A model generated the notes under the pieces. It had not been told where the DNA came from. It ran no database searches and saw only the letters and a program-made list of their open reading frames with translations. 64,000 nt of DNA from Pseudanabaena sp. PCC 6802 (lineage in GTDB: Bacteria > Cyanobacteriota > Cyanobacteriia > Pseudanabaenales > Pseudanabaenaceae), in assembly GCF_000332175.1 (NCBI RefSeq), contig NZ_KB235914.1, positions 3,840,868-3,904,867 of the forward strand, given 5' to 3'. Below, one piece after another: positions 1-64,000 of this stretch; within the stretch, counting starts at the first letter, position 1; each line of letters starts with the position of its first letter. The translations under genes were made by a program, and so were the position numbers.

Positions 1-2
1 TT

Positions 3-725
3 GCTTGGTATGGGGGTAAATCCTATATTGAGGCGGCGAGAATTGCCAACGCCGAGGTTTTTGCCCAGGTTGTCAATACCGATGGCACAAAGGGCTACTA
101 TTCCCACCTGATTATGAATAAAGCGAATCCCTTAACCACGCAAGCAAAAGCGATGGGTGGGGATAAATTCGTCATCAAAAATGCCTCAAAACTGACATTT
201 GCCTTTAACGATCCTAACTCCACTTCGGGTTTTTTGGTGCCAAGTTATTACATTTTTGCTAAGAATGATGTCGACCCTAAGAAAGCATTTAAGCGACTGG
301 TTTTCGCTGGAAACCACGAGGCAACGGCTTTAGCAGTAGCAAACAACCAGGTTGATGTTTCTACAAACAGTAATGAAATTCTAGAGCGCCTGAAAAAAAC
401 TAACTCAAGCGCTCGCCAAAAACTTGAAGTTGTTTGGACTTCTCCCGTTATTCCCAGCGATCCGATCGCCTATCGCAAGGATTTACCAGAGGATCTAAAG
501 AAGAAATTTCGCAACTTCTTCTTCAACTATAAAGACTCCAAGATTCTCACCCCTATGGGTTGGGGAGGCTTTGCTGCTGCTCAGGACAAGACCTGGAACG
601 CAATTCGCGAACTGGACATTGCCAAGCAGGTTCTGGAGATCAAAAACAAAGATAGTTTGAACGAAGCAGACAAGAAAAAGCTTAACGAGTTGAATCGCCA
701 GCTTCAGGCTCTGCAAAGAGGTTAA
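3..725 (+). CDS. phnD: Phosphonate-type ABC transporter substrate-binding protein, 3' part
   Basis: The reading frame is open from base 3, so the start lies before the window. The product is the C-terminal two thirds of a PhnD-like periplasmic binding protein that captures phosphonate or a related oxyanion for an ABC importer. Visible family features are the segment SGFLVPSYYIFAKN, the run VFAGNHEATALAVANNQVDV, and the end of the substrate lobe with SPVIPSDPIAYR. A lysine-rich tail follows, ending in QLQALQRG. The next gene, 19 bp downstream, encodes the matching permease, so the two form an operon. The ATP-binding subunit is not seen here and presumably lies upstream. Substrate specificity (phosphonate, phosphite or other) cannot be told from sequence. 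Confidence 0.9.
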   Translation, partial: AWYGGKSYIEAARIANAEVFAQVVNTDGTKGYYSHLIMNKANPLTTQAKAMGGDKFVIKNASKLTFAFNDPNSTSGFLVPSYYIFAKNDVDPKKAFKRLVFAGNHEATALAVANNQVDVSTNSNEILERLKKTNSSARQKLEVVWTSPVIPSDPIAYRKDLPEDLKKKFRNFFFNYKDSKILTPMGWGGFAAAQDKTWNAIRELDIAKQVLEIKNKDSLNEADKKKLNELNRQLQALQRG

Positions 726-744
726 ACCTTTATCTCGATCGCGA

Positions 745-1593
745 ATGAAAGCTCCAAAACAGGACAATCTTATCAACAGCCCAAATAATGGGTCTGGGTT
801 TTCTCCAGAAGCGATCGCCATGCTGGAACGGGAAGCAAAACTTGTCACAATAAAGCGGGTGATATTCTCGATTGCCGCAATTGCGATTTTGATAGCTTCA
901 TTTATGCAGAGCGAGATCGATTTACCCCAATTGCTTTCACGTGGGGATAACATGTCTGAATACATCCGGGGATATTTCCCACCCGATTTTTCGGATTGGT
1001 CGTATTACCTGGAAGAAACGCTCGATACTATATCGATGGGAATTTGGGGAACCTTGCTCGCAGCGATCGCAGCGGTACCTCTTTCAGTTCTTGCATCCAA
1101 TAATATCTGTCCGTTTTGGATCGTACAGCCCGTGCGGCGCATACTGGATATCCTCCGAGCCATTAACGAATTAGTTTTTGCACTCATCTTTGTAGTTGCT
1201 GTGGGGTTGGGGCCATTTGCTGGAGTACTGGCACTGTTTGTCTACACTACTGGTATCCTAGGGAAACTCTTCTCAGAGGCGGTGGAAGCGATCGACATGG
1301 GGCCAGTGGAAGGCATCCGCGCTACAGGGGCTTCAAAGGTGCAAGAAGTTATTTACGGAGTGATCCCTCAAGTTATGCCCCTGTGGACTTCATTTACTCT
1401 ATATCGCTTTGAATCGAACGTTCGTTCTGCTTCTGTCCTGGGAATTGTTGGTGCTGGTGGAATTGGCGTTTCGCTATATCAAAGCTTTGGCTCGTTTCAA
1501 TATCAGAAAGTCTGCGCTATTTTGATTATTTTGGTAGCTGCTACAGCTATCATTGACGCTTTATCAGCTAGAATTCGCGCCTGGTTAGTTTGA
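745..1593 (+). CDS. phnE: Phosphonate ABC transporter permease PhnE
   Basis: This is a 282-residue inner-membrane permease of the PhnE type, normal length for the family. The first helix is at about residues 33-53 (VIFSIAAIAILIASF). The binding-protein-dependent transport domain covers about 95-280 with several hydrophobic helices, and the EAA-type cytoplasmic loop that contacts the ATPase is seen as EAVEAIDMGPVEGIRATGAS. The start ATG follows phnD by 19 bp, so they are co-transcribed. It would form the membrane channel for the substrate delivered by PhnD. No further transporter gene follows; the tRNA array begins about 90 bp downstream in the opposite orientation. Confidence 0.92.
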   Translation: MKAPKQDNLINSPNNGSGFSPEAIAMLEREAKLVTIKRVIFSIAAIAILIASFMQSEIDLPQLLSRGDNMSEYIRGYFPPDFSDWSYYLEETLDTISMGIWGTLLAAIAAVPLSVLASNNICPFWIVQPVRRILDILRAINELVFALIFVVAVGLGPFAGVLALFVYTTGILGKLFSEAVEAIDMGPVEGIRATGASKVQEVIYGVIPQVMPLWTSFTLYRFESNVRSASVLGIVGAGGIGVSLYQSFGSFQYQKVCAILIILVAATAIIDALSARIRAWLV

Positions 1594-1684
1594 GAATGCT
1601 AGTGCGCTCCATTGCTTAGAGAGTGAAACTGGCTCGACGAACTTGGGGGGCGATCTGTAGTGTTGCCAACAAGCAAATGTATAG

Positions 1685-1757
1685 CCCCTTACCCAAGAAT
1701 CGAACTTGGTACGCCGTCCTTCGGAAAGACAGCTCTGCAAAATCCAGCAGGCAAGGG
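1685..1757 (-). tRNA. tRNA-Arg(CCG)
   Basis: A seven-pair acceptor (CCCTTGC with GTAAGGG), T-arm CCAAG-TTCGATT-CTTGG and anticodon loop TTCCGAA are present. The anticodon stem has G-U pairs and the D-arm is weak. This is the last gene of the array in the direction of transcription. Confidence 0.8.
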
Positions 1758-1761
1758 AGAA

Positions 1762-1831
1762 CCCCTCTGGGTGGAATCGAACCACCGCATCCGACGTTCG
1801 TAGCATCAGCGCTAGCTCCACTAGCAGAGGG
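1762..1831 (-). tRNA. tRNA-Arg(ACG)
   Basis: The acceptor is CCCTCTG/CAGAGGG, the T-arm GGTGG-TTCGATT-CCACC and the anticodon loop CTACGAA. It is only 70 nt, and the D-arm is replaced by an unusual GCTAG/CTAGC hairpin with a five-base loop. Confidence 0.75.
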
Positions 1832-1834
1832 AAA

Positions 1835-1908
1835 TCCACCGAGGAGGTACTGCCCCTCCTGACAACACAGTTATCGGCTGTGCGCGTCGCTATTTCCGCC
1901 TTCGGTGG
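1835..1908 (-). tRNA. tRNA-like element with GAT (Ile) anticodon and no TPsiC loop
   Basis: A full clover-leaf can be drawn: acceptor CCACCGA/TCGGTGG (seven pairs), anticodon arm CACAG-CCGATAA-CTGTG, and a T-stem GGAGG/CCTCC enclosing the loop GGCAGTA instead of TTCRANN. The D-stem has only three pairs, there is no GG in the D-loop, and position 33 is C. It fills exactly the gap between two ordinary tRNAs. It is either a decayed tRNA-Ile or a tRNA mimic. Confidence 0.55.
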
Positions 1909-1911
1909 GAA

Positions 1912-1995
1912 AGGAGAGTAGAGGAATCGAACCCCTAGAGCGTTACCCTACCCTAGTTTTCAAGACTAGTTGCCAACCATTTAGCGGTACTCTCC
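1912..1995 (-). tRNA. tRNA-Ser(TGA)
   Basis: Acceptor GGAGAGT/ACTCTCC, anticodon arm CTAGT-CTTGAAA-ACTAG and a long class II variable arm (84 nt in total) are present. One T-stem pair is mismatched. Confidence 0.9.
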
Positions 1996-2002
1996 ATTTG
2001 GG

Positions 2003-2075
2003 ATGTCTGGCCAGACTCTAACTGGCTAATACTGGATTCACAGACCAGCACCGCGATCGCTTTGGTCTCAGACAC
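2003..2075 (-). tRNA. Second tRNA-His(GTG)-like gene with altered T and D loops
   Basis: The first 50 bases closely follow the canonical tRNA-His at 2159-2234, with the same anticodon loop CTGTGAA. The stems have changed on both sides: D-stem GTC/GAC becomes ACC/GGT, and an acceptor U-A pair becomes C-G. The T-arm is GCCAG-TTAGAGT-CTGGC, so C56 is A. The D-loop contains GCGATCGC, so G19 is also A. This is a structure-preserving diverged duplicate. Confidence 0.65.
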
Positions 2076-2076
2076 A

Positions 2077-2149
2077 AGGGGATAGTGGGACTTGAACCCA
2101 CAACCAATCGCTTAAGAGGCGATCGCTCTGCCAATTGAGCTATATCCCC
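2077..2149 (-). tRNA. tRNA-Lys(CTT)
   Basis: Acceptor GGGGATA/TATCCCC, anticodon arm ATCGC-CTCTTAA-GCGAT and a canonical T-loop (TTCAAGT) are present. Confidence 0.9.
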
Positions 2150-2158
2150 AATAAAAAG

Positions 2159-2234
2159 GGTGCTTGACGGGACTTGAACCCGTTAACAACTGACTTCACA
2201 GGCCAGCGTCTCGACCGCTTTGACTTCAAACACC
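2159..2234 (-). tRNA. tRNA-His(GTG)
   Basis: The acceptor is GTGTTTG/CAAGCAC with an extra G(-1) opposite C73, the hallmark of tRNA-His. The anticodon loop is CTGTGAA, the T-arm ACGGG-TTCAAGT-CCCGT, and GG is present in the D-loop. Confidence 0.92.
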
Positions 2235-2240
2235 ATCAGT

Positions 2241-2313
2241 GGATTCTGGTCGGAGTCGAACCGACATCTTTCTACTTGCAAGGTAGACGCTTTCCCAGTT
2301 AAGCTACAGACCC
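2241..2313 (-). tRNA. tRNA-Ala(TGC)
   Basis: The anticodon arm is TCTAC-CTTGCAA-GTAGA and the T-arm GTCGG-TTCGACT-CCGAC. The acceptor has one mismatch and a G-U pair. Confidence 0.85.
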
Positions 2314-3119
2314 ATAACGAGGACGGCAGGACTCGAACCTGCACGAGTCACTTTAGAAGAGTGATGCTCTGTCCGTTGAGCTACATCCCCATCGATCCTG
2401 GCAAGAATCATTTTGATTTCTTTTTTGTTACACTGACGTTTGCTGGCAGCATAAACCGCCCTACCATATTCTTGCTCTGCCACTTGATGTGTAATCCACT
2501 CTTTGAGAATTCCATCCCTTACTTTTTCCAAAGGAGGGAAGTCTCGAAACGTCACAATATACCAAACCCCATCCAACTTGCGATAGTAGTGATTTGCATC
2601 AATTCTCACGATATCGTCTCGCTGTTGGGGTTTTATCATTGGTTTGGGCTTGGGCGATCGCACTGCCAAACAAAGAAGGCCCGTATCGGGATGAATATAA
2701 AATTGGCTTCGATCCCACCACTTAGTAAGTTGACAATTTCGGTAGCCCCTACAGGTTTTGCGATAGGGAATGCCCTCGACGATCTTGACATGTCTCTCCA
2801 CATAGTCCCAAAGATGATCGATAACGTGCTGACCGATGGTAGTGCTGCGATCGAGCCGCTGACAGAGATCCCGATAAACATCATTCCAAGGTTGGCCCAC
2901 CTTGGACAGCAACAGGCGGCGCAAAGGGCCAAGATGGTCGGAGAGCCACTTAGTCTTATTCCTTACTTTAATCAGATAAGGACGGAACAGTCCGTCATCA
3001 GATGCTTCTTGGGAGAGCTTATAGAGCATCTTCTTAGTGCCTTTGATGCTTTTAGATCTGATTCTCATGCCGCCTCGCGGTCGCTCAATAACGATCTCAT
3101 TTAATCGATGTTCGCTCAT
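2304..3119 (-). CDS. Unrecognised protein encoded inside the tRNA array
   Basis: This open frame of about 271 codons starts at ATG (MSEHRLNEIVIERPRGG). It is basic and rich in Arg, Trp and Tyr. Visible patches include GQPWNDVYRDLCQRLDR, HVIDHLWDYVERHV, FYIHPDTGLLC and WYIVTFRDFP. I do not recognise a characterised family; similar short proteins of unknown function are, from memory, scattered in several bacterial phyla. The frame runs through the whole tRNA-Arg(TCT) and stops in the 5' end of tRNA-Ala, so the last roughly 30 residues are translated tRNA. The real protein may end near 2390, or the mRNA and tRNA may compete through tRNA processing. Codon use resembles the chromosome. No strong ribosome site is seen. 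Its location suggests a passenger or a factor linked to array tRNAs; function is unknown. Confidence 0.65.
   Translation of the reverse strand: MSEHRLNEIVIERPRGGMRIRSKSIKGTKKMLYKLSQEASDDGLFRPYLIKVRNKTKWLSDHLGPLRRLLLSKVGQPWNDVYRDLCQRLDRSTTIGQHVIDHLWDYVERHVKIVEGIPYRKTCRGYRNCQLTKWWDRSQFYIHPDTGLLCLAVRSPKPKPMIKPQQRDDIVRIDANHYYRKLDGVWYIVTFRDFPPLEKVRDGILKEWITHQVAEQEYGRAVYAASKRQCNKKEIKMILARIDGDVAQRTEHHSSKVTRAGSSPAVLVMGL
2318..2390 (-). tRNA. tRNA-Arg(TCT)
   Basis: Acceptor GGGGATG/CGTCCTC, anticodon arm TCACT-CTTCTAA-AGTGA and T-arm GCAGG-TTCGAGT-CCTGC are present. The reading frame of the protein gene upstream (start at 3119) continues through the whole of this tRNA. Confidence 0.9.
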
Positions 3120-3147
3120 AGTTTTACCTGTTTTGATATAAAAGATA

Positions 3148-3219
3148 TAGTCCCGGCAGGATTCGAACCCGCAATCCATTGCTTGTAGGGCAAGTGCTCT
3201 CCCGTTGAGCTACAGGACT
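3148..3219 (-). tRNA. tRNA-Val(TAC) with C33
   Basis: The acceptor is AGTCCTG/CGGGACT and the anticodon loop CCTACAA. Position 33, nearly always U, is C, and the T-stem has one mismatch. Confidence 0.8.
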
Positions 3220-3248
3220 ATGTTTGTTAAGTTCCACGAAAAGTGGAA

Positions 3249-3320
3249 AGCGAGTGAAGGGATTTGAACCCTTGCGCTGAGACTGGCAGACTCAGATGCT
3301 AGCCGCTACATCACACCCGC
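3249..3320 (-). tRNA. tRNA-Gly(GCC)
   Basis: Acceptor GCGGGTG/CACTCGC, anticodon loop CTGCCAG and T-arm AAGGG-TTCAAAT-CCCTT are present. Confidence 0.9.
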
Positions 3321-3329
3321 AAATTTCCA

Positions 3330-3401
3330 AGCGGATAATGGGAGTCGAACCCATATCAAGAGGTTGGAAGCCTCACATGCTTTCCTTTGCACCATATCCG
3401 C
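3330..3401 (-). tRNA. tRNA-Gly(TCC)
   Basis: Acceptor GCGGATA/TATCCGC, anticodon arm GAGG-CTTCCAA-CCTC and T-loop TTCGACT are present. Confidence 0.9.
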
Positions 3402-3575
3402 ATGATGGTTGCTGACCGTCCAGCCTGGTGGAAATCTCAAGGTTTTATGGAACCTGCAACCAATCTCCAGGATTTAATCGAGGTTTATGGGTTAACCTTT
3501 TAGACTTGATTAGCTAAAGATTGAGACATGACCCTTGAGTGTTAAGCGTTGAGCTTTAAACTTTAAGGTTCATGG
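3402..3575. other. 174-bp gap inside the array, no clear gene
   Basis: No canonical tRNA fits here. A short hairpin AGGTT/AACCT near 3440 and an inverted GGTTGC/GCAACC pair hint at a decayed tRNA, but an acceptor, anticodon arm and T-arm cannot be combined into one structure. Confidence 0.4.
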
Positions 3576-3647
3576 AAGATGGAGCTGGAGTCGAACCAGC
3601 AACTTCACGCTTTCATGCATGACGCTCAGCCATTGAGCTATCCATCT
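3576..3647 (-). tRNA. tRNA with eight-base anticodon loop, identity unresolved
   Basis: The acceptor AGATGGA/TCCATCT is perfect, with D-stem GCTC/GAGC and T-arm GCTGG-TTCGACT-CCAGC. The anticodon stem TCATG/CGTGA encloses eight bases, CATGAAAG. Counting from the only U gives GAA (Phe); other registers give CAT or TGA. A normal tRNA-Phe(GAA) exists at 6314-6388. Confidence 0.7.
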
Positions 3648-3694
3648 CAAACCATAAATTTAGAGATTTTCAGACGGCCAGCAATATTCAAACT

Positions 3695-4324
3695 TTAATC
3701 TGGTACTTCTACCATAGTTCTAGCGTTACTAATAGAAAGAACGCGATCGACAGTAGATTTAAACTCTTCTATGAAGAATTGCCTTCTCTCAGTATCTTCT
3801 GCCAGACGGACTGGATCGAGCAATTCGATGCCCTCACGAGCAAGGAAGCTATCAGCCAGATTTTGATATTTCTCAGAAGAAGCGTTTTTTCCCAAGACTT
3901 CGATCGCCAGTTTATCAAGACGCTCTTTGACACGCGCTTGAGCTACGTCGTAATCCTTGCGGGCACGAGCATAGGCTGACTGCATGGTTCTGAGAACCCC
4001 TTCGTAGTACGCGATGAAACTCTTCATCTCAATTGCTTCGGCGACAGTCATCTCTTGACCTGCCACAGTTACCATCGTTGCAGCGTTTGAGAGAACCAGC
4101 GATCGCTTAATTCCCCGCCGTCTGACAATCAGGGCATCTACCTTTTGCAGAGCCGCTCTTGCCTTGGTTTGATGCTCTTCGCGAGTTTTATAACCAGTTG
4201 GCACCTTACCCACTTCAACTACAGCGATCAGCGTGTTATTATCCAGCTCGATTGTGGCAGAAGCAATCCGCTTTTCAAGCAAAGTCAGTTCTGCCAATGC
4301 ATCTGTGACTGTCATAATTGTCAT
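3695..4324 (-). CDS. Phage-like small coiled-coil protein of unknown function
   Basis: This is a 209-residue protein with a very strong ribosome site (AGGAGG, seven bases before the ATG at 4324). It is helical and charged. The N-terminal segment (about 1-60) is followed by a patch VDALIVRRRGIKRSLVLSNA, then VTVAGQEMTVAEAIEMK and a long helix to about 150. The pattern 'RR..IK..IV.SNA.T.V.IAG.EMTVAEAIE' recalls, from memory, small proteins encoded by phages and prophages; I cannot name a domain with certainty. It lies between tRNAs on the same strand and would support a phage-related origin of the array. No catalytic motif is visible. Confidence 0.75.
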   Translation of the reverse strand: MTIMTVTDALAELTLLEKRIASATIELDNNTLIAVVEVGKVPTGYKTREEHQTKARAALQKVDALIVRRRGIKRSLVLSNAATMVTVAGQEMTVAEAIEMKSFIAYYEGVLRTMQSAYARARKDYDVAQARVKERLDKLAIEVLGKNASSEKYQNLADSFLAREGIELLDPVRLAEDTERRQFFIEEFKSTVDRVLSISNARTMVEVPD

Positions 4325-4408
4325 CTCCCCACCTCCTGTTTAGATTTCGGTTTTTTGTTCCGTACGCATTTTTTGTACGTCAAGCGTTGCTTTATGAGTT
4401 GGCAACAG

Positions 4409-4481
4409 AGCTGGTGACAGGAATTGAACCCGTAACCCATCGCTTACAAGGCGATCGCTCTTCCAATTGAGCTACACCAGC
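4409..4481 (-). tRNA. tRNA-Thr(TGT)
   Basis: Acceptor GCTGGTG/CACCAGC, anticodon arm ATCGC-CTTGTAA-GCGAT and T-loop TTCAATT are present. Confidence 0.9.
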
Positions 4482-4490
4482 ATATTTGGT

Positions 4491-4562
4491 GGCAGGGGCA
4501 AGATTCGGACTTGCCGATCTCGACGTTATGAGCGTCGCGAGCCGCCATTGCTCCATCCCTGC
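4491..4562 (-). tRNA. tRNA with CAT anticodon (Met or Ile2)
   Basis: Acceptor GCAGGG/CCCTGC (six pairs), D-arm GAGC/GCTC and anticodon arm GACG-CTCATAA-CGTC are present. The T-loop is TCCGAAT, with U55 changed to C. It does not carry the three G-C pairs typical of initiator tRNA. Confidence 0.75.
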
Positions 4563-4564
4563 AA

Positions 4565-4638
4565 AGGGTCATACTGGGATCGAACCAGTCTAGTCTCGCT
4601 TAAAAGGCGAGCGCATCCATCCACTCTGCCAATGACCC
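4565..4638 (-). tRNA. tRNA-Lys(TTT)
   Basis: Acceptor GGGTCAT/ATGACCC, anticodon arm CTCGC-CTTTTAA-GCGAG and T-loop TTCGATC are present. Confidence 0.9.
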
Positions 4639-4649
4639 ATTTTTATCAA

Positions 4650-4724
4650 TCCGAGTGGTAGGATTTGAACCCACGACCTTCTGCTCCCAAAGCAGTCGCG
4701 CTCGCCAAGCTGCGCCACACCCGG
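4650..4724 (-). tRNA. tRNA-Pro(TGG), first copy
   Basis: Acceptor CCGGGTG/CACTCGG, anticodon loop TTTGGGA and T-loop TTCAAAT are present. Confidence 0.9.
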
Positions 4725-4729
4725 ACAAT

Positions 4730-4800
4730 ACTCCCGACAGGATTTGAACCTGTAAAACCCAGCCTCTCATACTGGTGTGTATACCATTCCACCACGGGAG
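4730..4800 (-). tRNA. tRNA-Leu(GAG) with short variable arm
   Basis: The anticodon arm is CCAGT-ATGAGAG-GCTGG. The D-arm (GGTGGAATGGTATACAC) is leucine-like, but only five bases (GTTTT) separate the anticodon stem from T-stem ACAGG. The expected class II long arm is absent, and base 73 is U. Confidence 0.8.
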
Positions 4801-4804
4801 CAAA

Positions 4805-4879
4805 TACCCCTGACAGGACTCGAACCTGCAAAAACACAAGGTCTAAGCTTGCGACGGTTTCCAATTACGTCACAGGGGT
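4805..4879 (-). tRNA. tRNA-Leu(TAG) with short variable arm
   Basis: Acceptor ACCCCTG/CAGGGGT, anticodon arm GCAAG-CTTAGAC-CTTGT, a short variable region and A73 are present. No long class II arm can be drawn. Confidence 0.8.
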
Positions 4880-4883
4880 AAAG

Positions 4884-4956
4884 TCGGGATGGTTGGATTT
4901 GAACCAACGACTCCATGCTCCCAAAGCATGGCTTCTGGCCGCTGAATTACATCCCG
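4884..4956 (-). tRNA. tRNA-Pro(TGG), second copy
   Basis: Acceptor CGGGATG/CATCCCG, anticodon arm CATGC-TTTGGGA-GCATG and T-arm GTTGG-TTCAAAT-CCAAC are present. Confidence 0.9.
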
Positions 4957-4960
4957 AAAT

Positions 4961-5031
4961 ACTCCTGACAGGATTTGAACCTGCACTAACTGGTATCTGA
5001 TGCCAGTGCCTCTGCCTTTGGGCTACAGGAG
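4961..5031 (-). tRNA. tRNA with CAG anticodon (Leu), short variable arm
   Basis: The body is CTCCTGTAGCCCAAAGGCAG, shared with the next two genes of the array. The anticodon loop ATCAGAT is flanked by CTGGC/ACCAG with one mismatch. The variable region is short and base 73 is U. Confidence 0.7.
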
Positions 5032-5082
5032 CGTAGTTGGATACTCCTAGTGGGAGTCGAACCCACATCGAACTGGGTTTAA

Positions 5083-5957
5083 GAACCCATTTAGGAAGTC
5101 GCAGTTGCCAGATTTCTTAGCATTTTGCGGATTAAAGCCAAGTAAATAAACGATTCAGACATTTGCTCATAAAATTCATAATCCTTGCTTAGTCTACGAC
5201 AATTACCTAACCAAGCAAAGGTTCGCTCTACCACCCAACGCTTTGACTCCACTACAAAACCTTTCTGATTGTCTGCCCGTTTGCTAACTTCCCAAAGCCA
5301 TCCGAAGTTGTCGTTGACCCATTGTGTGATTTCATCACCAGAGAATCCAGCATCAACCAGAATTTTCTCTAATCGTGGTAATGGAGATGTGAGATTCTGT
5401 AACAACTGCTTAGCTCCTGCTCTTTCACCGATGTTAGCTGCACACACCAACACCTTTACAACTAAGCCCAAGGTGTCAACCATAGCGAAGCGTTTTCTGC
5501 CCTTGATTTGCTTACCGCCATCAAAACCTCGACTGCCCGCACTTTCTGTTGTCTTCACACTCTGGCTATCGATACTCACCAAGCTTGGGGTCGCCTCTTT
5601 ACTAACCTTTTCCCTAAATTGTTGGCTCAATTTGCGATTAATCTCCTCCAGTAGCCCAGTTCTTTCCCACCTTTGCCAGTAGAAATAGACCGTTGAGTAA
5701 GGCGGAAAGTCATGGGGTAGATTCTGCCATGTACAACCATTTTTGAGTATATAGAAAATGGCATTCAGTAACTCTCGCATATTTGTTTTGGGTGGCCTAC
5801 CCCATTTTGATGGTTTGGGTAGCATGGGTGCGATAATTTCCCATTCTTGGTTGGATAAATCGGTATTATAGGATCGGCGCATCTCTTCAGGTTTATACTA
5901 GACTTCATCAGTATTTATACCTGCTTTTGGTGCGCCTTTTACTTCCTAAATGGCTTC
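5083..5957 (-). mobile_element. IS5-family insertion sequence, 875 bp
   Basis: The element has 17-bp terminal inverted repeats matching at 16 positions (left end GAACCCATTTAGGAAGT, right end the complement of GAAGCCATTTAGGAAGT). A 3-bp target duplication TAA lies at 5080-5082 and 5958-5960. A TNA-type duplication fits the ISL2/IS1031 groups of IS5. The single transposase gene fills most of it. The target lies inside the anticodon loop of tRNA-Leu(TAA). Confidence 0.9.
5091..5882 (-). CDS. IS5-family transposase
   Basis: This 263-residue DDE transposase appears intact. The N-terminal domain (about 7-80: LSNQEWEIIAPMLP, then NAIFYILKNGCTWQNLP) is the IS4/IS5 helix-turn-helix region (DUF4096-like). 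The catalytic fold follows, with a first Asp in SIDSQSVK (about 105), a second in ILVDAGFSGDE (about 177), and the C-terminal Y/R-rich signature VVERTFAWLGNCRRLSKDYE that carries the catalytic Glu. It acts on the element's own 17-bp ends. With both ends intact and target repeats preserved, the insertion looks recent and potentially active. Confidence 0.95.
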   Translation of the reverse strand: MRRSYNTDLSNQEWEIIAPMLPKPSKWGRPPKTNMRELLNAIFYILKNGCTWQNLPHDFPPYSTVYFYWQRWERTGLLEEINRKLSQQFREKVSKEATPSLVSIDSQSVKTTESAGSRGFDGGKQIKGRKRFAMVDTLGLVVKVLVCAANIGERAGAKQLLQNLTSPLPRLEKILVDAGFSGDEITQWVNDNFGWLWEVSKRADNQKGFVVESKRWVVERTFAWLGNCRRLSKDYEFYEQMSESFIYLALIRKMLRNLATATS

Positions 5958-6004
5958 TAAGCCAGTCGCCTCTGCCAGTTGGGCTATAGGAGCATAGTTC
6001 CAAT

Positions 6005-6075
6005 ACTCCTGGTGAGATTTGAACTCACACTTGACTACTTTTGAGATAGTCGCCTCTGCCGTTGGGCTACAGGAG
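6005..6075 (-). tRNA. tRNA-Leu(CAA) with short variable arm
   Basis: The body is CTCCTGTAGCCCAACGGCAG, with anticodon arm ACTAT-CTCAAAA-GTAGT and T-arm GTGAG-TTCAAAT-CTCAC. Only about five bases form the variable region, and base 73 is U. Confidence 0.8.
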
Positions 6076-6080
6076 CAAAC

Positions 6081-6153
6081 TCGGAAGGAAGGAATTGAAC
6101 CTCCAAACATCGCGTTCAAAGCGCGATCGCTTTGCCTATTTGCGTACTTCCGA
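6081..6153 (-). tRNA. tRNA-Gln(TTG)
   Basis: Anticodon arm TCGCG-CTTTGAA-CGCGA and T-loop TTCAATT are present; the T-stem has one weak pair. Confidence 0.88.
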
Positions 6154-6157
6154 TTAA

Positions 6158-6232
6158 CTGCCGAGGTAGGGTTTGAACCTACACAACTCCACTTTCAGAG
6201 AGTGGGGACTTTGCCAATTCGTCTACTCGGCA
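6158..6232 (-). tRNA. tRNA-Gln(CTG)
   Basis: Acceptor TGCCGAG/CTCGGCA, anticodon arm CCACT-CTCTGAA-AGTGG and T-loop TTCAAAC are present. Confidence 0.9.
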
Positions 6233-6236
6233 CCAA

Positions 6237-6308
6237 CTGCCTCGGTAGGACTCGAACCTACATCTTTCCGCTTAACAGGCGATCGCTCTGCCATTGAGCT
6301 ACAAGGCA
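6237..6308 (-). tRNA. tRNA-Asn(GTT)
   Basis: Acceptor TGCCTTG/CGAGGCA, anticodon loop CTGTTAA and T-loop TTCGAGT are present. Confidence 0.88.
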
Positions 6309-6313
6309 ATAAG

Positions 6314-6388
6314 CCCCCCAGATCCGATTTGAACGGATGACTTCCTGTTCTTCAGACAGGCACTCTCACCGAACTGAGTTACCGGGGG
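6314..6388 (-). tRNA. tRNA-Phe(GAA)
   Basis: Acceptor CCCCCGG/CTGGGGG, anticodon arm CCTGT-CTGAAGA-ACAGG and T-loop TTCAAAT are present. Confidence 0.9.
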
Positions 6389-6391
6389 ATA

Positions 6392-6481
6392 AGGAGAGGG
6401 AGGGATTTGAACCCATCGACGGTCTTTTGAACCGTTCCTTCTTAGCAGGAAGGTGCTATAAGCCACTCAGCCACCTCTCCC
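6392..6481 (-). tRNA. tRNA-Ser(GCT)
   Basis: Acceptor GGAGAGG/CCTCTCC, anticodon arm CCTTC-CTGCTAA-GAAGG and a long class II variable arm (ACGGTT...GACCGT) are present. Confidence 0.92.
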
Positions 6482-6485
6482 AAAA

Positions 6486-6567
6486 TGGGGCGGGTTGGAT
6501 TTGAACCAACGTGGGATTAACCGGATGTTTTACAGACATCTTGCTTCAGCCGCTTGCATACCGACCC
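6486..6567 (-). tRNA. tRNA-Tyr(GTA)
   Basis: The anticodon arm is GATGT-CTGTAAA-ACATC, with a class II variable arm and T-arm GTTGG-TTCAAAT-CCAAC. One acceptor pair is mismatched. Confidence 0.9.
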
Positions 6568-6575
6568 ATAGTTGA

Positions 6576-6689
6576 TATAGCGGTTTTCAGATCGGAGTTA
6601 GGTAGGGGGTTTGGGGGCGTTGCCCCCAAGAAGGGGTTCCACCCCTTCACCCCATTAATAAAACCCGTTCTCAATTGAAAAGCGCTATA
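6576..6689 (+). repeat. Miniature inverted-repeat element A, copy 1
   Basis: This 114-bp element is bounded by TATAGCGGTTTTCAGAT and the partly complementary CAATTGAAAAGCGCTATA. A central G-rich hairpin (GGGGGCGTTGCCCCC and GGGGTTCCACCCC) is visible. It sits between two tRNAs and abuts tRNA-Glu. Other copies lie at 7065, 9261, 22395 and 60492. Confidence 0.85.
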
Positions 6690-6761
6690 GTGCTGACGGG
6701 ATTTGAACCCGCAATCGATGCTTTGAAAGAGCACCCGCTTCAACCATTTGCGTACAGCACT
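6688..6761 (-). tRNA. tRNA-Glu(TTC)
   Basis: Acceptor AGTGCTG/CAGCACT, anticodon arm GTGCT-CTTTCAA-AGCAT and T-loop TTCAAAT are present. Confidence 0.9.
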
Positions 6762-6800
6762 ATGAAAACTTTCTCGCGTTCTTTCATTGCCATATCTCAC

Positions 6801-6869
6801 GTAGGGGCAGGTTTAGCCAGGTACTGTCGGATATTGCCAATAACCTTTATGCAAAACCTGCCCCCTACA
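6801..6869 (+). repeat. Inverted repeat family C, copy 1
   Basis: GTAGGGGCAGGTTTAG at the left and AAAACCTGCCCCCTAC at the right form a palindromic unit of about 70 bp. A related copy precedes trpC at 11188-11254, with similar outer flanks as well. Confidence 0.7.
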
Positions 6870-6908
6870 GCCATGAAATTTTTACGCTAAAAATATGAAA
6901 GAGAAATA

Positions 6909-6980
6909 CGCAGGAACCAGGACTTGAACCCGGAACATCAGTTTTGGAGACTGAGGTGTTGCCAATTACACCATCCCTGC
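6909..6980 (-). tRNA. tRNA-Trp(CCA)
   Basis: Acceptor GCAGGGA/TTCCTGC, anticodon arm TCAGT-CTCCAAA-ACTGA and T-loop TTCAAGT are present. Confidence 0.9.
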
Positions 6981-6987
6981 ATTTTGG

Positions 6988-7060
6988 TAGCAGTGGCGGG
7001 AGTCAAACCCACAACCTATCATCTTATGAGGATGCTGCTCTATCGTTGAGCTACACTGCC
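6988..7060 (-). tRNA. tRNA with CAT anticodon (Met or Ile2), second copy
   Basis: Acceptor GGCAGTG/CACTGCT and anticodon arm CATC-CTCATAA-GATG are present. The T-loop is TTTGACT, with C56 replaced by U. Confidence 0.8.
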
Positions 7061-7064
7061 ACTA

Positions 7065-7222
7065 TATAGCGGTTTTCAGATTGGAGTTAAGTAGGGGGTT
7101 TGGGGGCGTTGCCCCCAAGAAGGGGAGGCAGGGCGGTCTTGGGGGTTCCCCGCTAGAGCCACTGCCGTGTGGAACCCCTTCACCCCATCAATGAAACTTG
7201 TTCTCAATTGAAAAGTGCTATA
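7065..7222 (+). repeat. Miniature inverted-repeat element A, long copy
   Basis: This 158-bp copy has the same termini (TATAGCGGTTTTCAGAT, CAATTGAAAAGTGCTATA). An extra G/C-rich block of about 44 bp in the centre is also found in the copies at 22395 and 7672. Confidence 0.85.
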
Positions 7223-7226
7223 TCCA

Positions 7227-7300
7227 AGGCTGAGGTGAGATTTGAACTCACGCATAGAAGCTTTGCAGGCATCTCCCTTAAACCGCTTGGGTACTCAGCC
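7227..7300 (-). tRNA. tRNA-Cys(GCA)
   Basis: Acceptor GGCTGAG/CTCAGCC, anticodon loop CTGCAAA and T-arm GTGAG-TTCAAAT-CTCAC are present. Confidence 0.88.
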
Positions 7301-7306
7301 ATTTGG

Positions 7307-7380
7307 GAGCCTTGACGGGAGTTGCACCCGCTTCTTTCTGACTGAGAATCAGAACGACTTATCTGCTCGTCCACAAGGCT
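7307..7380 (-). tRNA. tRNA-Glu(CTC) with non-standard T-loop
   Basis: Acceptor AGCCTTG/CAAGGCT and anticodon arm TCTGA-TTCTCAG-TCAGA are present. The T-loop is TGCAACT, in place of TTCRANN. Confidence 0.75.
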
Positions 7381-7385
7381 ATCAG

Positions 7386-7459
7386 CGGGGGTAAGGAGAT
7401 TTGAACTCCCGATCTTCGGCTCGACAGGCCGCTGCTTTAAACCGCTAAGCTATACCCCC
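7386..7459 (-). tRNA. tRNA-Asp(GTC)
   Basis: Acceptor GGGGGTA/TACCCCC, anticodon arm CGGC-CTGTCGA-GCCG and T-loop TTCAAAT are present. It is the first tRNA of the array in the direction of transcription. Confidence 0.9.
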
Positions 7460-7671
7460 ATCAGTCAACTTCTGGAAACTTGAGAAATCTCTCATAAATA
7501 TTTGCAGGAGAAATCTCCTCGCAGTTAGCCCAATTGGTTGAGGTCAGGCACGGGGGCGCTACCCCTAAAGTTACCAATAGGCTTTTTAGCTCTTCGCCTG
7601 CACTCGATCGCGTGGCTTTCGCTATTTCGATTTCCACCAGAAGTTGAATTTCTCTTTCTTTATACCAATTT

Positions 7672-7819
7672 GAACAGTAAACATGACAGATCGAACGGGG
7701 TGAAGGGGTTCCACACGGCAGTGGCTCTAGCGGGGAACCCCCAAGACCGCCCTGCCTACCCTTCGTGGGGGCAACGCCCCCACACCCCATCCGTAACCAC
7801 AACAATTTAAATTGGTATT
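7672..7819 (+). repeat. Miniature element with ATACCAATTT ends and element-A core
   Basis: The ends are ATACCAATTT and AAATTGGTAT. The G/C-rich interior (GGGGTGAAGGGGTTCCAC through the GCCCCC hairpin) is shared with the long element A copies at 7065 and 22395, so the same core occurs with different termini. Confidence 0.7.
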
Positions 7820-7876
7820 ACTTGATGGCAAACTATTTAGTTTTCATGGTTCGGTTGGAATCCTTTCGTCATCCAT

Positions 7877-7901
7877 GTAATATACTGTAGTATATGTATT
7901 A
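7877..7901. promoter_or_regulatory. AT-rich palindrome upstream of the tRNA array
   Basis: ATATACTGTAGTATAT (7880-7895) is a near-perfect palindrome, bracketed by TGTAATA and TATTACA. A related palindrome, ATACTACACTTGTAGTAT, lies at 9857. It could be an operator for the array; this is inference. Confidence 0.35.
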
Positions 7902-8174
7902 CAAATTTGTCAATAGGTTTTGGAAATTTTTTTAGAAGATATTTGGAAGTCCCAAATTCACTATTTGGATTTCCTGTCCCTTGTAGGTGGTAGTGCTTCG
8001 TGCCCACCCTCCTGCGCGATTATTACGAGTTCGCATTAGATGGTTGCCACACGTTTATTAAGACACATATCTATCTAAGGGATTTGCGCAAAATAAGATG
8101 CCTGCGATGTGTTAGGCGATAGCCGTAATGCATCCTACGGTGGGGCATTATCTAACCGCATCTCCCTAATGTAG

Positions 8175-8564
8175 TTATGACGTGCTAACACCTGCGTGAG
8201 GTTGAGTCAACTGCCATACCCTATGCAGATAGAATTCCACGCGATCGCTCAAAGCAGATGCGAAAATTCCTTCTTCAGCATCGGGAGCGGATGCCACCCA
8301 TACGCCCTTAACGCTAACTTCCACATACTGAGCATCAACGATTCCCAGCGAAATGGTTTTAGAGCGATCGCTTCTAATCGCTTCATCTAAAAGCGCTAGA
8401 TCGGGAGTTTGGATTGGCAGTAGAAATGAAGCACAGCCGGGTTCGACGTGAATCGTAGCACCACTGCGCAGTGCCAAAATTACGCGATTGGAGACAAAGG
8501 ATTCCACAGAGCAGGCAGTCCACTCCAAATGCAATCCGGATTCGATATAGTTGATTTTCAACAT
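8175..8564 (-). CDS. alr0857-family conserved cyanobacterial protein
   Basis: This 129-residue protein matches my memory of the alr0857 family: N-terminus MLKINYIESGLHLEWTA, then a segment VILALRSGATIHVEPGCASFLLP, then a region of alternating hydrophobic residues, and a C-terminal FYLHRVWQL. It is soluble, with no signal peptide or membrane helix, and the function is unknown. It is the second minus-strand gene downstream of an HNH nuclease gene, with about 135 bp between them, so joint transcription is uncertain. Confidence 0.8.
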   Translation of the reverse strand: MLKINYIESGLHLEWTACSVESFVSNRVILALRSGATIHVEPGCASFLLPIQTPDLALLDEAIRSDRSKTISLGIVDAQYVEVSVKGVWVASAPDAEEGIFASALSDRVEFYLHRVWQLTQPHAGVSTS

Positions 8565-8698
8565 AACTCTGTTAGTTGTTTGATATTCCCTTTTAGTCGC
8601 AAGAACTCTGTTGGGAGCTTCTAGTGGGTATCTAATTCACTAGAAATTCTCACAGGTTTTCTAAACTCACTTAGGTATCGCTTCGGGATCGACTAACC

Positions 8699-9229
8699 CT
8701 AGCTGTGGCTTCCCTTTTGTTCCCGCCAAAATTGTTCGGCAAAGGCAACTGTAGGATGTACGGGAGCTTTGGGCTTAGTTCGTAAGGTCATCCCTGCCTC
8801 GTGAGGCGTGCGATCGCCCTTGGACTGATTGCACCGCTCGCAGGCAGTGACGACGTTCTCCCATGTATGGGAGCCGCCTTTAGAACGGGGCAGCACGTGG
8901 TCGAGCGTCAGATGTTTTACACTGCCACAGTACTGGCAGGTGTGGTTGTCGCGCCGCAGTACCTCTTTGCGATTAACGGGTGGAACTCGCCACAGCCGCT
9001 CGGTTTTGCCAATCGTGAGACGGATATGCTCCGGTACGAATAGCACCAGGCGCGGTGCGATCACCTGCCAACCCCGATCGCCCATGTAACTTAGGGGTTC
9101 AGCACGACCTGCAATCAGAAGCGCAATCGCTCGTTTGATGTTGATTCGACAGATGGGCAGATAGTTTTGCGAAAATACTACTACCGTCTGTCGCAGTACT
9201 TCTGGTTCTAAATGTTTTGCCTGTGTCAC
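8699..9229 (-). CDS. HNH endonuclease
   Basis: This is a 176-residue protein starting at GTG (VTQAKHLEPEV). The N-terminal part (about 1-80) is the conserved cyanobacterial leader seen with these enzymes (QNYLPICRINIKRAIALLIAG). The HNH domain follows at about 88-140, with zinc ligands CQYC and CERC, the core LTLDHVLPRSKGG and the Asn/His pair of the beta-beta-alpha metal fold. Family members cut DNA and often occur as free-standing genes with no known partner. The predicted product is soluble. A miniature element lies about 30 bp upstream, in the region where a promoter would be expected. Confidence 0.9.
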   Translation of the reverse strand: MTQAKHLEPEVLRQTVVVFSQNYLPICRINIKRAIALLIAGRAEPLSYMGDRGWQVIAPRLVLFVPEHIRLTIGKTERLWRVPPVNRKEVLRRDNHTCQYCGSVKHLTLDHVLPRSKGGSHTWENVVTACERCNQSKGDRTPHEAGMTLRTKPKAPVHPTVAFAEQFWREQKGSHS

Positions 9230-9260
9230 CGTTTTACTCCACTGATTTAAAGCCTGGGCT

Positions 9261-9374
9261 TATAGCGTTTTTCAATTGAGAACGGGTTTTATCGATCGGG
9301 GTAAAGGGGTGGAACCCCAACCTGGGGGCAACGCCCCCAACCTCCTACTTCGTCCGATCTTGAAAACCGCTATA
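9261..9374 (-). repeat. Miniature inverted-repeat element A, inverted copy
   Basis: This 114-bp copy is in inverted orientation, TATAGCGTTTTTCAATTGAG to GAAAACCGCTATA. It is flanked by TA-containing sequence and lies upstream of the HNH gene. Confidence 0.85.
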
Positions 9375-9422
9375 GAAAATTGAGGTGGGTGAGGAGCAGG
9401 GGGCTATGAGGTCATAAAATAA

Positions 9423-9449
9423 CCCCCTACTTTGTCGCAAAGCAGGGGG
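9423..9449 (-). terminator. Intrinsic terminator for the minus-strand gene ending at 9473
   Basis: CCCCCTACTTTG and CAAAGCAGGGGG form a strong hairpin with a three-base loop. On the minus strand it is followed by TTATTTTAT. This supports transcription of the small open frame immediately upstream. Confidence 0.6.
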
Positions 9450-9472
9450 TAAAAGACTGAGTTTGTCTATTT

Positions 9473-9829
9473 TTACCTGGATACTATCGATCGCGATCGG
9501 CTGTATCCCCTACCTTGCTTGGTCTGCGGATGTTCTCCTAAAGACCAGTTAATCGAGCTGAGCGAGTTAATTAGCGAGCTAATTGCGCTCCTTAATTCTG
9601 AAAATTGGCTTCCGTTGGGTTGGAAGTTATGGCAATCTCGCGTGACTGGATTTTGCGCGCCATTTGCGCTATTGGTACCGACAGAGTTGCCTGTGGGTTT
9701 ATGAATGCCTCTAAATTTATTGCCATCCACGCCATAGCCATTGGATAGGCTGATGCCAGCGAGCATAGCGGCTCGCAAGTCGAGGAGGCTCGGCATACCT
9801 ATTTGTAATGTGGCTGTTGGGTAATACAT
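9473..9829 (-). CDS. Small hypothetical protein, 118 residues
   Basis: The frame reads MYYPTATLQIGMPSLLDLRA at its start, with a second possible start at residue 12. It is rich in Asn, Ser and Gly, has a single Cys, and ends in a basic tail. I recognise no family. Support comes from context: a good intrinsic terminator lies about 24 bp beyond the stop and an AT-rich palindrome lies about 30 bp before the start. The middle segment LAGISLSNGYGVDGNKF looks like folded-protein sequence. It could still be spurious. Confidence 0.4.
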   Translation of the reverse strand: MYYPTATLQIGMPSLLDLRAAMLAGISLSNGYGVDGNKFRGIHKPTGNSVGTNSANGAQNPVTRDCHNFQPNGSQFSELRSAISSLINSLSSINWSLGEHPQTKQGRGYSRSRSIVSR

Positions 9830-9856
9830 GGAAAGCTATTGAAATCTCCAGATAAA

Positions 9857-9874
9857 ATACTACACTTGTAGTAT
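9857..9874. promoter_or_regulatory. Palindrome ATACTAC...GTAGTAT between divergent small genes
   Basis: An 18-bp inverted repeat with a four-base loop lies before the minus-strand frame (9829) and the plus-strand RHH gene. It resembles the palindrome at 7880. Confidence 0.35.
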
Positions 9875-9908
9875 AGATTTGTCTACTATATTTTCGGACA
9901 TATTTATA

Positions 9909-10010
9909 TAGCTATAGCCAACAGGCTTAGGACGGGGTGCAGGGGTGAAACCCCTGCGTGGGGGCGCAGCCCCCACACCCCCTGTCCTAACAGATCTGTC
10001 TATGGCTATA
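9909..10010 (+). repeat. Miniature inverted-repeat element B, copy 1
   Basis: TATAGC...ACAGGCTTAGGACGGGGTG at one end and CCTGTCCTAACAGATCTGTC...GGCTATA at the other enclose a hairpin GGGGGCGCAGCCCCC. An inverted copy lies at 26137-26240, and a decayed one near 33502. Confidence 0.8.
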
Positions 10011-10069
10011 GTTTCTAAATAGTTCCTTATCTCACCCGTCGTAATTTGTTATCGAAAGGAGTAAACATC

Positions 10070-10408
10070 GTGCAAACACTACATCAAATCTCCACCACCG
10101 AAATGGAAGTAACCAGCATTCGCCTGGAACGGGAACTCAAAGAGCGGCTGAAAGAATTGGCGGGGAACCAGGGGTATCAGGCACTGATTCGCGATGTTCT
10201 ATGGCAGTACATTCATTCCCAAAGTTCATCTGCACCTCGATCGCAAATTGCCCGCCAGGAAATTAGGGCTAGCGTACCAGCGATCGCCCAGCAGGAAGAA
10301 AAATGCGTTTTAACGGGCAAGCGAATTCATCCGCAGGAGTCAATGTTATTAGGTTTAACCGCTAAAGGCGGCTGGGTGCCCTTGAGTGTCGAAAGTATGG
10401 CAGCTTAG
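10070..10408 (+). CDS. Ribbon-helix-helix type DNA-binding protein
   Basis: A start at GTG (10070) is chosen because AAAGGAG lies seven bases upstream; the frame also opens at a TTG at 10046. The N-terminal half reads MEVTSIRLERELKERLKELA and then YQALIRDVLWQYI, the beta-strand plus two-helix pattern of MetJ/CopG regulators. The C-terminal half (about 55-112) is unlike known RHH antitoxins, with EEKCVLTGKRIHPQESMLLG, including a lone Cys in a knuckle-like turn. No toxin gene is adjacent, so it may be a stand-alone regulator. It would bind DNA as a dimer. Confidence 0.7.
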   Translation: MQTLHQISTTEMEVTSIRLERELKERLKELAGNQGYQALIRDVLWQYIHSQSSSAPRSQIARQEIRASVPAIAQQEEKCVLTGKRIHPQESMLLGLTAKGGWVPLSVESMAA

Positions 10409-10526
10409 ATCTGACCGCCGAAAGCTATAAAACCCATACACAAATACCTCTGACGGTAGATAAATTTTGAGGGCATTTGCGGGAATGCTTAACTATGCAA
10501 AATTTTGTTTTTGCCGAGTTTAAGGT

Positions 10527-10721
10527 GTGAAGACTATGCTCAAAAAACTTTTACCCCGTCTCGGCGTTTCATGCGTGCTGCTCGTAACACTGCCATTGAT
10601 GGCAGATGAAGCGATCTCCTACTTTGAAATTCCGCATATTTTTGGGGGTGTGGCAGCGATCGCTTCATGTATTGGGGCTTGCTTGCCAGTGCTGAGTATT
10701 TTTCAAAACTCAGAGTCTTAG
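10527..10721 (+). CDS. Small putative exported or membrane peptide
   Basis: This is a 64-residue frame starting at GTG, or at ATG four codons later. A basic N-terminus (KKLLPRLG) precedes a hydrophobic segment VSCVLLVTLPLMA, signal-peptide-like, and a second hydrophobic stretch (GGVAAIASCIGACLPVLSIF) with two cysteines. A short perfect hairpin follows about 30 bp after the stop. I recognise no family; the evidence is composition and context only. Confidence 0.4.
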   Translation: MKTMLKKLLPRLGVSCVLLVTLPLMADEAISYFEIPHIFGGVAAIASCIGACLPVLSIFQNSES

Positions 10722-10750
10722 CGGAGTACAAAATAGTTAAGATATACATA

Positions 10751-10769
10751 GCGATCCCATTGGGATCGC
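10751..10769 (+). terminator. Possible intrinsic terminator
   Basis: GCGATCCC and GGGATCGC form a hairpin with a three-base loop, followed by GTCGTTTT. It contains a HIP1-like half, so it could also be chance. Confidence 0.35.
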
Positions 10770-10823
10770 GTCGTTTTCGTGGCTGAAAGCTGACCGCTGA
10801 AAGCTAATTTTCGTACCTTAACT

Positions 10824-11129
10824 GTGGTGGATATTGTGGATATTAACGAAGCTGGTCTTTTGAGCTTAAATATACTGCTTGGTCTGTTAATCCTCCTGTA
10901 CGTATTTCGGATTATTTTGACCTGGTACCCACAGGTGTCGCTGGACAAGTATCCATATAAGCTAATTGCTATTCCCACAGAGCCGTTGTTGTTCTTGTTA
11001 AGAAAATTTATCCCCCCTTTAGGTGGCCTGGACATTACGCCTGTAATTGGTGTTGGTTTATTTAGCTTGATCCGCGAGATGCTTTTGGGGCAACAGGGCA
11101 TTCTGACAATGATGCAGTCGCTAAATTAG
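10824..11129 (+). CDS. YggT/Ycf19 family membrane protein
   Basis: This 101-residue protein has two hydrophobic helices (about 11-34 and 70-90) separated by the family motif FRIILTWYP and the proline-rich segment PTEPLLFLLRKFIPPLGGLDI. This is the YggT (plastid Ycf19) family, which in cyanobacteria and chloroplasts is linked to nucleoid or thylakoid organisation and in other bacteria to cell division or osmotic stress. The start is GTG. It is probably single-transcribed, with a repeat and trpC downstream. Confidence 0.92.
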   Translation: MVDIVDINEAGLLSLNILLGLLILLYVFRIILTWYPQVSLDKYPYKLIAIPTEPLLFLLRKFIPPLGGLDITPVIGVGLFSLIREMLLGQQGILTMMQSLN

Positions 11130-11187
11130 CCTTACTAAGCCTAATCGCAAGATTTCTTGTTATGAATTTTCTATCGATGCGCTACAT

Positions 11188-11254
11188 GTAAGGGCAGGTT
11201 TAGCAAGAAGCTTTCGATTGCGACCAGTAGCGCTTTTACAAAACCTGACCCTAC
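11188..11254 (+). repeat. Inverted repeat family C, copy 2
   Basis: GTAAGGGCAGGTTTAGC and AAAACCTGACCCTAC are the ends. The copy shares its right flank with copy 1 (6801-6869), which argues against an upstream trpC start at 11259. Confidence 0.65.
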
Positions 11255-11285
11255 GCCAATGGATTTTTACAACAAAAATTTCCCC

Positions 11286-12167
11286 ATGCAAATCCGTCGC
11301 CGTCTCGCCTCTAGCCTCGAACGCGGCTATGCGATCGCCGAGCCTGAGGCTCTACCCCAAAATATTCTAGAGAAAATTGTCTGGCAAAAAGAAAGGGAGA
11401 TCGCCCAAATCGAAGCAGGCGAGTTGTTCCCAGGACTGCTAGATACGATCGAAGATAAAATTAACCATGCTCCAGCACCACGAGATTTTCGCGCCGCGTT
11501 ATTGCATAGCCGCACCAAGCCCGCCTTAATTGCAGAAGTCAAAAAAGCTTCCCCCAGTAAGGGCATCATCAAGCCGGATTTCGATCCCGTAGCGATCGCC
11601 CAGGCGTACGAGCGTGGCGGTGCTACCTGCCTATCCGTACTCACGGATGAAACTTTTTTTCAGGGCAGTTTTAATAATCTTCACCTGATTCGTCAAGCAG
11701 TTGACCTGCCATTACTGTGCAAGGAATTTATTATCGATCCGCTGCAAGTGGCGATCGCTAGAGCCTATGGTGCCGATGCGGTGCTATTAATTGCAGCGAT
11801 TTTATCTGACGGCGATCTGGTGCATTTGCAGGAGTGCATTCATGCGATGGGGATGACCGCTCTGGTGGAGGTTCATACTGCTGCCGAGCTAGAGCGCGTT
11901 TTGCAACTGGAAGATTTAAGGGTAGTTGGGATCAATAACCGCGATCTGGAGACTTTTCAAGTCGATTTACAGACAACGCAAGTATTGATGGCAGGACTGG
12001 ACGACGCGACTCGTCAAAATCTGCTTTGGGTTGGCGAATCTGGCATCTTTACCCATGCCGACTTGGAGTTTTTAGTGGGCTGCGGTGTTAGTGCAGTGTT
12101 GGTGGGGGAATCGCTGGTAAAGCAGGATGATATTGCGATCGCGGTGAAAAATTTATTCAGGAGATAG
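11286..12167 (+). CDS. trpC: Indole-3-glycerol phosphate synthase
   Basis: TrpC closes the indole ring in tryptophan synthesis, converting carboxyphenylamino-deoxyribulose phosphate to indole-3-glycerol phosphate. The frame starts at MQIRRRLASS, because the more upstream ATG at 11259 lies in a repeat flank. The TIM-barrel motifs are clear: LIAEVKKASPSKGII (catalytic Lys, with phosphate loop), GGATCLSVLTDE, LCKEFIIDPLQV, AVLLIAAIL, GINNRDL and VGESGI ending with VLVGESL. About 293 residues is usual for the long cyanobacterial form. It is not next to other trp genes, as is common in cyanobacteria. Confidence 0.96.
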   Translation: MQIRRRLASSLERGYAIAEPEALPQNILEKIVWQKEREIAQIEAGELFPGLLDTIEDKINHAPAPRDFRAALLHSRTKPALIAEVKKASPSKGIIKPDFDPVAIAQAYERGGATCLSVLTDETFFQGSFNNLHLIRQAVDLPLLCKEFIIDPLQVAIARAYGADAVLLIAAILSDGDLVHLQECIHAMGMTALVEVHTAAELERVLQLEDLRVVGINNRDLETFQVDLQTTQVLMAGLDDATRQNLLWVGESGIFTHADLEFLVGCGVSAVLVGESLVKQDDIAIAVKNLFRR

Positions 12168-12316
12168 TGATTCTTCAATCCAATTCTGAATTTGCTGGTA
12201 CGTTACGCTGTCCCTAACAACACCCTACAAGCTAAACCCCAAACAACTAACAGCTAACAGCTAACAGCCCTATCTTTCGCTAAAATGACTATGAATTCTA
12301 CTATTTCGAGCCTGCC

Positions 12317-13939
12317 ATGCACTACGCGATCGACTTTGGCACTAGCAACACGGTTGTAGCCAGAATCAATGAATTGGGTGAGGTGGAAACTGTCAAACTA
12401 CCAGATCTCAGCACCACGATCGCAGGTAACCCGCCCTTGATCCCTAGTCTGGTCTACGTTCAGAATGCCCAAACCGCTGATGTTTTAGTCGGTCAAGAGG
12501 TGCGCGATCGCGGCCTGGATGTGAAACTTGCTAAAGGCGAACAGAGATTTTTTAGCAGTTTTAAACGTGCCATTAGTAACCCTGGGCCTGGATTTGTGCC
12601 AGAGCTAGATGGAGAAGCGGTTAGCTTTGCACGGGTAGGGGGGTGGTTCCTGCGACGCATTATCGACCGACTGCCCGAGATTGACTCGTTGGTCTTTACC
12701 GTGCCAGTGGATAGCTTTGAACCATATCGCCAGTGGCTGTCCGATGTCTGCGCCCAGTTAGATATTAAGCAAATTCGCCTGTTGGACGAACCGACCGCCG
12801 CTGCTCTGGGCTATGGGCTAACCCCTGGCACCCAAACTATCCTTACGGTTGACTTTGGTGGTGGCACGCTCGATCTGGCTCTGGTGAAGCTAAATTTACC
12901 CGACCTGCAAGCAAGCGCTACAAATACTACAAATACCAATACGCCTGGGCAAAATCCGCTGGGATTTTTGCTGAAATGGGGTAACCGCGACGTTAGCCCC
13001 GTGAATGCTAAGCTGCAATCTCAGACCGCCAAGGTTCTGGCAAAATTTGGGATTAACCTCGGCGGTATCGATATCGATAATTGGTTGGTAGACTACTTCC
13101 ATACCACGCAAAATCTACCCAAAAACTCCCTGACTACCCGCCTCGCGGAGAAAGTAAAAATAGCGCTTTCTAAGAGCGATCGCGCCAGTGAAGTATGGTT
13201 TGACGATCTCGCTCTCGATAGTTACCTGCTGGATCTCGATCGCGATAGTTTTGAGCAGATCTTGAAACAAAATCAGTTCTTCGATCGCCTGGATGAAGCC
13301 GTAGAGCAAATTAACCAGCAGGCAAAACGGCAGGGTATCGAACTCAAAGATATTGATGGCGTATTACTCGTTGGCGGCACAGCCCAGATTCCCGCCGTGC
13401 GGAATTGGGCAGAACGACATTTTTCGGCGGAAAAAGTCAAGGCCGATCGACCATTTGAGGCGATCGCCCACGGAGCCTTAAGCCAGGGCTGGGAAATTAA
13501 GGATTTTCTCTACCACAGCTACGGCGTGCGCTTTTGGGATAAACGCTATAAAAAGCACGGTTGGCACCCGATTGTGAAATCCGGGCAACCCTATCCCCTA
13601 GCAGAGCCGGTGGAACTCTTGTTGGGTGCATCCTTACCCAATCAGCCGAGCATTGAGTTGGTGATTGGCGAGTTGGGAGAAGCCAGTACGGAAGTGTATT
13701 TTGATGGCGATCGCCTCGTAACCCGCAACTTAGAGCAAAAGCAAATGTCGGTGCAGGCACTAAACGATAACGATACTGGCAGAGCGATCGCGCAACTGCA
13801 ACCGCCGGGGAAACCGGGTAGCGATCGGATCAAAGTATTATTTTATGTAGACGAACAGCGCACGCTCCGCATTACAGTCGAGGATTTGCTTACTAATGAA
13901 ACGATTGTGGCAGATCGGGCAGTTGTGCAGCTATTATGA
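12317..13939 (+). CDS. Hsp70-family (DnaK-like) protein, cyanobacterial type
   Basis: This 540-residue protein has an actin-fold ATPase: phosphate-1 motif YAIDFGTSNTVVA (3-15), LLDEPTAAALGYG (about 155-167), phosphate-2 LTVDFGGGTLDLALV (about 175-189), and adenosine motif LLVGGTAQIPAVR (about 352-364). After about residue 400 a short C-terminal part replaces the standard substrate-binding domain and lid. This is therefore a shortened Hsp70 relative rather than DnaK, and clients are unknown. It is followed 36 bp later by pdhA on the same strand and may share its transcript. The upstream gap contains short CTAACAG tandem repeats. Confidence 0.9.
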   Translation: MHYAIDFGTSNTVVARINELGEVETVKLPDLSTTIAGNPPLIPSLVYVQNAQTADVLVGQEVRDRGLDVKLAKGEQRFFSSFKRAISNPGPGFVPELDGEAVSFARVGGWFLRRIIDRLPEIDSLVFTVPVDSFEPYRQWLSDVCAQLDIKQIRLLDEPTAAALGYGLTPGTQTILTVDFGGGTLDLALVKLNLPDLQASATNTTNTNTPGQNPLGFLLKWGNRDVSPVNAKLQSQTAKVLAKFGINLGGIDIDNWLVDYFHTTQNLPKNSLTTRLAEKVKIALSKSDRASEVWFDDLALDSYLLDLDRDSFEQILKQNQFFDRLDEAVEQINQQAKRQGIELKDIDGVLLVGGTAQIPAVRNWAERHFSAEKVKADRPFEAIAHGALSQGWEIKDFLYHSYGVRFWDKRYKKHGWHPIVKSGQPYPLAEPVELLLGASLPNQPSIELVIGELGEASTEVYFDGDRLVTRNLEQKQMSVQALNDNDTGRAIAQLQPPGKPGSDRIKVLFYVDEQRTLRITVEDLLTNETIVADRAVVQLL

Positions 13940-13974
13940 TCTAAACTATCAAGGATATCTCTTGTTATTCGGCA

Positions 13975-15000
13975 ATGCTTCAAGACCCAATTACTACAAC
14001 CTCTAGCCCTCTAGGAATATCTGAATCTGAAGGCTTAATGCTCTACGAAGACATGGTCTTAGGGCGTACTTTCGAGGACAAGTGTGCCGAAATGTACTAT
14101 CGCGGCAGAATGTTTGGCTTCGTCCATTTGTACAACGGGCAGGAAGCAGTTGCCACGGGTGTTATCAAAGCCATGCGCCCCGATGACTATACGTGCAGCA
14201 CCTATCGCGATCACGTCCACGCCCTCAGTGCAGGCGTTACGGCGAATGAGGTGATGGCGGAACTATTCGGCAAGGTCACCGGTTGTAGTAAAGGACGCGG
14301 CGGCTCCATGCATATGTTTTCCTCCAGGTGCAATTTCCTGGGCGGGTTTGCCTTTGTTGCCGAGGGCATTCCCGTGGCGGCGGGTGCTGCGTTCCAAACT
14401 AAATATCGCCGGGAAGTACTGGGCAATGCTAATGCTGACCAGGTGACGGCTTGCTTCTTTGGCGATGGTGCCACCAATAACGGTCAGTTCTTTGAAACCA
14501 TGAACATGGCACAGTTGTGGAAGCTGCCGATTATCTTTGTCATCGAAAATAACAAGTGGGCGATCGGGATGGAGCACACCCGCGCCACCTCAGACATTGC
14601 CATCTACAAGAAGGCAGCAGCTTTTGGGATGCCGGGTTATGAAGTTGATGGTATGGATGTATTAGCCGTGCGCAAGTATGCCCAAGAGGCAATTCGCCGC
14701 GCCCGCGCCGGTGAAGGCCCAACCCTACTAGAATGCATGACCTATCGTTTCCGGGGGCACTCGCTGGCCGATCCCGACGAACTCAGGCCGAAGGAGGAAA
14801 AAGACGAATGGTTTGGTCGAGATCCGATCGAAATCTTTGCCAGTAAATTGATGGAGCACGGTCTGGCTTCGGAAAAGCAATTGAAAGAAATCGATAAAAA
14901 GATCCAGACCATTGTGGAGGAATCGGTCAGGTTTGCAGAACAATCGCCCGAACCCAGCCCCGACGAGCTATATCGCTATCAATTTGCGGAGGACGAGTAG
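13975..15000 (+). CDS. pdhA: Pyruvate dehydrogenase E1 component, alpha subunit
   Basis: This 341-residue subunit uses thiamine diphosphate to decarboxylate pyruvate within the pyruvate dehydrogenase complex. Motifs: [17 protein letters not shown] near the start, [10 protein letters not shown], the ThDP-binding [17 protein letters not shown] (GDG...NN), and the phosphorylation-loop region [14 protein letters not shown]. The length is that of the heterotetrameric E1 alpha. The beta subunit gene is not adjacent, as in most cyanobacteria. A start a few codons later is possible, but the given ATG fits homologues. Confidence 0.96.
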
Positions 15001-15052
15001 ATTCAGATTGCTCTATCAGATTGTTCTAAGAGCCTGAAGCCCTCACCCCTAG

Positions 15053-15075
15053 CCCCTCTCCCTCAGGGAGAGGGG
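15053..15075. repeat. Perfect hairpin after pdhA
   Basis: CCCCTCTCCCT and AGGGAGAGGGG pair perfectly around one base. This 'CCCTCTCCC' element is a common cyanobacterial intergenic repeat. It is followed by AATAAAA rather than a T-run, so terminator function is uncertain. Confidence 0.5.
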
Positions 15076-15173
15076 AATAAAATCAGAACGGGGGCTGCGC
15101 CCCTGCGACCCTATAGCGTTTAATAAGTAAGAATTTAAATCAACGTGAGTTTGATAAATCTGGATTTGACGAT

Positions 15174-16343
15174 ATGGCTCAGACGATCGCCGAGATTAAT
15201 GCCAAAATTGCGAAAAAAACTGTCAAGGTCCTCACTGTCACGGAATTAAAAGCTCTGGTGGCAGAAGTAGGCGTAAAGCAGGCAGCGAAGCAGGTGGATG
15301 TAATTGCGACGGGCACCTTTGAGCCAATGGAATCATCCGGTGCCATCATCAATCTCGGTCATACCGATCCGCCTATTAAAATCCGCTCCTGCTGGATTGA
15401 TGGCGTGCCTGCCTATGCGGGTTTTGGGGCAGTGGATTTATATCTGGGCGCAACTCAGGAAGTCGAACTGGGTGAAGATGAGAAAAAGATCGATCGCGGC
15501 GGCGGACACGCGATCGCCGATTTGATTGCTGGTAAGTCCCTCAGCCTCAGAGCGATCGGTCATCCCAACGACTGCTATCCCAGGGCATCTTTTGAGTCCA
15601 CGATTAGTAAAGACAGCATCAATCAGTTTTATCTGTTTAATCCTCGCAATCTCTATCAAAACTTTATTGTGGGAGTAAATAGCGGCGAACAAGCCCTCTA
15701 TACATACCTGGGGCCTTTGCAAGCTCGCCTCGGAAATGCGGTTTACTCCAATCCCGGTGCTATTTCCCCTCTGTGGAACGATCCCGATTTGCAAACTGTG
15801 GGGATAGGTACCAGGATATTTATGGGAGGTGGAATTGGCTATGTGGCGTGGGAGGGCACGCAACATTTTCCTTTGCAAAAGCGATTGCCAAATCGCACTC
15901 CCATTGGGCCTGCTGCGACTTTGGCATTAATTGGCGATGCCAAACAGATGGACTCTAAATGGGTGAAGGGTTGCTACTTCCACAACTACGGTGCTTCTCT
16001 GATGCTGGGTGTGGGCGTACCGATTCCCGTCTTGAATGAGGAGGTAATAACTAGAGCAGCGGTGCGGGATGAGGATATTGTGGCACCAGTAATTGATTTC
16101 TCCATTCCCCGTCGCGTGCGTCCCACTTTTGGTAGCGTTTCCTATGCCCAACTTAAATCTGGCAAAATTACGGTTGGCGGTAAGACTATCCGTACTGCCC
16201 CTTTGGCAAGTATATTTCTGGCCGAACAGGTGGCGATCGCATTAAAAGAGTGGATTGTTGCGGGGACATTTATGTTGACCGAGCCTGTAGCTCTATTGCC
16301 AAGCGATCGCGCCTTTATCCCCCAAGACGCACGCGGTTTTTAG
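15174..16343 (+). CDS. Homocysteine biosynthesis protein, DUF39/HcyBio family
   Basis: This 389-residue protein of the DUF39 family is proposed to take part in forming homocysteine by sulfur incorporation into an aspartate-semialdehyde-derived precursor. Seen here: MAQTIAEINAKI start, GTFEPMESSGAIINLGHTDPP, the Cys-containing KIRSCWIDGVPAYAGFGAVD, GGGHAIADLIAGK, the segment IFMGGGIGYVAWEGTQHF, and IDFSIPRRVRPTFGSVSYAQLKSG near the end. No CBS or ferredoxin domain is fused, unlike some archaeal members. It appears monocistronic. Confidence 0.88.
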   Translation: MAQTIAEINAKIAKKTVKVLTVTELKALVAEVGVKQAAKQVDVIATGTFEPMESSGAIINLGHTDPPIKIRSCWIDGVPAYAGFGAVDLYLGATQEVELGEDEKKIDRGGGHAIADLIAGKSLSLRAIGHPNDCYPRASFESTISKDSINQFYLFNPRNLYQNFIVGVNSGEQALYTYLGPLQARLGNAVYSNPGAISPLWNDPDLQTVGIGTRIFMGGGIGYVAWEGTQHFPLQKRLPNRTPIGPAATLALIGDAKQMDSKWVKGCYFHNYGASLMLGVGVPIPVLNEEVITRAAVRDEDIVAPVIDFSIPRRVRPTFGSVSYAQLKSGKITVGGKTIRTAPLASIFLAEQVAIALKEWIVAGTFMLTEPVALLPSDRAFIPQDARGF

Positions 16344-16400
16344 GATATTTCGGGAATATGCTACGCATGTACAATAGATGAAGTTAGTTTGGTGACGGGA

Positions 16401-19400
16401 ATGCTGCTTAAACTACGCCATAGAGAACAGCACCATAAAAAAGATCCCCACCCCGAGGTGCCGAGAAAGGTATCATTGCGCCTAATTCTGATCGTGCCGT
16501 TCCTGTTGCAGATTTCCCTCGCTGTTGGTCTGACGGGTTGGTTATCCCTAAAAAACGGGCAGAAAGCAGTCAAGGATGTAGCTAAGCAGCTTAGTAGTGA
16601 AGTGACAGAAAGAATTTCACGGGATCTAGTTACATTCCTGGCAACTCCTCACCAAATTAACCAGGTTAATGCCGCAGCGTTCAGACTAGGGCAATTAGAC
16701 ATTAATAATTTAGAGCAGATACAACGACACTTTTGGGAGCAAATTCACATATTCAGAACCGCCGCCGCAATCACGATTGGTAGCGAACGCAATCAGTTTC
16801 TGGGCGTGGAGAATCGCGATCGCCAGGAGATGATTATTATGCGATCGGATCTGTCTACAAACTACGATCTGCACACTTATACAGCTACTCCCAATGGCGA
16901 TCGCCTGAATTTACGTTTTCTAGATCGCAACTACAATCCACGCCTCAGACCCTGGTATCGAGCTGCCGTGCAGGCAGGCAAGCCGACCTGGAGCCAAATC
17001 TTCCCCCAGGTCACCACGCAAGACTTGACAATTGCCGCAGTGCAACCCTTCTACGGTCGCGATGGCAAATTAGAAGCAGTACTCAGTACCAGCATTTATC
17101 TGCTCCAGGCTGGGGAATTTTTGCGATCGCTCAAAATCGGACAAACCGGCCAAGGTTTCATCATCGAGCCTAATGGCTTTATGGTTGCTACTTCTACTGA
17201 TGAAAAACCATTCCGCATGGATCGAGAAGGTGTTAGCCGCATCCAGGCCACTGATAGCAGCAATCCCCTCACACAATCGACAGCCCAGTTTCTGCGCAGC
17301 AACTTTGGCGATCTCAGTCGCATTAATACCGCTCAAAGCTTAGTATTTTCCATCGATGGTAAGTCTCAATTCGTGCAGGTTATGCCTCTGCGGGATGGCA
17401 AGGGATTAGATTGGCTCATTGTAGTGGTGCTGCCTGAAGATGATTTCATGGAGCAAATCCATGCCAATACATACACGACTATTCTGCTATGTATTTGCGC
17501 TCTTGCGATCGCGATTATCCTGGGTGTAATTACCTCCCATTGGATTACGCAGCCAATTCTGGGTTTGGTGGCGGCATCGAATCAGCTTGCCAAGCAGTTT
17601 GAGGCAGATATTCGCGATACAAACGATATAGATCTAGCCAAGGAAATCGAGCGACAACAAAGTCCGAGCAATACCGCAATTGATGTGGGGTGTGCCAGCG
17701 AAATTGGAGTGCTGGCAAACTCCTTTAACCAGATGGCAGTTCACCTGCAAGCTTCATTTACCACACTAGAGAAACGCAACGCCGAGCTAGAACGAAGGGT
17801 AATGGAACGTACTGCTAAAATCGGTGCGGCAAATAATTTGTTACTGCTAGAGATTCAAAATCGCAAACGAGTAGAGGATGCATTGAGAGAAAGCGAAGAA
17901 CGCTATCGCAGTATTGTCGAAAATGCTAACGATCTAATTGCGACAGTTTCGCCAGATCAAACCTATCTCTATGTGTCCCCTAACACGCCTCGGAATACTG
18001 GTTACGAACCGGAGGATTTAATCGGCCAACACTGGACTCCGCTCATCCATCCCGACGATTTGTCCATACTCATAGACTACGCCCAACAAGCAGTTAAGGA
18101 AGGAGAAAGACTTACTACAATTCCCTATCGCTTTAAGCACAAAGATGGAGTTTGGCATTGGTATGTCTCGACCGTGTCTCCTGTAAAAGATGAAGATGGC
18201 AATCTGCTCTACTCAGTCGTAATCAGTCGGGATGTCACGCAACGCAAGCAGGCCGAGTTAGCAGTCCAAGAGAGCGAAGCTCGATTTCGCGGCACCTTCG
18301 ATCAAGCAGCGGTGGGCATCGCCCATGTTGATGCGGATGGCAGGTGGCTTAAGGTAAATCAGCGGTATTGCGATATTTTAGGCTATAGCGAAGCGGAGCT
18401 ATTGGGCATGACATTCCGCGACGTGACGCATCCCGACGATATTGAGATGAATACGGAATATTATCGCCAACTCAGAACCGGAGAAATTGCAGACTATGGG
18501 ATTGAAAAGCGCTACATTTGTAAAGATGGTCATATGGTTTGGGTGGCTCTCACTGTTTCTCCAGTTTTCAATTCTGAAGGAGAACCTCAGTACTACACAG
18601 CAGTTGTTGAGGATATTAGCGATCGCAAACGTGCCGAAGCAGAACTCAAACAGGCTAAAGAGGCAGCTGAAGCAGCTAACCGTGCTAAGAGTGAATTTCT
18701 CGCTAATATCAGTCACGAATTGCGCACTCCTCTCAATGGTATTTTAGGCTATACGCAAATCCTCCAAAACGCTGAATGTCTGACACAGCAGCATCTGGAA
18801 GGCTTACATGTCATCCAACAGTGCGGCGCTCATTTGTTAACGCTGATCGATGACATCTTAGATCTTTCAAAGATCGAAGCCTGGAAAATGGAACTCCACC
18901 CTAGTGAGTTCTACCTCCATAACTTTCTGGGCAGCCTTGAGAAAATCTTCCGGCTTCGTGCCGAGCAAAAAGGAATTACCTTTATCCACGAGCGCGCGAC
19001 CGAATTGCCTATCTGTGTCAGGGGCGACGAGCAAAGGCTAAGACAAATCCTGATCAATTTGTTGGGCAATGCTGTCAAGTTTACGGACAAGGGCAGCGTT
19101 ACTTTTAAAGTTGGAGTAATAGACACTCGGAGATCGGATGCAAGCGAGTCGGAAAAGAAAGAGAATAATTCGAGTTATATCAGGTTTCAAGTAGAAGACA
19201 CAGGTGTTGGCATCGCGCCGGAGCAATTAGAGGAAATCTTTTTACCATTCCAGCAGGTGAGAAATCATACGCGCACAACCGAGGGAACTGGTTTGGGACT
19301 TTCGATCAGTAAAAAACTGGCGGAAATTATGGGCAGCGAGCTAAAGGTAAATAGCGTTCCAGGGCAAGGGAGTAGTTTCTGGTTAGACCTGAATCTACCC

Positions 19401-20129
19401 ATCGTGCAGTGTGCGTCTGAGTTGGTGTCGCGATCGCAATGTCATACCATTGGCTACATTGGCGTGCGGCGCAAGATCTTGATTGCGGATGATAATTCGA
19501 TCAACCGTCTCGTTCTGCTTAACTTACTAGCACCTTTAGGCTTTGAAGTGGCCGAAGCGGTTGATGGTCGGGATTGTTTGCAAAAGGCAGCACAATTCCA
19601 CCCCGACGCTATTTTTGTCGATCTGGCCATGCCGGTCATGGATGGATTTGAGACCATTCGTCAATTGCGGCGATCGCCCCTTTGGCAAAATACTGCGATT
19701 ATCGTGACTTCCGCCAGTGCCTTTGCCCAAGATCACCAGGCTAGCCTTAACGCTGGCGCTAACGGGTTTGTCCCTAAGCCAGTCGATGCGGAAGCAGTAT
19801 TAGCAAGCTTGCATACCCATCTTGGCTTGCAGTGGATCTATGCTGCAACTGACAAGCAAGAACGCGATCGCCAACCCCTGACGGGTGAAACAGATAGTGT
19901 AACTGCAAATTTATCCGAACTTGCAGCGATTCTACCCAAGGCAAACATGGTAGAGTTATACGATCTAACCAAAATTGGTGATATTAAAGGTATCCTCAAT
20001 TGGGCTACGTGCGTGGAACAATTGGATGCTAAATATAAACCACTTACTGCTCAAATTCGGCAGTTAGCAAAGGGCTTTCAAGTCAAGCAAATCCAGGAAT
20101 TCGTCAAGACGCATTGCGAGCAGAAATGA
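16401..20129 (+). CDS. Hybrid sensor histidine kinase (Cache, HAMP, two PAS, HisKA, HATPase, REC)
   Basis: This is a membrane sensor of about 1240 residues. Helix 1 is at about 30-50. The extracellular double-Cache region extends to about 345 (RPWYRAAVQAGKPTWSQIF is the typical dCache signature), helix 2 is at about 357-378, and HAMP follows to about 460. A coiled coil follows, then PAS1 (about 497-620) and PAS2 (about 628-745), each with its C-terminal PAC motif. The dimerisation domain has ISHELRTPLNGILGY with the phosphorylated His. The ATPase domain has N-box LINLLGNAVKFTDKG, DTGVGIAP and GTGLGLSI. The receiver domain holds its Asp in FVDLAMPVMDG. ATG is preferred among TTG (16389), GTG (16392) and ATG (16401). 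Its last codons overlap the next kinase gene by ATGA, so the two act together. Confidence 0.93.
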   Translation: MLLKLRHREQHHKKDPHPEVPRKVSLRLILIVPFLLQISLAVGLTGWLSLKNGQKAVKDVAKQLSSEVTERISRDLVTFLATPHQINQVNAAAFRLGQLDINNLEQIQRHFWEQIHIFRTAAAITIGSERNQFLGVENRDRQEMIIMRSDLSTNYDLHTYTATPNGDRLNLRFLDRNYNPRLRPWYRAAVQAGKPTWSQIFPQVTTQDLTIAAVQPFYGRDGKLEAVLSTSIYLLQAGEFLRSLKIGQTGQGFIIEPNGFMVATSTDEKPFRMDREGVSRIQATDSSNPLTQSTAQFLRSNFGDLSRINTAQSLVFSIDGKSQFVQVMPLRDGKGLDWLIVVVLPEDDFMEQIHANTYTTILLCICALAIAIILGVITSHWITQPILGLVAASNQLAKQFEADIRDTNDIDLAKEIERQQSPSNTAIDVGCASEIGVLANSFNQMAVHLQASFTTLEKRNAELERRVMERTAKIGAANNLLLLEIQNRKRVEDALRESEERYRSIVENANDLIATVSPDQTYLYVSPNTPRNTGYEPEDLIGQHWTPLIHPDDLSILIDYAQQAVKEGERLTTIPYRFKHKDGVWHWYVSTVSPVKDEDGNLLYSVVISRDVTQRKQAELAVQESEARFRGTFDQAAVGIAHVDADGRWLKVNQRYCDILGYSEAELLGMTFRDVTHPDDIEMNTEYYRQLRTGEIADYGIEKRYICKDGHMVWVALTVSPVFNSEGEPQYYTAVVEDISDRKRAEAELKQAKEAAEAANRAKSEFLANISHELRTPLNGILGYTQILQNAECLTQQHLEGLHVIQQCGAHLLTLIDDILDLSKIEAWKMELHPSEFYLHNFLGSLEKIFRLRAEQKGITFIHERATELPICVRGDEQRLRQILINLLGNAVKFTDKGSVTFKVGVIDTRRSDASESEKKENNSSYIRFQVEDTGVGIAPEQLEEIFLPFQQVRNHTRTTEGTGLGLSISKKLAEIMGSELKVNSVPGQGSSFWLDLNLPIVQCASELVSRSQCHTIGYIGVRRKILIADDNSINRLVLLNLLAPLGFEVAEAVDGRDCLQKAAQFHPDAIFVDLAMPVMDGFETIRQLRRSPLWQNTAIIVTSASAFAQDHQASLNAGANGFVPKPVDAEAVLASLHTHLGLQWIYAATDKQERDRQPLTGETDSVTANLSELAAILPKANMVELYDLTKIGDIKGILNWATCVEQLDAKYKPLTAQIRQLAKGFQVKQIQEFVKTHCEQK

Positions 20130-21319
20130 TCCCCGAAGAAACACCTGAAGCGGCGACAATTTTAGTCGTCGATGATAACCCCACAAATTTAAGCGTTCTA
20201 TTTGACCTCTTAAGTCATGAAGGTTTTAAGGTATTAGTGGCAGGGGATGGAGAAAGCGCGATCGCTCAGGTGCAATACATTCAACCCGACTTACTACTAC
20301 TAGATGTAATGATGCCTGGTATCAATGGGTTTGAAACCTGTCGGCAGCTCAAGCAGAGCGCATTAACCCAAAATATTCCAGTTATCTTTATGACAGCTTT
20401 ATCTGAGATTTCAGACAAAGTAAAGGGTTTTAATGTCGGTGCCGTGGACTATATTACCAAGCCTATCGATCGCGAAGAAGTTCTCGCTCGTATCAAAACA
20501 CACCTGACAATTCAAAATTTACAAAAGACTCTACAGACACAGAATCTAGCACTACAAAAGGAGATTGACGAGCGTATCGCTGCCGAATCAGCACTGCGCA
20601 TGTTCCTCCATGCGGTTTCCCACGACCTGCGCAATCCCGTCACCGCTATGTTGATGGTATTGCGCCATCTTTTGCGCCGAACGCATGCTGAGAAGCCCGA
20701 AGGTGAATCTACCGAAGTGGGGGAAAACGGAGCAAGCGAAGCAAGTACGCCCGTGCCGAAATCAATCTTAGAGAAGATGGAACAAAGTACGGAACGGCAA
20801 CTTAACTTGATCAATTCTCTCCTGGAATCCCATGTCAACGACATCCAGGGCATCGTGTTGCATCAAGAACCCCGATCGCTCCATCAATTGGTTGAAGGTG
20901 CGATTGCCGATCTCGAACCCCTCATAGCCGAAAATAGCACTAAACTCGACAACTTCATCGCATCCGATCTTCCCCTCGTATCGGTTGATTCTACGCAATT
21001 ATGTCGGGTGTGGCACAACTTGATTAGCAACGCCCTCAAGCACAATCCCCCAGGTCTGCATCTGACGCTTGATGCCTCATCAGTTCCACCAATGATTCTC
21101 TGCAGTGTTACGGATAATGGGGTTGGCATGACACCAGAACAGTGCGATCGCCTGTTTAATCTCTATGCTCAGGGCAAGCGATCGCAGCAATCCCTAGGTC
21201 TTGGCTTAGGACTCTATCTCTGCCGTCAAATTATCACTGCTCACGGTGGTGAAATTGGTGTAGAGAGCCAACCGAATGCAGGCTCGAAGTTCTGGTTTAC
21301 AATCCCAATCGCTGTTTGA
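20126..21319 (+). CDS. Response regulator-histidine kinase (REC plus HisKA/HATPase)
   Basis: This soluble protein of about 397 residues starts at the ATG overlapping the previous stop (ATGA), a sign of translational coupling. The receiver domain (about 10-130) has ILVVDDNPTN, the acceptor Asp in LLLDVMMPGING, and Lys in DYITKPIDREE. A helix links it to the kinase core: H-box FLHAVSHDLRNPV, N-box HNLISNALKHNP, DNGVGMTPEQ and GLGLGLYLCRQI. An insert of about 30 residues rich in Glu and Ser (EKPEGESTEVGENG) sits between the first and second helix of the dimerisation domain. It probably receives phosphate from the receiver or phosphotransfer step of the preceding hybrid kinase. Confidence 0.93.
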   Translation: MIPEETPEAATILVVDDNPTNLSVLFDLLSHEGFKVLVAGDGESAIAQVQYIQPDLLLLDVMMPGINGFETCRQLKQSALTQNIPVIFMTALSEISDKVKGFNVGAVDYITKPIDREEVLARIKTHLTIQNLQKTLQTQNLALQKEIDERIAAESALRMFLHAVSHDLRNPVTAMLMVLRHLLRRTHAEKPEGESTEVGENGASEASTPVPKSILEKMEQSTERQLNLINSLLESHVNDIQGIVLHQEPRSLHQLVEGAIADLEPLIAENSTKLDNFIASDLPLVSVDSTQLCRVWHNLISNALKHNPPGLHLTLDASSVPPMILCSVTDNGVGMTPEQCDRLFNLYAQGKRSQQSLGLGLGLYLCRQIITAHGGEIGVESQPNAGSKFWFTIPIAV

Positions 21320-22298
21320 ACTTGTATAGACCAATCGCAACTAATGCTGCGACTAGAACAAAGATGCCTATGCCAAAGATATTACGGCTGTTAAAGAATG
21401 TTATTTCCCCATCCACTCTAGACTCGATCGCAGACTGGATATCGCTTGGTACAGCGGATAGAAAATCATAGCCAGTATCGGCTTCAAGCTTATCTATGCT
21501 AGTTTTAAACTGCTGCCAATCTTGACTTATGCCGTTCTCATTGGGCATGTCAACGGCGATAGTGCGCGTATTGGAGTTAACGCCACTCACTCCTTCACCA
21601 GGTCGCTCCAACACAATAATTACTTTCCAAGTTCTGGCGGGAACGACTACTTTACCGCGAGCAATTTTTCCCTTTTGCCCTACTCCACCAGCAATAATAT
21701 AGAGTTCGTTGCCTTTTCTTACCAGTTCCCGCGCATATTTTTCCAACTCCACCCAAGCACCGCGATTATTGTCAGGAGCTTGTGGCAAGATATTTGTCAT
21801 CTGAAAGGTTTCAGAATTATCTCTAGTATTCTTTGTGCGATCGTCAGAGGGAATCATATGCCCGCGATCGTAGCCGCTGCCTTTGTAGCTGCTGGGCGAA
21901 ATTAGATCCCAGCCTGAGGGCAAACTCAGATCGGCATTCCAGTCCTCGGTACGCTGAACGCGACCCAACCACGAGCTATTCAACTGCCAGCTTACCCAGT
22001 TTGGGCCGCCGCGATCGCGATTGTAAGAGAGGGCATACGTCCGTTTCAGCATTAAATAATTGGTGGGATTCTGCAAGCTGGTAGTAGCTTGACTGGGATT
22101 ACCCATAGTCAGATGCACGCTACTAGTTGGATCGATAGCTGGATTCCGCTTTAATGCCAGCGCGCTTTCTGGAAAGCCACTGAAGATGCCTAAAAGAGCG
22201 ATCGCCAAGCACGCTCCACATACGCTCCAGAAGATCGACTTAATTATCCGTCTGCGGCTATTATTTCCCATCCTGCACCCAACTCTGTACCCGAGCAA
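21297..22298 (-). CDS. Secreted DNA/RNA non-specific endonuclease (NucA-like)
   Basis: Up to 333 residues; a start at residue 10 (MGNNSRRR) is equally likely. A basic N-terminus and hydrophobic segment (WSVCGACLAIALLGIFSG) give an export signal. The NUC domain covers about 75-290, with the catalytic motif GYDRGHMIPSDDRT (His general base) and the magnesium-binding Asn in NILPQAPDNNRG. Unusually for NucA homologues, the C-terminus carries a second hydrophobic helix, GIGIFVLVAALVAIGLYKF, followed by a basic tail. The enzyme is therefore probably anchored in a membrane or processed by a sorting protease. It overlaps the 3' end of the upstream kinase gene by 23 bp, tail to tail. Likely roles are nutrient scavenging or degradation of incoming DNA. 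Confidence 0.88.
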   Translation of the reverse strand: MLGYRVGCRMGNNSRRRIIKSIFWSVCGACLAIALLGIFSGFPESALALKRNPAIDPTSSVHLTMGNPSQATTSLQNPTNYLMLKRTYALSYNRDRGGPNWVSWQLNSSWLGRVQRTEDWNADLSLPSGWDLISPSSYKGSGYDRGHMIPSDDRTKNTRDNSETFQMTNILPQAPDNNRGAWVELEKYARELVRKGNELYIIAGGVGQKGKIARGKVVVPARTWKVIIVLERPGEGVSGVNSNTRTIAVDMPNENGISQDWQQFKTSIDKLEADTGYDFLSAVPSDIQSAIESRVDGEITFFNSRNIFGIGIFVLVAALVAIGLYKFKQRLGL

Positions 22299-22673
22299 TA
22301 CCTATAGCAATCCTAAAGCATTTATGAATTTTTGGACTTTTTTGAGACGCAAGCCCTTAACCAATCTACATAGATGAGTGGCGGCAACACAGCATATAGC
22401 ACTTTTCAATTGAGAACGGGTTTTATTGATGGGGTGAAGGGGTTCCACACGGCAGTGGCTCTAGCGGGGAACCCCCAAGACCGCCCTGCCTCCCCTTCTT
22501 GGGGGCAACGCCCCCAAACCCCCTTCTCGTTTTCATCTGAAAACCGCTATAGCGCGTAAAACTGTAAGAAGCTATTTGCATTCTAATGCATTTCAACAGA
22601 AGACCCTACTAAGTAAGCAACATAGGAGGCACAATTTGCTAAGATAAAGGTATTGTGTTGAGGAGCGATCGCT
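22299..22673. other. Intergenic 375 bp with a miniature element
   Basis: The stretch holds element A (22395-22551) and the presumed promoter of the DUF6888/DUF6887 pair. No gene is visible. Confidence 0.6.
22395..22551 (-). repeat. Miniature inverted-repeat element A, long inverted copy
   Basis: This 157-bp copy runs TATAGCACTTTTCAATTGAG to CTGAAAACCGCTATA. It has the same extra G/C block as the copy at 7065, in inverted orientation. Confidence 0.85.
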
Positions 22674-22859
22674 TTGCCTACTGTAGAGCAAGCATTAGAA
22701 AGCGTTAAGGTTTGTCAGATGCTGTCAAATCTTTACAGAGATATTCATCTGTTTCGATTCGATCCTCTTACAGTGGAAATATACATCTTGGCTGGCGAAA
22801 CGCTTGAAATTACCATTACAAGCAATGGTAGATGGAGGTTTGTTGGTGATGAAACCTGA
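22674..22859 (+). CDS. DUF6888 family small protein
   Basis: This 61-residue protein starts at TTG. The core CQMLSNLYRDIHLFRFD and VEIYILAGETLEITI matches what I recall of DUF6888, a small cyanobacteria-restricted family. It overlaps the following DUF6887 gene by 11 bp, the typical arrangement for this pair, which is found in many copies in cyanobacterial genomes. Function is unknown; the pairing, small size and mobility resemble toxin-antitoxin modules, but this is inference. Confidence 0.8.
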   Translation: MPTVEQALESVKVCQMLSNLYRDIHLFRFDPLTVEIYILAGETLEITITSNGRWRFVGDET

Positions 22860-23046
22860 ATTTGATAAGATGTCTCGCTCTGAGTTAAAGACTTATGTAC
22901 TCAAACATAGAAATGACATGGAAGCATTACGAGCTTTGATGAGCCGCCGTAGTCCTGACGATCGGGCAACCTGGTATAAATTTCCCGATACAGAGGAAGG
23001 TATTAAGCAAATGGAAGAAGTTTTCCGTAAGAGACTCGGGGGATAG
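22849..23046 (+). CDS. DUF6887 family small protein
   Basis: This 65-residue acidic/basic helical protein reads MKPEFDKMSRSELKTYVLKH at its start, the DUF6887 signature. The C-terminal half (WYKFPDTEEGIKQMEEVFRKRL) is predicted helical. The ATG at 22849 is chosen because it matches the family start and overlaps the DUF6888 stop. The partner is the preceding gene. Unknown function. Confidence 0.82.
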   Translation: MKPEFDKMSRSELKTYVLKHRNDMEALRALMSRRSPDDRATWYKFPDTEEGIKQMEEVFRKRLGG

Positions 23047-23069
23047 AGTGAATTAGCAGATTTTTTTCG

Positions 23070-25133
23070 TTACTGCTGAAGTTTCTTAATCCTGTTTAGA
23101 GCATCCTGAACATCTTTTGTTTGCCCCGCTTTTTGATAAAGATCGGCGGCTTTTTGGAAATCGGCGATCGCTTCTGCCTTATTACCTAATTTAGAATAGA
23201 CATTGCCGCGATTGTAGTAAGCGCTGGCATAGTTAGGATCGAGTTGGAGCGCTTTGTTGTAATCGGCGATCGCGCTTTGCCTGTCCCCTAGATCGTTGCG
23301 AACATTGGCGCGATTGTAGTAGGCATTGGCAACTGTGGGATCGATTTCAATTACTTTGCTGTAATCAGCCATTGCGGCTTGTTTGTTGCCCAGGTCATAG
23401 TAAACGTTACCTCGATTATTGTAAGCACTAGCGTGTTTGGGATCGAGTTGAATTGCCTTGTTGTAATCGGCGATCGCAATTTGATGCTCGCCCAAACTGT
23501 GTTGAACGTTGCCTCGCCGATAGTAGGCATTGACATAACCGGGATCGATTTCTAGAGTTTTGTTGTAGTCGGCGATCGCAGCTCGATAATTGCCTAGATC
23601 GCTGTGAGTATTGCCGCGATTGAAGTAAGCCTTAGTATATTTAGAATCGATGGCAATCGCTTTATTGTAATCGGCGATCGCGGCTTGATAATCGCGCAAA
23701 CTGTGGCGAGCGTTACCGCGATTGTTGTAGGCATCGGTATGCTTGGGATTGAGTTCGATGGCCTTGCTGAAATCGGCGATCGCAGTCTGCTTGTTCCCCA
23801 GATCGCTGTAGACATTGCCTCGGTTGTAATAAGCATTAGCAACTCCAGGATCGATTTTAATTACTTCGCTGTAGTCAGCGATCGCGCCTTGCCGATCGCC
23901 TTTAGTCAATTTCTCATTGCCGCGATCGATCAATTCCTGTACGGTGAGCGATTTGGCAACGGGAGTCTCAAGGGGAGTTGTAGGAGGAGGAGCGGATTGA
24001 GTCTTTTGAGATATTATACCCGAGCGCTCGATTGCAGCCCCAGTCGCGATTACCGCCATAACTACCGCTGTTATCCCGATGCCAAACCCTAAAGCCAATT
24101 TTAGCTTCGATCCACCTGAAGCATGGGCAATAGGAGGGGCTGAGCTATGGACTCGTGGATCGAAAAATGGCCGTACAACTGGAACTGCAGGCGCGATCGC
24201 AGGAGTGGGAATGGGAACTGTAGGAGCGACATAAGGTTTTGCCTGCAAATCTTGTAAAACTGCGATCGCCGACTGATAGCGATCTCGTACGTCCTTTTGC
24301 AACAGTTTATCTAATATATTGCCTAATTGAACCGAGATGGGATTTGAGATATGCTTGCGCCAATCTGTTACCCAACCATAGCCGTTGTCTGTCCAGAGAT
24401 GAAAGGGATGAATGCCGCTCATGAGATGAAAGCATGTTGCGCCCAAAGCAAATAGATCGCTGGCATAGACTGCTTTACCTTCCCTAATTTGCTCCAATGG
24501 TGAATAGCCATGCGAGCCGAGGGAGGTGCCTGCACTAGCTCCAGTCATGACAGTTTGCGATAATAGCTTCGACACGCCAAAATCAATTAGAACTGGTTTG
24601 TTATCCGGGCTGCGACGCATGATATTCTCTGGTTTGATGTCGCGGTGAATCGTGCCGCGATCGTGAATAAACTGGAGAATAGGCAAAAGATCGAGCAATA
24701 ACTGTCGAATTTGGTTCTCGCTAAATACGCCCTCTTTTTCTAGCTGCTTGAGTAAATTATCGCCTTCGATAAATTGCTGTACTAAATACAGATAGCCGCC
24801 CTCTTCAAAATATGCCAGTAATGTTGGTATTTGTGGATTCTCTCCCAATCGTTGCAACTGTTTGGCTTCCTGCTCGAATAGCTGCCCGACCTTTTGCTGC
24901 ACCGATCGCGTACCCTGACCGTCGTAGGCTAGTTGCTTGACTACGCAGCGATCGTTGAGCTTATGCGTATCTTCGGCCAGATAGGTTTTGCCAAAACCAC
25001 CCCTGCCAATCGGCTTAATTACCTTAAAGCGGCTGTGTAGCAAAGCAACCAAGGGAACACCGCAATTCTGGCAGTGGAGATGATTGTCGGGATTTATGGG
25101 GCGATCGCAGTCGGGATTAAGACAGCACAACAT
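23070..25133 (-). CDS. Serine/threonine protein kinase with C-terminal TPR repeats
   Basis: This is a 687-residue membrane kinase. Residues 1-26 form a four-cysteine zinc ribbon (CLNPDCDRP...HCQNCGVP). The kinase domain (about 34-300) has the glycine loop IGRGGFGKTY, VVKQLAYD (Lys), HRDIKPENIMRR (catalytic loop) and IDFGVSKLL (DFG). A proline-rich linker follows, then one membrane helix (LALGFGIGITAVVMAVIATG, about 345-366). Eight TPR units follow (each near 'AYYNRGNVYSDLGN..AIADY'), for protein contacts on the far side of the membrane. The AIADY repeats are encoded by GCGATCGC-type DNA, so HIP1 sites recur about every 102 bp. This is the common SpkB/SpkC-like cyanobacterial architecture; substrates are unknown. 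The OmpR-type gene upstream is on the same strand. Confidence 0.93.
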   Translation of the reverse strand: MLCCLNPDCDRPINPDNHLHCQNCGVPLVALLHSRFKVIKPIGRGGFGKTYLAEDTHKLNDRCVVKQLAYDGQGTRSVQQKVGQLFEQEAKQLQRLGENPQIPTLLAYFEEGGYLYLVQQFIEGDNLLKQLEKEGVFSENQIRQLLLDLLPILQFIHDRGTIHRDIKPENIMRRSPDNKPVLIDFGVSKLLSQTVMTGASAGTSLGSHGYSPLEQIREGKAVYASDLFALGATCFHLMSGIHPFHLWTDNGYGWVTDWRKHISNPISVQLGNILDKLLQKDVRDRYQSAIAVLQDLQAKPYVAPTVPIPTPAIAPAVPVVRPFFDPRVHSSAPPIAHASGGSKLKLALGFGIGITAVVMAVIATGAAIERSGIISQKTQSAPPPTTPLETPVAKSLTVQELIDRGNEKLTKGDRQGAIADYSEVIKIDPGVANAYYNRGNVYSDLGNKQTAIADFSKAIELNPKHTDAYNNRGNARHSLRDYQAAIADYNKAIAIDSKYTKAYFNRGNTHSDLGNYRAAIADYNKTLEIDPGYVNAYYRRGNVQHSLGEHQIAIADYNKAIQLDPKHASAYNNRGNVYYDLGNKQAAMADYSKVIEIDPTVANAYYNRANVRNDLGDRQSAIADYNKALQLDPNYASAYYNRGNVYSKLGNKAEAIADFQKAADLYQKAGQTKDVQDALNRIKKLQQ

Positions 25134-25165
25134 TGAGCGTGAAACAGTAATAGGCTAATTGCATT

Positions 25166-25852
25166 TTAGCCAACCTTACTTGGGTGTCTGAGTCGATAGC
25201 CCATACTATGTACTGTTTCAATCAGATCTTCAACGGCACCAACTGCCTTCAACTTTTGGCGCAGGCTGCGGATATGAACTTTTACCGTATGCTCTTCGGG
25301 CGGCGACTCCAGCGACCAGATATGCTCGATAATGGCGCTCCGACTGAGAATGCGCCGACCGTTGCGTAGCAGTAACTCCAGCAGAGCATATTCTTTGGGA
25401 GTTAATTGCACTGGTTCTTCGTCATAGCTGACTTCGTAGGTGCTGGGATTGAGTCTTACCTTGCCCCATTCTAGAATAGGACCAGTTACCACGTTGCCCC
25501 GACGGAATAAGGCGCGAATTCGGGCAAATAATTCCTGCAAATCTACTGGTTTGACGATATAGTCATCGGCTCCTGCATCCAGGCCAGCAATCTTATCAGT
25601 GGAGGTGTCGCGGGCTGTAAGTAAAATAATTGGCATTGTGTAACCATGCGATCGCAATCTCTGGCAGAGGGCAATACCATCAAGTTCCGGCAGCATCACA
25701 TCCAGTAGTAGCAGATCGTATGCCAGCAATTTAACCTGATACCAACCTGCTTCGCCATTGTTGACGACATCAACTACATAGCGCTGCTCCATAAGCGCTT
25801 CCGCCAATGTTTCGGCGAGATCTATATCATCCTCAGCTAGAAGAAGTCTCAT
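25166..25852 (-). CDS. OmpR/PhoB-type response regulator
   Basis: This DNA-binding response regulator of 228 residues starts at MRLLLAEDDIDL; an upstream ATG adds seven residues. The receiver domain has acidic pocket EDD, the acceptor Asp in LLLLDVMLPELDG (about 51) and Lys in DYIVKPVDLQE. The winged-helix effector domain (about 130-225) has LTPKEYALLELLLRNG, the recognition helix EEHTVKVHIRSLRQKL and the wing IETVHSMGYRL. It resembles RppA-type regulators of cyanobacteria. No cognate kinase is adjacent; it may be an orphan or work with the kinases at 16-21 kb. Confidence 0.92.
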   Translation of the reverse strand: MRLLLAEDDIDLAETLAEALMEQRYVVDVVNNGEAGWYQVKLLAYDLLLLDVMLPELDGIALCQRLRSHGYTMPIILLTARDTSTDKIAGLDAGADDYIVKPVDLQELFARIRALFRRGNVVTGPILEWGKVRLNPSTYEVSYDEEPVQLTPKEYALLELLLRNGRRILSRSAIIEHIWSLESPPEEHTVKVHIRSLRQKLKAVGAVEDLIETVHSMGYRLRHPSKVG

Positions 25853-25873
25853 ATTACAAATGCAAAAGCCCAC

Positions 25874-26556
25874 AAAACAAAGAACAAAGCAATGCAGTTT
25901 ACATACAACGTAGGGCGCATAAGTTATGCCTGGCTTATGCCCAAAAATGATTTTATTCGATATTGGTTACCTAGCATAATGCACATTTTAAACACGTCAT
26001 ATGTATAAATCGTGTTTTAAATATGCGTATTTTGCATGCCTAGTTTCACATACTACCTTACATATATATAAAGGCTTGCATATAAGGTTTTGCTTGTTAA
26101 ACTGCCAAATCTGATTTAAGCACCTGGAACCACAGATATAGCCGTAGACAGATCTGTTAGGACAGGGGGTGTGGGGGCGCAGCCCCCACGCAGGGGTCCC
26201 ACCCCTGCACCCCGTCCTAAGCCTATTGGCTATAGCTATAAGTATAGAAAGCACCGACCTATCATATTTTTGAACCAAGAATTGTTAAATATTCCCCTGA
26301 GAAGTCGAATATTTTCATAAGTAATATTACTTACGATCGAGATTTGTTACAAGTAGGTATTTTTTCTGATTCCTACGCATTTGACATGCAATTATAGGTA
26401 TTACTACTTGCTCGAGATGCTTGCGTTCGGGTTCTTAGGCTTACTGACTCACCAGTTACTAATTCGACGCGAGTCCGACAAACCTGGCTTAGAATTCGCC
26501 TTAATTCAATCCAGATTAACTGTAAATAAACCACTTAAAATTTTTAGGTTTTAGAT
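25874..26556. other. 683-bp intergenic region upstream of cpcL
   Basis: This AT-rich stretch contains element B (26137-26240) and the probable promoter and leader of cpcL. No open frame here looks real. Confidence 0.6.
26137..26240 (-). repeat. Miniature inverted-repeat element B, inverted copy
   Basis: TATAGCCGTAGACAGATCTG to GGCTATAGCTATA encloses GGGGGCGCAGCCCCC. It is an inverted, nearly identical copy of the element at 9909-10010. Confidence 0.8.
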
Positions 26557-27297
26557 ATGTCTATTCCTCTTTTAAGCTACCCCCCAAAATCGCAAAATCA
26601 GCGCGTTAATGGCTATGAAATCCCCGGTGACGATCGCCCCAGAATTTACTCTACCGATAATCTCCCCTCGTCTGTGGAAATGGACGATCTGATCCAGGCG
26701 GCCTATCGCCAAATTTACAACGAACAGCAGATGACAGCCAGCAGTCGCCAACTGTTTTTGGAATCGCAACTAAGATCGAGACAGATTACCGTGAAGCAAT
26801 TCATTCGCGGCTTAGCCACCTCAGATTCGTTCCGACGACTAATTTTTGACACGAATAATAACTATCGCTTTGCCCAAATTTGCATTCAGCGTATTTTGGG
26901 ACGTGAAGTCTACAATGAGCGTGAGAAAATTGCCTGGTCGATCGTAATTGCCACCAAAGGTCTGTCTGCTTTCATTGACGACCTGCTCAACAGCGAAGAA
27001 TATATGACCAACTTTGGCGAGCATACCGTCCCCTATCAACGGCGGCGGATTCTACCGCAACGAGCACAGGGAGAGTTACCCTTTGCGCGGATGGCTCGCT
27101 ATGATGAATATCATCTAGCAAAACTGCCCAAACCGTATTTAGGTCGCAGAGGTCCCGGTGCAGCTCGTTTAGATTATGTACGTTGGGAATGGCAAAAGAC
27201 TCCATCCAAGGGCCTCAGCCAGGTGGGCGCGGCGCTAGTAATTGGCGGAGCCGCTTTTGTTGGATTCCTGTTTTTAGCGATCTTGTTTGGATTTTAA
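26557..27297 (+). CDS. cpcL: Phycobilisome rod linker CpcL (CpcG2-type) with membrane anchor
   Basis: This is a 246-residue linker. The start MSIPLLSYPPKSQNQRVNGYEIPGD and a PBS linker domain (about 15-185) are typical of the CpcG family: VEMDDLIQAAYRQIYNEQQ, QLRSRQITVKQFIRGLA, FRRLIFDTNNNYRF and ILGREVYNEREKIAWS. Instead of a core-attachment region, the C-terminus ends in a hydrophobic helix, GAALVIGGAAFVGFLFLAILFGF (about 222-245). That tail defines CpcL, which assembles phycocyanin rods without an allophycocyanin core and ties them to photosystem I or NDH-1 in the thylakoid membrane. No phycocyanin genes are adjacent, also usual for cpcL. A transposon-like element begins three bases after the stop. 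Confidence 0.93.
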   Translation: MSIPLLSYPPKSQNQRVNGYEIPGDDRPRIYSTDNLPSSVEMDDLIQAAYRQIYNEQQMTASSRQLFLESQLRSRQITVKQFIRGLATSDSFRRLIFDTNNNYRFAQICIQRILGREVYNEREKIAWSIVIATKGLSAFIDDLLNSEEYMTNFGEHTVPYQRRRILPQRAQGELPFARMARYDEYHLAKLPKPYLGRRGPGAARLDYVRWEWQKTPSKGLSQVGAALVIGGAAFVGFLFLAILFGF

Positions 27298-27300
27298 TCG

Positions 27301-27568
27301 CTAAGGGTCGAATTCCCCGCCCCTTGGGGCGTGATAAAATTGCTGTGGTTCGCAGCCCACCGATTGAGAGTGAAAGTCAGGCATTGCCGGGACCTCCAAA
27401 GTTCGGGAATTGTATTGTACCCAGGGACTCTGGGGAAGGGAAACAGTCTGTCAAGTCGGTCTGTCGGGGAGTACGTCATGAGGCGGCTCTAGATCAGTGG
27501 CGTTGGGCAGAAATGTCTAATCGTGAGGTTAGGATGCCCCGCCCGCTTGCGGGTGGGGAGGATGTCAC
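27301..27568 (+). mobile_element. IS200/IS605-type remnant; candidate standalone OMEGA RNA
   Basis: This is a non-coding unit of about 270 bp. Its left end has a GCCCC-TT-GGGGC hairpin within GAATTCCCCGCC, and its right end has a hairpin CCCCGCCCGCTTGCGGGTGGGG followed by AGGATGTCA. These are the sub-terminal palindromes of single-strand-transposing IS200/IS605 elements. The interior lacks any open frame but is highly structured (CAGACTG/CAGTCTG-like arms, GGGACCTCCAAAGTTCGGG, GACTCTGGGGAAGGG). From memory it resembles the guide-RNA scaffold encoded upstream of cyanobacterial iscB. If so, it is a gene-less element keeping only the RNA, with the guide taken from the cpcL 3' flank. The tnpA and iscB/tnpB genes are absent. 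Confidence 0.5.
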
Positions 27569-27767
27569 TCGACTCATACCAAATCCTGTTTAGCTACCAC
27601 CTTTTCCTTGAAGTCTGCGCAAGCGGACTTTTTCCGTGTAGGCGCAACTCTCAGGCGGCGCAGTTGCCCAGCAATAGGGCGAGCCAGCCAGTAACGGCAC
27701 GTAGTGTTAAAATGCCGCTACAATGTGGGAAAGATAAAGGTTCCTGCTTTTCTGTATACCTACCGAT

Positions 27768-28334
27768 ATGATTACCCTACAGACTCAGTACGAAACCCTG
27801 CTGTGCCAGTACTGCAATCAGCTTGAGGCCATTAATTTGCTCAGGCAGTATCGTCCCTACTTTGAACTGCTCCCCAGCGTGCGCAGACCGACTGAAAGCT
27901 TGATTTGTCTGCCGCTGCCAGTCGTGAAGCTGGCTAATAGTCAATCGGGCAGCAGCCACCAACAGATCCAGTGCGATCTAGTATTATTGATGTGCGATCC
28001 GGAATGGAAGATCAAAACGGGACGCGAGGTGTTTGTGTTCATTCATCGACCGGGAGAAGATTTTTCGGGCTTGCTAAATCGCTGGCGGCAAGTGGAGGTA
28101 ATGTTAGGGGAAGATTATTTCTGGTTATTGCCCTGGAAATATCACCAACTCATGAACGATAAGGGGGAATATCATTACCCGCTATTTGTAACCTTGAGCT
28201 ACACGCCGGATCGGATCAAAAAAGGACTGGCTGGGGCTTCATTGCCATTCGTCTCGGTGGATGTACCGGCTGAACTAGATAGTTTGCCCGTAGAACCACC
28301 CGAAGGTGCGATCGCGGAAATTGACCCATCTTAA
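27768..28334 (+). CDS. Conserved cyanobacterial protein of unknown function
   Basis: This is a 188-residue soluble protein. Features: helical N-terminus (LLCQYCNQLEAINLLRQYRPYFELLP), a strand-rich centre (IQCDLVLLMCDPEWKI, GREVFVFIHRPGEDFSGLL), WRQVEVMLGEDYFWLLPW, and an acidic tail ending GAIAEIDPS. I recall near-identical cyanobacterial proteins of no known function but cannot name the domain. The ATG follows GTATACCTACCGAT without a clear ribosome site. The moaD-like gene starts four bases after its stop, so the two are probably one operon and may be functionally linked. Confidence 0.8.
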   Translation: MITLQTQYETLLCQYCNQLEAINLLRQYRPYFELLPSVRRPTESLICLPLPVVKLANSQSGSSHQQIQCDLVLLMCDPEWKIKTGREVFVFIHRPGEDFSGLLNRWRQVEVMLGEDYFWLLPWKYHQLMNDKGEYHYPLFVTLSYTPDRIKKGLAGASLPFVSVDVPAELDSLPVEPPEGAIAEIDPS

Positions 28335-28338
28335 TATC

Positions 28339-28596
28339 ATGACCGCACAAATTACTGTCACAGTCAAGCTATTCGCAGCTTTTCAAGAGGCGATCGCTAC
28401 AGATGCAATGCAGATTACCCTCCCCGATCGCGCTACAGTGCGACAAGTGTACGACTATCTGGTAATCGATCATCCCAATTTGGAACAATGGCGATCGCTT
28501 ACCCGTTATGCTGTCAATTTAGATTTTGTCGAACCGGACATGCTCTTGAGTAATGGCGACGAAGTTGCTCTGATTCCTCCAGTGAGCGGCGGTTGA
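28339..28596 (+). CDS. MoaD/ThiS-family small sulfur carrier
   Basis: This is an 85-residue ubiquitin-fold protein starting at MTAQITVTVKLFAAFQEAI. The pattern NGDEVALIPPVSGG at the end, with terminal Gly-Gly, is diagnostic for MoaD-type sulfur carriers, which receive sulfur as a C-terminal thiocarboxylate for molybdopterin synthesis. The middle part (TVRQVYDYLVIDHPNLEQW) fits MoaD. The start at 28339 is preferred to an upstream in-frame codon at 28306 that lies within the previous gene. The MoaE partner is not in the window, so assignment as moaD itself is likely but not certain. Confidence 0.88.
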   Translation: MTAQITVTVKLFAAFQEAIATDAMQITLPDRATVRQVYDYLVIDHPNLEQWRSLTRYAVNLDFVEPDMLLSNGDEVALIPPVSGG

Positions 28597-28732
28597 TCGG
28601 AACTAGCACTTGGGGAGATCTCTAATGCGGCCAGGAGATAATTCCTTTGACAGGCTTAGCATTAGACCAGGAGTCCATGTTGAAAGTTAGTCCATCTATG
28701 GAAGTACCCTCTAATACGCGATCGAAAGCATC

Positions 28733-29707
28733 CTAGACAAAACGCCAACGCATATTATCCTGCTTGCCCGCCCCCCCGATCGCCAGTTGAACGTCTTGGG
28801 GTATGCCATCTACTAATAGGGAGTTCGTTACTGATTGATTGTGATAGGCAATCAAAGCGCTTTGAGCATCGCAACGATAGATATTGTAATAGTAATCGCT
28901 TTGGGAAATATAGATTTTCTTTTGAGGTGCTTTAATATAATTCCAGAGACCTTTCCAGGTAGATGGTTTCACAAATAGATCGCTGTCTCCGATTAGAATG
29001 GCAATGGGAATATTTGATAGAGCAGTTCCAGTTTCCTGAATCGTGACTGGATGTGTCAGGAAGGGCAGATCGCCTGGAGGAATGAGTTTCTGTATCCAAC
29101 TCGGTAACTGCGCCGTACTAGGTAGCGGGTCGGCAGCAATAATGGCTTTAATCTGGTTGGCACCGACGAAATAGGGCCAACTGAGTGCAAACAAACCTCC
29201 AAGCGAATGGCCGAATAGAAAAATATCAAAGGTATCCTGCCCGGGCAATATCTCCTGCATAGCCTGGCGAACGCTCTCATTGGCAGTGATAATCGCATCT
29301 TTCCCAGTGGTTTGGAAACTATCCAGGGCTGCCTGTAGCAGCTTTATGGGGTTGTCGTAAGTCGGTGGCTGTGGAGTTTGGCAGTCGGCATAGCCATCTT
29401 TCTGATAGTCGGCAAAAAAGACATAATATCCCTGTTTGGCAAGGTGCTGCATGTGGGCATCGTAGTAATAAGGATTGCCAAAGGCAAAGCCATGCAGGTA
29501 AATTATTGCTTTGGGAGTATCTAAAACCTGCCGTTTGGGAATGTAAGCCATCACGTAATTCCCTTGGGCGTGGGAACCCCAAGCCTGCGTGTAATACTCG
29601 TATTTTTCGTTGGGATAATCTGGCTTAGTCGGCGGATCGGGAAATAGCCCCGTTGCATAGGGCTTAAGATTTTGAACGAACCTGTGAAATGTTGTCATAT
29701 GTTTCAT
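28733..29707 (-). CDS. Alpha/beta hydrolase
   Basis: This is a 324-residue protein with the hydrolase fold: the oxyanion strand IIYLHGFAFGNPYYY, the nucleophile elbow FLFGHSLGGLFALSW (Ser), an acid in IAILIGDSDLFVKP and a C-terminal His candidate in ALIAYHNQS. No export signal is seen. Substrate is unknown; the compact lid region with several Tyr and Pro residues suggests a small ester or lipid. It is flanked by convergent and same-strand genes without an obvious operon. A start four residues in (MTTFHRFVQ) is possible. Confidence 0.88.
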   Translation of the reverse strand: MKHMTTFHRFVQNLKPYATGLFPDPPTKPDYPNEKYEYYTQAWGSHAQGNYVMAYIPKRQVLDTPKAIIYLHGFAFGNPYYYDAHMQHLAKQGYYVFFADYQKDGYADCQTPQPPTYDNPIKLLQAALDSFQTTGKDAIITANESVRQAMQEILPGQDTFDIFLFGHSLGGLFALSWPYFVGANQIKAIIAADPLPSTAQLPSWIQKLIPPGDLPFLTHPVTIQETGTALSNIPIAILIGDSDLFVKPSTWKGLWNYIKAPQKKIYISQSDYYYNIYRCDAQSALIAYHNQSVTNSLLVDGIPQDVQLAIGGAGKQDNMRWRFV

Positions 29708-29760
29708 CTGTTATTTAATCTGTAGTGTGTTGGGCCGATCGCAAATCCCTATTCCTCAGC

Positions 29761-32700
29761 TTAGTTCTCTATAGCTCCCAAAGCTTTTAAGGTAGCTGTT
29801 TGAGCTTCGTTCAAACCATGAATGCCTGTAATATTCATGCCTTCATAGGGGCGAGGCGATCGCAGAGTTTTGATACACTCGCCTGTTTCTATATCCCATA
29901 CCTTGATAGTTTCATCGGCACTGCTACTGACTATTGTCTTCTCATCCGGCATAAACAGGCTAGACCAGATCCAATTTCCATGGCCGGAAAATGTTTTGAT
30001 ACATTGTCCGCTATTAGTATCCCATAACTTGATGGTTTGGTCGACGCTGCTGCTAACCAGGGTATTTCCATCTTGCGAAAATGATGTTGATAGAACTTCA
30101 TTCTCGTGTCCTGTGATGATTCTCAAACATGCACCGTTAGCAGTACTCCAAAGTTTTATAGTGCGATCGAAGCCACAGGTAGCAATAGTTTCACCATTAG
30201 GACTAAAGACAACCAACCAGATACTAAAACTCTTGCCATCAACAGTCCAAAGGCACTCGCCAGTCGCAACTTCCCATAGCTTCACAGTACTATCATTGCA
30301 ACTACTGACTAAATATCGTCCATCGTAGTTAAATGCAATTGATGGCACCGACCTGATGTGTCCCTTTAATACCTGCAAACATTCCCCTGTATTAATATCC
30401 CAAATCCAGATCGAACAATCGGAGCTGCTACTAGCTAAAATTTTGCCATCAGGACTGAAAGCAACCGACCAAATCCAACTAGCATGACCTACTAAGGTTT
30501 TAGTACATTTACCCGATCGCCAATCCCAAAGCTTGACAGTGCGATCGTTACTGCCACTGGCTAGAACCTTGCCATCAGGACTAAAGGCAACGCACAAAAC
30601 GCGATTGGCGTGTCCCCTCAGGGTTTGGATCGCTCCAACACCGATATCCCATATTTTGACAGTTCGATCTTCACAACCACTGGCTAACAATTGACAATCT
30701 GGATGTAGAGCCAGCCTGTAGATGGCATTGCTGTGCCCTTGTATGGTTTTGAAACACTGGCCGGAGGCTAGATCCCATAGTTTTGCAGCATAGTCATCTC
30801 CTCCACTCGCTAGTATTTTCCCACCAGGGCTGAAGGCAACCGACCACACCGGATTTGTATGCCCCTGTAAAGTATTGATACATCTTCCTGTCTCAACATC
30901 CCACAATCTCACAGTACGGTCGTAACTACTACTGGTCAGAATTTGTCCGTTAGGACTGATGTCAATTGCAGTCACGGCATCGCTATGCCCTCGCATGGTT
31001 TTTATCAGTTCGCCCGTACGAGCATCCCATAGCTCGATTTTGCGATCGAAGCCCCCACTAAAAAGCACTTTACCATCAGGGCTGAAGCAGAGACATTTAA
31101 CCCAACCTGAATGGGCTTCCCAAGTTTTATAGCATTCTCCAGTACTAACATCCCATAGTTTAATCTGGCGATCTTGCGCTCCACTAGCAATGGTTCGACC
31201 GTCGGGACTTAAGATAGCCGACCAAATGGAACTCTCATGACCCGACCAGGTTTCGAGACATTCACCAGTGTCTGCATTCCATAACCGGATCGTTACGTCT
31301 TCGGAACCACTTACCAGGGTCTGTCCATCGGAACTAAAAGCAACGCAAGTAGCAGTACTTCCATGCCCGTACAAAACATTTAGACATTCGCCGGAACTGA
31401 TATCCCATAGTTTGATGGTGCGATCGGTGCTACCGCTGGCTACAATTCTGCCATCGGGACTAAAGGCTAAACCCCATATCCAGTGATTGTTATGTCCTCT
31501 ACAGGTAAGAAGTCGTTTCCCATCTGAAACTTGCCAGACTTGAATCTCTCCATGGGAGTCCCCCGTTGCCAATAGTTTACCATTTGGGCTGAAAGCAACT
31601 GATATAATGCTGCCAAAGGTTTCTGCAAAAATGCACTGTCTGAAATCCGCATGGGCAAAATTACAGTTATGGAGATTCGTATTTTTTAGGTACGCTTGCC
31701 GAATCGTAAAATATGAAAAGTCAAAGTTTGATACATCAATCTCAAGTTGAATCGCGAGATTAAGAATATTTCCGATCGCGTAGCCTACTTGTTTGGTTGC
31801 TTGCGATCTTAACTCCTGCACGATCTCTTTTAACCGTTCGTCTAAAGCTGCCTTTGTGCCAAATCGCGAGATTGTATTTTCAAGCAAAGGCTTTAAAATC
31901 AAGCGAATTTGACTCTCTCTGATATAGTCTTTGGCAGAAGCTTCGATCGCGGCGAACCTGCTCAACCAGTAAAAGGAGCAGTCAGAATGACAATCTGAAT
32001 CCCCAGCGATCTCATCACCTATTTTCTCGATCAGACGATCTATCAGATACTCCATCACTACGGGTTGTTGGGTGAAACCTTGGGAACTTGTTTCGATCAG
32101 CGATCGCTTTACCAAAGATTCCAAAGCTTCAAGCAGCTTTCTCTTGGAAACAACAGGTACGATCTCCTCAACTAATGTTGCGAGCGTAACTGGTTCCCGG
32201 TTAATTGCTAACCAGAACATCACCTGTTTTTCTAAATCTGATAAGCGATTAAACTGCTTATCTAACATTACCCAAACACCGTTAAAGACAGCAGCCCCCT
32301 GCTCTAAAAACTCGTCAACTTGACCGACAAATAATTCCTGGATTGACGTAGAGACGATCTGTAAGGCTAAGGGATTGCCTCGATAGATTTCAATCAGGCT
32401 GCGCTTGCGATCGTCCGAACCGCGCAATCCTTTTACCCTCAAGATTTCCAATGCGTCATCAGATTGCAGTCCCGTTAGTTGCAGACACCGAACGCATGTG
32501 GCTTCGCTTTCATATCTGTCGATCTCTGCTGGTTTCTCACGACTGGTTAAAATCAAGCAGCTCTGATGTTTTACCGAGGCAATTTTATGTAAGAGATTTC
32601 CGTATTCCTCATATCCTTCACGATACTTGCCAGTGAAGTTCCCCTCCATGAAAATAGACTCAAAATTATCCAGAATTAGTAAACAACGAGAAGCCCGCAG

Positions 32701-33432
32701 GTATTGCATTAGACTTTCGAGCTTACTATCGATTGCATCTCCCAAATTAAGATCTTGTTGCTGTGAGAGAAATTGCGTTAAAGAAGTAAGAATACTAGCA
32801 ATGGGAGGGGCATTACTGAGATTGCGCCAAATTACATACTCAAATTGCGCTGTAATTTGCCGAACTAGCCTTGCAGATAGGTAAGTCTTCCCAATACCGC
32901 CCATTCCCAATACTGCAACCAACTGGCATCGATCGCCAAGCACCCAATCGTTCAGGAGTTCGAGCTCCTCATTGCGTCCGTAAAAAGCAGAGACATTAAC
33001 TACTTCAGCTAAGTCCTGAAAATTGGACGGCTCTATGCCACCGGTTTGGGTGGACGGTAGTGTGGCGGAAATAGTCTGGCTGCGGGCATATTGCGGAAAA
33101 ACCCCATAAATATCGCTCTTGTTAACTTTGTAGTTGGTTTGGTCGGACAGAAGCGAGGCGGAAATAGTTTGGCTGCGGGCATATCGTTGCAAGACAACAT
33201 GAATGTTTTTTTTACTAACTTTTACCCCCAAAACTTTAGATAATTTTTTCCAGAGTTTAGCCCCTACTTGTTTGATGTGTTCGGCATCGTAGTCTGTCCA
33301 CTTTGCGATCGCAGGATATTCCATCCCCTCCCAAGAGCCGCGAAACACTTTTTCCTGGATATCGGTCAGGCGTTCGGGTGCGATCGCCTCGTCAACTGCG
33401 TCTATGGCATCTTCAGTGTTCATTTTTGCCAA
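29761..33432 (-). CDS. NB-ARC/WD40 STAND protein with vMAP-type N-terminal HTH
   Basis: A protein of 1223 residues. Residues about 8-80 ([20 protein letters not shown]...[11 protein letters not shown]) match the helix-turn-helix domain common at the N-termini of cyanobacterial STAND proteins. Two copies of a short segment follow ([10 protein letters not shown] and [10 protein letters not shown], about 48 residues apart). The NB-ARC ATPase has Walker [10 protein letters not shown] and Walker [12 protein letters not shown], with a winged-helix part to about 560. Fourteen WD40 units (about 600-1205, IKLWD-type ends) would form two seven-bladed propellers, the sensor part. STAND proteins are switch ATPases used in signalling, programmed death and phage sensing. 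No effector domain is visible, so a partner or adaptor role is inferred. Confidence 0.92.
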
Positions 33433-33501
33433 GTTCTAAGATAAGTACTGACAAATACTTATGCCCAAAAACTTTTATAGCTTTACGCAATCCGAGCTGA
33501 T

Positions 33502-33562
33502 ATGGGGGTGTGGAGGCTAGGATCCCACGCAGAGGCTCCGCCCCTGCACCCCGTCCTAACCG
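33502..33562 (+). repeat. Decayed miniature element B fragment
   Basis: GGGGGTGTGGAGGC through CCCCTGCACCCCGTCCTAAC matches part of element B (9909, 26137) without recognisable ends. Confidence 0.5.
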
Positions 33563-33718
33563 AGTTTGTAATGCTAAGGAATAAAGCTTGGGCAATTTAA
33601 TTAATTCTAAAGCTTTTTCACGATTTAGAAGATAAATTAACCACACTTTTTCGATAGCTTTGTTAACCTTAACCTGCCACTGCCAATTACCTTAGCAGCG
33701 ATCGCAAGCAATCTGAAT

Positions 33719-35482
33719 CTACTGAAACTGGCGGGCGTGAAATTGAGCATAGCGTCCGGCTTGAGCGATCAGTTCGTCGTGCGTGCCGGATTCGATAATC
33801 TTGCCCTGCTCTAAGACGAAGATGCGATCGCTATTTCTGACTGTCGCCAGGCGGTGAGCAATTACGAATACAGTACGTCCCTGCATGAGCCGTTGCAAAG
33901 CCTCCTGCACCAATGCTTCAGATTCAGAGTCTAATGCCGATGTGGCTTCGTCGAGAATGAGAATATTGGGATTTTGGAGGACGGCACGGGCGATCGCAAT
34001 GCGTTGTCTCTGTCCGCCGGATAGATTCACGCCGCGTTCTCCCACCCACGTCTGATATCCCTGCGGTAATTGGGAAATAAATCCGTGGGCGTTTGCGACT
34101 TTCGCTGCCTCTTCCACAGCGGCTAGATCGAAGTTCTCTTGACCAAAGGCGATATTAGAAGCGATCGTACCGGAAAAGAGAATCGTTTCCTGTGGCACGA
34201 TCGCCATTTGTCGGCGGAGACTCGATAGAGTGACATCCTGGATATCAAATCCATCGATATAGATTTTGCCCTCATGCGGGTCATAGAAACGCAATAGCAG
34301 ATTTACCAGCGTGGATTTGCCTGCACCAGTGGAACCAACCAGGGCAATTACTTCACCGGGGAAGGCGATGAAGTCAATATCATCCAACGTGAGTTTGGGA
34401 GGTTTCCTCTCGGCACCATTTTCCCGATCGCCAGTGGGAGGACTATAGGCAAAACTGACATGACGATATTCGATTTTACCCGTAACGGCTGGCAGATCGG
34501 GAGCGTTGGGCTTTTGTTTGACCGTGGGCTGAATCTGAAAAATCTCAAAGATGCGGTCTACGGATGCTTCTGCTTGTTTGAGTTCGTTGTAGCTGCTGGT
34601 GGTATTTACAATTGGGTCGATTAGCAATGCCACCGATGCGCCAAAGGCAACAAACTGGTCGCCCGTAAGCTGTCCTTGCGATATTTGCCAACCAGCTAAC
34701 CAGAACAGAATAATAATCCCCGTTGCCTCAATAAAACCAATGACGGGGTACTGAATTGCCTTAATCTGGTCAGTAGCGTATTTACGCACGCGATTTTGCT
34801 CCGCCTCAGCCCGAAATCGCTTAATTTCATACCTCTCAGTCGCAAAAGCGCGAATGAGGCGGATACCGTTGAATACCTCCGATAGCAGCGATGACAAGCT
34901 GGACACTTGATCCTGGCTGCGGCGCGATAGTTCCAGCATTCTATTCCCAAACCAGGCAATCAAAACGGCGATCGCGGGCGCAACCACCAGCACTGTAATC
35001 GTGAGCACCCAGTTGAGGTAGATCATGTATGCCAGGATAAATACGAGTTGCAATACCGATGGCACAAACTGATGAAAGAACTTACCGATTACTTCCCCAA
35101 TGCGATCGATATCTTCCGTAAGCCGATAGGTCAGATCGCCCGTGCGCGATTCGGCAAAATAATCTAAATCCAGACGATGCAGGTGGGCGTATACCTTCAC
35201 CCGCAAATCTAGCGCTACCTTGAGGGCAGCCTGCGACATCATGGCATCCTGTCCGTACTGGAATAGCCCCCGAAATACAAACATGATCAACGTAAAGCCA
35301 GAAATTCTGGTAATACCAGCCACATCGCCCGAGCCGATCGCTTTGGACACCAGCCCCAGGATGTGGGCTAGCAGGGGCATAGTCCCAATAAACCCCACCG
35401 TGCAGAACAATGCTTTGGAAATTAGCAGCCAGTGCGGGCGGATATATTCACTTAATTGCCAGTAGGCAGATCGCTTACTCAA
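33719..35482 (-). CDS. ABC exporter, MsbA/lipid-exporter type
   Basis: This 587-residue half-transporter has six helices in about 15-310 (for example VLQLVFILAYMIYLNWVLTITVLVVAPAIA is two adjoining helices) and a cytosolic ATPase from about 345: Walker A LVGSTGAGKST, Q-loop IVPQETILFSG, signature LSGGQRQRIAIARA, Walker B ILILDEATSALD and H-loop VIAHRLAT. It works as a homodimer, and family members export lipids or hydrophobic compounds; the substrate here is unknown. The start shown (MSKRSAYWQLSEYIRP) fits. It reads away from the nnr-fragment junction and is not part of the secretion block. Confidence 0.93.
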   Translation of the reverse strand: MSKRSAYWQLSEYIRPHWLLISKALFCTVGFIGTMPLLAHILGLVSKAIGSGDVAGITRISGFTLIMFVFRGLFQYGQDAMMSQAALKVALDLRVKVYAHLHRLDLDYFAESRTGDLTYRLTEDIDRIGEVIGKFFHQFVPSVLQLVFILAYMIYLNWVLTITVLVVAPAIAVLIAWFGNRMLELSRRSQDQVSSLSSLLSEVFNGIRLIRAFATERYEIKRFRAEAEQNRVRKYATDQIKAIQYPVIGFIEATGIIILFWLAGWQISQGQLTGDQFVAFGASVALLIDPIVNTTSSYNELKQAEASVDRIFEIFQIQPTVKQKPNAPDLPAVTGKIEYRHVSFAYSPPTGDRENGAERKPPKLTLDDIDFIAFPGEVIALVGSTGAGKSTLVNLLLRFYDPHEGKIYIDGFDIQDVTLSSLRRQMAIVPQETILFSGTIASNIAFGQENFDLAAVEEAAKVANAHGFISQLPQGYQTWVGERGVNLSGGQRQRIAIARAVLQNPNILILDEATSALDSESEALVQEALQRLMQGRTVFVIAHRLATVRNSDRIFVLEQGKIIESGTHDELIAQAGRYAQFHARQFQ

Positions 35483-35606
35483 TGCAGACTTTAGTCACTC
35501 CTAAAATTTTCGGCTCGAACCATAATACGATTTGAGCTTAACCCATCTTCCCAGAGTTCTGCCTGTTTCGATCTAAGTACCTTACCGAATCCAGCCTAAA
35601 ATTCTC

Positions 35607-35709
35607 ATGAATGAAGCAATTTACAATCCGCAATCGCCCCACACTCGAAACAATTACCATAAGTGGTTAGATCGGGTTGTAGTGACTGCCAGCCAAATGC
35701 GGGCGATCG
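35607..35709 (+). pseudogene. 5' fragment of an nnr gene at the edge of the secretion block
   Basis: The frame MNEAIYNPQSPHTRNNYHKW continues as LDRVVVTASQMRAI, the conserved N-terminus of NAD(P)H-hydrate epimerase, and then breaks off. The last 46 bases match 44955-45000 at 44 positions. It looks like the original or an allelic 5' end cut off by the block that follows. Confidence 0.8.
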
Positions 35710-38700
35710 TATCCAATGGTATTTTTCCCGCTGCTACCAATCCATTAAATGCCTGTTCGGCAGGGTCATCAGTATGCAAGTCTCGGTAGTTATCGTTTTC
35801 CGCCGCCTGCTGGATGGTGCGATCAATCGCTCCGGCAGCGGTATTAATCGTATTGGAGACAAAATCAGCAGCCTTGTCTACATATGATTTGGGGGTGATG
35901 CCACCCGCGATCGCATTAACAGCCAAAGCTGAAACTAAGTCAGGATTATTTTGCGCGAAGTCAGTAGCAGTTTGAACTGTGGTATTGACGACTTGGTCAA
36001 GCGTGGTAGGTGTGTTTGTCACGCCAGAAGTCGCCACATTAGCAAATGCGCCACTGGTGCCGCCATCATTATTATTTGTCGAAGCGATCGCATTGTTAGG
36101 ATCGGTTAGCGCATTGGCACCAGACACAACCACACCACTAATCGCATTGCCACCATTATCATTGTTTGCGATCTGCTCGTTTGTAGGAGCGATCGCTGGT
36201 GGGGTGAAAGTGGCGATCGCATCCTTGACCCCATTATCATTGTTTGCGATTGGCTCGTTTGTGGGAGCGATCGCAGGTGGAGTGAGATTGGCGATCGCAT
36301 TACTACCCTTATCGTTATTTGTCGGAGCGATCGCATTGTTAGGATCGGTTAGACTACTTGCGCCAGGAACAACCACACCACCGATCGCATTGCCTCCATT
36401 ATCGTTATTTGCGGTTGGCTCGTTGGTCGGAGCGATCTCAGGTGGGTTGAAATTGGCGATAGCATTGCCACCATTATCATTGTTTGTAGGAGCGATCGCA
36501 TTGTTAGGATCGGTTAGACTACTGGCACCAGGCACAATCACACCACCGATCGCATTATTGCCATTATTATTATTATTTGCCGTTGGCTCGTTTGTCGGCG
36601 CGATCGCAGGTGCGGCAGGTTGTTGGTTGAAATCGGCGATCGCACCTGTAACGTTATTGTAGTTATTGGCTGTTTGCTCGTTTGTGGGAGCGATGGTAGG
36701 TGCGGCAGGTTGTTGGTTGAAATCGGCGAATGCACCCGTGCCATTACTATCAGGATTTGGTGTGACAGGATCGGACGAAGCATCGCTATTAGTTGATAAA
36801 ATTTGCACGTCCGAGTTATCGGAATTAGGGTTGTGTGCTAAATCAGCGATCGTCGTATTGTTGTTATCGGCAGGTGACGCTGGCTGAATATTAAAGTCCG
36901 CCACCGCTCCCGTGCCAGGATCTGAGGCTGGCTGAGTATTAAAGTCCGCCACCGCTCCCGTACCAGGATCTGCCACTGGCTCATTAGCAGGTGTCGTCGC
37001 TTGCGCACTTAAATCCACATTAGTCAGTTGCGCATTTAGATTGGGATCGAAACCGCTGCCATTGTTGGCAAGACTGTTCATCCCCGTCGCCCCACCCCCA
37101 ACCAAGTTGCTGGATGTAGATGTTGAGTTAAGATCGTTGTAATACGCTGGCGTGTAGCCAAAACTAGCAGAAGCATCTTTTAATGATGAATTATTGAGCG
37201 TACTACCCACACTAGACGAGCTAGGGTAGTTACCAAATGCACTGCTCGATGAACTGCTAGTATTAGTCGAAGCAGAAGATGCACCCGCAAGTAGCGTGTT
37301 CACAACTAGAGGATCTGAAAAGGAAGATTGTTGGTACAAGGAACTCAAACCCGCACCGCTAACTGCCGATTTCCCCGCATCGTTCAAACTGCCATCGTCA
37401 TTGAAAATACTGCCAAATGGCGAATTATTCAGACTGTTAGACATCGAGCTAACCAGAGAACTGCCCGCAGCAGAAGTATTGCTCGACAAACCACTCGAGC
37501 TATATGTAGAGCCAAACGAGCTGAGCGTGCCACCAATTCCCGAGGTACTACTTGAGCTAAACGGACTACTCACAAGACTTGTGCTGCCAAACGAACTCAG
37601 CGTGCTGCCGATGCCCGAAGTGCTACTTGAGTACGAACTCCCCAAACCAGAGGAAAGGCTAGAATAGCTAGTGTCATACAAAGAACTAGAGCCAAAGGAA
37701 CTGCTGCCGCTAGAAAGCCCTGTTGACAAGCCGGACAAAGTGCCACCGCCGCCCGAACCGGAACTACCACCGCCAGAGGTACCACCGCCAAAGCCCCCAC
37801 CAAAGCCACCCGCAGCACCACCAACATCAGCCGCCCGTTCGCTGGCAACTACTCCACTTTCAGCCATCAACTCCGCATCAAACTTTACCGGCACCACCCC
37901 ATTCGACTGCCGTGCCTGCAACGCCTCTGCCTTAGTATTGCGCGCCAGCGCTACCGCCGAGTCCTCATCCACCTGGCCAAACCCCGTTTGCCTGTCCCAA
38001 CCAGGGATATCGCGATCGCTTGCCGACTGCTCCAGAATCTTTGCCACCTGCTGGTAGTTCAAATCCGGATTCGCCGCCCACACCTTCGATGCCACACCTG
38101 TCACCTGCGCCGCCGCCACCGACGTGCCCGCCATCGCACCCATACAATCACCCATCCGCGACAGGACGGGATTTTCCGGCGTACCGCCATCCGCAACTAC
38201 GTCCAACCCATTCCCATAACTGGCATAAGCCGCCCGATTCTCCCCAGCGATCGCACCTACGCTAATGACATTGTCAAACCGCAACGAAGCTTGCCCCAGT
38301 GCCGACATTTCCCCATTCTGGTTCCCTGCCGCCACCACTACCAACACCTGATTTTCCTGCGCGTACGCCAGTGCCGCTTCTTCTTGGGGTGTCAGTGCCG
38401 TCCGCGTCGTCACGCTGCCGTCGATATTGCGTTGCGTCAGGTCAAAGCTCAGGTTAGCGATCGCATTCTTTTGCCCCGCTGCCCGTGCCGCATCCACAAA
38501 CTCCACCAACGACTCCGCCCACTCTCCCGAACCCACGGCTCGACCCAGCCACAACGGTGCATCAGGGTTGATGCCGCCTACACCTGTAGTTTCATCCGGT
38601 TGCGCCGCGATCGCGCTCAGGATATGCGTGCCATGGTCGCTACCTTCCCCAGATTTGATTAAGGGGTCGTTATCCTTACCGACGCGATCCCATCCCAAGC

Positions 38701-39756
38701 TAATATTGCCGCGCTTAACGTTTACCTCCGCAAAATTAAATCCCGTATCCACTATCCCCACCAATGGCTGGTTAGACGGCTCTAGCTCTGGTGCTGGCAA
38801 TGGTGCCACCGTGGCAGCGGTTACCTCTGTAGCGATCGCATCTACATCGGTACTGCGATCGCTGTCAGTACTGCCCAGGAAACCCATTTTACCCATCGTA
38901 TTCAGGTCGGGTTCGGCCACGATTTCACCCGTAGTCGGGTCTACCAGTGCCGGACTGCTGTCACTGTCCGAGCTACCAAATTTCCTCACATCACCAACGC
39001 CCGCATCAGTGCCCGCATTAGTGTCTAAGCCATTTGCCGCCACAGGCTCAACCCGAGCTGCTGCGTCTGCACTCGCGGGCGACACTACCTCCCTATTGGT
39101 TTTAATAGGCTGGTTATCCAGCGCCAGATTGCTTGCCAATTGCTGCGTCTCAGCCCGCAATTCCTCGCTGTTTTGCTGCTTGCTGGTTTCCAGGTCTACC
39201 TGCTTTGCCGCGCAGTCCCGCCACCAATATCTGAACTAATCAAGTTAAATCTGGCTAAATCCCTGGCATCCCCCAGCATCACGCCTGGATTATTCAAGAA
39301 ATCCGCCGCGCTTGCCGCACCACTGCGATTATTGCCATCATCGCGGCTGCGATTGAGCCAATTGTCACTCCCACTCAAGTCCGATGCCGACACGCCCAGA
39401 AAATTGCCTGGATTGTTCAAAAACGCGATTGTCGCCCTTTCCTCTGCCAATCGCACCGGATCGCTTACCGTCTGGCTCTGGCTATCCTGAATGCTTGCCA
39501 TATTATCCACGGGGCGATCGCCGCGCAGAAAATTGCCGATACCGCTCAAAAAACTGCCGATTCTACCCAGTATCTTCCCTCTATCGACTTCATCCGTGAG
39601 ATTGCTATCTAAATTGGAGCTAGCACCAGAACCCAATCGATCCGCTTCTAAGCCATATTCCCCTTCCCCAGTCCTGCCGCCTGTGAAACTACTCGGCTCT
39701 AACGTCGATGTCTGCGATGATGCGAAGGGGGCATGCTCTTGGATATTCCTTGCCAT
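35654..39756 (-). pseudogene. Secreted subtilisin-like (S8) protease with long repeat tail, frameshifted
   Basis: Two frames make one gene. The first (39756-39196, MARNIQEHAPFASSQ...) ends in DIGGGTARQSR; its natural continuation (AAKQVDLETSKQQNSEELR) lies in the frame of the second, so a 2-base insertion or 1-base loss near 39210 breaks it. The second frame holds the catalytic triad: Asp in GIVDTGFN (about 138), His in GSDHGTHI (about 176) and Ser in AGTSVAAA (about 347). A Gly/Ser-rich linker and an Asn/Pro-rich repeat tail (units like AIAPTNEPTANN) follow. There is no signal peptide, which fits type I secretion with the genes divergently placed at 40207-44724. The final 18 codons are antisense nnr sequence, so the 3' end was also altered at the block edge. 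Confidence 0.85.
35664..35709 (+). repeat. 46-bp direct repeat, left copy
   Basis: It runs from TGGTTAGATC to GCGGGCGATCG and matches 44955-45000 with two differences. The pair brackets the protease/secretion block and ends at a HIP1-like GCGATCG. Confidence 0.88.
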
Positions 39757-40206
39757 TGCTCTGCTTCCTCACTTGCGATGTCGGATAATTGCCATTACAT
39801 AGCAATAACCCTTATCTCATTTGATTTATCCGTGTCAAGTCGTGGCGATCGCATCCTCCTTCTTTATTACCCTGACTCTTCAACATAATATCCTATGCCT
39901 TTAACTGATGAAATTACTTCCCTGCATGACTTCCCAGCTACTTTGACATGTTGTCGATTTAACTTTTACCCATCCCAACTTATGTCATGATTTCATCACA
40001 TTTGCTGGTGATTAGCAGAGTTTCTAGTAAAATTTATTTACAACAAAAATAAATTTTCTTAATATAATTGACGATATATTATAATTGACGATATTTGATT
40101 TACAAGAAGCTATTCGTCTGAGTTACGATATCCATAGCCAAAATCAGACAAATTAAATTATCAGATCTAGACTAAGCCTTCAATAATACAGTCATAAAAG
40201 AAGGAA
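39757..40206. other. Divergent promoter region between protease and secretion genes
   Basis: This 450-bp AT-rich gap carries no gene. It holds a palindrome and two direct repeats (see 40028-40094) and should drive the protease leftwards and hlyD rightwards. Confidence 0.6.
40028..40094. promoter_or_regulatory. Palindrome and twin direct repeats upstream of hlyD
   Basis: AAAATTTATTT and AATAAATTTT form an inverted repeat. It is followed by two copies of ATAATTGACGATAT (40064-40077 and 40081-40094) spaced 17 bp apart. Tandem spaced copies of this sort are typical of response-regulator binding sites; this is inference. Confidence 0.4.
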
Positions 40207-41522
40207 ATGACGAAAATATCGGCATCGCCATCCCAACTCAGACAGACAAGAGAGCAACTGCAATCAGAAGACTACGCTTGTCAAGAATTAGCAAAGGCGA
40301 TCGCCGAACTCCCTCCGCTCTACATGCAGGTACTATCAGGGGGTATTTGTTTGTTGATATCTGCTGTACTGGCTTGGGCGCATTTTAGTCGTGTCGATGA
40401 GGTTGCCGTTGCCAATGGCGAATTCGTCCCCTCAACTGAAGTTCGCCCAGTGCGTGCCCTCGAAGGTGGCATCCTCAAAGCAGTTAAAGTCAAAGAAGGT
40501 GACAAAGTTGCAGCAGGTACGGTGCTGATTGAATTAGATCCATCCCTACCCAAAGCAGAAATCCAACGTCTAGAAAATCTCGTTCGCCTGCTCAAGCAAG
40601 ATATCAGTCGCTTGAAAGCAGAGCAAGCAGGTAAAATTGATACTGGCGCGCAACTTCAGGATCAGCTCTTGGCTTCGCGCTTACGCAATTTTAATAGTAG
40701 TTTGGAAAAAGCTCGTGCTGATGTTAGCCGACAACAAGGGGCTATAGAGGTTGCTCGCGCTCAGCTAGGAGGCTTAGAAGCAGAGCTAACATTTGCTAGA
40801 GATAAAGAACGCAGGCTATCGGGCTTGATGAAAACTGGCGCATCTCCCCGTTTCGATTACATCGATGCACAAAGCAAAGTAGCATCGCTCAGCAAAAGTA
40901 TTGAAGCTAAAACCCAAGAAATTTACCAAGCGGAGCAAGCGTACAGAGCTGCCAATGAAGAGGTAACACAGCTAACTGCCGCCCGCGAGAGTGAAATTCT
41001 CACCCAACTTACAAAGCAGCAGCAGACCCTGGCTGATTTAGAGGGACAACTCAAGAAATCTCACATGCAGCGCGATTTCTCCACCATCAAATCCTCTGTC
41101 AATGGCGTTGTCTATAACGTCAAAGCCACCAAAACAGGAGTGAATATCCAATCGAGCTGCTCTCCATCTTGCCCGAAGGCGAAGAATTAGTGCTCCAGGC
41201 AAACGTGCTCAACCGCGATATCGGTTTTGTGAAAGCCAATATGCCCGTCAAGATTAAACTTGCCACCTACCCTTACCAAGAGTTTGGCACATTAGACGGA
41301 GAAACCAGCCAGGTATCGCCAAATTCCCATATAGACAAAGAATTAGGAGCAGTGTTCTCCACCAAAGTTCGCATTAAGCAAAACACACTACGCGGACGAG
41401 AGGTTACCCTCGTACCAGGTATGGATGCCACAGCCGAAATAGTCTTTCGCCAGCGCTCTGTTTTGAGCTTTCTCCTCGAACCCATCCTCGATCGCTGGGA
41501 TCGAGCATTTTCCACTAGATAA
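40207..41522 (+). pseudogene. HlyD-type membrane fusion protein, frameshifted
   Basis: The first frame (40207-41190) gives a membrane helix (VLSGGICLLISAVLAWAHF), the lipoyl half-motif VRALEGGILKAVKVKEGDKV, a long coiled coil (about 120-285) and the second half-motif FSTIKSSVNGVVYNVKA. It then goes off frame after GVNIQ. The second frame (41169-41522) continues with LPEGEELVLQANVLNRDIGF to the usual end PILDRWDRAFSTR. Reading across the shift gives ELLSILPEGEEL, so a few bases (about PGE) are missing near 41150. HlyD proteins connect the ABC exporter to the outer-membrane channel. As written the product would lack the beta-barrel domain. It is co-directional with the next two genes. Confidence 0.88.
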
Positions 41523-41527
41523 CACAA

Positions 41528-42178
41528 ATGACATCTCAACCTTTTCTGATTGTTGGTGGTTATCCCATCTCGCTCGCACAAGCACTGGCTTACCTCAAAG
41601 ATGCAGGTAAACTTCAGAATCTAGTTGATGAAATTGGGCGCAATCATATCATTACTCAGCATCTCCAAACTATGGAGCCGCAAGCAATAATTCCTCGATC
41701 GCTATCCTTTGACTTACGACTAAAAGCCCTGAAGGCACAAATTGCCGCACCAAAACTCCAGCAATATTTTATTCACAACAAACTCAAACTAGATCGAGTA
41801 ATTCTGTCCCGCATCGTCGTTGCTACTAAAGGTCTAGCCGAAGAATTAAAGCTGGATATCGAAGAAAAGAAAAGTACATTTGAAGAACTAGCAAGACAGT
41901 ATTCCCTTACACCAGAAAGATTATCTAATGGCATGATGGGTGCGGTTTCTCGTGCCGATCTCTCAGAAACATTGCGCTCCGAAATCGATGCTGCTGAAGT
42001 TGGTAATTTAATTGGCCCACTAGAAATGCAAGACCGTTGGTGTTTAATACGCCTGGAAGGGTGCTTGCCCGCCGCTTTAGACGACAACCTCAAAGCGCAA
42101 CTTGAAACAGAGATTTTTGAGCAGTGGCTGACCGCAAATTTACAAAATACAGACATTAAGCTAGCAATTCACCTATGA
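41528..42178 (+). CDS. PpiC-type peptidyl-prolyl isomerase of a type I secretion operon
   Basis: This is a 216-residue protein without signal peptide. The N-terminal SurA-like helical part (about 10-100) is followed by a parvulin domain (about 105-200): EEKKSTFEELARQYSL, MMGAVSRADLSETL and VGNLIGPLEMQDRWCLIRLEG. Cytosolic parvulins of this shape are often encoded between hlyD and the peptidase-domain ABC exporter in cyanobacteria and probably act on the secreted substrate. It starts six bases after hlyD and its stop overlaps the next start (ATGA), so the genes are translationally coupled. Confidence 0.88.
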   Translation: MTSQPFLIVGGYPISLAQALAYLKDAGKLQNLVDEIGRNHIITQHLQTMEPQAIIPRSLSFDLRLKALKAQIAAPKLQQYFIHNKLKLDRVILSRIVVATKGLAEELKLDIEEKKSTFEELARQYSLTPERLSNGMMGAVSRADLSETLRSEIDAAEVGNLIGPLEMQDRWCLIRLEGCLPAALDDNLKAQLETEIFEQWLTANLQNTDIKLAIHL

Positions 42179-44724
42179 ACGCTGATAGTAGATTAAACGT
42201 TTACTGCATTCCGTGGGATGAACCTCCTTTTAGTTTCCTCACTGAACCACAAAAAGATGTACTCCTCAAATCGGTTAAAATTTCTCGCTACGCCAAAGGA
42301 GATCTGCTCTGGTCAACAGAGGCATCGGGACAGCAATTTCTACTGCTTGAAGGTCAAGTCCGCCTACGACAAGAGGATGGCAAGCGATTTACTTTGGAAA
42401 GTAATGACTGGTTAGGAGATTGTCTGGAACTATCCGGAATATGGACTGCCAGTGCTGCTAGCGATGAGATTATTATGGCAGTTTGGCAGATTGAAGCCTG
42501 GCAAGAATTCCGCACTGAGAACATAACGGCTTTTTGGTTGCTTGAAAGTAAGCGCTACCAAGCGATCGATCCCAGCATCCCACAACCAGCATCGGGATAT
42601 CCTTACATTTATGCTCTTAACCCTGCCGCTGCTTGTCTGGCAATGGTCAGCGAATATCTCAAAATGCCCGTATCGATGGAATGGATTCAACGGCAACTAC
42701 GTCACAGCCAACACCCTCAAGATTTGGAAAAGGTATCCGAAAGGTTAGGTCTGGTGCTATGTCAAGTTAAAGCCAGTTGGGAAGAGTTGCCGCAACTACC
42801 ATTGCCTGCCCTGATGTATTGGCAAGCAGAAACGCATAGTCGTTGGGTTGTTGTCTATGCCGTACAGGGCGATCGCCTCATTATCGCTGACCCCGTAAAT
42901 CCTCGCAAATCCTGCGAAAGCGTATATAAGCAAGCTGCGATCGCTGCCTGGGATAGATATCTCTGGACAGTGGAAGCAACCCAGCAGCAGGAAAAGTTTA
43001 GCCTCAAATGGTTCTTACCTGCGGTACAAAGGTATCGCGGCTTGCTCCTACAGGTTTTAGTCGCCTCCTTCTTTCTGCAACTAGTGGGGCTATCAACTCC
43101 TGTGATTACCCAGGTTATAGTTGACAAAGTATTGGTGCATGGTAGCTTAGCTACTCTCGATGTCCTGGGCATTGCTTTAATTGGTGCTGCATTTTTCAAT
43201 TTGTTTTTGGGAGTTCTGCGACTGTACGTTTTCACACATACAGCTCGTCGTCTCGATCTAAAACTATCCGCTCAGCTATTTCGACATCTCATGCGGTTGC
43301 CCCTGGCATATTTTGAAGCTCGTCGCGTTGGCGATACCGTGGCTCGTGCTCAGGAGTTAGAGAATATTCGGCAATTCCTGACTGGTACCGCCTTAACTGT
43401 GGTTTTAGATGCCATTTTCACGTTTATCTATCTAATCTTGATGTTCTTTTACAGCCAGCAACTCACTCTCGTGAGCCTGGCAGTTTTACCTTTCTTCGCG
43501 GCGCTCGTACTGGTTTCTACCCCAATTCTGCGCAACAAACTCGATGAATCCTTCAATCGACGTGCGGACGGGCAATCTTTTCTAGTGGAAGCAGTTTCTG
43601 GTATCCACGCAGTTAAAGCACACACCGCTGAAATTGCCGCACGTCAGCACTGGGAAAGATTATTTGCTCGCTATACCCGCATCAGTTTCCATGCCTCTAC
43701 AATCTCCAATATCAGCAATAATCTTGCAAACTTTTTAACTGAAATCTCTAATCTCTTAATTCTATGGGTTGGAGCGAAGTTGGTAATCGAACAGACCATA
43801 ACCGTAGGAGAATTAGTCGCTTTTCAAATGCTATCCGGTCGAGTTACAGGGCCACTGTTACGTCTCGTACAGCTATGGCAAAATTTCCAGCAGGTTCTTC
43901 TTTCCGTCGATCGCGTTGGTGATATCCTCAATGCCGCCCCAGAATCCGAACCTAAAACTGGTCTCATTCTCACCGACCTTAAAGAATCGATTAAATTTGA
44001 GAAAGTATTCTTTCGCTATCACGAACGCCAGGAATCAGTTCTAAAAGGGATCTCTTTCTGCGTAGAACCAGGCATGTTTGTGGGTATCGTCGGTCGTAGC
44101 GGCTCTGGCAAGAGTACAATATCCAAGCTCATCCAACGCCTATACTTACCCGAATCTGGTCAAATCCTATTTGACGATCTCGATATCAAAAAGGCAGACT
44201 TACTTTCCCTGCGGCAGCAGATTAGCGTAGTTCTGCAAGATGATTTTCTGTTTAATGACTCAGTATACGAAAATATCTCCCTTGGTAATTCTCAGATCCT
44301 ACCAGAGCAAGTTGTAGAAGCAGCAAGGCTAGCATGTGCCGATGAGTTTATCTCTGTTTTGCCCGATGGCTACGATACCAATATTGGCGAACGCGGCACG
44401 GCTTTATCTGGCGGACAGCGGCAGCGACTGGCTTTAGCCCGTTTATTTCTATCCAACGCCCCCATTCTGATCCTGGATGAAGCAACTAGCGCTCTGGATA
44501 GTGAAACCGAGCAGCAGGTACTGCGCAATCTCCAAAAAGTAAGACGAAATCGCACTGTATTTGCGATCGCTCACCGTTTTACGCCACTCAAGCAAGCCAA
44601 TTTAATTTTGGTTTTGGAAAAAGGTGTTTTGGTGGAGCAGGGCAATCACGACGAACTCCTGAGGCAAAGAGGTGTGTACTGGAGTCTTTACCAAGGACAG
44701 CAGTCCTCCATAGAAGCTATTTAA
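42175..44724 (+). CDS. Type I secretion ABC exporter with cyclic-nucleotide-like and inactive C39 domains
   Basis: This 849-residue protein has three parts. Residues about 15-120 form a cyclic-nucleotide-binding-like beta-roll (KGDLLWSTEASGQQFLLLEGQVRL). About 140-260 is a C39-peptidase-like domain in which the usual catalytic 'DCG' position reads NPA, so the Cys is lost; a His remains in HSRWVVVYAV. This is a C39-like docking domain, as in HlyB. The membrane part has six helices (about 285-560), and the ATPase follows: GRSGSGKST, VVLQDDFLF, LSGGQRQRLALARL and ILILDEATSALD. This HetC-like layout exports unprocessed protein substrates. The obvious substrate is the S8 protease encoded divergently. 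Confidence 0.92.
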   Translation: MNADSRLNVYCIPWDEPPFSFLTEPQKDVLLKSVKISRYAKGDLLWSTEASGQQFLLLEGQVRLRQEDGKRFTLESNDWLGDCLELSGIWTASAASDEIIMAVWQIEAWQEFRTENITAFWLLESKRYQAIDPSIPQPASGYPYIYALNPAAACLAMVSEYLKMPVSMEWIQRQLRHSQHPQDLEKVSERLGLVLCQVKASWEELPQLPLPALMYWQAETHSRWVVVYAVQGDRLIIADPVNPRKSCESVYKQAAIAAWDRYLWTVEATQQQEKFSLKWFLPAVQRYRGLLLQVLVASFFLQLVGLSTPVITQVIVDKVLVHGSLATLDVLGIALIGAAFFNLFLGVLRLYVFTHTARRLDLKLSAQLFRHLMRLPLAYFEARRVGDTVARAQELENIRQFLTGTALTVVLDAIFTFIYLILMFFYSQQLTLVSLAVLPFFAALVLVSTPILRNKLDESFNRRADGQSFLVEAVSGIHAVKAHTAEIAARQHWERLFARYTRISFHASTISNISNNLANFLTEISNLLILWVGAKLVIEQTITVGELVAFQMLSGRVTGPLLRLVQLWQNFQQVLLSVDRVGDILNAAPESEPKTGLILTDLKESIKFEKVFFRYHERQESVLKGISFCVEPGMFVGIVGRSGSGKSTISKLIQRLYLPESGQILFDDLDIKKADLLSLRQQISVVLQDDFLFNDSVYENISLGNSQILPEQVVEAARLACADEFISVLPDGYDTNIGERGTALSGGQRQRLALARLFLSNAPILILDEATSALDSETEQQVLRNLQKVRRNRTVFAIAHRFTPLKQANLILVLEKGVLVEQGNHDELLRQRGVYWSLYQGQQSSIEAI

Positions 44725-44876
44725 TACCAATTTAAATTGCCATACTCCGGACAGTTTTGGGGAACTAACTCTGGAATGAGGGTTCTAGCCATGTTATTCA
44801 TCTAATTAATGAATAAGAAATCAAGGGTTTCAGTCTTTCTCTAAAAAAATGTCCGAACCATTGCTAAGGAGGTCTT

Positions 44877-46517
44877 TTGAAAGAATACCCCAATTACACG
44901 GGTGCTGCCCCCGTGCCTACCCTAAACCTCGGGGCTACTGCAAGAACACCCCAATGGTTAAATCAGGTTGTAGTGACTGCCAGCCAAATGCGGGCGATCG
45001 AAACCCTCATGTTCGAGGCGGGCATGCCCGTTGCTGCCCTCATGGAAAAAGTGGCGGGTTTAATTACACGCCGCTTAGAACAGATTTACCCTGCCGATCG
45101 CTACCCAAAAGTGGGGGTTTTAGTGGGGCCAGGACATAACGGCGGCGATGCTTTGGTAGTAGCGAGGGAACTTTGGCATCGCGGGCGGAAAGTTAAGGTC
45201 TGCGTGCCGCTCGAAAAACTAAAGGACTTAACGGCTGCACATTGGCAATACTTGCAAAATCTGGAAATTGCAGCAGTGGAACTGGTGGAATTACAAACCT
45301 GCGATTTAATCGTCGATGGGTTATTTGGCTTTGGTCTAGAGCGAGAATTAGCGGGTGTGGTGGCAAACACTATCGACGTTGTGAATGAGTGGGGCATACC
45401 TATCTTGAGTATTGATGTCCCTTCGGGCTTGCATACCGATACTGGAACTGTAATGGGTACGGCAGTCCGAAGCGATCGCACGCTTTGCCTCGGTCTCTGG
45501 AAGCGCGGTCTTTTGACTGAAGTTGCCGCACCCTATACAGGTCAGGTAGAACGGATTGACTTTGATATTCCCGTTAGATCGGTCGAGGCAGTTCTGGGCA
45601 ATGCTCCCGATTTGTGGCGAATAGATCCAGTCTGGGCATTAGCTCAGCTACCTCGCCGCCGTCCTGTAGACGTACACAAATATCGCGTGGGGCATTTGTT
45701 GTTAATTGCTGGCTCGAAGCGCTATGGTGGAGCTGCAATTCTAGCGGCTTTGGGTGCCAGAGCTAGCGGCATAGGCATGTTATCCGTGGCAGTGCCGACT
45801 TCGCTCGGGGATGCGATCTTAGCGCACCTGCCAGAAGCTTTAGTAATTAGTTGCCCTGAAACTAGCTCCGGCGCGATCGCCCAATTACCCGCAGATCTAG
45901 ATTTAACCAAATATCAGGCGATCGCCTGCGGCCCTGGTCTATCCCTAGATGCCCGAGCAGTGGTCGATCTGGTACTGAATGCAAGCTGTCCCCTAGTGCT
46001 AGATGCCGATGGGCTGAATTTGCTAGCTCAGATTGGCGTAGAAAGACTGATACAGCGCCATCAAGCCCAATACCCCACCGTAATTACCCCCCATTGGGGG
46101 GAATTTTGCCGTCTGTTTCCCCAACTTGCCAGCAGCAGCGATCGCATCGCAGTTGCCAGGACTGCCGCCGCCGAAACCGGGGCGATTATTCTGCTGAAAG
46201 GAGCGAGAACCACCATCAGTTTTCAACCCACACCCACACAACCATCATCAATACAGACCTGGATTAATGCTGAAAGTAGCCCATCTCTAGCCAGGGGAGG
46301 TAGTGGTGATGTTTTGACTGGCGCGATCGGGGGGCTATGGGCGCAGGATTTAGCCGGGAGCGTAGCGGCGATCGCATCAACCGCATGGCACGCTCAAACC
46401 GCCCTCAAACTTGCTAGCTATCGTACGGATATGGGTGTCGATCCCGTCACGCTAGCCCAGAACTTGCTAGAGCCGGGATTGCGACGTCAGCTAAGCGACA
46501 TTTGGGACATTATTTAA
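44877..46517 (+). CDS. nnr: Bifunctional NAD(P)H-hydrate epimerase/dehydratase
   Basis: This 546-residue repair enzyme restores damaged NAD(P)H: the N-terminal YjeF_N domain (about 30-225) epimerises NAD(P)HX and the C-terminal kinase-like domain (about 245-535) dehydrates it using ADP. Motifs: VLVGPGHNGGDALVVARELW, IVDGLFGFGLEREL and SIDVPSGLHTDTG, then LLLIAGSKRYGGAAIL, ACGPGLSL, LVLDADGLNLLA, TPHWGEFCRLF and ARGGSGDVLTGAIGGLW. The start is TTG with AAGGAGGT upstream. The N-terminal extension (MKEYPNYTGAAPVPTLNLGA) differs from the copy at 35607. The gene is complete although a second 5' fragment lies 9.3 kb upstream. Confidence 0.95.
   Translation: MKEYPNYTGAAPVPTLNLGATARTPQWLNQVVVTASQMRAIETLMFEAGMPVAALMEKVAGLITRRLEQIYPADRYPKVGVLVGPGHNGGDALVVARELWHRGRKVKVCVPLEKLKDLTAAHWQYLQNLEIAAVELVELQTCDLIVDGLFGFGLERELAGVVANTIDVVNEWGIPILSIDVPSGLHTDTGTVMGTAVRSDRTLCLGLWKRGLLTEVAAPYTGQVERIDFDIPVRSVEAVLGNAPDLWRIDPVWALAQLPRRRPVDVHKYRVGHLLLIAGSKRYGGAAILAALGARASGIGMLSVAVPTSLGDAILAHLPEALVISCPETSSGAIAQLPADLDLTKYQAIACGPGLSLDARAVVDLVLNASCPLVLDADGLNLLAQIGVERLIQRHQAQYPTVITPHWGEFCRLFPQLASSSDRIAVARTAAAETGAIILLKGARTTISFQPTPTQPSSIQTWINAESSPSLARGGSGDVLTGAIGGLWAQDLAGSVAAIASTAWHAQTALKLASYRTDMGVDPVTLAQNLLEPGLRRQLSDIWDII
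44955..45000 (+). repeat. 46-bp direct repeat, right copy, inside nnr
   Basis: TGGTTAAATC to GCGGGCGATCG encodes WLNQVVVTASQMRAI. It matches 35664-35709 at 44 of 46 positions. Confidence 0.88.
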
Positions 46518-46628
46518 CCGCAAACCGCGAGTCTCTTATTGCCTAAACCCGATGATTGAGTTATATTGGGGTGACATGCGAAAGCATATTTGAGATTGAG
46601 ACCGATTAGGCAACAGGAGGTGATGCCC

Positions 46629-46703
46629 ATGCAAGAAGACAGTAGTAAATGCATGAGTCATCATGTTGCATTAACCATTCTGTGCGCTGGGGCTGTTCTC
46701 TAA
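46629..46703 (+). CDS. Possible micro-protein, 24 residues
   Basis: AGGAGG lies eight bases before the ATG, the best ribosome site in the neighbourhood. The peptide is MQEDSSKCMSHHVALTILCA followed by GAVL. It has two Cys and a His pair before a short hydrophobic end. It is either a regulatory leader peptide or a free micro-protein; no family is recognised. Confidence 0.4.
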   Translation: MQEDSSKCMSHHVALTILCAGAVL

Positions 46704-46800
46704 ACAGTCTTGCTACAATTCCTGGCAATTGTTATGTGAATTGTATGGCTAGCTAGGGATTCCTCCCAGCAGTTTGGTTGCAACTTGAAGACCGACTAGA

Positions 46801-46859
46801 CCGCTCCCCCAGATGTGTAATGACTCTACCTGAGCTTCATTGCACGTTTAGGGGAGCGG
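46801..46859 (+). terminator. Long-loop stem, possible terminator or RNA end
   Basis: CCGCTCCCC and GGGGAGCGG pair over about 41 bases and are followed by ATAGTTTTAG. It lies between the micro-ORF and the Crp-like gene. The loop is long for a standard terminator. Confidence 0.35.
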
Positions 46860-46948
46860 ATAGTTTTAGAATGACCTAAATTGCCTTTCCTCATACAGAA
46901 ACCCATGCTCTGGGCGCGTAAAATATAATTATCTTCCCTAAGCCTTCC

Positions 46949-47641
46949 ATGCAGACTGAACTATTCAGTGAGATCTTTCCCATTTTTGAATCCGTGGACG
47001 ATGAAACCCTGGGATGGTTCCTCTCCGTCGCCGATGAGGATGACTACGCTGCCGATCGCTCTGTCATAGTAGATGAGACCTGGGGCAATGCCGTCTACTT
47101 TATTCTGTCTGGGTGGGTAAAGGTGCGATATCTACGCGATCGCGATCCGCACGAACCAGTTATAATCGATATCCTGGGGCAAGGCGGTTTTTTTGGTGAA
47201 ACGGCTATTCTAGGCGAATCGCCTCGCAATATGGATGTAGTGACATGTACGTCCGTGCGTCTTTTGAGCGTACCAGCACAACGATTTATCCAGGCTCTCT
47301 TCAAGGATATCCAATTGCAACACCGCATGCTTCAACTGACGGTGAAACGGCTCCAGCAAAACAATCAGCGATTGCAACTACTTCAGGAACCACCAAACGT
47401 TAGAGTGGCAAATATTCTCATAAATCTAGCCGAAAACTACGGCACCTCAACCGATGCTGGCCTGGAGATATTTAATCTGCCCATTGAGGATATTGCCGAT
47501 CTAGCTAATGTTGAGGAGGAGGAGGCATCTAAAGCGATTGAGAGACTAAAAGATAAGGGATGGTTGCAGATCGATCCTAAAGCCCAAATACTAAATTTAC
47601 CCAACCCCAAACAAATCGCTCAGTTAGCATTGGGGCGTTAG
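46949..47641 (+). CDS. Crp/Fnr-family transcription regulator
   Basis: This 230-residue protein has an N-terminal cyclic-nucleotide-binding-like domain (about 10-125): VYFILSGWVKVRYLRD, then GGFFGETAILGESPRNMDVVT, where a true cAMP pocket (GE..L...PR.A) is largely kept. A dimer helix (about 125-150) follows, then a winged helix (about 155-225, IFNLPIEDIADLANVEEEEASKAIERLKDKGWL) that recognises DNA. No iron-sulfur cysteines are present, so it is not Fnr-like. The effector is unknown. It converges on comEC, with the two stops overlapping by four bases. Confidence 0.9.
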   Translation: MQTELFSEIFPIFESVDDETLGWFLSVADEDDYAADRSVIVDETWGNAVYFILSGWVKVRYLRDRDPHEPVIIDILGQGGFFGETAILGESPRNMDVVTCTSVRLLSVPAQRFIQALFKDIQLQHRMLQLTVKRLQQNNQRLQLLQEPPNVRVANILINLAENYGTSTDAGLEIFNLPIEDIADLANVEEEEASKAIERLKDKGWLQIDPKAQILNLPNPKQIAQLALGR

Positions 47642-49911
47642 AGCTTCAATTTACTATCTTCGCTATCTTTAGCAGAACGAATATCATTCTCTAATGTCCA
47701 TTCGATCGCGCCATCCCTTCCCGTCCAGTACAGACGAATGTTAGCTCGAGCGAAGGTATCGGCAACTATATCCGTAACAATTGGGCTGGAAGCGATCGCT
47801 GCGGTTGGTTGTACAGCATTGAGCAATTCTGGCACGATATCCCCACCGTCCCACCATAGGATATCGGCTTTGAGATTGGAGACGGCATTGGATTTATCTA
47901 ATAAAACTCTTTGCACCTTCTCATCAGCATCAGCGAGGAGCAGCCATGTAGTTTCCGCAGTTTGGAGCCGCAAAATACCAGGTGATTGATGGATTAGTTG
48001 TAACTTTACTCGATCCGTAAATTCGATGGGAGTATTTAGCTCCAGCGCATTCATGCTAATGCCTTTTGCTGCTAGCTTCTGCATCATTTTAGCGTACTCC
48101 TTAGAGGCAACACCCGCACCCGCATCGTGAAATTGTTGTACGGTAATGGAATTTGCCAAAATGGTGTTCCAGCCTTCGCTCACCTCCAATTGGGGATCGG
48201 TGGAGATCGCCAGATCGATCTGGTTTAGCCCCGCCTTCTGCAAAAATGGCAGCAAGGTAAACGTAGCAGTTTGCCGATCGCCGCTGTTAATTAATAAGGT
48301 TTTGCCCTGTTGTTGCACCACCATCACCGGCGACTGTCCCGTTGCCAGGAGCGTGACCCGAAATAAATTACCGCGCTCTACGGCAATGGGGACAAAGATT
48401 ATTGCTATTGCCACAATTATGGCGGGCAGCCAGATCTTCTTAATCCAGGGATGTACCCAGATCGAGAACAGAATCGCATAGGCTACCAGCATTTGCCATA
48501 GGTGAATCGTGCCCGCATTGGTGACTGCACCCGGTAAAGTATGGATCCACTGCGCCAGAGCGATCGTGAAATGTAATGGTGCAAACATCAACCAACTTAC
48601 CGCGCTACCGAGAGGTAAAGGTTCAAAAATTGCCCCTAAAATACCGCTCAGCATTCCTCCTATGGTCGCGATCGCCACTAGAGGCAGGGTGAGAATATTG
48701 GCTGGGATGCTGTAAATACTGATGCGTCCAAATGTATAAAGCTGTAATGGTAAAGTCCAAATGTAGGCAGCCAGCAATACTGCCAATGTGTTAGCAAACA
48801 ATGGGGGAATGCGTTCCAAGCGTTTAGCGATCGGCTCCGCAGTCGCGATCAAGCCAAACGTTGCCAGGAAACTAAACTGAAATCCCAGATCCCAAATCCA
48901 CATGGGTTGCCAAATCAATAAAATGACAGCAGCTAGAGCTAGCCACGCTAAGGGTCGCCCTCGGCGTTGCGTTACCAAAGCAATTAGACCGCCAAATCCC
49001 ATCACCACTGCCCGCGCTACCGAAGGCGCGCTCCCTGTCAGACAGAGATAACCGAGCAAACAGATCGTGCCGCGCAAAAATTGCTGTAAAGGCGAGCTTT
49101 TCCTGCTCAGAAATAAAACCGTGCCCAGGATTAAAGACACTTGAAACCCAGATGCAGCTAGAGCACAGGCAAGTCCAACATCTACGAATATATCTTTGAG
49201 ATCGTTGGGTAAATCTACAGCCCGATTACCAAGAACTAGAGAGCTGAGAAGCACGCCCTCTGGAACTCCTGCTCCTGAGACATGGGCGCGTACCATCCGA
49301 CTGCGAATCGTCCAGCCGCCCCACGTTGGTGAATCGCCCTGTAATTCCAGGCTGCGCCCGCTCAAGCCTGCGAAGATCCCCGATCGCGCTAAATACTTTT
49401 TAAAATCAAACTCGCTTCTATGGTCTGGACTGGCAGGCTGATACAATCTCCCTGAAACTCTCACCACTTGCCCAGGTACCAAACCCGTCGCTTGAGTTAA
49501 GGAAATGGTCGCGTACACGTCACCCGACACTGATTCCGACCGATTTTCCCCTAGTTTTACCTCCTCAGATGCCAGGATGAATTTAGCGCGTCCGCTGCGA
49601 GTTGTACTGGGAGACTCTTTCACCGTGCCTCTCACTACAACCTCAGCACCAGTAGCAAACCTGGAGATATCATTTGCCTGCGGCTGTGGAGTGCGAAATT
49701 GGGCATAGGTACAGGCTAAAGCGGCAACTAAAGCAGCCAGAAACCATATCCATCGCTTTGGCACGCGCTTGCGCCAGATAGCAGGTACAAACAAGCCTAA
49801 AGCTATGCCGACACCAAACACGGTGGCACTACTCGTCCAGTCTGGATAAATGCTGGCAAAGGTGCCTACTATAAAAGCAAGGCACAGAGCTAGAGCAATC
49901 TGGGCAGTCAT
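47638..49911 (-). CDS. comEC: ComEC/Rec2-family DNA uptake channel
   Basis: This 757-residue membrane protein imports single-stranded DNA in natural transformation. An N-terminal helix pair and OB-like domain (DUF4131 region, about 30-190) is followed by the competence domain (about 215-490) with many helices, including the signature GLACALAASGFQVSLILGTV (HxxxxSGxH-like, here with Ala in place of His). A C-terminal metallo-beta-lactamase-like domain (about 510-745) follows, with LLINSGDRQTATFTLLPFL replacing the zinc motif HxHxDH. The beta-lactamase domain therefore looks non-catalytic, as in several cyanobacterial homologues. It appears monocistronic. Confidence 0.9.
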   Translation of the reverse strand: MTAQIALALCLAFIVGTFASIYPDWTSSATVFGVGIALGLFVPAIWRKRVPKRWIWFLAALVAALACTYAQFRTPQPQANDISRFATGAEVVVRGTVKESPSTTRSGRAKFILASEEVKLGENRSESVSGDVYATISLTQATGLVPGQVVRVSGRLYQPASPDHRSEFDFKKYLARSGIFAGLSGRSLELQGDSPTWGGWTIRSRMVRAHVSGAGVPEGVLLSSLVLGNRAVDLPNDLKDIFVDVGLACALAASGFQVSLILGTVLFLSRKSSPLQQFLRGTICLLGYLCLTGSAPSVARAVVMGFGGLIALVTQRRGRPLAWLALAAVILLIWQPMWIWDLGFQFSFLATFGLIATAEPIAKRLERIPPLFANTLAVLLAAYIWTLPLQLYTFGRISIYSIPANILTLPLVAIATIGGMLSGILGAIFEPLPLGSAVSWLMFAPLHFTIALAQWIHTLPGAVTNAGTIHLWQMLVAYAILFSIWVHPWIKKIWLPAIIVAIAIIFVPIAVERGNLFRVTLLATGQSPVMVVQQQGKTLLINSGDRQTATFTLLPFLQKAGLNQIDLAISTDPQLEVSEGWNTILANSITVQQFHDAGAGVASKEYAKMMQKLAAKGISMNALELNTPIEFTDRVKLQLIHQSPGILRLQTAETTWLLLADADEKVQRVLLDKSNAVSNLKADILWWDGGDIVPELLNAVQPTAAIASSPIVTDIVADTFARANIRLYWTGRDGAIEWTLENDIRSAKDSEDSKLKL

Positions 49912-50038
49912 TTTTAGTTATTTTAGGTTCAGCAATCAACGCAGTTTTCAGTTAACCATGCTTACCATATTTATTGACACTTATTTGGCTGAGTTGCTTA
50001 CCTGTTTGTAAGATTCAAAAGTTTGCTAATTAACTCGG

Positions 50039-50467
50039 TTAAATTGACCAGTCTTGAATCATAAGTCCTGGAACTTTCTCAAAATCACGGCTGTTTCTTG
50101 TCAAGAGAATGCCAGCATTGACTAAAGAGATTGCAGCAATTCGCAAATCTCGTGTTCCAATGTGGAGTCCAGTTTTTCTGAATTCGCGAAAGCGCTCGTC
50201 AGCTCTAGTGTCATAATCCAAAATCTCTAAATCAGAGAATAAAACAAAGGTGTTTCTGAGGTATTTATAAGCTGAAATCAAATTCTGGGGAGTCGTAGCT
50301 TTGCGAATTTGAGCCAATCGTCCGGCAAACTGCTCCTCCACGCTAATTACTGTAATAAACAGAGCATCATCGGTATTTTGTTGGACTGCAAAAATGCGAT
50401 CGCGAATCGCTGAATAGCCTCGTTCATAGAGGCTGAGATGATCTGTATCCATCACATAAAGGGTCAT
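50039..50467 (-). CDS. PIN-domain toxin (VapC-like ribonuclease)
   Basis: This is a 142-residue PIN protein. The acidic nuclease residues are seen in YVMDTDHLSLYE (Asp7), VISVEEQFAG (Glu), IGTRDLRIAAISL (Asp) and LTRNSRDFEKVPGL (Asp). It would cleave RNA, with growth arrest when free. Its start overlaps the stop of the small upstream gene by four bases (ATGA), the usual antitoxin-first order. The partner is not a VapB/AbrB or FitA protein but a HicB-like fold, an uncommon pairing for PIN. Confidence 0.9.
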   Translation of the reverse strand: MTLYVMDTDHLSLYERGYSAIRDRIFAVQQNTDDALFITVISVEEQFAGRLAQIRKATTPQNLISAYKYLRNTFVLFSDLEILDYDTRADERFREFRKTGLHIGTRDLRIAAISLVNAGILLTRNSRDFEKVPGLMIQDWSI

Positions 50468-50772
50468 TCTTCAGACTCTTCGTTAGTTGCTTTACGGTAG
50501 GCAGCAACTTCCTCTAGAAAATCTTCAAATGTCGGATCGTTGGCAAAAATCCCGAAATGTTTTAACCAGGGATCGATCTTGGGTTTGATTGCTTGAGGCT
50601 CGATCTCGATTGTGACTAATTCACCACGATTCATTTTTTCTGTTAAAACAGTTTTAGCTTTTGAAATGGCTTCTTCTTTAGAAGCTCCCTCAGCAATGCA
50701 GTTTGGTAATCCAACTACAGAAGCAACAAACTGATGCTCCGATCGACTCTCTACAAAGACTTGATACTGCAT
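50464..50772 (-). CDS. HicB-like putative antitoxin
   Basis: This protein of about 102 residues starts at MQYQVFVESRSEHQF; a further ATG adds seven residues. The first 50 residues (FVASVVGLPNCIAEGASKEEAISKAKTVL) match the HicB partial-RNase-H-like fold, normally the antitoxin of HicA. The C-terminal part (PWLKHFGIFANDPTFEDFLEEVAAYRK) matches segments seen in cyanobacterial antitoxin-like proteins and probably wraps the toxin. It is coupled to the PIN toxin by a 4-bp overlap. No DNA-binding domain is obvious. Confidence 0.82.
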   Translation of the reverse strand: MQYQVFVESRSEHQFVASVVGLPNCIAEGASKEEAISKAKTVLTEKMNRGELVTIEIEPQAIKPKIDPWLKHFGIFANDPTFEDFLEEVAAYRKATNEESEE

Positions 50773-51011
50773 GTTTGACTTTCGTAATTTCATGGGGTAG
50801 CTACCACCCTGCTCTTAATTTTAATACAATCCTCTCTCCAAACCTCCTCAACAACCGCACAAATATATCGCAAAGAGCCGCCAGGGCATTATATAAAGTC
50901 CCTGGCATGGTTGGTAACGATTCAATCAGGGTTGAAGGGGCTACGCCCCTGCTTGAGAGCAAGCCCCCAACCTTCAAATATCCTTACTTAGTTAGAGCTA
51001 ACAGGTTCCTG

Positions 51012-51782
51012 TTATGAGACGATCGCTGCCCAAGCCACCGCCAACAGAACTGCAACTATCGCTCCGATCGCTGTATTAATGCCATTTACTACCTCATTGG
51101 TGAGCCAGTTCCATTTAGCTTGTAGGGTCGCACCGATCAGGCTTTCCAGGTTAGTGGCGACAAAAGCAGCGATCGCGCACCAGGCTATTTCGAGTGGGTT
51201 GACGAGGATGCCTACCAATAAGGCGATCGCCGCGATCGTAAGGGATCCGACGATGCCAGCAACAGTGCCTTCCAAGCTAATTGCACCTTCGGTTCCGGCT
51301 GGCACGGGCTTGAGCGTCGTGATTAAGTAGGTAGTTTTACCGTAGGCTTTGCCTATTTCACTGGCAGTGGTATCGGATAGCTTGGTAGCAATACTGGCGG
51401 TATATGCCAATAACCAGAAGGGATGAGGCAAAAATGCGTAGCCAATGGCGCATACCGTACCTGTCAAAGCCGAACCCCACAAATTCTCGGGGCCTCTAGC
51501 CCCCTTGCGCTTTTCAGCAATTCCTTTTGCAGTTTTGATATCTTTACCAATATATGTAATGCCCGTGCCTAAAATGAGATAGCAAAACATGATGGCGTAG
51601 CCTTGCCATCCCACACAACCCCACAGGGTTATACCTAAAAACCAGGCATGAACGATTCCAGCCGTCGTAAGCGCCTTTCTGGGTAAGAATAACGCGATCG
51701 CCACCAGCAAGGTATTAAAACCGAGAGCAATTAACCAATTCCCTAGCGGTTGACTATTATATAAACCTATAAGGTCTTGCAT
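51012..51782 (-). CDS. DUF92/TIGR00297 protein, VTE6-like phytyl-phosphate kinase
   Basis: This 256-residue integral membrane protein has about seven helices. Family motifs: AGIVHAWFLGITLWGCVGWQGY, the polar segment GIAEKRKGARGPENLWGSA, TASIATKLSDTTASEIGKAYGK and PVPAGTEGAISLEGTVAGI. Plant VTE6 and its cyanobacterial relatives phosphorylate phytyl phosphate to the diphosphate for tocopherol and phylloquinone synthesis from recycled phytol. Conservation of the glycine-rich and acidic loops supports this role, but the assignment is by family. It is divergent from the DUF1361 gene with a few overlapping bases at the 5' ends. Confidence 0.88.
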   Translation of the reverse strand: MQDLIGLYNSQPLGNWLIALGFNTLLVAIALFLPRKALTTAGIVHAWFLGITLWGCVGWQGYAIMFCYLILGTGITYIGKDIKTAKGIAEKRKGARGPENLWGSALTGTVCAIGYAFLPHPFWLLAYTASIATKLSDTTASEIGKAYGKTTYLITTLKPVPAGTEGAISLEGTVAGIVGSLTIAAIALLVGILVNPLEIAWCAIAAFVATNLESLIGATLQAKWNWLTNEVVNGINTAIGAIVAVLLAVAWAAIVS

Positions 51783-51797
51783 ACCCTAAATACTCAC

Positions 51798-52427
51798 ATG
51801 TTAACAGCATTAGAATTTTTTATTGACAACATCACCGGTTTCATGGCGTGGAATCTATTTTTAGCATTTATTCCACTTGTCTTTAGTATTTTTCTATTTA
51901 ATCGGCGATCGCGTCGTAATATTCTATGGTGGTTAGGCTTAGTTATATTTATTCTCTTTCTGCCCAATGCGGCCTATGTAATTACGGATATTATCCACTT
52001 CGTGAGTGATGTCCGCAATCCCGACATACCGCCAAACGGGATCATTTTCTTAATTATTCCTCAATACATTATTTTCATCCTGGCAGGGTTTCAGTGCCAC
52101 GTCTTATCTGTAATGGCAATAATTAACTATTTGCGCAGGCAGGGTATTGTCTCAAAGCGGAATGGGATAATTGGGATGGAGCTAGGAATCAATTTGCTAA
52201 CTGCATATGGTGTCTATTTAGGCAGGTTCAATCGCTTAAATAGTTGGTATATCGTAACCAGGCCAGAAAGATTAGTTTATGAGGTTATTGACAGCTTTAT
52301 GCGCGGTAACTTTTTGCTAGCAATGTTTATTTTCTTCGTTACGATTACATGCTTGTACTACATCTTCAAATGGATAGACATATCCATAATTGCATGGTGG
52401 CAAAGAGGGAAGCTCACTAAATCATAG
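51798..52427 (+). CDS. DUF1361 membrane protein
   Basis: This protein of about 209 residues has six hydrophobic helices. Signatures are WNLFLAFIPLVFSIFLF, WWLGLVIFILFLPNAAYVITDIIHF and GVYLGRFNRLNSW, all typical of DUF1361. The start at ATG 51798 (MLTALEFFIDN) is preferred over the TTG at 51777, which lies in the opposite gene's start. No biochemical role is known. It could share a divergent promoter with the VTE6-like gene. Confidence 0.88.
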   Translation: MLTALEFFIDNITGFMAWNLFLAFIPLVFSIFLFNRRSRRNILWWLGLVIFILFLPNAAYVITDIIHFVSDVRNPDIPPNGIIFLIIPQYIIFILAGFQCHVLSVMAIINYLRRQGIVSKRNGIIGMELGINLLTAYGVYLGRFNRLNSWYIVTRPERLVYEVIDSFMRGNFLLAMFIFFVTITCLYYIFKWIDISIIAWWQRGKLTKS

Positions 52428-52577
52428 CCAGGGCAAAGGCATATTAACTTCAAAAGCCTTAATGGATAATGGTTGGAGCGATTACATGCAATTTTTTGAC
52501 AAAATGCTGAAATCCTTGCTAGACAAGGATTTCAAAAAAGGACTTCAAAAGCAGTATGCGTTTGCCCTAGTTAAGTC

Positions 52578-52859
52578 CTACAGAGAATTGATTTTTTTAG
52601 CTAGCTCAATATCTAGATGGCTGATGCCACCAGCATCATGAGTGGTTAGATCTATGACTACGCGGTTGTAGACGTTAAACAGCTCGGGATGGTGATCCAT
52701 CTTCTCTGCTACGATCGCCACTTTAGCCATGAAGCCAAACGCTTCGACAAAGTTGCCGAAGCGAAAGGCTTTGTTGAGTTTGCCATTCACAATCGACCAG
52801 CCAGATAGCTTTGCTACCTCATCGGCAAGCACGGATTCGGGTAATTTCTCGATTGGCAT
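52578..52859 (-). CDS. Pterin-4a-carbinolamine dehydratase
   Basis: This protein of about 93 residues starts at [20 protein letters not shown]; a start at 52901 would add 14 residues and overlap the upstream stop. The PCD fold is clear: [37 protein letters not shown] (catalytic His pair) and [18 protein letters not shown]. The family dehydrates 4a-hydroxytetrahydropterin; in cyanobacteria it may support pterin recycling or have a photosynthesis-linked role. It lies immediately downstream of the SpoIID-like gene, so the two are probably co-transcribed. Confidence 0.93.
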
Positions 52860-52881
52860 GGTAATCAGAAAAATGGGAACG

Positions 52882-53694
52882 TTAGCGTTTGATAGGCTCA
52901 TCTCTATACCACCAGGCAAGGATTTGCTGCCAGTTCCAACCTAGTTTTGCCATCTGCTGGCTCATTTCTTGATCCAGGTGGTGGCCGTCAGATACGGGCA
53001 TATAACCATTACCCCAACTTACCCAGTTCACGGGTAGCCTGGCACGATAGTAACCTTTAAACCCCGGTCTCAGCATGTAGCCGGAGGTAGAAGCAACAGC
53101 CTGGTCGCTGCGAGTATGGATTAATGGCTTGGTTGCAGAAGTGAGGGGATCGAATTTAAAAAATCCCGAATAAACTTGATCGCGAGTATCGCTAACCAGA
53201 TCGTAGGGAGCACTGCCCCACTTGCGCTGGCGCTGCGTGTTAATCGCATAGCTGCGGGCAGCAACAGCTTGTGCCATCAATGCATCTAGATGCCAACTAG
53301 CTGGCATTTCACTGGGAACAACACTGCGTAAATATTCTTCTAAGGGGAGGACATTGACGGCGATCGCCTTACCTCTCCACGGACGCACCTCCATTTCACC
53401 AGGGTAAAGTTGATTGCCAATTTGGATTAAGCCGTTGTTGGAGGGTTGGATGCGGTTAACACGGTTAACTGGCAGGATATACCAACGACCGGGATCGAGC
53501 CTTGCAGCAGACTGTCCGTCTGTTTGCAGTACCGCAGTCTGAGTGACTGCCACTGGCATGTTCTTCGCACCTGGATCCTCTTTAACCAATACGCGAAGAA
53601 TAGTTGCAGACGCAGCTTGGGAAAAACCAGCGGACAGCACAAATGCTAGTGCAAAGCCTAGGCTGCGAATACTTCGTGTCAAGCTTGTAATCAT
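52882..53694 (-). CDS. SpoIID/LytB-domain protein, secreted
   Basis: This protein of about 270 residues starts at [20 protein letters not shown], which with the following hydrophobic stretch and AASA site is a signal peptide. The SpoIID domain (about 95-240) contains [35 protein letters not shown] and [12 protein letters not shown]. SpoIID proteins are lytic transglycosylases acting on peptidoglycan without stem peptides, so a cell-wall remodelling role is inferred. The catalytic Glu region (PSEMPASWH) is intact. The PCD gene follows. Confidence 0.9.
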
Positions 53695-53926
53695 GGAGTA
53701 ACTCTCACACCTAGAAATGAACAAAAAACAAAAATCTGGCTAGCTATTAGCTATTGCAGAAGCCAGGACTTATGAGTATTTCCACCCTAGTAAAGTCATT
53801 ATACTAGAAAGCTATTGTTAATTTAATTTTACTTTTTGCAGATTAGCGCAACTCTAGAAGTATTGCTAGACTTTTTTAAAGTTTTTATGAAATTATTTTA
53901 ACTCGGTTAATATGGGTATGAGAAGA

Positions 53927-54342
53927 GTAGGCGTGGTGGTTGCGGAGATGAAAATCTCTGAGGAAAGTCCGGGCTTCCCTGAAGACCGAACTGCTGGGTA
54001 ATGCCCAGTGCGAGCGATCGTGAGGATAGTGCCACAGAAACATACCGCCTTAAACAAGGCAAAAGGTAAACGGTAAAGGGCAAAAGAAATTACTTTTTAC
54101 TTTTTACTTATTTGAGGTAAGGGTGCAAGGGTGCGGTAAGAGCGCACCAGCAGAGTCGTGAGGCTCTGGCTAGGTAAACCCCAGTTGGAAGCAAGGCGAG
54201 AGGGTAAAAGGATACTGGTCTTTATATTCTTTGACCCGTTGTCCGCATCTGTGCTACAGCGAAAGCTGGGCGCGGCGATCGGGCGTGAGCCGCTTGAGGT
54301 GACTGGTAACAGTCATCCTAGATAGATAACTGCCAGATAGTT
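53927..54342 (+). ncRNA. rnpB: RNase P RNA
   Basis: The universally conserved segment GAGGAAAGTCCGGGC lies at about 53960, with ACAGAAACATACCGCC at about 54034 and GTGACTGGTAACAGTC near the 3' end. The 5' strand (AGTAGGCGTGGTGGTTGCGG) and end (GATAGATAACTGCC) fit the cyanobacterial bacterial-type A structure. An insert rich in AAAGG/TACTTTTTAC repeats (about 54060-54120) resembles the short tandem repeats found in rnpB of filamentous cyanobacteria. End points are estimates. It provides the catalytic RNA that trims tRNA 5' ends, including those of the array. Confidence 0.95.
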
Positions 54343-54470
54343 AAGATTGAAGATCCTTAAAGAGTTATGGGGTTTACAACCCTAAGACTTAAAAATCTAC
54401 AGTCAAGGCTATTAACAGAACCCGGCTTATGTCCTGCTCTTCTACAAAAATACTCTGCTTCTGATAAGTT

Positions 54471-56864
54471 ATGGGGAATTTTCCCACTTCGGTTAAGAGA
54501 CTTGAGACTTGCCCGTTCCGGCGCTGGTTTGGGCGGGCAGTTGTTGGTGTAACTTTCGTTAGCTTGAGTGCGACGTTTGGCGCGCGCTATGTTTGGGAGC
54601 CGCAACTGTCTGTTGATTCGGTAGCTCAGAGCGATATTAAAGCCACAAAAACCATCAGGGTTATTGACGAGGAGGCTACCCGCCAAGCTAAGGAAAGAGC
54701 GCGCCAGCAGATACCTCAAACTTATTTGGCAAATCCAGAAGCTAACGAGAATTCCCAAAAACATCTCGAAGAGCTACTTCAGATTGGCGATCGCTTGCGG
54801 TCTTTGGCAGGCAAAATGCCCTACGTCAGTACGGATGCGATCCCTTATAACGTGCAGTTATATTTGCGCGCATATCCAGAACTAGCCTGGAATGCCTTGC
54901 TACAGCAGATCGAATTGATGCATGCCCAGCCCAAGCTATTTTCTACGCCGCTTTTACCTGCTCCCTCCTCATCCGATCTATCTGGGCAGGCGATTAAAGC
55001 ACTACTAACAAGTAAAGCAGAACTGGGCGATGCTGCTTATCGGCAGTTAATTAACGAGATCGCCAATGCGAGGAAGTCTTACAAGCAAGCAGCAGAGAAG
55101 GTGTTAGAAGGTCCAGAGATGTATCGCGAACATCTGCTCGACCTCAAAAATAGCGAATGGGAGGCTGATAAGCAAGCCGTACGAAAAGCATTAAAGGAGA
55201 TTCTAGCTTGGGGAATCGTACCTGGGTTGCCAGATGAATTTAGAAAATATCGAATCGAACATCAAAGGGATCTCCCTAAGGAACCGAATCGACGCGCGAT
55301 CGCGACTGGATTGCTCGATCTGGTAGTAGTTTCCAACCTGGAGCCAGATTACGAACATACTGAGCAATTAGCACTCAAAGCCGAGTCTGAAATCAAACCT
55401 AAGTTTGTTACGCTCAGAGAAGGACAAATAATCGTCCATGCCGGGCGAAGGGTTACAAAAAAGGAATTTGATTACCTCGATCGCCTTGGATTAGTGCAAA
55501 GACGACCTAATCTGCCCATGCTTGCAGCGATCGCGATCGGCGTAGCTGGATCGATGTTCGTTTTTTCCAGGATTAATCGCAGGTGGTCGATATGGTTGAA
55601 TACCAATCTCAAAAATGGCGATCTCGCTGCAATTGGTATAGTTTGTACGGGAACGGCACTGGCAACCGTGTTGTTAGCACCGGGAAGTATTGCACTCGTA
55701 CCTTTGGCCAGTACGGGTCTGATTTTAGGTAGTTTTTACGGCTCTCGATTGGCGCTGCTGATTACTTCGCTAGTTTCAGCCTTAATAATTATGAGTGTTA
55801 GTGCGCCAATTATTAACTTTGCCCCAATCCTATTGGGTGGTTTGTTGGCAGCAGGGTTGACGAATCGCCCCCATACGCGATCGCAATTGGCAATGACGGG
55901 TTTGTTGATAGCAGCGGCTCAAACTGCTACTTACATTGCCTGTGCTATCTTCTTGGGTAATTTAGCACCCATGGGTCTGGCACTCAATGCATTGGGATAT
56001 GCATCGGGCGGAATTATTGCTTCGATTTTGGCGCTGGGAGCCATTCCCTATCTAGAACAGATATGCTATGCCATCACCCCTATTCGTTTAGCCGAACTAG
56101 CCAATTTAGATCGACCTTTGCTCAGGCGGCTGGTTACGGAAGCGCCTGGCACGTTCCAGCACACCATGTTTGTAGCGAATCTAGCTGAGGCGGGGGCGCG
56201 AGAACTGGGAGCCGATACGGCCTTAGTCAGAACTGGCACGCTCTATCACGATGTCGGAAAGACATTACGACCGGAATATTTTATTGAAAATCAGTTTGGA
56301 CAAACTAATCCCCACGATGTGCTGAACGATCCCTGGCGTAGCGCCCAGATTATTAAAGAGCACGTTACAGGGGGCTTGAAATTAGCCCAAAAGTATCGCC
56401 TGCCAGAACTTTTACAAACTTTTATTCCCGAACATCAAGGTACGATTACGATCGCCTATTTTTACCACAAAGCCAAGACTCAATCGCCAGAAACGGTTAA
56501 AGAGTCTGACTTTCGCTATGACGGCCCCATTCCGCAATCGCGGGAAACAGGGGTAGTAATGTTAGCCGATGCCTGTGAGGCAGCACTGCGCTCCTTGGGC
56601 AGCGAGGCAACGCTCGAAGAAGCCAATGAAATGCTCATGCGCATTTTCAAAACTCGATGGGATGACGGTCAGCTCGTGGATTCGGGTTTAACCTTAAACG
56701 ACTTAGAACGCATTGCCCCCGTATTTTTTAGGGTTTGGCAAGAGCGCAACCACGGTCGCATTAAGTATCCAGCACTGGCGCAAAAACTCGATCCTACGGG
56801 TTCTGCCATACCGGAGCAAAAAGCTAGAGAGATCGAATCAGTAACAGGAGTCGAAAAATTTTGA
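54471..56864 (+). CDS. 7TM-HD family phosphohydrolase (PgpH-like)
   Basis: This 797-residue protein has one helix near the N-terminus (about 22-42), a large extracytoplasmic 7TMR-HDED domain (about 55-345) and seven helices (about 352-560). The cytosolic HD domain (about 575-750) has TFQHTMFVANLAEAGARELG, TLYHDVGKTLRPEYF (the HD pair) and IIKEHVTGGLKLAQKY. PgpH-type enzymes hydrolyse cyclic di-AMP. The stop overlaps the start of the inositol-phosphatase gene (TTGA), so they are coupled. The ATG shown follows rnpB by about 130 bp. Confidence 0.92.
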   Translation: MGNFPTSVKRLETCPFRRWFGRAVVGVTFVSLSATFGARYVWEPQLSVDSVAQSDIKATKTIRVIDEEATRQAKERARQQIPQTYLANPEANENSQKHLEELLQIGDRLRSLAGKMPYVSTDAIPYNVQLYLRAYPELAWNALLQQIELMHAQPKLFSTPLLPAPSSSDLSGQAIKALLTSKAELGDAAYRQLINEIANARKSYKQAAEKVLEGPEMYREHLLDLKNSEWEADKQAVRKALKEILAWGIVPGLPDEFRKYRIEHQRDLPKEPNRRAIATGLLDLVVVSNLEPDYEHTEQLALKAESEIKPKFVTLREGQIIVHAGRRVTKKEFDYLDRLGLVQRRPNLPMLAAIAIGVAGSMFVFSRINRRWSIWLNTNLKNGDLAAIGIVCTGTALATVLLAPGSIALVPLASTGLILGSFYGSRLALLITSLVSALIIMSVSAPIINFAPILLGGLLAAGLTNRPHTRSQLAMTGLLIAAAQTATYIACAIFLGNLAPMGLALNALGYASGGIIASILALGAIPYLEQICYAITPIRLAELANLDRPLLRRLVTEAPGTFQHTMFVANLAEAGARELGADTALVRTGTLYHDVGKTLRPEYFIENQFGQTNPHDVLNDPWRSAQIIKEHVTGGLKLAQKYRLPELLQTFIPEHQGTITIAYFYHKAKTQSPETVKESDFRYDGPIPQSRETGVVMLADACEAALRSLGSEATLEEANEMLMRIFKTRWDDGQLVDSGLTLNDLERIAPVFFRVWQERNHGRIKYPALAQKLDPTGSAIPEQKAREIESVTGVEKF

Positions 56865-57697
56865 ACTGGGATCGTACGTTGGCGATCGCTCAACAGATTA
56901 CACAGGTAGTAGGCGATCGATTGCTAGAGAATTTTCAACAATTGGAGAGACAAAACCGTTCTCCCTCTGCTAAAGCTGATGGCAGCTTGGTTACTCAATC
57001 AGATCGGTGGGCAGATCTGACAATTACGCAGATGTTGAAAGACGAGTTCCCCGATTGCGGCGTACTCAGTGAAGAATCTATCCAGGCTTTCCCAGATCGT
57101 GATTGGTGCTGGGTTGTCGATCCGCTGGATGGCACTTCCAATTTCGCCCACGGCATACCAGTCTGGGCGATTTCCCTGGGATTGCTATACAAGGGAGTGC
57201 CAGTATTTGGTTGCGTCTACCTGCCGCCTTTACGCCAGTCTTTGCATGGCTGGTTTGCGAGCGATGGCATGGATATCGATCTCCCACCTAACGGTGCGTT
57301 CCTAAATGGCAAGCCAATTAGCAGTACTCAGGACTTGCCTTCAGAGATTCCGCTCGGCAACTATTTTTTCAGTTGTTGTTCGCGCAGCTTGGAACGCATT
57401 GGTACTACTGTTAACTATCCCTGCAAACTGAGGATGCTTGGTGTTGCTAGCTATAACCTGTTAACTGTGGCGATTGGCTCGACACTGGGCGCAGTAGAGG
57501 CAACACCTAAGATTTGGGATATTGCGGCGGCCTGGCCGATCGCTCGAGCGGCTGGTGCAATATGGATACCCTTAGAATCTGGCTCTATCTTCCCCCTCCA
57601 AAGTGGTGTTGACTATAGCGATCGCAGTTTCCCCACACTAGTCGTAAGTAATCTGGAAATGAAAGCCATCTTCCAACCGATTGTGGCGGGTATGTAG
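56861..57697 (+). CDS. Inositol monophosphatase family protein
   Basis: This is a 278-residue soluble phosphatase starting at TTG overlapping the previous stop. Metal-binding motifs are present: LSEESIQ (Glu), WVVDPLDGTSNFAHGIP (the DPIDGT motif) and the C-terminal IWDIAAAWPIARAAGA (WDxAA). Members dephosphorylate inositol phosphates, 3'-phosphoadenosine phosphates or fructose bisphosphate. The exact substrate is not visible from sequence. Its coupling to the c-di-AMP phosphodiesterase gene suggests shared expression rather than a proven link. Confidence 0.93.
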   Translation: MNWDRTLAIAQQITQVVGDRLLENFQQLERQNRSPSAKADGSLVTQSDRWADLTITQMLKDEFPDCGVLSEESIQAFPDRDWCWVVDPLDGTSNFAHGIPVWAISLGLLYKGVPVFGCVYLPPLRQSLHGWFASDGMDIDLPPNGAFLNGKPISSTQDLPSEIPLGNYFFSCCSRSLERIGTTVNYPCKLRMLGVASYNLLTVAIGSTLGAVEATPKIWDIAAAWPIARAAGAIWIPLESGSIFPLQSGVDYSDRSFPTLVVSNLEMKAIFQPIVAGM

Positions 57698-57801
57698 CGA
57701 TCGGTTTAGCACCGCAAAGCTCTATAAGGTCTGTAAAGAGTTGGTACTGCTCGATCTAGTGTAAAATCGCAATCTGTGCGTGTAGTTAGGTAGATCGCTG
57801 A

Positions 57802-59466
57802 ATGCCCCCCCAACATACTCCTGAAATTTACGATGCCATTGTGGTTGGCTCTGGAGCTACTGGAGGTGTAGCGGCCAAAGAGCTGAGCGATCGCGGCTTA
57901 AAAGTTCTGGTATTGGAAGCAGGACGAGCCGTCGATCCGCAGGCCGACCTGGGGCATCAAGTCCGCGATATGGCAAAGCGGTTCTATAATCTGGCGATCT
58001 CTCGCCGACAGTCATACCAGTCAGCGCACCCAGGTTATTGGAAAGCCAATCCCGATTTCTTTATTGACGAAAAAGAAAATCCCTACACCACCCCCCCCGA
58101 TAAGCCCTTCTACTGGATTCGCGGTCGGCAGGTAGGTGGCAAAAGCCTGACCTGGGGCGGCATCACGCTGCGCCTGTCCGACTGCGAATTTAAAGCTGCC
58201 AGCCGCGATGGTTTCGATCGCGATTGGCCGATCGCCTATCAAGACCTGGCCCCCTATTACAGCAAGCTGGAACGTTTTTTCCAGGTGCGCGGCGCGCGGG
58301 ACGGGCTGGCGCAACTGCCAGATGGCGACTATCTGCCGCCCGCGCCGCTAACACCATCCGAACTGCATCTCAAAGCAACGATCGAGGCGCGATGGCCCGA
58401 CCGTCGCCTGATTGCCTCGCGGGGTTTTCCCCTGCACCGCTCCACCGACGACGATCCCTGGCCCCGTTCCTCCAGCCAGGGGGCTTCGCTGAAAGCTGCG
58501 ATCGCTACGGGCAACACCACCCTACAATCGGATGCCGTCGTCAGTCACGTTATTTTCGACCGCCACACGCGCAAGGCTCGCGGCGTGGCATATGTCGATC
58601 GCATCGCTAGGACAGCGCATGAGGTATCTGGTCGTATCGTAGTCCTGTGCGCTTCGACAATTGAGTCGGTGCGCATTCTCCTGCACTCCACGGAACGCTA
58701 CCAACCTGGTGGTTTGACTGATGCCTCGGGCACCCTCGGTCGTTTTCTGATGGATCACGTTTCTACTTCAAACTTCTTCTTCTTACCTGGTCTTAAATTT
58801 GCAGGCAAGCCCTTCGATCTGTCCGGCTGCGATAGCTTTTTCATTCCCAACTTTTGCAACTTGGGAACCCAACAAGAGGATTTTCTGCGCGGCTATGGCA
58901 TTTGGGGTGGCGTTCAGCGCTTCGATTTGCCCGGTATTCTGCGTAAAGTGGGAGAGGGCGCGATCGGTTTTCTGATCGCGCACGGCGAAGTTCTACCGCG
59001 CTGCGAGAATCAAATTCGCCTGAACTCAGAGGTTGTCGATGCCTGGGGCATTCCCGTTCCGCATATTGAATGTGCCTGGTCGGACAACGAAACCAGCATG
59101 CTGGCCCACATGCACGCCCAGATCGATGAAATCATCGACAAGGCGGGGGGACAGTCCATGCAGTTGACCGATATCTTTCACGTTCCCATCTTTGCCGACT
59201 ACGTCAGCGGCATGCAGTCAAAAATGGCCTTTTCTGCGCCACCCGGCTATTACGTTCACGAGGTGGGAGGAGCGCGCATGGGAACTTCTCCCACCGACTC
59301 AGTTGTGAACGATCGCAATCAGTGCTGGGAAGCTCCCAACCTCCTCGTTACCGATGGCGCTTGCTGGGTATCGGCGGGATGGCAAAGCCCTACTTTGACC
59401 GAGATGGCAATTACGGCGCGTGCCTGCGAAGCGATCGCCGAAGAGATGCGCAAAGGTAACGTTTAG
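57802..59466 (+). CDS. GMC-family FAD oxidoreductase
   Basis: A protein of 554 residues with an N-terminal Rossmann FAD motif AIVVGSGATGGVAAKELSDR (12-31) and LVLEAGRA. The FAD-site segment RGRQVGGKSLTWGGITLRL, the middle VVLCASTIESVRILLHS and the C-terminal VTDGACWVSAGWQSPTLTEM complete the GMC fold. The family oxidises alcohols or sugars (choline, glucose, gluconate). No signal peptide is seen and no cytochrome or small subunit gene is adjacent. Its G+C is higher than the flanking AT-rich region and reads like core genome. The substrate is unknown. Confidence 0.92.
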   Translation: MPPQHTPEIYDAIVVGSGATGGVAAKELSDRGLKVLVLEAGRAVDPQADLGHQVRDMAKRFYNLAISRRQSYQSAHPGYWKANPDFFIDEKENPYTTPPDKPFYWIRGRQVGGKSLTWGGITLRLSDCEFKAASRDGFDRDWPIAYQDLAPYYSKLERFFQVRGARDGLAQLPDGDYLPPAPLTPSELHLKATIEARWPDRRLIASRGFPLHRSTDDDPWPRSSSQGASLKAAIATGNTTLQSDAVVSHVIFDRHTRKARGVAYVDRIARTAHEVSGRIVVLCASTIESVRILLHSTERYQPGGLTDASGTLGRFLMDHVSTSNFFFLPGLKFAGKPFDLSGCDSFFIPNFCNLGTQQEDFLRGYGIWGGVQRFDLPGILRKVGEGAIGFLIAHGEVLPRCENQIRLNSEVVDAWGIPVPHIECAWSDNETSMLAHMHAQIDEIIDKAGGQSMQLTDIFHVPIFADYVSGMQSKMAFSAPPGYYVHEVGGARMGTSPTDSVVNDRNQCWEAPNLLVTDGACWVSAGWQSPTLTEMAITARACEAIAEEMRKGNV

Positions 59467-59559
59467 CACTAAACGAATTATATGACTGCAAGTGCTAAAT
59501 CGACTTAAAGCTTTGATATAGGTTGGACTTTCTTCTCAAAAAAATCGCGTAGGAAGCTT

Positions 59560-59865
59560 TTAAGCAACCTTTATGTTTACTTCAAGCTGAACGTCCATAC
59601 CTGCGCGAGCGAGCATCATTACTAATTTATCAATGCTGAATCTTTCAATATCGCCATTCATCAAGTCGCTAATGCGAGGTTGTGTTTCGCCAAAAAACAG
59701 GGCAGACTGCTTTTGAGTCCATCCTTGTACCTGAATAAACCGTTTAATATTCAACATCAGATCGGCTCGAATTTTGAGATTGAGGGCTTCTTCTGGCTCA
59801 AAACCTAAATCTTCAAAGACATTGTTGCGACCTTGAGTAACTGTGGAAAACTCGGTTTGACTCAT
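59560..59865 (-). CDS. HigA-like XRE antitoxin
   Basis: This 101-residue protein has a helix-turn-helix of the HTH_37/XRE type at about 30-85: LMLNIKRFIQVQGWTQKQSA, LFFGETQPRISDLMNGDIERF. The end LARAGMDVQLEVNI is typical of antitoxins paired with Gp49-like toxins. The start ATG overlaps the stop of the upstream toxin frame (ATGA). It would bind the toxin and repress its own promoter. The toxin gene upstream carries a nonsense codon, so this may now be an orphan antitoxin. Confidence 0.9.
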   Translation of the reverse strand: MSQTEFSTVTQGRNNVFEDLGFEPEEALNLKIRADLMLNIKRFIQVQGWTQKQSALFFGETQPRISDLMNGDIERFSIDKLVMMLARAGMDVQLEVNIKVA

Positions 59866-60215
59866 TTGTTCTTTCCTTTTGTAATAGACTGTCGGTATTT
59901 CAACATCTGCTGATAACGCTTCTGCCCAATTTCTATGTCTATTTTTGAAGTCTTTTGAGTCTTCTTTTGGAACGCATGAAGTACGTAAATAGCTTCTTCA
60001 AACCTCGCGATATAGAATATCCGGTAAGCTTCACCAACTTAAATGCGAATTTCTTCAACTCCTAAACCAACAATTGTCATTGGTTTAAAGTCAGAAGGTG
60101 CTTCCCCACTCTGAATCGCTCGGAGCTGAAAGCCAGCTTTTCGACGAGCTGATTCTGGAAAACTTGATAGATCTTCCAGAGACGATCCCATCCAACGAAT
60201 TGGCTTAGCAAGCAT
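59862..60215 (-). pseudogene. HigB/RelE-type (phage Gp49-like) toxin with internal stop
   Basis: The frame from ATG (MLAKPIRWMGSSLEDLSSFP) encodes a Gp49/HigB mRNA interferase: RRKAGFQLRAIQSGEAPSDF and FYIARFEEAIYVLHAF, ending in a Lys-rich helix. A TAA at 60039-60041 interrupts it after VEEIRI, just before VGEAYRIFYI. Elsewhere the frame is intact and overlaps the antitoxin start, so a single substitution inactivated it, or the codon is misread or in error. Confidence 0.85.
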
Positions 60216-60440
60216 ATCTTAGTATATACCTTATTTGGCATATCCAAGGCTATATTTTACAGAGAGATCGCCACGAAAGACGAATTAAAAAACGATTGCC
60301 CAAAATTCTCCCTATTGTCAGTTAAAGCGCGATCTCAGTTTTAAGCCGATGGCGCATAGCCTTAATCTCGGTGTAGCGATTGCTTTTCTTCAACAAACAT
60401 TAGCTGTATGCTCTTAGCAAAGACACATTTTTCTGCCAAA

Positions 60441-60898
60441 TGCCTATTTCCCCGGAGTTAACAAATCTCATCGAGCAACTTAACCAAGAACTATAGCGGT
60501 TTTCAGATCAGAAAGAGTAGGGGGTTTGGGGGCGTTGCCCCCAAGAAGGGGTTCCACCCCTTCACCCCAAAAATAAAACCCGTTCTCAAGTGAAAACCGC
60601 TATAGATCTGACTGAACAAACTGCTACAAAGGGAATTAACTTAGTGCAGTCTGTAATGTCTCTTTTTCCCAATAATGACGTTTTGATTCAATTCTATGCC
60701 TCTTTGAACACCGTATTATTTTTTGCACATACTTACCGACAACGGCTTCAAATCACAACGCAAACTTTCTTGGATGTAGATATGACTGCTGCAGAAGTTC
60801 AGGAAACGGGTGAAGAATTGGCTGCAATGCTTGGGGTAGTAATTGAGGTTAAAATAAGGGTTAGTAAAACTGTCACTACTTTGGAGGGTATGCTGTGA
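60441..60898 (+). pseudogene. Small unknown gene split by miniature element A
   Basis: The 5' part (MPISPELTNLIEQLNQEL) runs directly into element A at 60492. After its end at 60604 the frame resumes as DLTEQTATKGINLVQS to VTTLEGML. Removing the element and one TA restores one continuous frame of about 115 codons. It is a helical protein with an Asn/Phe-rich centre. A small helical protein gene follows with a GTGA overlap. No family is recognised. Confidence 0.75.
60492..60604 (+). repeat. Miniature inverted-repeat element A inside a gene
   Basis: This 113-bp copy runs TATAGCGGTTTTCAGAT to GAAAACCGCTATA. It is inserted at a TA dinucleotide (CTA-GAT), and the host frame is restored by its removal, so its mobility is directly documented here. 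Confidence 0.9.
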
Positions 60899-61050
60899 AA
60901 CAATTACCAGATGAAAAGACATTACTAGAGTTGCTGAAACTTGCTAAGGAAGCTGAAAGTAAGGCTAGAGAACTTTATGAGATGGGTGAGTCTTTTGCTC
61001 AAAAGTGGGAATCCAGGTTAGGAGATAGACGATTAACGAAAAAGCAGTAG
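60895..61050 (+). CDS. Small helical charged protein
   Basis: This is a 51-residue frame starting at GTG that overlaps the preceding stop (GTGA). It is rich in Lys and Glu (LLELLKLAKEAESKARELYE) and predicted to be one long helix. The coupling suggests it works with the upstream product, now split by a miniature element. No family is recognised. Confidence 0.55.
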   Translation: MKQLPDEKTLLELLKLAKEAESKARELYEMGESFAQKWESRLGDRRLTKKQ

Positions 61051-61398
61051 CTCTTGCGATCGCAATTTTATCGATTCTTGTCAAGGGCGATCGCAAAATC
61101 ACAAATCCAAAAGTGCTATTACTAAGTGGATTTTGCTACATGATGATTTGTTCCTGTCTGAAAAGAGCACTTAAAGTAGTTTAGGAAAAGCACTTTAAGG
61201 TAATAATATCGACTAAAATAAATGAATATATTAACAATAATCCATGAACCCAATCATCACTGACCAAGTTTTTGATGGATTTCTTATCATTGGCACTGAG
61301 TTATGACTCAACAGTCAGTTTTTATTTCGACAACAGCGCTTCTGCATTGTCAAAGTTACCAGACTCTCTTTCATTGAAATGCAAGTATAAATTAAACT
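61051..61398. other. 348-bp AT-rich gap
   Basis: It contains two HIP1-like sites near 61060 and 61090 and the presumed promoter of the NA37 gene. No gene or clear repeat is seen. Confidence 0.5.
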
Positions 61399-62409
61399 AT
61401 GCAAATTAATCACGTTATTATTCATGAACTTATTAAAGAGCAATATATCACTGAAGCAAAAGTAGAATTTTCTTCTAATGTTTTGACTGTCGATGATAAG
61501 GTGAGTTTATTAATTGCAAAGTTAAATGAAAGATTCTCTATCAGTAGTAGAGCAGGTGTAACTTATGGAGTATTTGACCAAGATGAAGCACTGTTCTTTC
61601 CTCAAAAGTATAGAGATTATCACCAAAGTCAAACAGTTGATAGTTTTGTTACTATGACTTCTTCAGTAATGGATAATCTACGGGAGCAAGTTGTAAATAT
61701 TCCTTTAGCAAAGGGAGGATACTTAGTTTTTGCAGATTATCAATTAAATCATGACTACTTTGGAATTTTCCTAATAAGAAATACTTCGGGAATGCTTTTT
61801 TCGAAAGATACTACTTTAGATACTTATAGCATAAATTCTGTTACGCACATAGACCTTGAAAAAATCGCAATGGGCTGTAGAATAAACCAAAATAATTTTG
61901 AAGTTGAAGAAATTCGTTACCTAAGTTTCATAAAAAAAGATATTTCAGATGTTTCTGGATATTTTATCAATTGGATATGCGCAGTTGAGCTAATTAACAA
62001 TCTAGTGTATACGGAAACACTATATAAAATTGCAAATCGCATCCCTCTACCGAAAGATGAGAATAACTCGGATATCATTTCAAGAGAAGAATTAAAAAAG
62101 AAGATACATGATATATCACTGACCTCTCCTAGTGAAACTATCAATCTTGCAGACTTAAGTAGCATTTTGTATGGGGATGCAACAACAATTCAACAATTTG
62201 CCGAAGAAAATGATTATGAAATTGATTCGGAATTTAAGCCTGATAAAAGGATCTTAAAAAAATTCACAAATATTTCTGTGAATGAAGATGGCATTAAACT
62301 TGAATTCACTTTCAAAGACTTTAACGACAAGATAAAAGTAATTGACAATCAAGTCATTATCGAATCTGAAAGACTTGTTGCCGAAATCCAACGAATAATT
62401 AGTGAATAA
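61399..62409 (+). CDS. NA37 (NdpA/YejK-like) nucleoid-associated family protein
   Basis: A 336-residue protein of the NA37 family. Seen: N-terminal ISSRAGVTYGVFDQDEAL region, GGYLVFADYQL, YFGIFLIRNTSGMLF, the conserved SVTHIDLEKIAMGCRIN, and the C-terminal domain KDISDVSGYFINWICAVE with ISVNEDGIKLEF near the end. E. coli YejK binds nucleoid DNA. Isolated NA37 genes in accessory regions often pair with other genes in suspected phage-defence loci. It is AT-rich compared with the core genome and is followed after two bases by a membrane-protein gene, so the two form an operon. Confidence 0.8.
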   Translation: MQINHVIIHELIKEQYITEAKVEFSSNVLTVDDKVSLLIAKLNERFSISSRAGVTYGVFDQDEALFFPQKYRDYHQSQTVDSFVTMTSSVMDNLREQVVNIPLAKGGYLVFADYQLNHDYFGIFLIRNTSGMLFSKDTTLDTYSINSVTHIDLEKIAMGCRINQNNFEVEEIRYLSFIKKDISDVSGYFINWICAVELINNLVYTETLYKIANRIPLPKDENNSDIISREELKKKIHDISLTSPSETINLADLSSILYGDATTIQQFAEENDYEIDSEFKPDKRILKKFTNISVNEDGIKLEFTFKDFNDKIKVIDNQVIIESERLVAEIQRIISE

Positions 62410-62411
62410 TT

Positions 62412-63789
62412 ATGACTTCAGATAATCTTATTGGTTTTCAAACATTATATACACTCTGGGCAGAGAGTCTCGATCAATCTTTTGATGGCAGAAAACTTCA
62501 ATTAACTGTTGTCAATCAAGAAGAGGCGTATAATCAGTTAAACGAGAAATATAATACTGCTTACATTGAAGATGACAAAATCGAGATAGTTTTAGTTAAT
62601 GATGAAATAAAGATTTTTTATGATAAAAACACTTTTCTAAAAGATTTTAATGATGAGGATTTAAGCAAAGACTTTGCAATCATCAAATATAGCAATGAGT
62701 CGTTTATTTTTTATTCTCATGATGATCAAAAGAAATATGGGCAAAATCTTAACAAGGAAATTGTAGAACTAACGGAAGATCTATTAATTGAAAATACTTG
62801 CTATTATTCTAAAATCCTGGACTTAATGAAGGAAAAACTCGCAATTTATCATGCATCAGCTAATCGTGAAATTGTCATTGCTTTCATTCCAATTCAAGAA
62901 CCTATCTTTTGTATTGGTTATCCATCAATCAAAACCGAGATCCCGGATTGCAGCCTTAAAAAAATTTATACCAGGCTTGAGAGCGATCTTCAAAAAAAAG
63001 ACTTCATAGGTTTTATAAAGATTCAAATATGCAAATTATTAGATGTTTTTGACAAAGAGAAAAGATATGTTGAGTTCCTACGCAACTTTGAGAAAATTCT
63101 TGATTTGGCAGAATTAGACTTTGAAATATATTTGAGGAACTTTTCATTTGAGGAAGTGAGAAATAAATTTAGAGAGAGCAAAGAAAAATATTTGCAATCA
63201 ATTCAAGAGCAAAATAATAAGCTTTACTCAAGAGCAGGAGCATTAGTTGTTTCAGTCTCTGCTTCTGTTTTTGCTTCGTTCAAGTTTAATAGTGATTCAA
63301 ATTCAATTGGAGCTTCCTTAATTCTATTTGTTTATGTTCTGTATAGTATCTATTGTTGTTTAGAATTTGCCTCTCTTAAGGATGATATTTCTATCCTTCA
63401 AGAGGATTTAAGAGAAGACTTAAAAGTGTTTAAAGAAAAGCTACCTAAAGCTGCTGATATTTTAATAAATGATTCTTCTAAGCTGGAGAGCAAGATCGTT
63501 AAGACTAAGGATAGACTAATGATCTTATACTCTTTTATTGCTTTATCAAATTTATCTGTATTTGTCCTTATTTCTCTTCAAACAGGATGGTATTGCTCCG
63601 GCAACCTGAGATATTACAGGAGATACGGTTGTTTCAAGGGTCACTACCTAAAAAATGCACGCTCTATCATTGCCGGAGCAATATTTACTTGCGATTATTT
63701 TCTGGGGGCTGGTCTTTCTTCTTTTTCATTACATGATTTGGATTGAGCTTCGAAAGCATAACCCAGATACTGACTTTACTACATCATGA
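62412..63789 (+). pseudogene. NA37-linked membrane protein, last helix split by a 91-bp element
   Basis: The N-terminal 270 residues are soluble and charged, then a coiled coil (VRNKFRESKEKYLQSIQEQN). Helix pair 1 is at about 278-315 (GALVVSVSASVFASF, SLILFVYVLYSIYCCL), followed by a helical stretch (ISILQEDLREDLKVFKEKLP) and a second pair starting YSFIALSNLSVFVLISLQTG. There a palindromic element (63591-63683) interrupts. Without it the frame continues WYLLAIIFWGLVFLLFHYMI and ends RKHNPDTDFTTS at 63789. With it, the helix is replaced by 46 foreign residues ending at 63746. The layout (cytosolic sensor-like part plus four helices) suggests a membrane effector; the family is unknown. Confidence 0.75.
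63591..63683 (+). repeat. TA-flanked 91-bp palindromic miniature element
   Basis: Perfect 14-bp inverted ends (TATTGCTCCGGCAA, TTGCCGGAGCAATA) include a TA target duplication. Removing 91 bp restores the host reading frame and its last membrane helix. The ends differ from element A. The pattern fits an IS630/Tc1-mariner derived MITE. Confidence 0.85.
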
Positions 63790-63837
63790 TTTACCACTTG
63801 TAGTAAATCAACCAAATATTTCGCTTGAGAATCCTCG

Positions 63838-64000
63838 TCAAGCAGCAGTCGTAGACTCAACGGAAACTCCTTTTGCTGCTAAACGGTATCGTTCCTCATC
63901 TGCCTCTAATTTCAGCAATTCTTGATGGCTCTCACAGTAACGGACAACTTCGTCGATCGCAGATAAAGGTAAATCCCAATTTTCGGCTACCTGCTCTACT
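63838..64000 (-). CDS. DUF433-like antitoxin, C-terminal part (runs off the window)
   Basis: The minus-strand frame open to the window edge reads VEQVAENWDLPLSAIDEVVR, then YCESHQELLKLEADEERYRL and a short tail ending STTAA. The pattern 'a.dw.lp..ai.eal.yc..n..li..E' fits the C-terminal half of DUF433/VapB-like antitoxins. A PIN or Mut7-C type partner would be expected beyond the window, or downstream where none is seen. Start not in the window. Confidence 0.55.
   Translation of the reverse strand, partial: VEQVAENWDLPLSAIDEVVRYCESHQELLKLEADEERYRLAAKGVSVESTTAA

Follow-up and report, generated by a model that had tools for sequence, protein, structure and literature searches.

The closest described system is the trn operon of Anabaena sp. 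PCC 7120, which comprises 26 tRNAs on the delta plasmid, is silent in normal growth and is induced by translation inhibitors; its repressor, TrcR, acts at a TGTAGTAT site that covers the -10 box (PMC10272220). We compared this operon with a tRNA array in the window, by which we mean the whole 64,000-nucleotide stretch of Pseudanabaena sp. PCC 6802 that was analysed. The array and the features upstream of it are as follows:

1684–7459, minus strand: trn-type tRNA array with 32 ARAGORN tRNAs, the type-2 tRNA-His described below (the element) and an Ile(GAU)-like tRNA, broken by ORFs and an IS4/5-type transposase
7884–7913, minus strand: putative promoter of the array (TTGACA-N18-TACAGT), whose sequence overlaps ATACTACA; the TrcR box TGTAGTAT is the reverse complement of this motif
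8699–9229, minus strand: HNH endonuclease gene (Pfam HNH) lying upstream of the array, a neighbour shared with Nostoc and Tolypothrix plasmid arrays

Like the Anabaena operon, the array is long, lies on one strand, is redundant with the chromosomal tRNAs of the host (n = 42, including one canonical tRNA-His) and has a putative TTGACA promoter with a TGTAGTAT-type box. On the opposite strand, an exact match to the TrcR-box 8-mer lies at 7893 and overlaps the -10-like hexamer, and TGTAGTAT-type boxes were found upstream of 18 other arrays. The upstream HNH gene is a further likeness to Anabaena-type arrays: plasmids of Nostoc, Tolypothrix and Calothrix carry homologous arrays in which Arg(UCU)-Ala-His-Ser follow much the same order, and an HNH gene precedes most of them. 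By analogy, we infer that the array is a stress-type trn operon with TrcR-type regulation; the element would be excised from a long transcript whose synthesis is normally repressed at the TrcR-type box and takes place under translational stress. Unlike the Anabaena operon, the array contains a second, type-2 tRNA-His with A19/A56, and ORFs and a transposase interrupt it. We consider it probable that the element is a selected tRNA-His(GUG) of this stress-type operon, belonging to an array-specific paralogue lineage with a rewired 19-56 layer.

Two ORFs inside the array (2304–3179 and 3695–4324, minus strand) had no Pfam match, and the transposase occupies 5091–5882. ARAGORN gave the tRNA at 3573–3647 (minus strand) a two-base anticodon in an odd anticodon loop, and this gene may be a Met tRNA or defective.

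The type-2 tRNA-His gene and its missing G-1

An earlier note had described, at 2003–2075, a tRNA-His-like element in which G19 and C56 had both become A. Both changes were found, and the gene was placed on the minus strand at 2002–2075, the earlier interval being off by one. Its parts are listed below:

2002–2075, minus strand: type-2 array tRNA-His (GUG), nucleotide 1 at 2075 (pairing-based cloverleaf parser; R1 covariance model)
2075–2069/2009–2003, minus strand: acceptor stem (cloverleaf parser)
2066–2050, minus strand: D-arm (cloverleaf parser)
2053–2063, minus strand: D-loop AAAGCGATCGC, with G18 (2058), A19 (2057) and U20 (2056), and with the HIP1 octamer inside it at 2053–2060
2048–2032, minus strand: anticodon arm, anticodon GUG at 2041–2039 (cloverleaf parser)
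2026–2010, minus strand: T-arm (cloverleaf parser)
2002, minus strand: discriminator C73 (cloverleaf parser)
2015–2021, minus strand: T-loop TTAGAGT, with A56 at 2019
1999–2001, minus strand: encoded CCA after C73 (2001–1999; sequence CCCA), associated with the U-1 lineage
2076, minus strand: position -1, a U, so that no G-1 is encoded

The parser, which uses base pairing and U33 without a loop consensus, gave a complete cloverleaf with GUG and U33. It returned 24 units in the array, 0 in 5 shuffles and 0 on the opposite strand. Nineteen of the 20 stem pairs are standard, the single mismatch being U31/U39, and A19 and A56 stand in place of the canonical G19/C56, while G18, U54, U55 and A58 are retained. 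The R1 covariance model, of which the element sequence itself is part, scored it at 86.8 bits. ARAGORN made no call on the element, and the Rfam tRNA model did not match it even in a lax 851-base search up to E = 1; no match supports an Rfam RNA of another kind. Minimum-energy prediction for the unmodified element yields a fold other than the cloverleaf, which is partly so for the neighbouring tRNA-His too. The element is a complete, pairing-supported tRNA-His gene overlooked by gene finders, and standard tRNA finders thus miss conserved members of trn-type arrays.

Compared with a canonical bacterial tRNA-His, the element has the same GUG, C73 and 7/5 acceptor and T-stem, and differs in the missing G-1, in A8 instead of U8, in a 3-bp D-stem with an 11-nt loop, and in A19/A56. 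A8 replaces the usual U8 in nearly all array tRNA-His loci.

The histidine determinants of bacteria are G-1 and C73 (PMC9976931). The element has C73 with U-1, and the host genome contains one hisS above the cut-off and no Thg1, which rules out rescue of the missing G-1 by Thg1. Because the determinants include a G-1 that is neither encoded nor supplied by Thg1, HisRS charging of the element is likely to be weak, and it would probably decode His codons inefficiently or conditionally, not as the main tRNA for them. The same missing G-1 and Thg1, together with the altered elbow and the precedent of non-canonical tRNAs (PMC7609411), would also fit a non-decoding or regulatory role for the tRNA, charged or not, in which it acts with a dedicated partner, as the earlier note had suggested, and is free of EF-Tu and ribosome constraints. 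We regard this as quite unlikely: GUG, U33 and C73 are kept in the type-2 lineage (in a scan that partly selected for the anticodon loop), a housekeeping tRNA-Arg conserved in the family has A56, and no partner gene was found.

Ancestry and stem pairing

The element has a canonical tRNA-His as its neighbour in the same array:

2159–2234, minus strand: type-1 array tRNA-His with G-1 (2234) and G19/C56, without encoded CCA (ARAGORN, Rfam, alignment)

The first 50 bases of the element had been said to align with this gene, and 37 of those 50 columns do match (2159–2233), as do 13 of the last 23, giving 68% identity overall. By similarity to the element, however, the neighbour ranks only about 120th of 134 relatives; the nearest is a type-2 gene of Scytolyngbya (89% identity), which likewise has A19/A56. 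The contrast between 68% and 89% therefore indicates, from sequence comparison, that the element is an old paralogue from an array-specific type-2 lineage, not a local or recent duplicate. Tandem duplication of the neighbouring gene is ruled out by its similarity rank and its position in the tree. The earlier description of a duplicate thus holds for an old paralogue and fails for a recent copy of the neighbour, and the change at 19 and 56 is not private to this copy, since other species share A19/A56.

We collected 135 usable distinct array tRNA-His sequences by a pattern scan of genome contigs, which partly selected for the anticodon loop, and by covariance-model searches of whole genomes. 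These array sequences scored above 72 bits, versus about 60 for chromosomal tRNA-His. Type 1 has G-1, usually without an encoded CCA (108/112), and type 2 has U-1, usually with an encoded CCA (18/24); the window array holds one of each.

Comparison with the neighbour showed compensated pair changes at 5-68 (U-A to C-G), 10-25 (G-C to A-U) and 11-24 (U-A to C-G), which bears out the compensation reported earlier for the acceptor and D-stems; the T-stem differs from that of the neighbour, yet is fully paired. Three A19/A56 relatives are separated from the element by 7, 9 and 14 stem substitutions, which alter both bases of 3, 4 and 6 pairs and leave 19 of 20 pairs standard; the probability of this outcome under random substitution was 0.0018, 0.0002 and 0/20,000, respectively. 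The covariation test proposed in the earlier note was positive: in 29 array His sequences, paired cells make up 97.9%, double changes occur at 13 of 21 pairs, and 0 of 500 shuffles matched this result, the shuffles ignoring relatedness.

These results bear on the possibility that the array is dispensable, that the element is a tRNA copy decaying within it, and that drift altered 19 and 56. Decay would agree with the full chromosomal tRNA set of the host and its one canonical tRNA-His, with broken members in the arrays (such as the truncated tRNA-His in L014), and with the U31/U39 mismatch and the lack of G-1. We nevertheless judge it unlikely. The paired stem changes among the A19/A56 relatives argue against decay and for selection, as the earlier note had argued from compensation; the family covaries; A19/A56 recurs in four genomes at different array positions; and the stems stay paired in the relatives, where random decay would have left them unpaired. 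Simple decay is therefore disfavoured by the stem-pair tests.

Positions 19 and 56 and the HIP1 octamer

The G19-C56 pair is regarded as almost invariant in tRNAs, with mitochondria and some special cases as the exceptions. The 135 array tRNA-His sequences comprised 121 with G19/C56, 5 with A/U, 4 with A/A, 2 with C/G and one each with A/C, A/G and G/U. The table of non-G19 against non-C56 was 12/1/1/121 (p = 4e-15, a value that overstates the case because the sequences are related). About 12 changes at these positions were placed on a weakly supported tree (73 columns, few supported branches), on which supported branches give only 2 independent pairs, mostly in the expected direction. The four A19/A56 sequences may represent a single event. 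A further candidate base pair, 20a-59 (C/G vs G/C in the alignment), follows one or two clades and hence is not claimed.

Four of the 11 A19-bearing sequences have A56, where pairing would predict U56, and A19 with A56 forms no Watson-Crick pair. The earlier note had taken the D/T contact as absent. Given that 19 and 56 covary, that G18/U55 and U54/A58 are retained and that A56 pairs with U19 in a housekeeping tRNA-Arg of the family, the contact is better read as rewired than as lost. The element would still fold into an L, with G18-U55 and U54-A58 holding the elbow and the 19-56 layer possibly rebuilt either as A19·A56 or as U20-A56 with A19 flipped out. Like tRNA-Pyl and type II mitochondrial tRNAs, the element departs from G18-G19/TPsiC; unlike them, it alters 19/56 only, as a covarying pair, and keeps G18, U54, U55, A58 and the cloverleaf (PMC7609411).

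The cyanobacterial HIP1 octamer GCGATCGC is exact in the D-loop of all four A19/A56 members and of two A19/U56 members, and U20 is present in all four A19/A56 members because their D-loop holds HIP1. The window contains 109 HIP1 copies versus about 0.8 expected, and G19A completes the octamer from GCGGTCGC. A likely route would be G19A through HIP1 gain followed by a change at 56; the published HIP1-gain ratchet concerns mainly outer bases, and the internal base altered in this D-loop lies outside its direct scope (PMC4390886). The exact D-loop octamers and the HIP1 excess could also mean that A19 is a mere by-product of HIP1 accumulation at the DNA level, with A56 unrelated. This appears very unlikely, as 19 and 56 covary without HIP1 as well (C19/G56 in L021 and L067, A19/U56 in L171) and in other tRNAs.

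Elbow exchanges in other tRNAs

Among 916 assignable array tRNAs, the corresponding 19/56 table was 15/3/11/887, in which the script misassigned some Arg(UCU) registers, so that correction would strengthen the association. A19-U56 was found in array Arg(ACG), Met(CAU) and Ala(UGC), and also in array Arg(UCU) members if the D-loop register is read by hand, the automatic register for their nine-base loops being one base off in several rows. Two members of the window array show such exchanges:

6988–7060, minus strand: array tRNA-Met(CAU) with an exchanged A19/U56 pair, in the same array as the element
7304–7380, minus strand: array tRNA-Glu(CUC) with A18 and G55, T-loop TGCAACT (A18 register inferred)

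Array Cys, Gln and Gly tRNAs (L072, L077 and L092) likewise have A18 with G55 and a TGCRANT T-loop, which suggests paired change at the 18-55 contact of array tRNAs as well.

The chromosomal tRNA-Arg(UCU) has U19-A56, with a T-loop (TTAGAGT) identical to that of the element, in the host and nearly all family relatives examined (L316–L332, L334 and L336), whereas the relatives examined outside the host family have GG and TTC. Here the plain U19-A56 pair differs from the A19 U20 of the element. Since this tRNA-Arg is conserved, A56 is compatible with an ordinary tRNA when position 19 is matched. Other gene families thus support 19/56 covariation independently, and the chromosomal Arg(UCU) is the strongest outside support.

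The wider pattern of covarying elbow contacts in trn-operon tRNAs is a more interesting result than the single element. Natural exchanged 19-56 versions (A-U, C-G, U-A and A/A) exist in bacterial tRNAs, one of them in a housekeeping tRNA-Arg, and they make the sequence requirement of the elbow testable. No report of covarying elbow contacts in trn-operon tRNAs was found in the literature searched; work on the D- and T-loops of trn-operon or suppressor tRNAs may hold prior notice. An improbable extension is that cyanobacterial trn operons form a parallel tRNA set, induced under stress, in which repeated covarying exchanges have rebuilt the elbow (18-55, 19-56 and 54-58), possibly as an escape from nucleases or regulators targeted at its canonical form, with the type-2 tRNA-His and a GGCAGTA tRNA-Ile as extreme members. 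The latter is located in the window as follows:

1835–1908, minus strand: Ile(GAU)-like array tRNA with T-loop GGCAGTA, on which ARAGORN makes no call

Ile(GAU)-like tRNAs with this T-loop were found in dozens of other cyanobacterial arrays. GGCAGTA was exact in 81 of 83 raw matches, the search pattern having fixed most of the loop, and across 17 aligned members the T-loop was invariant while the stem pairs varied. The window copy has C33.
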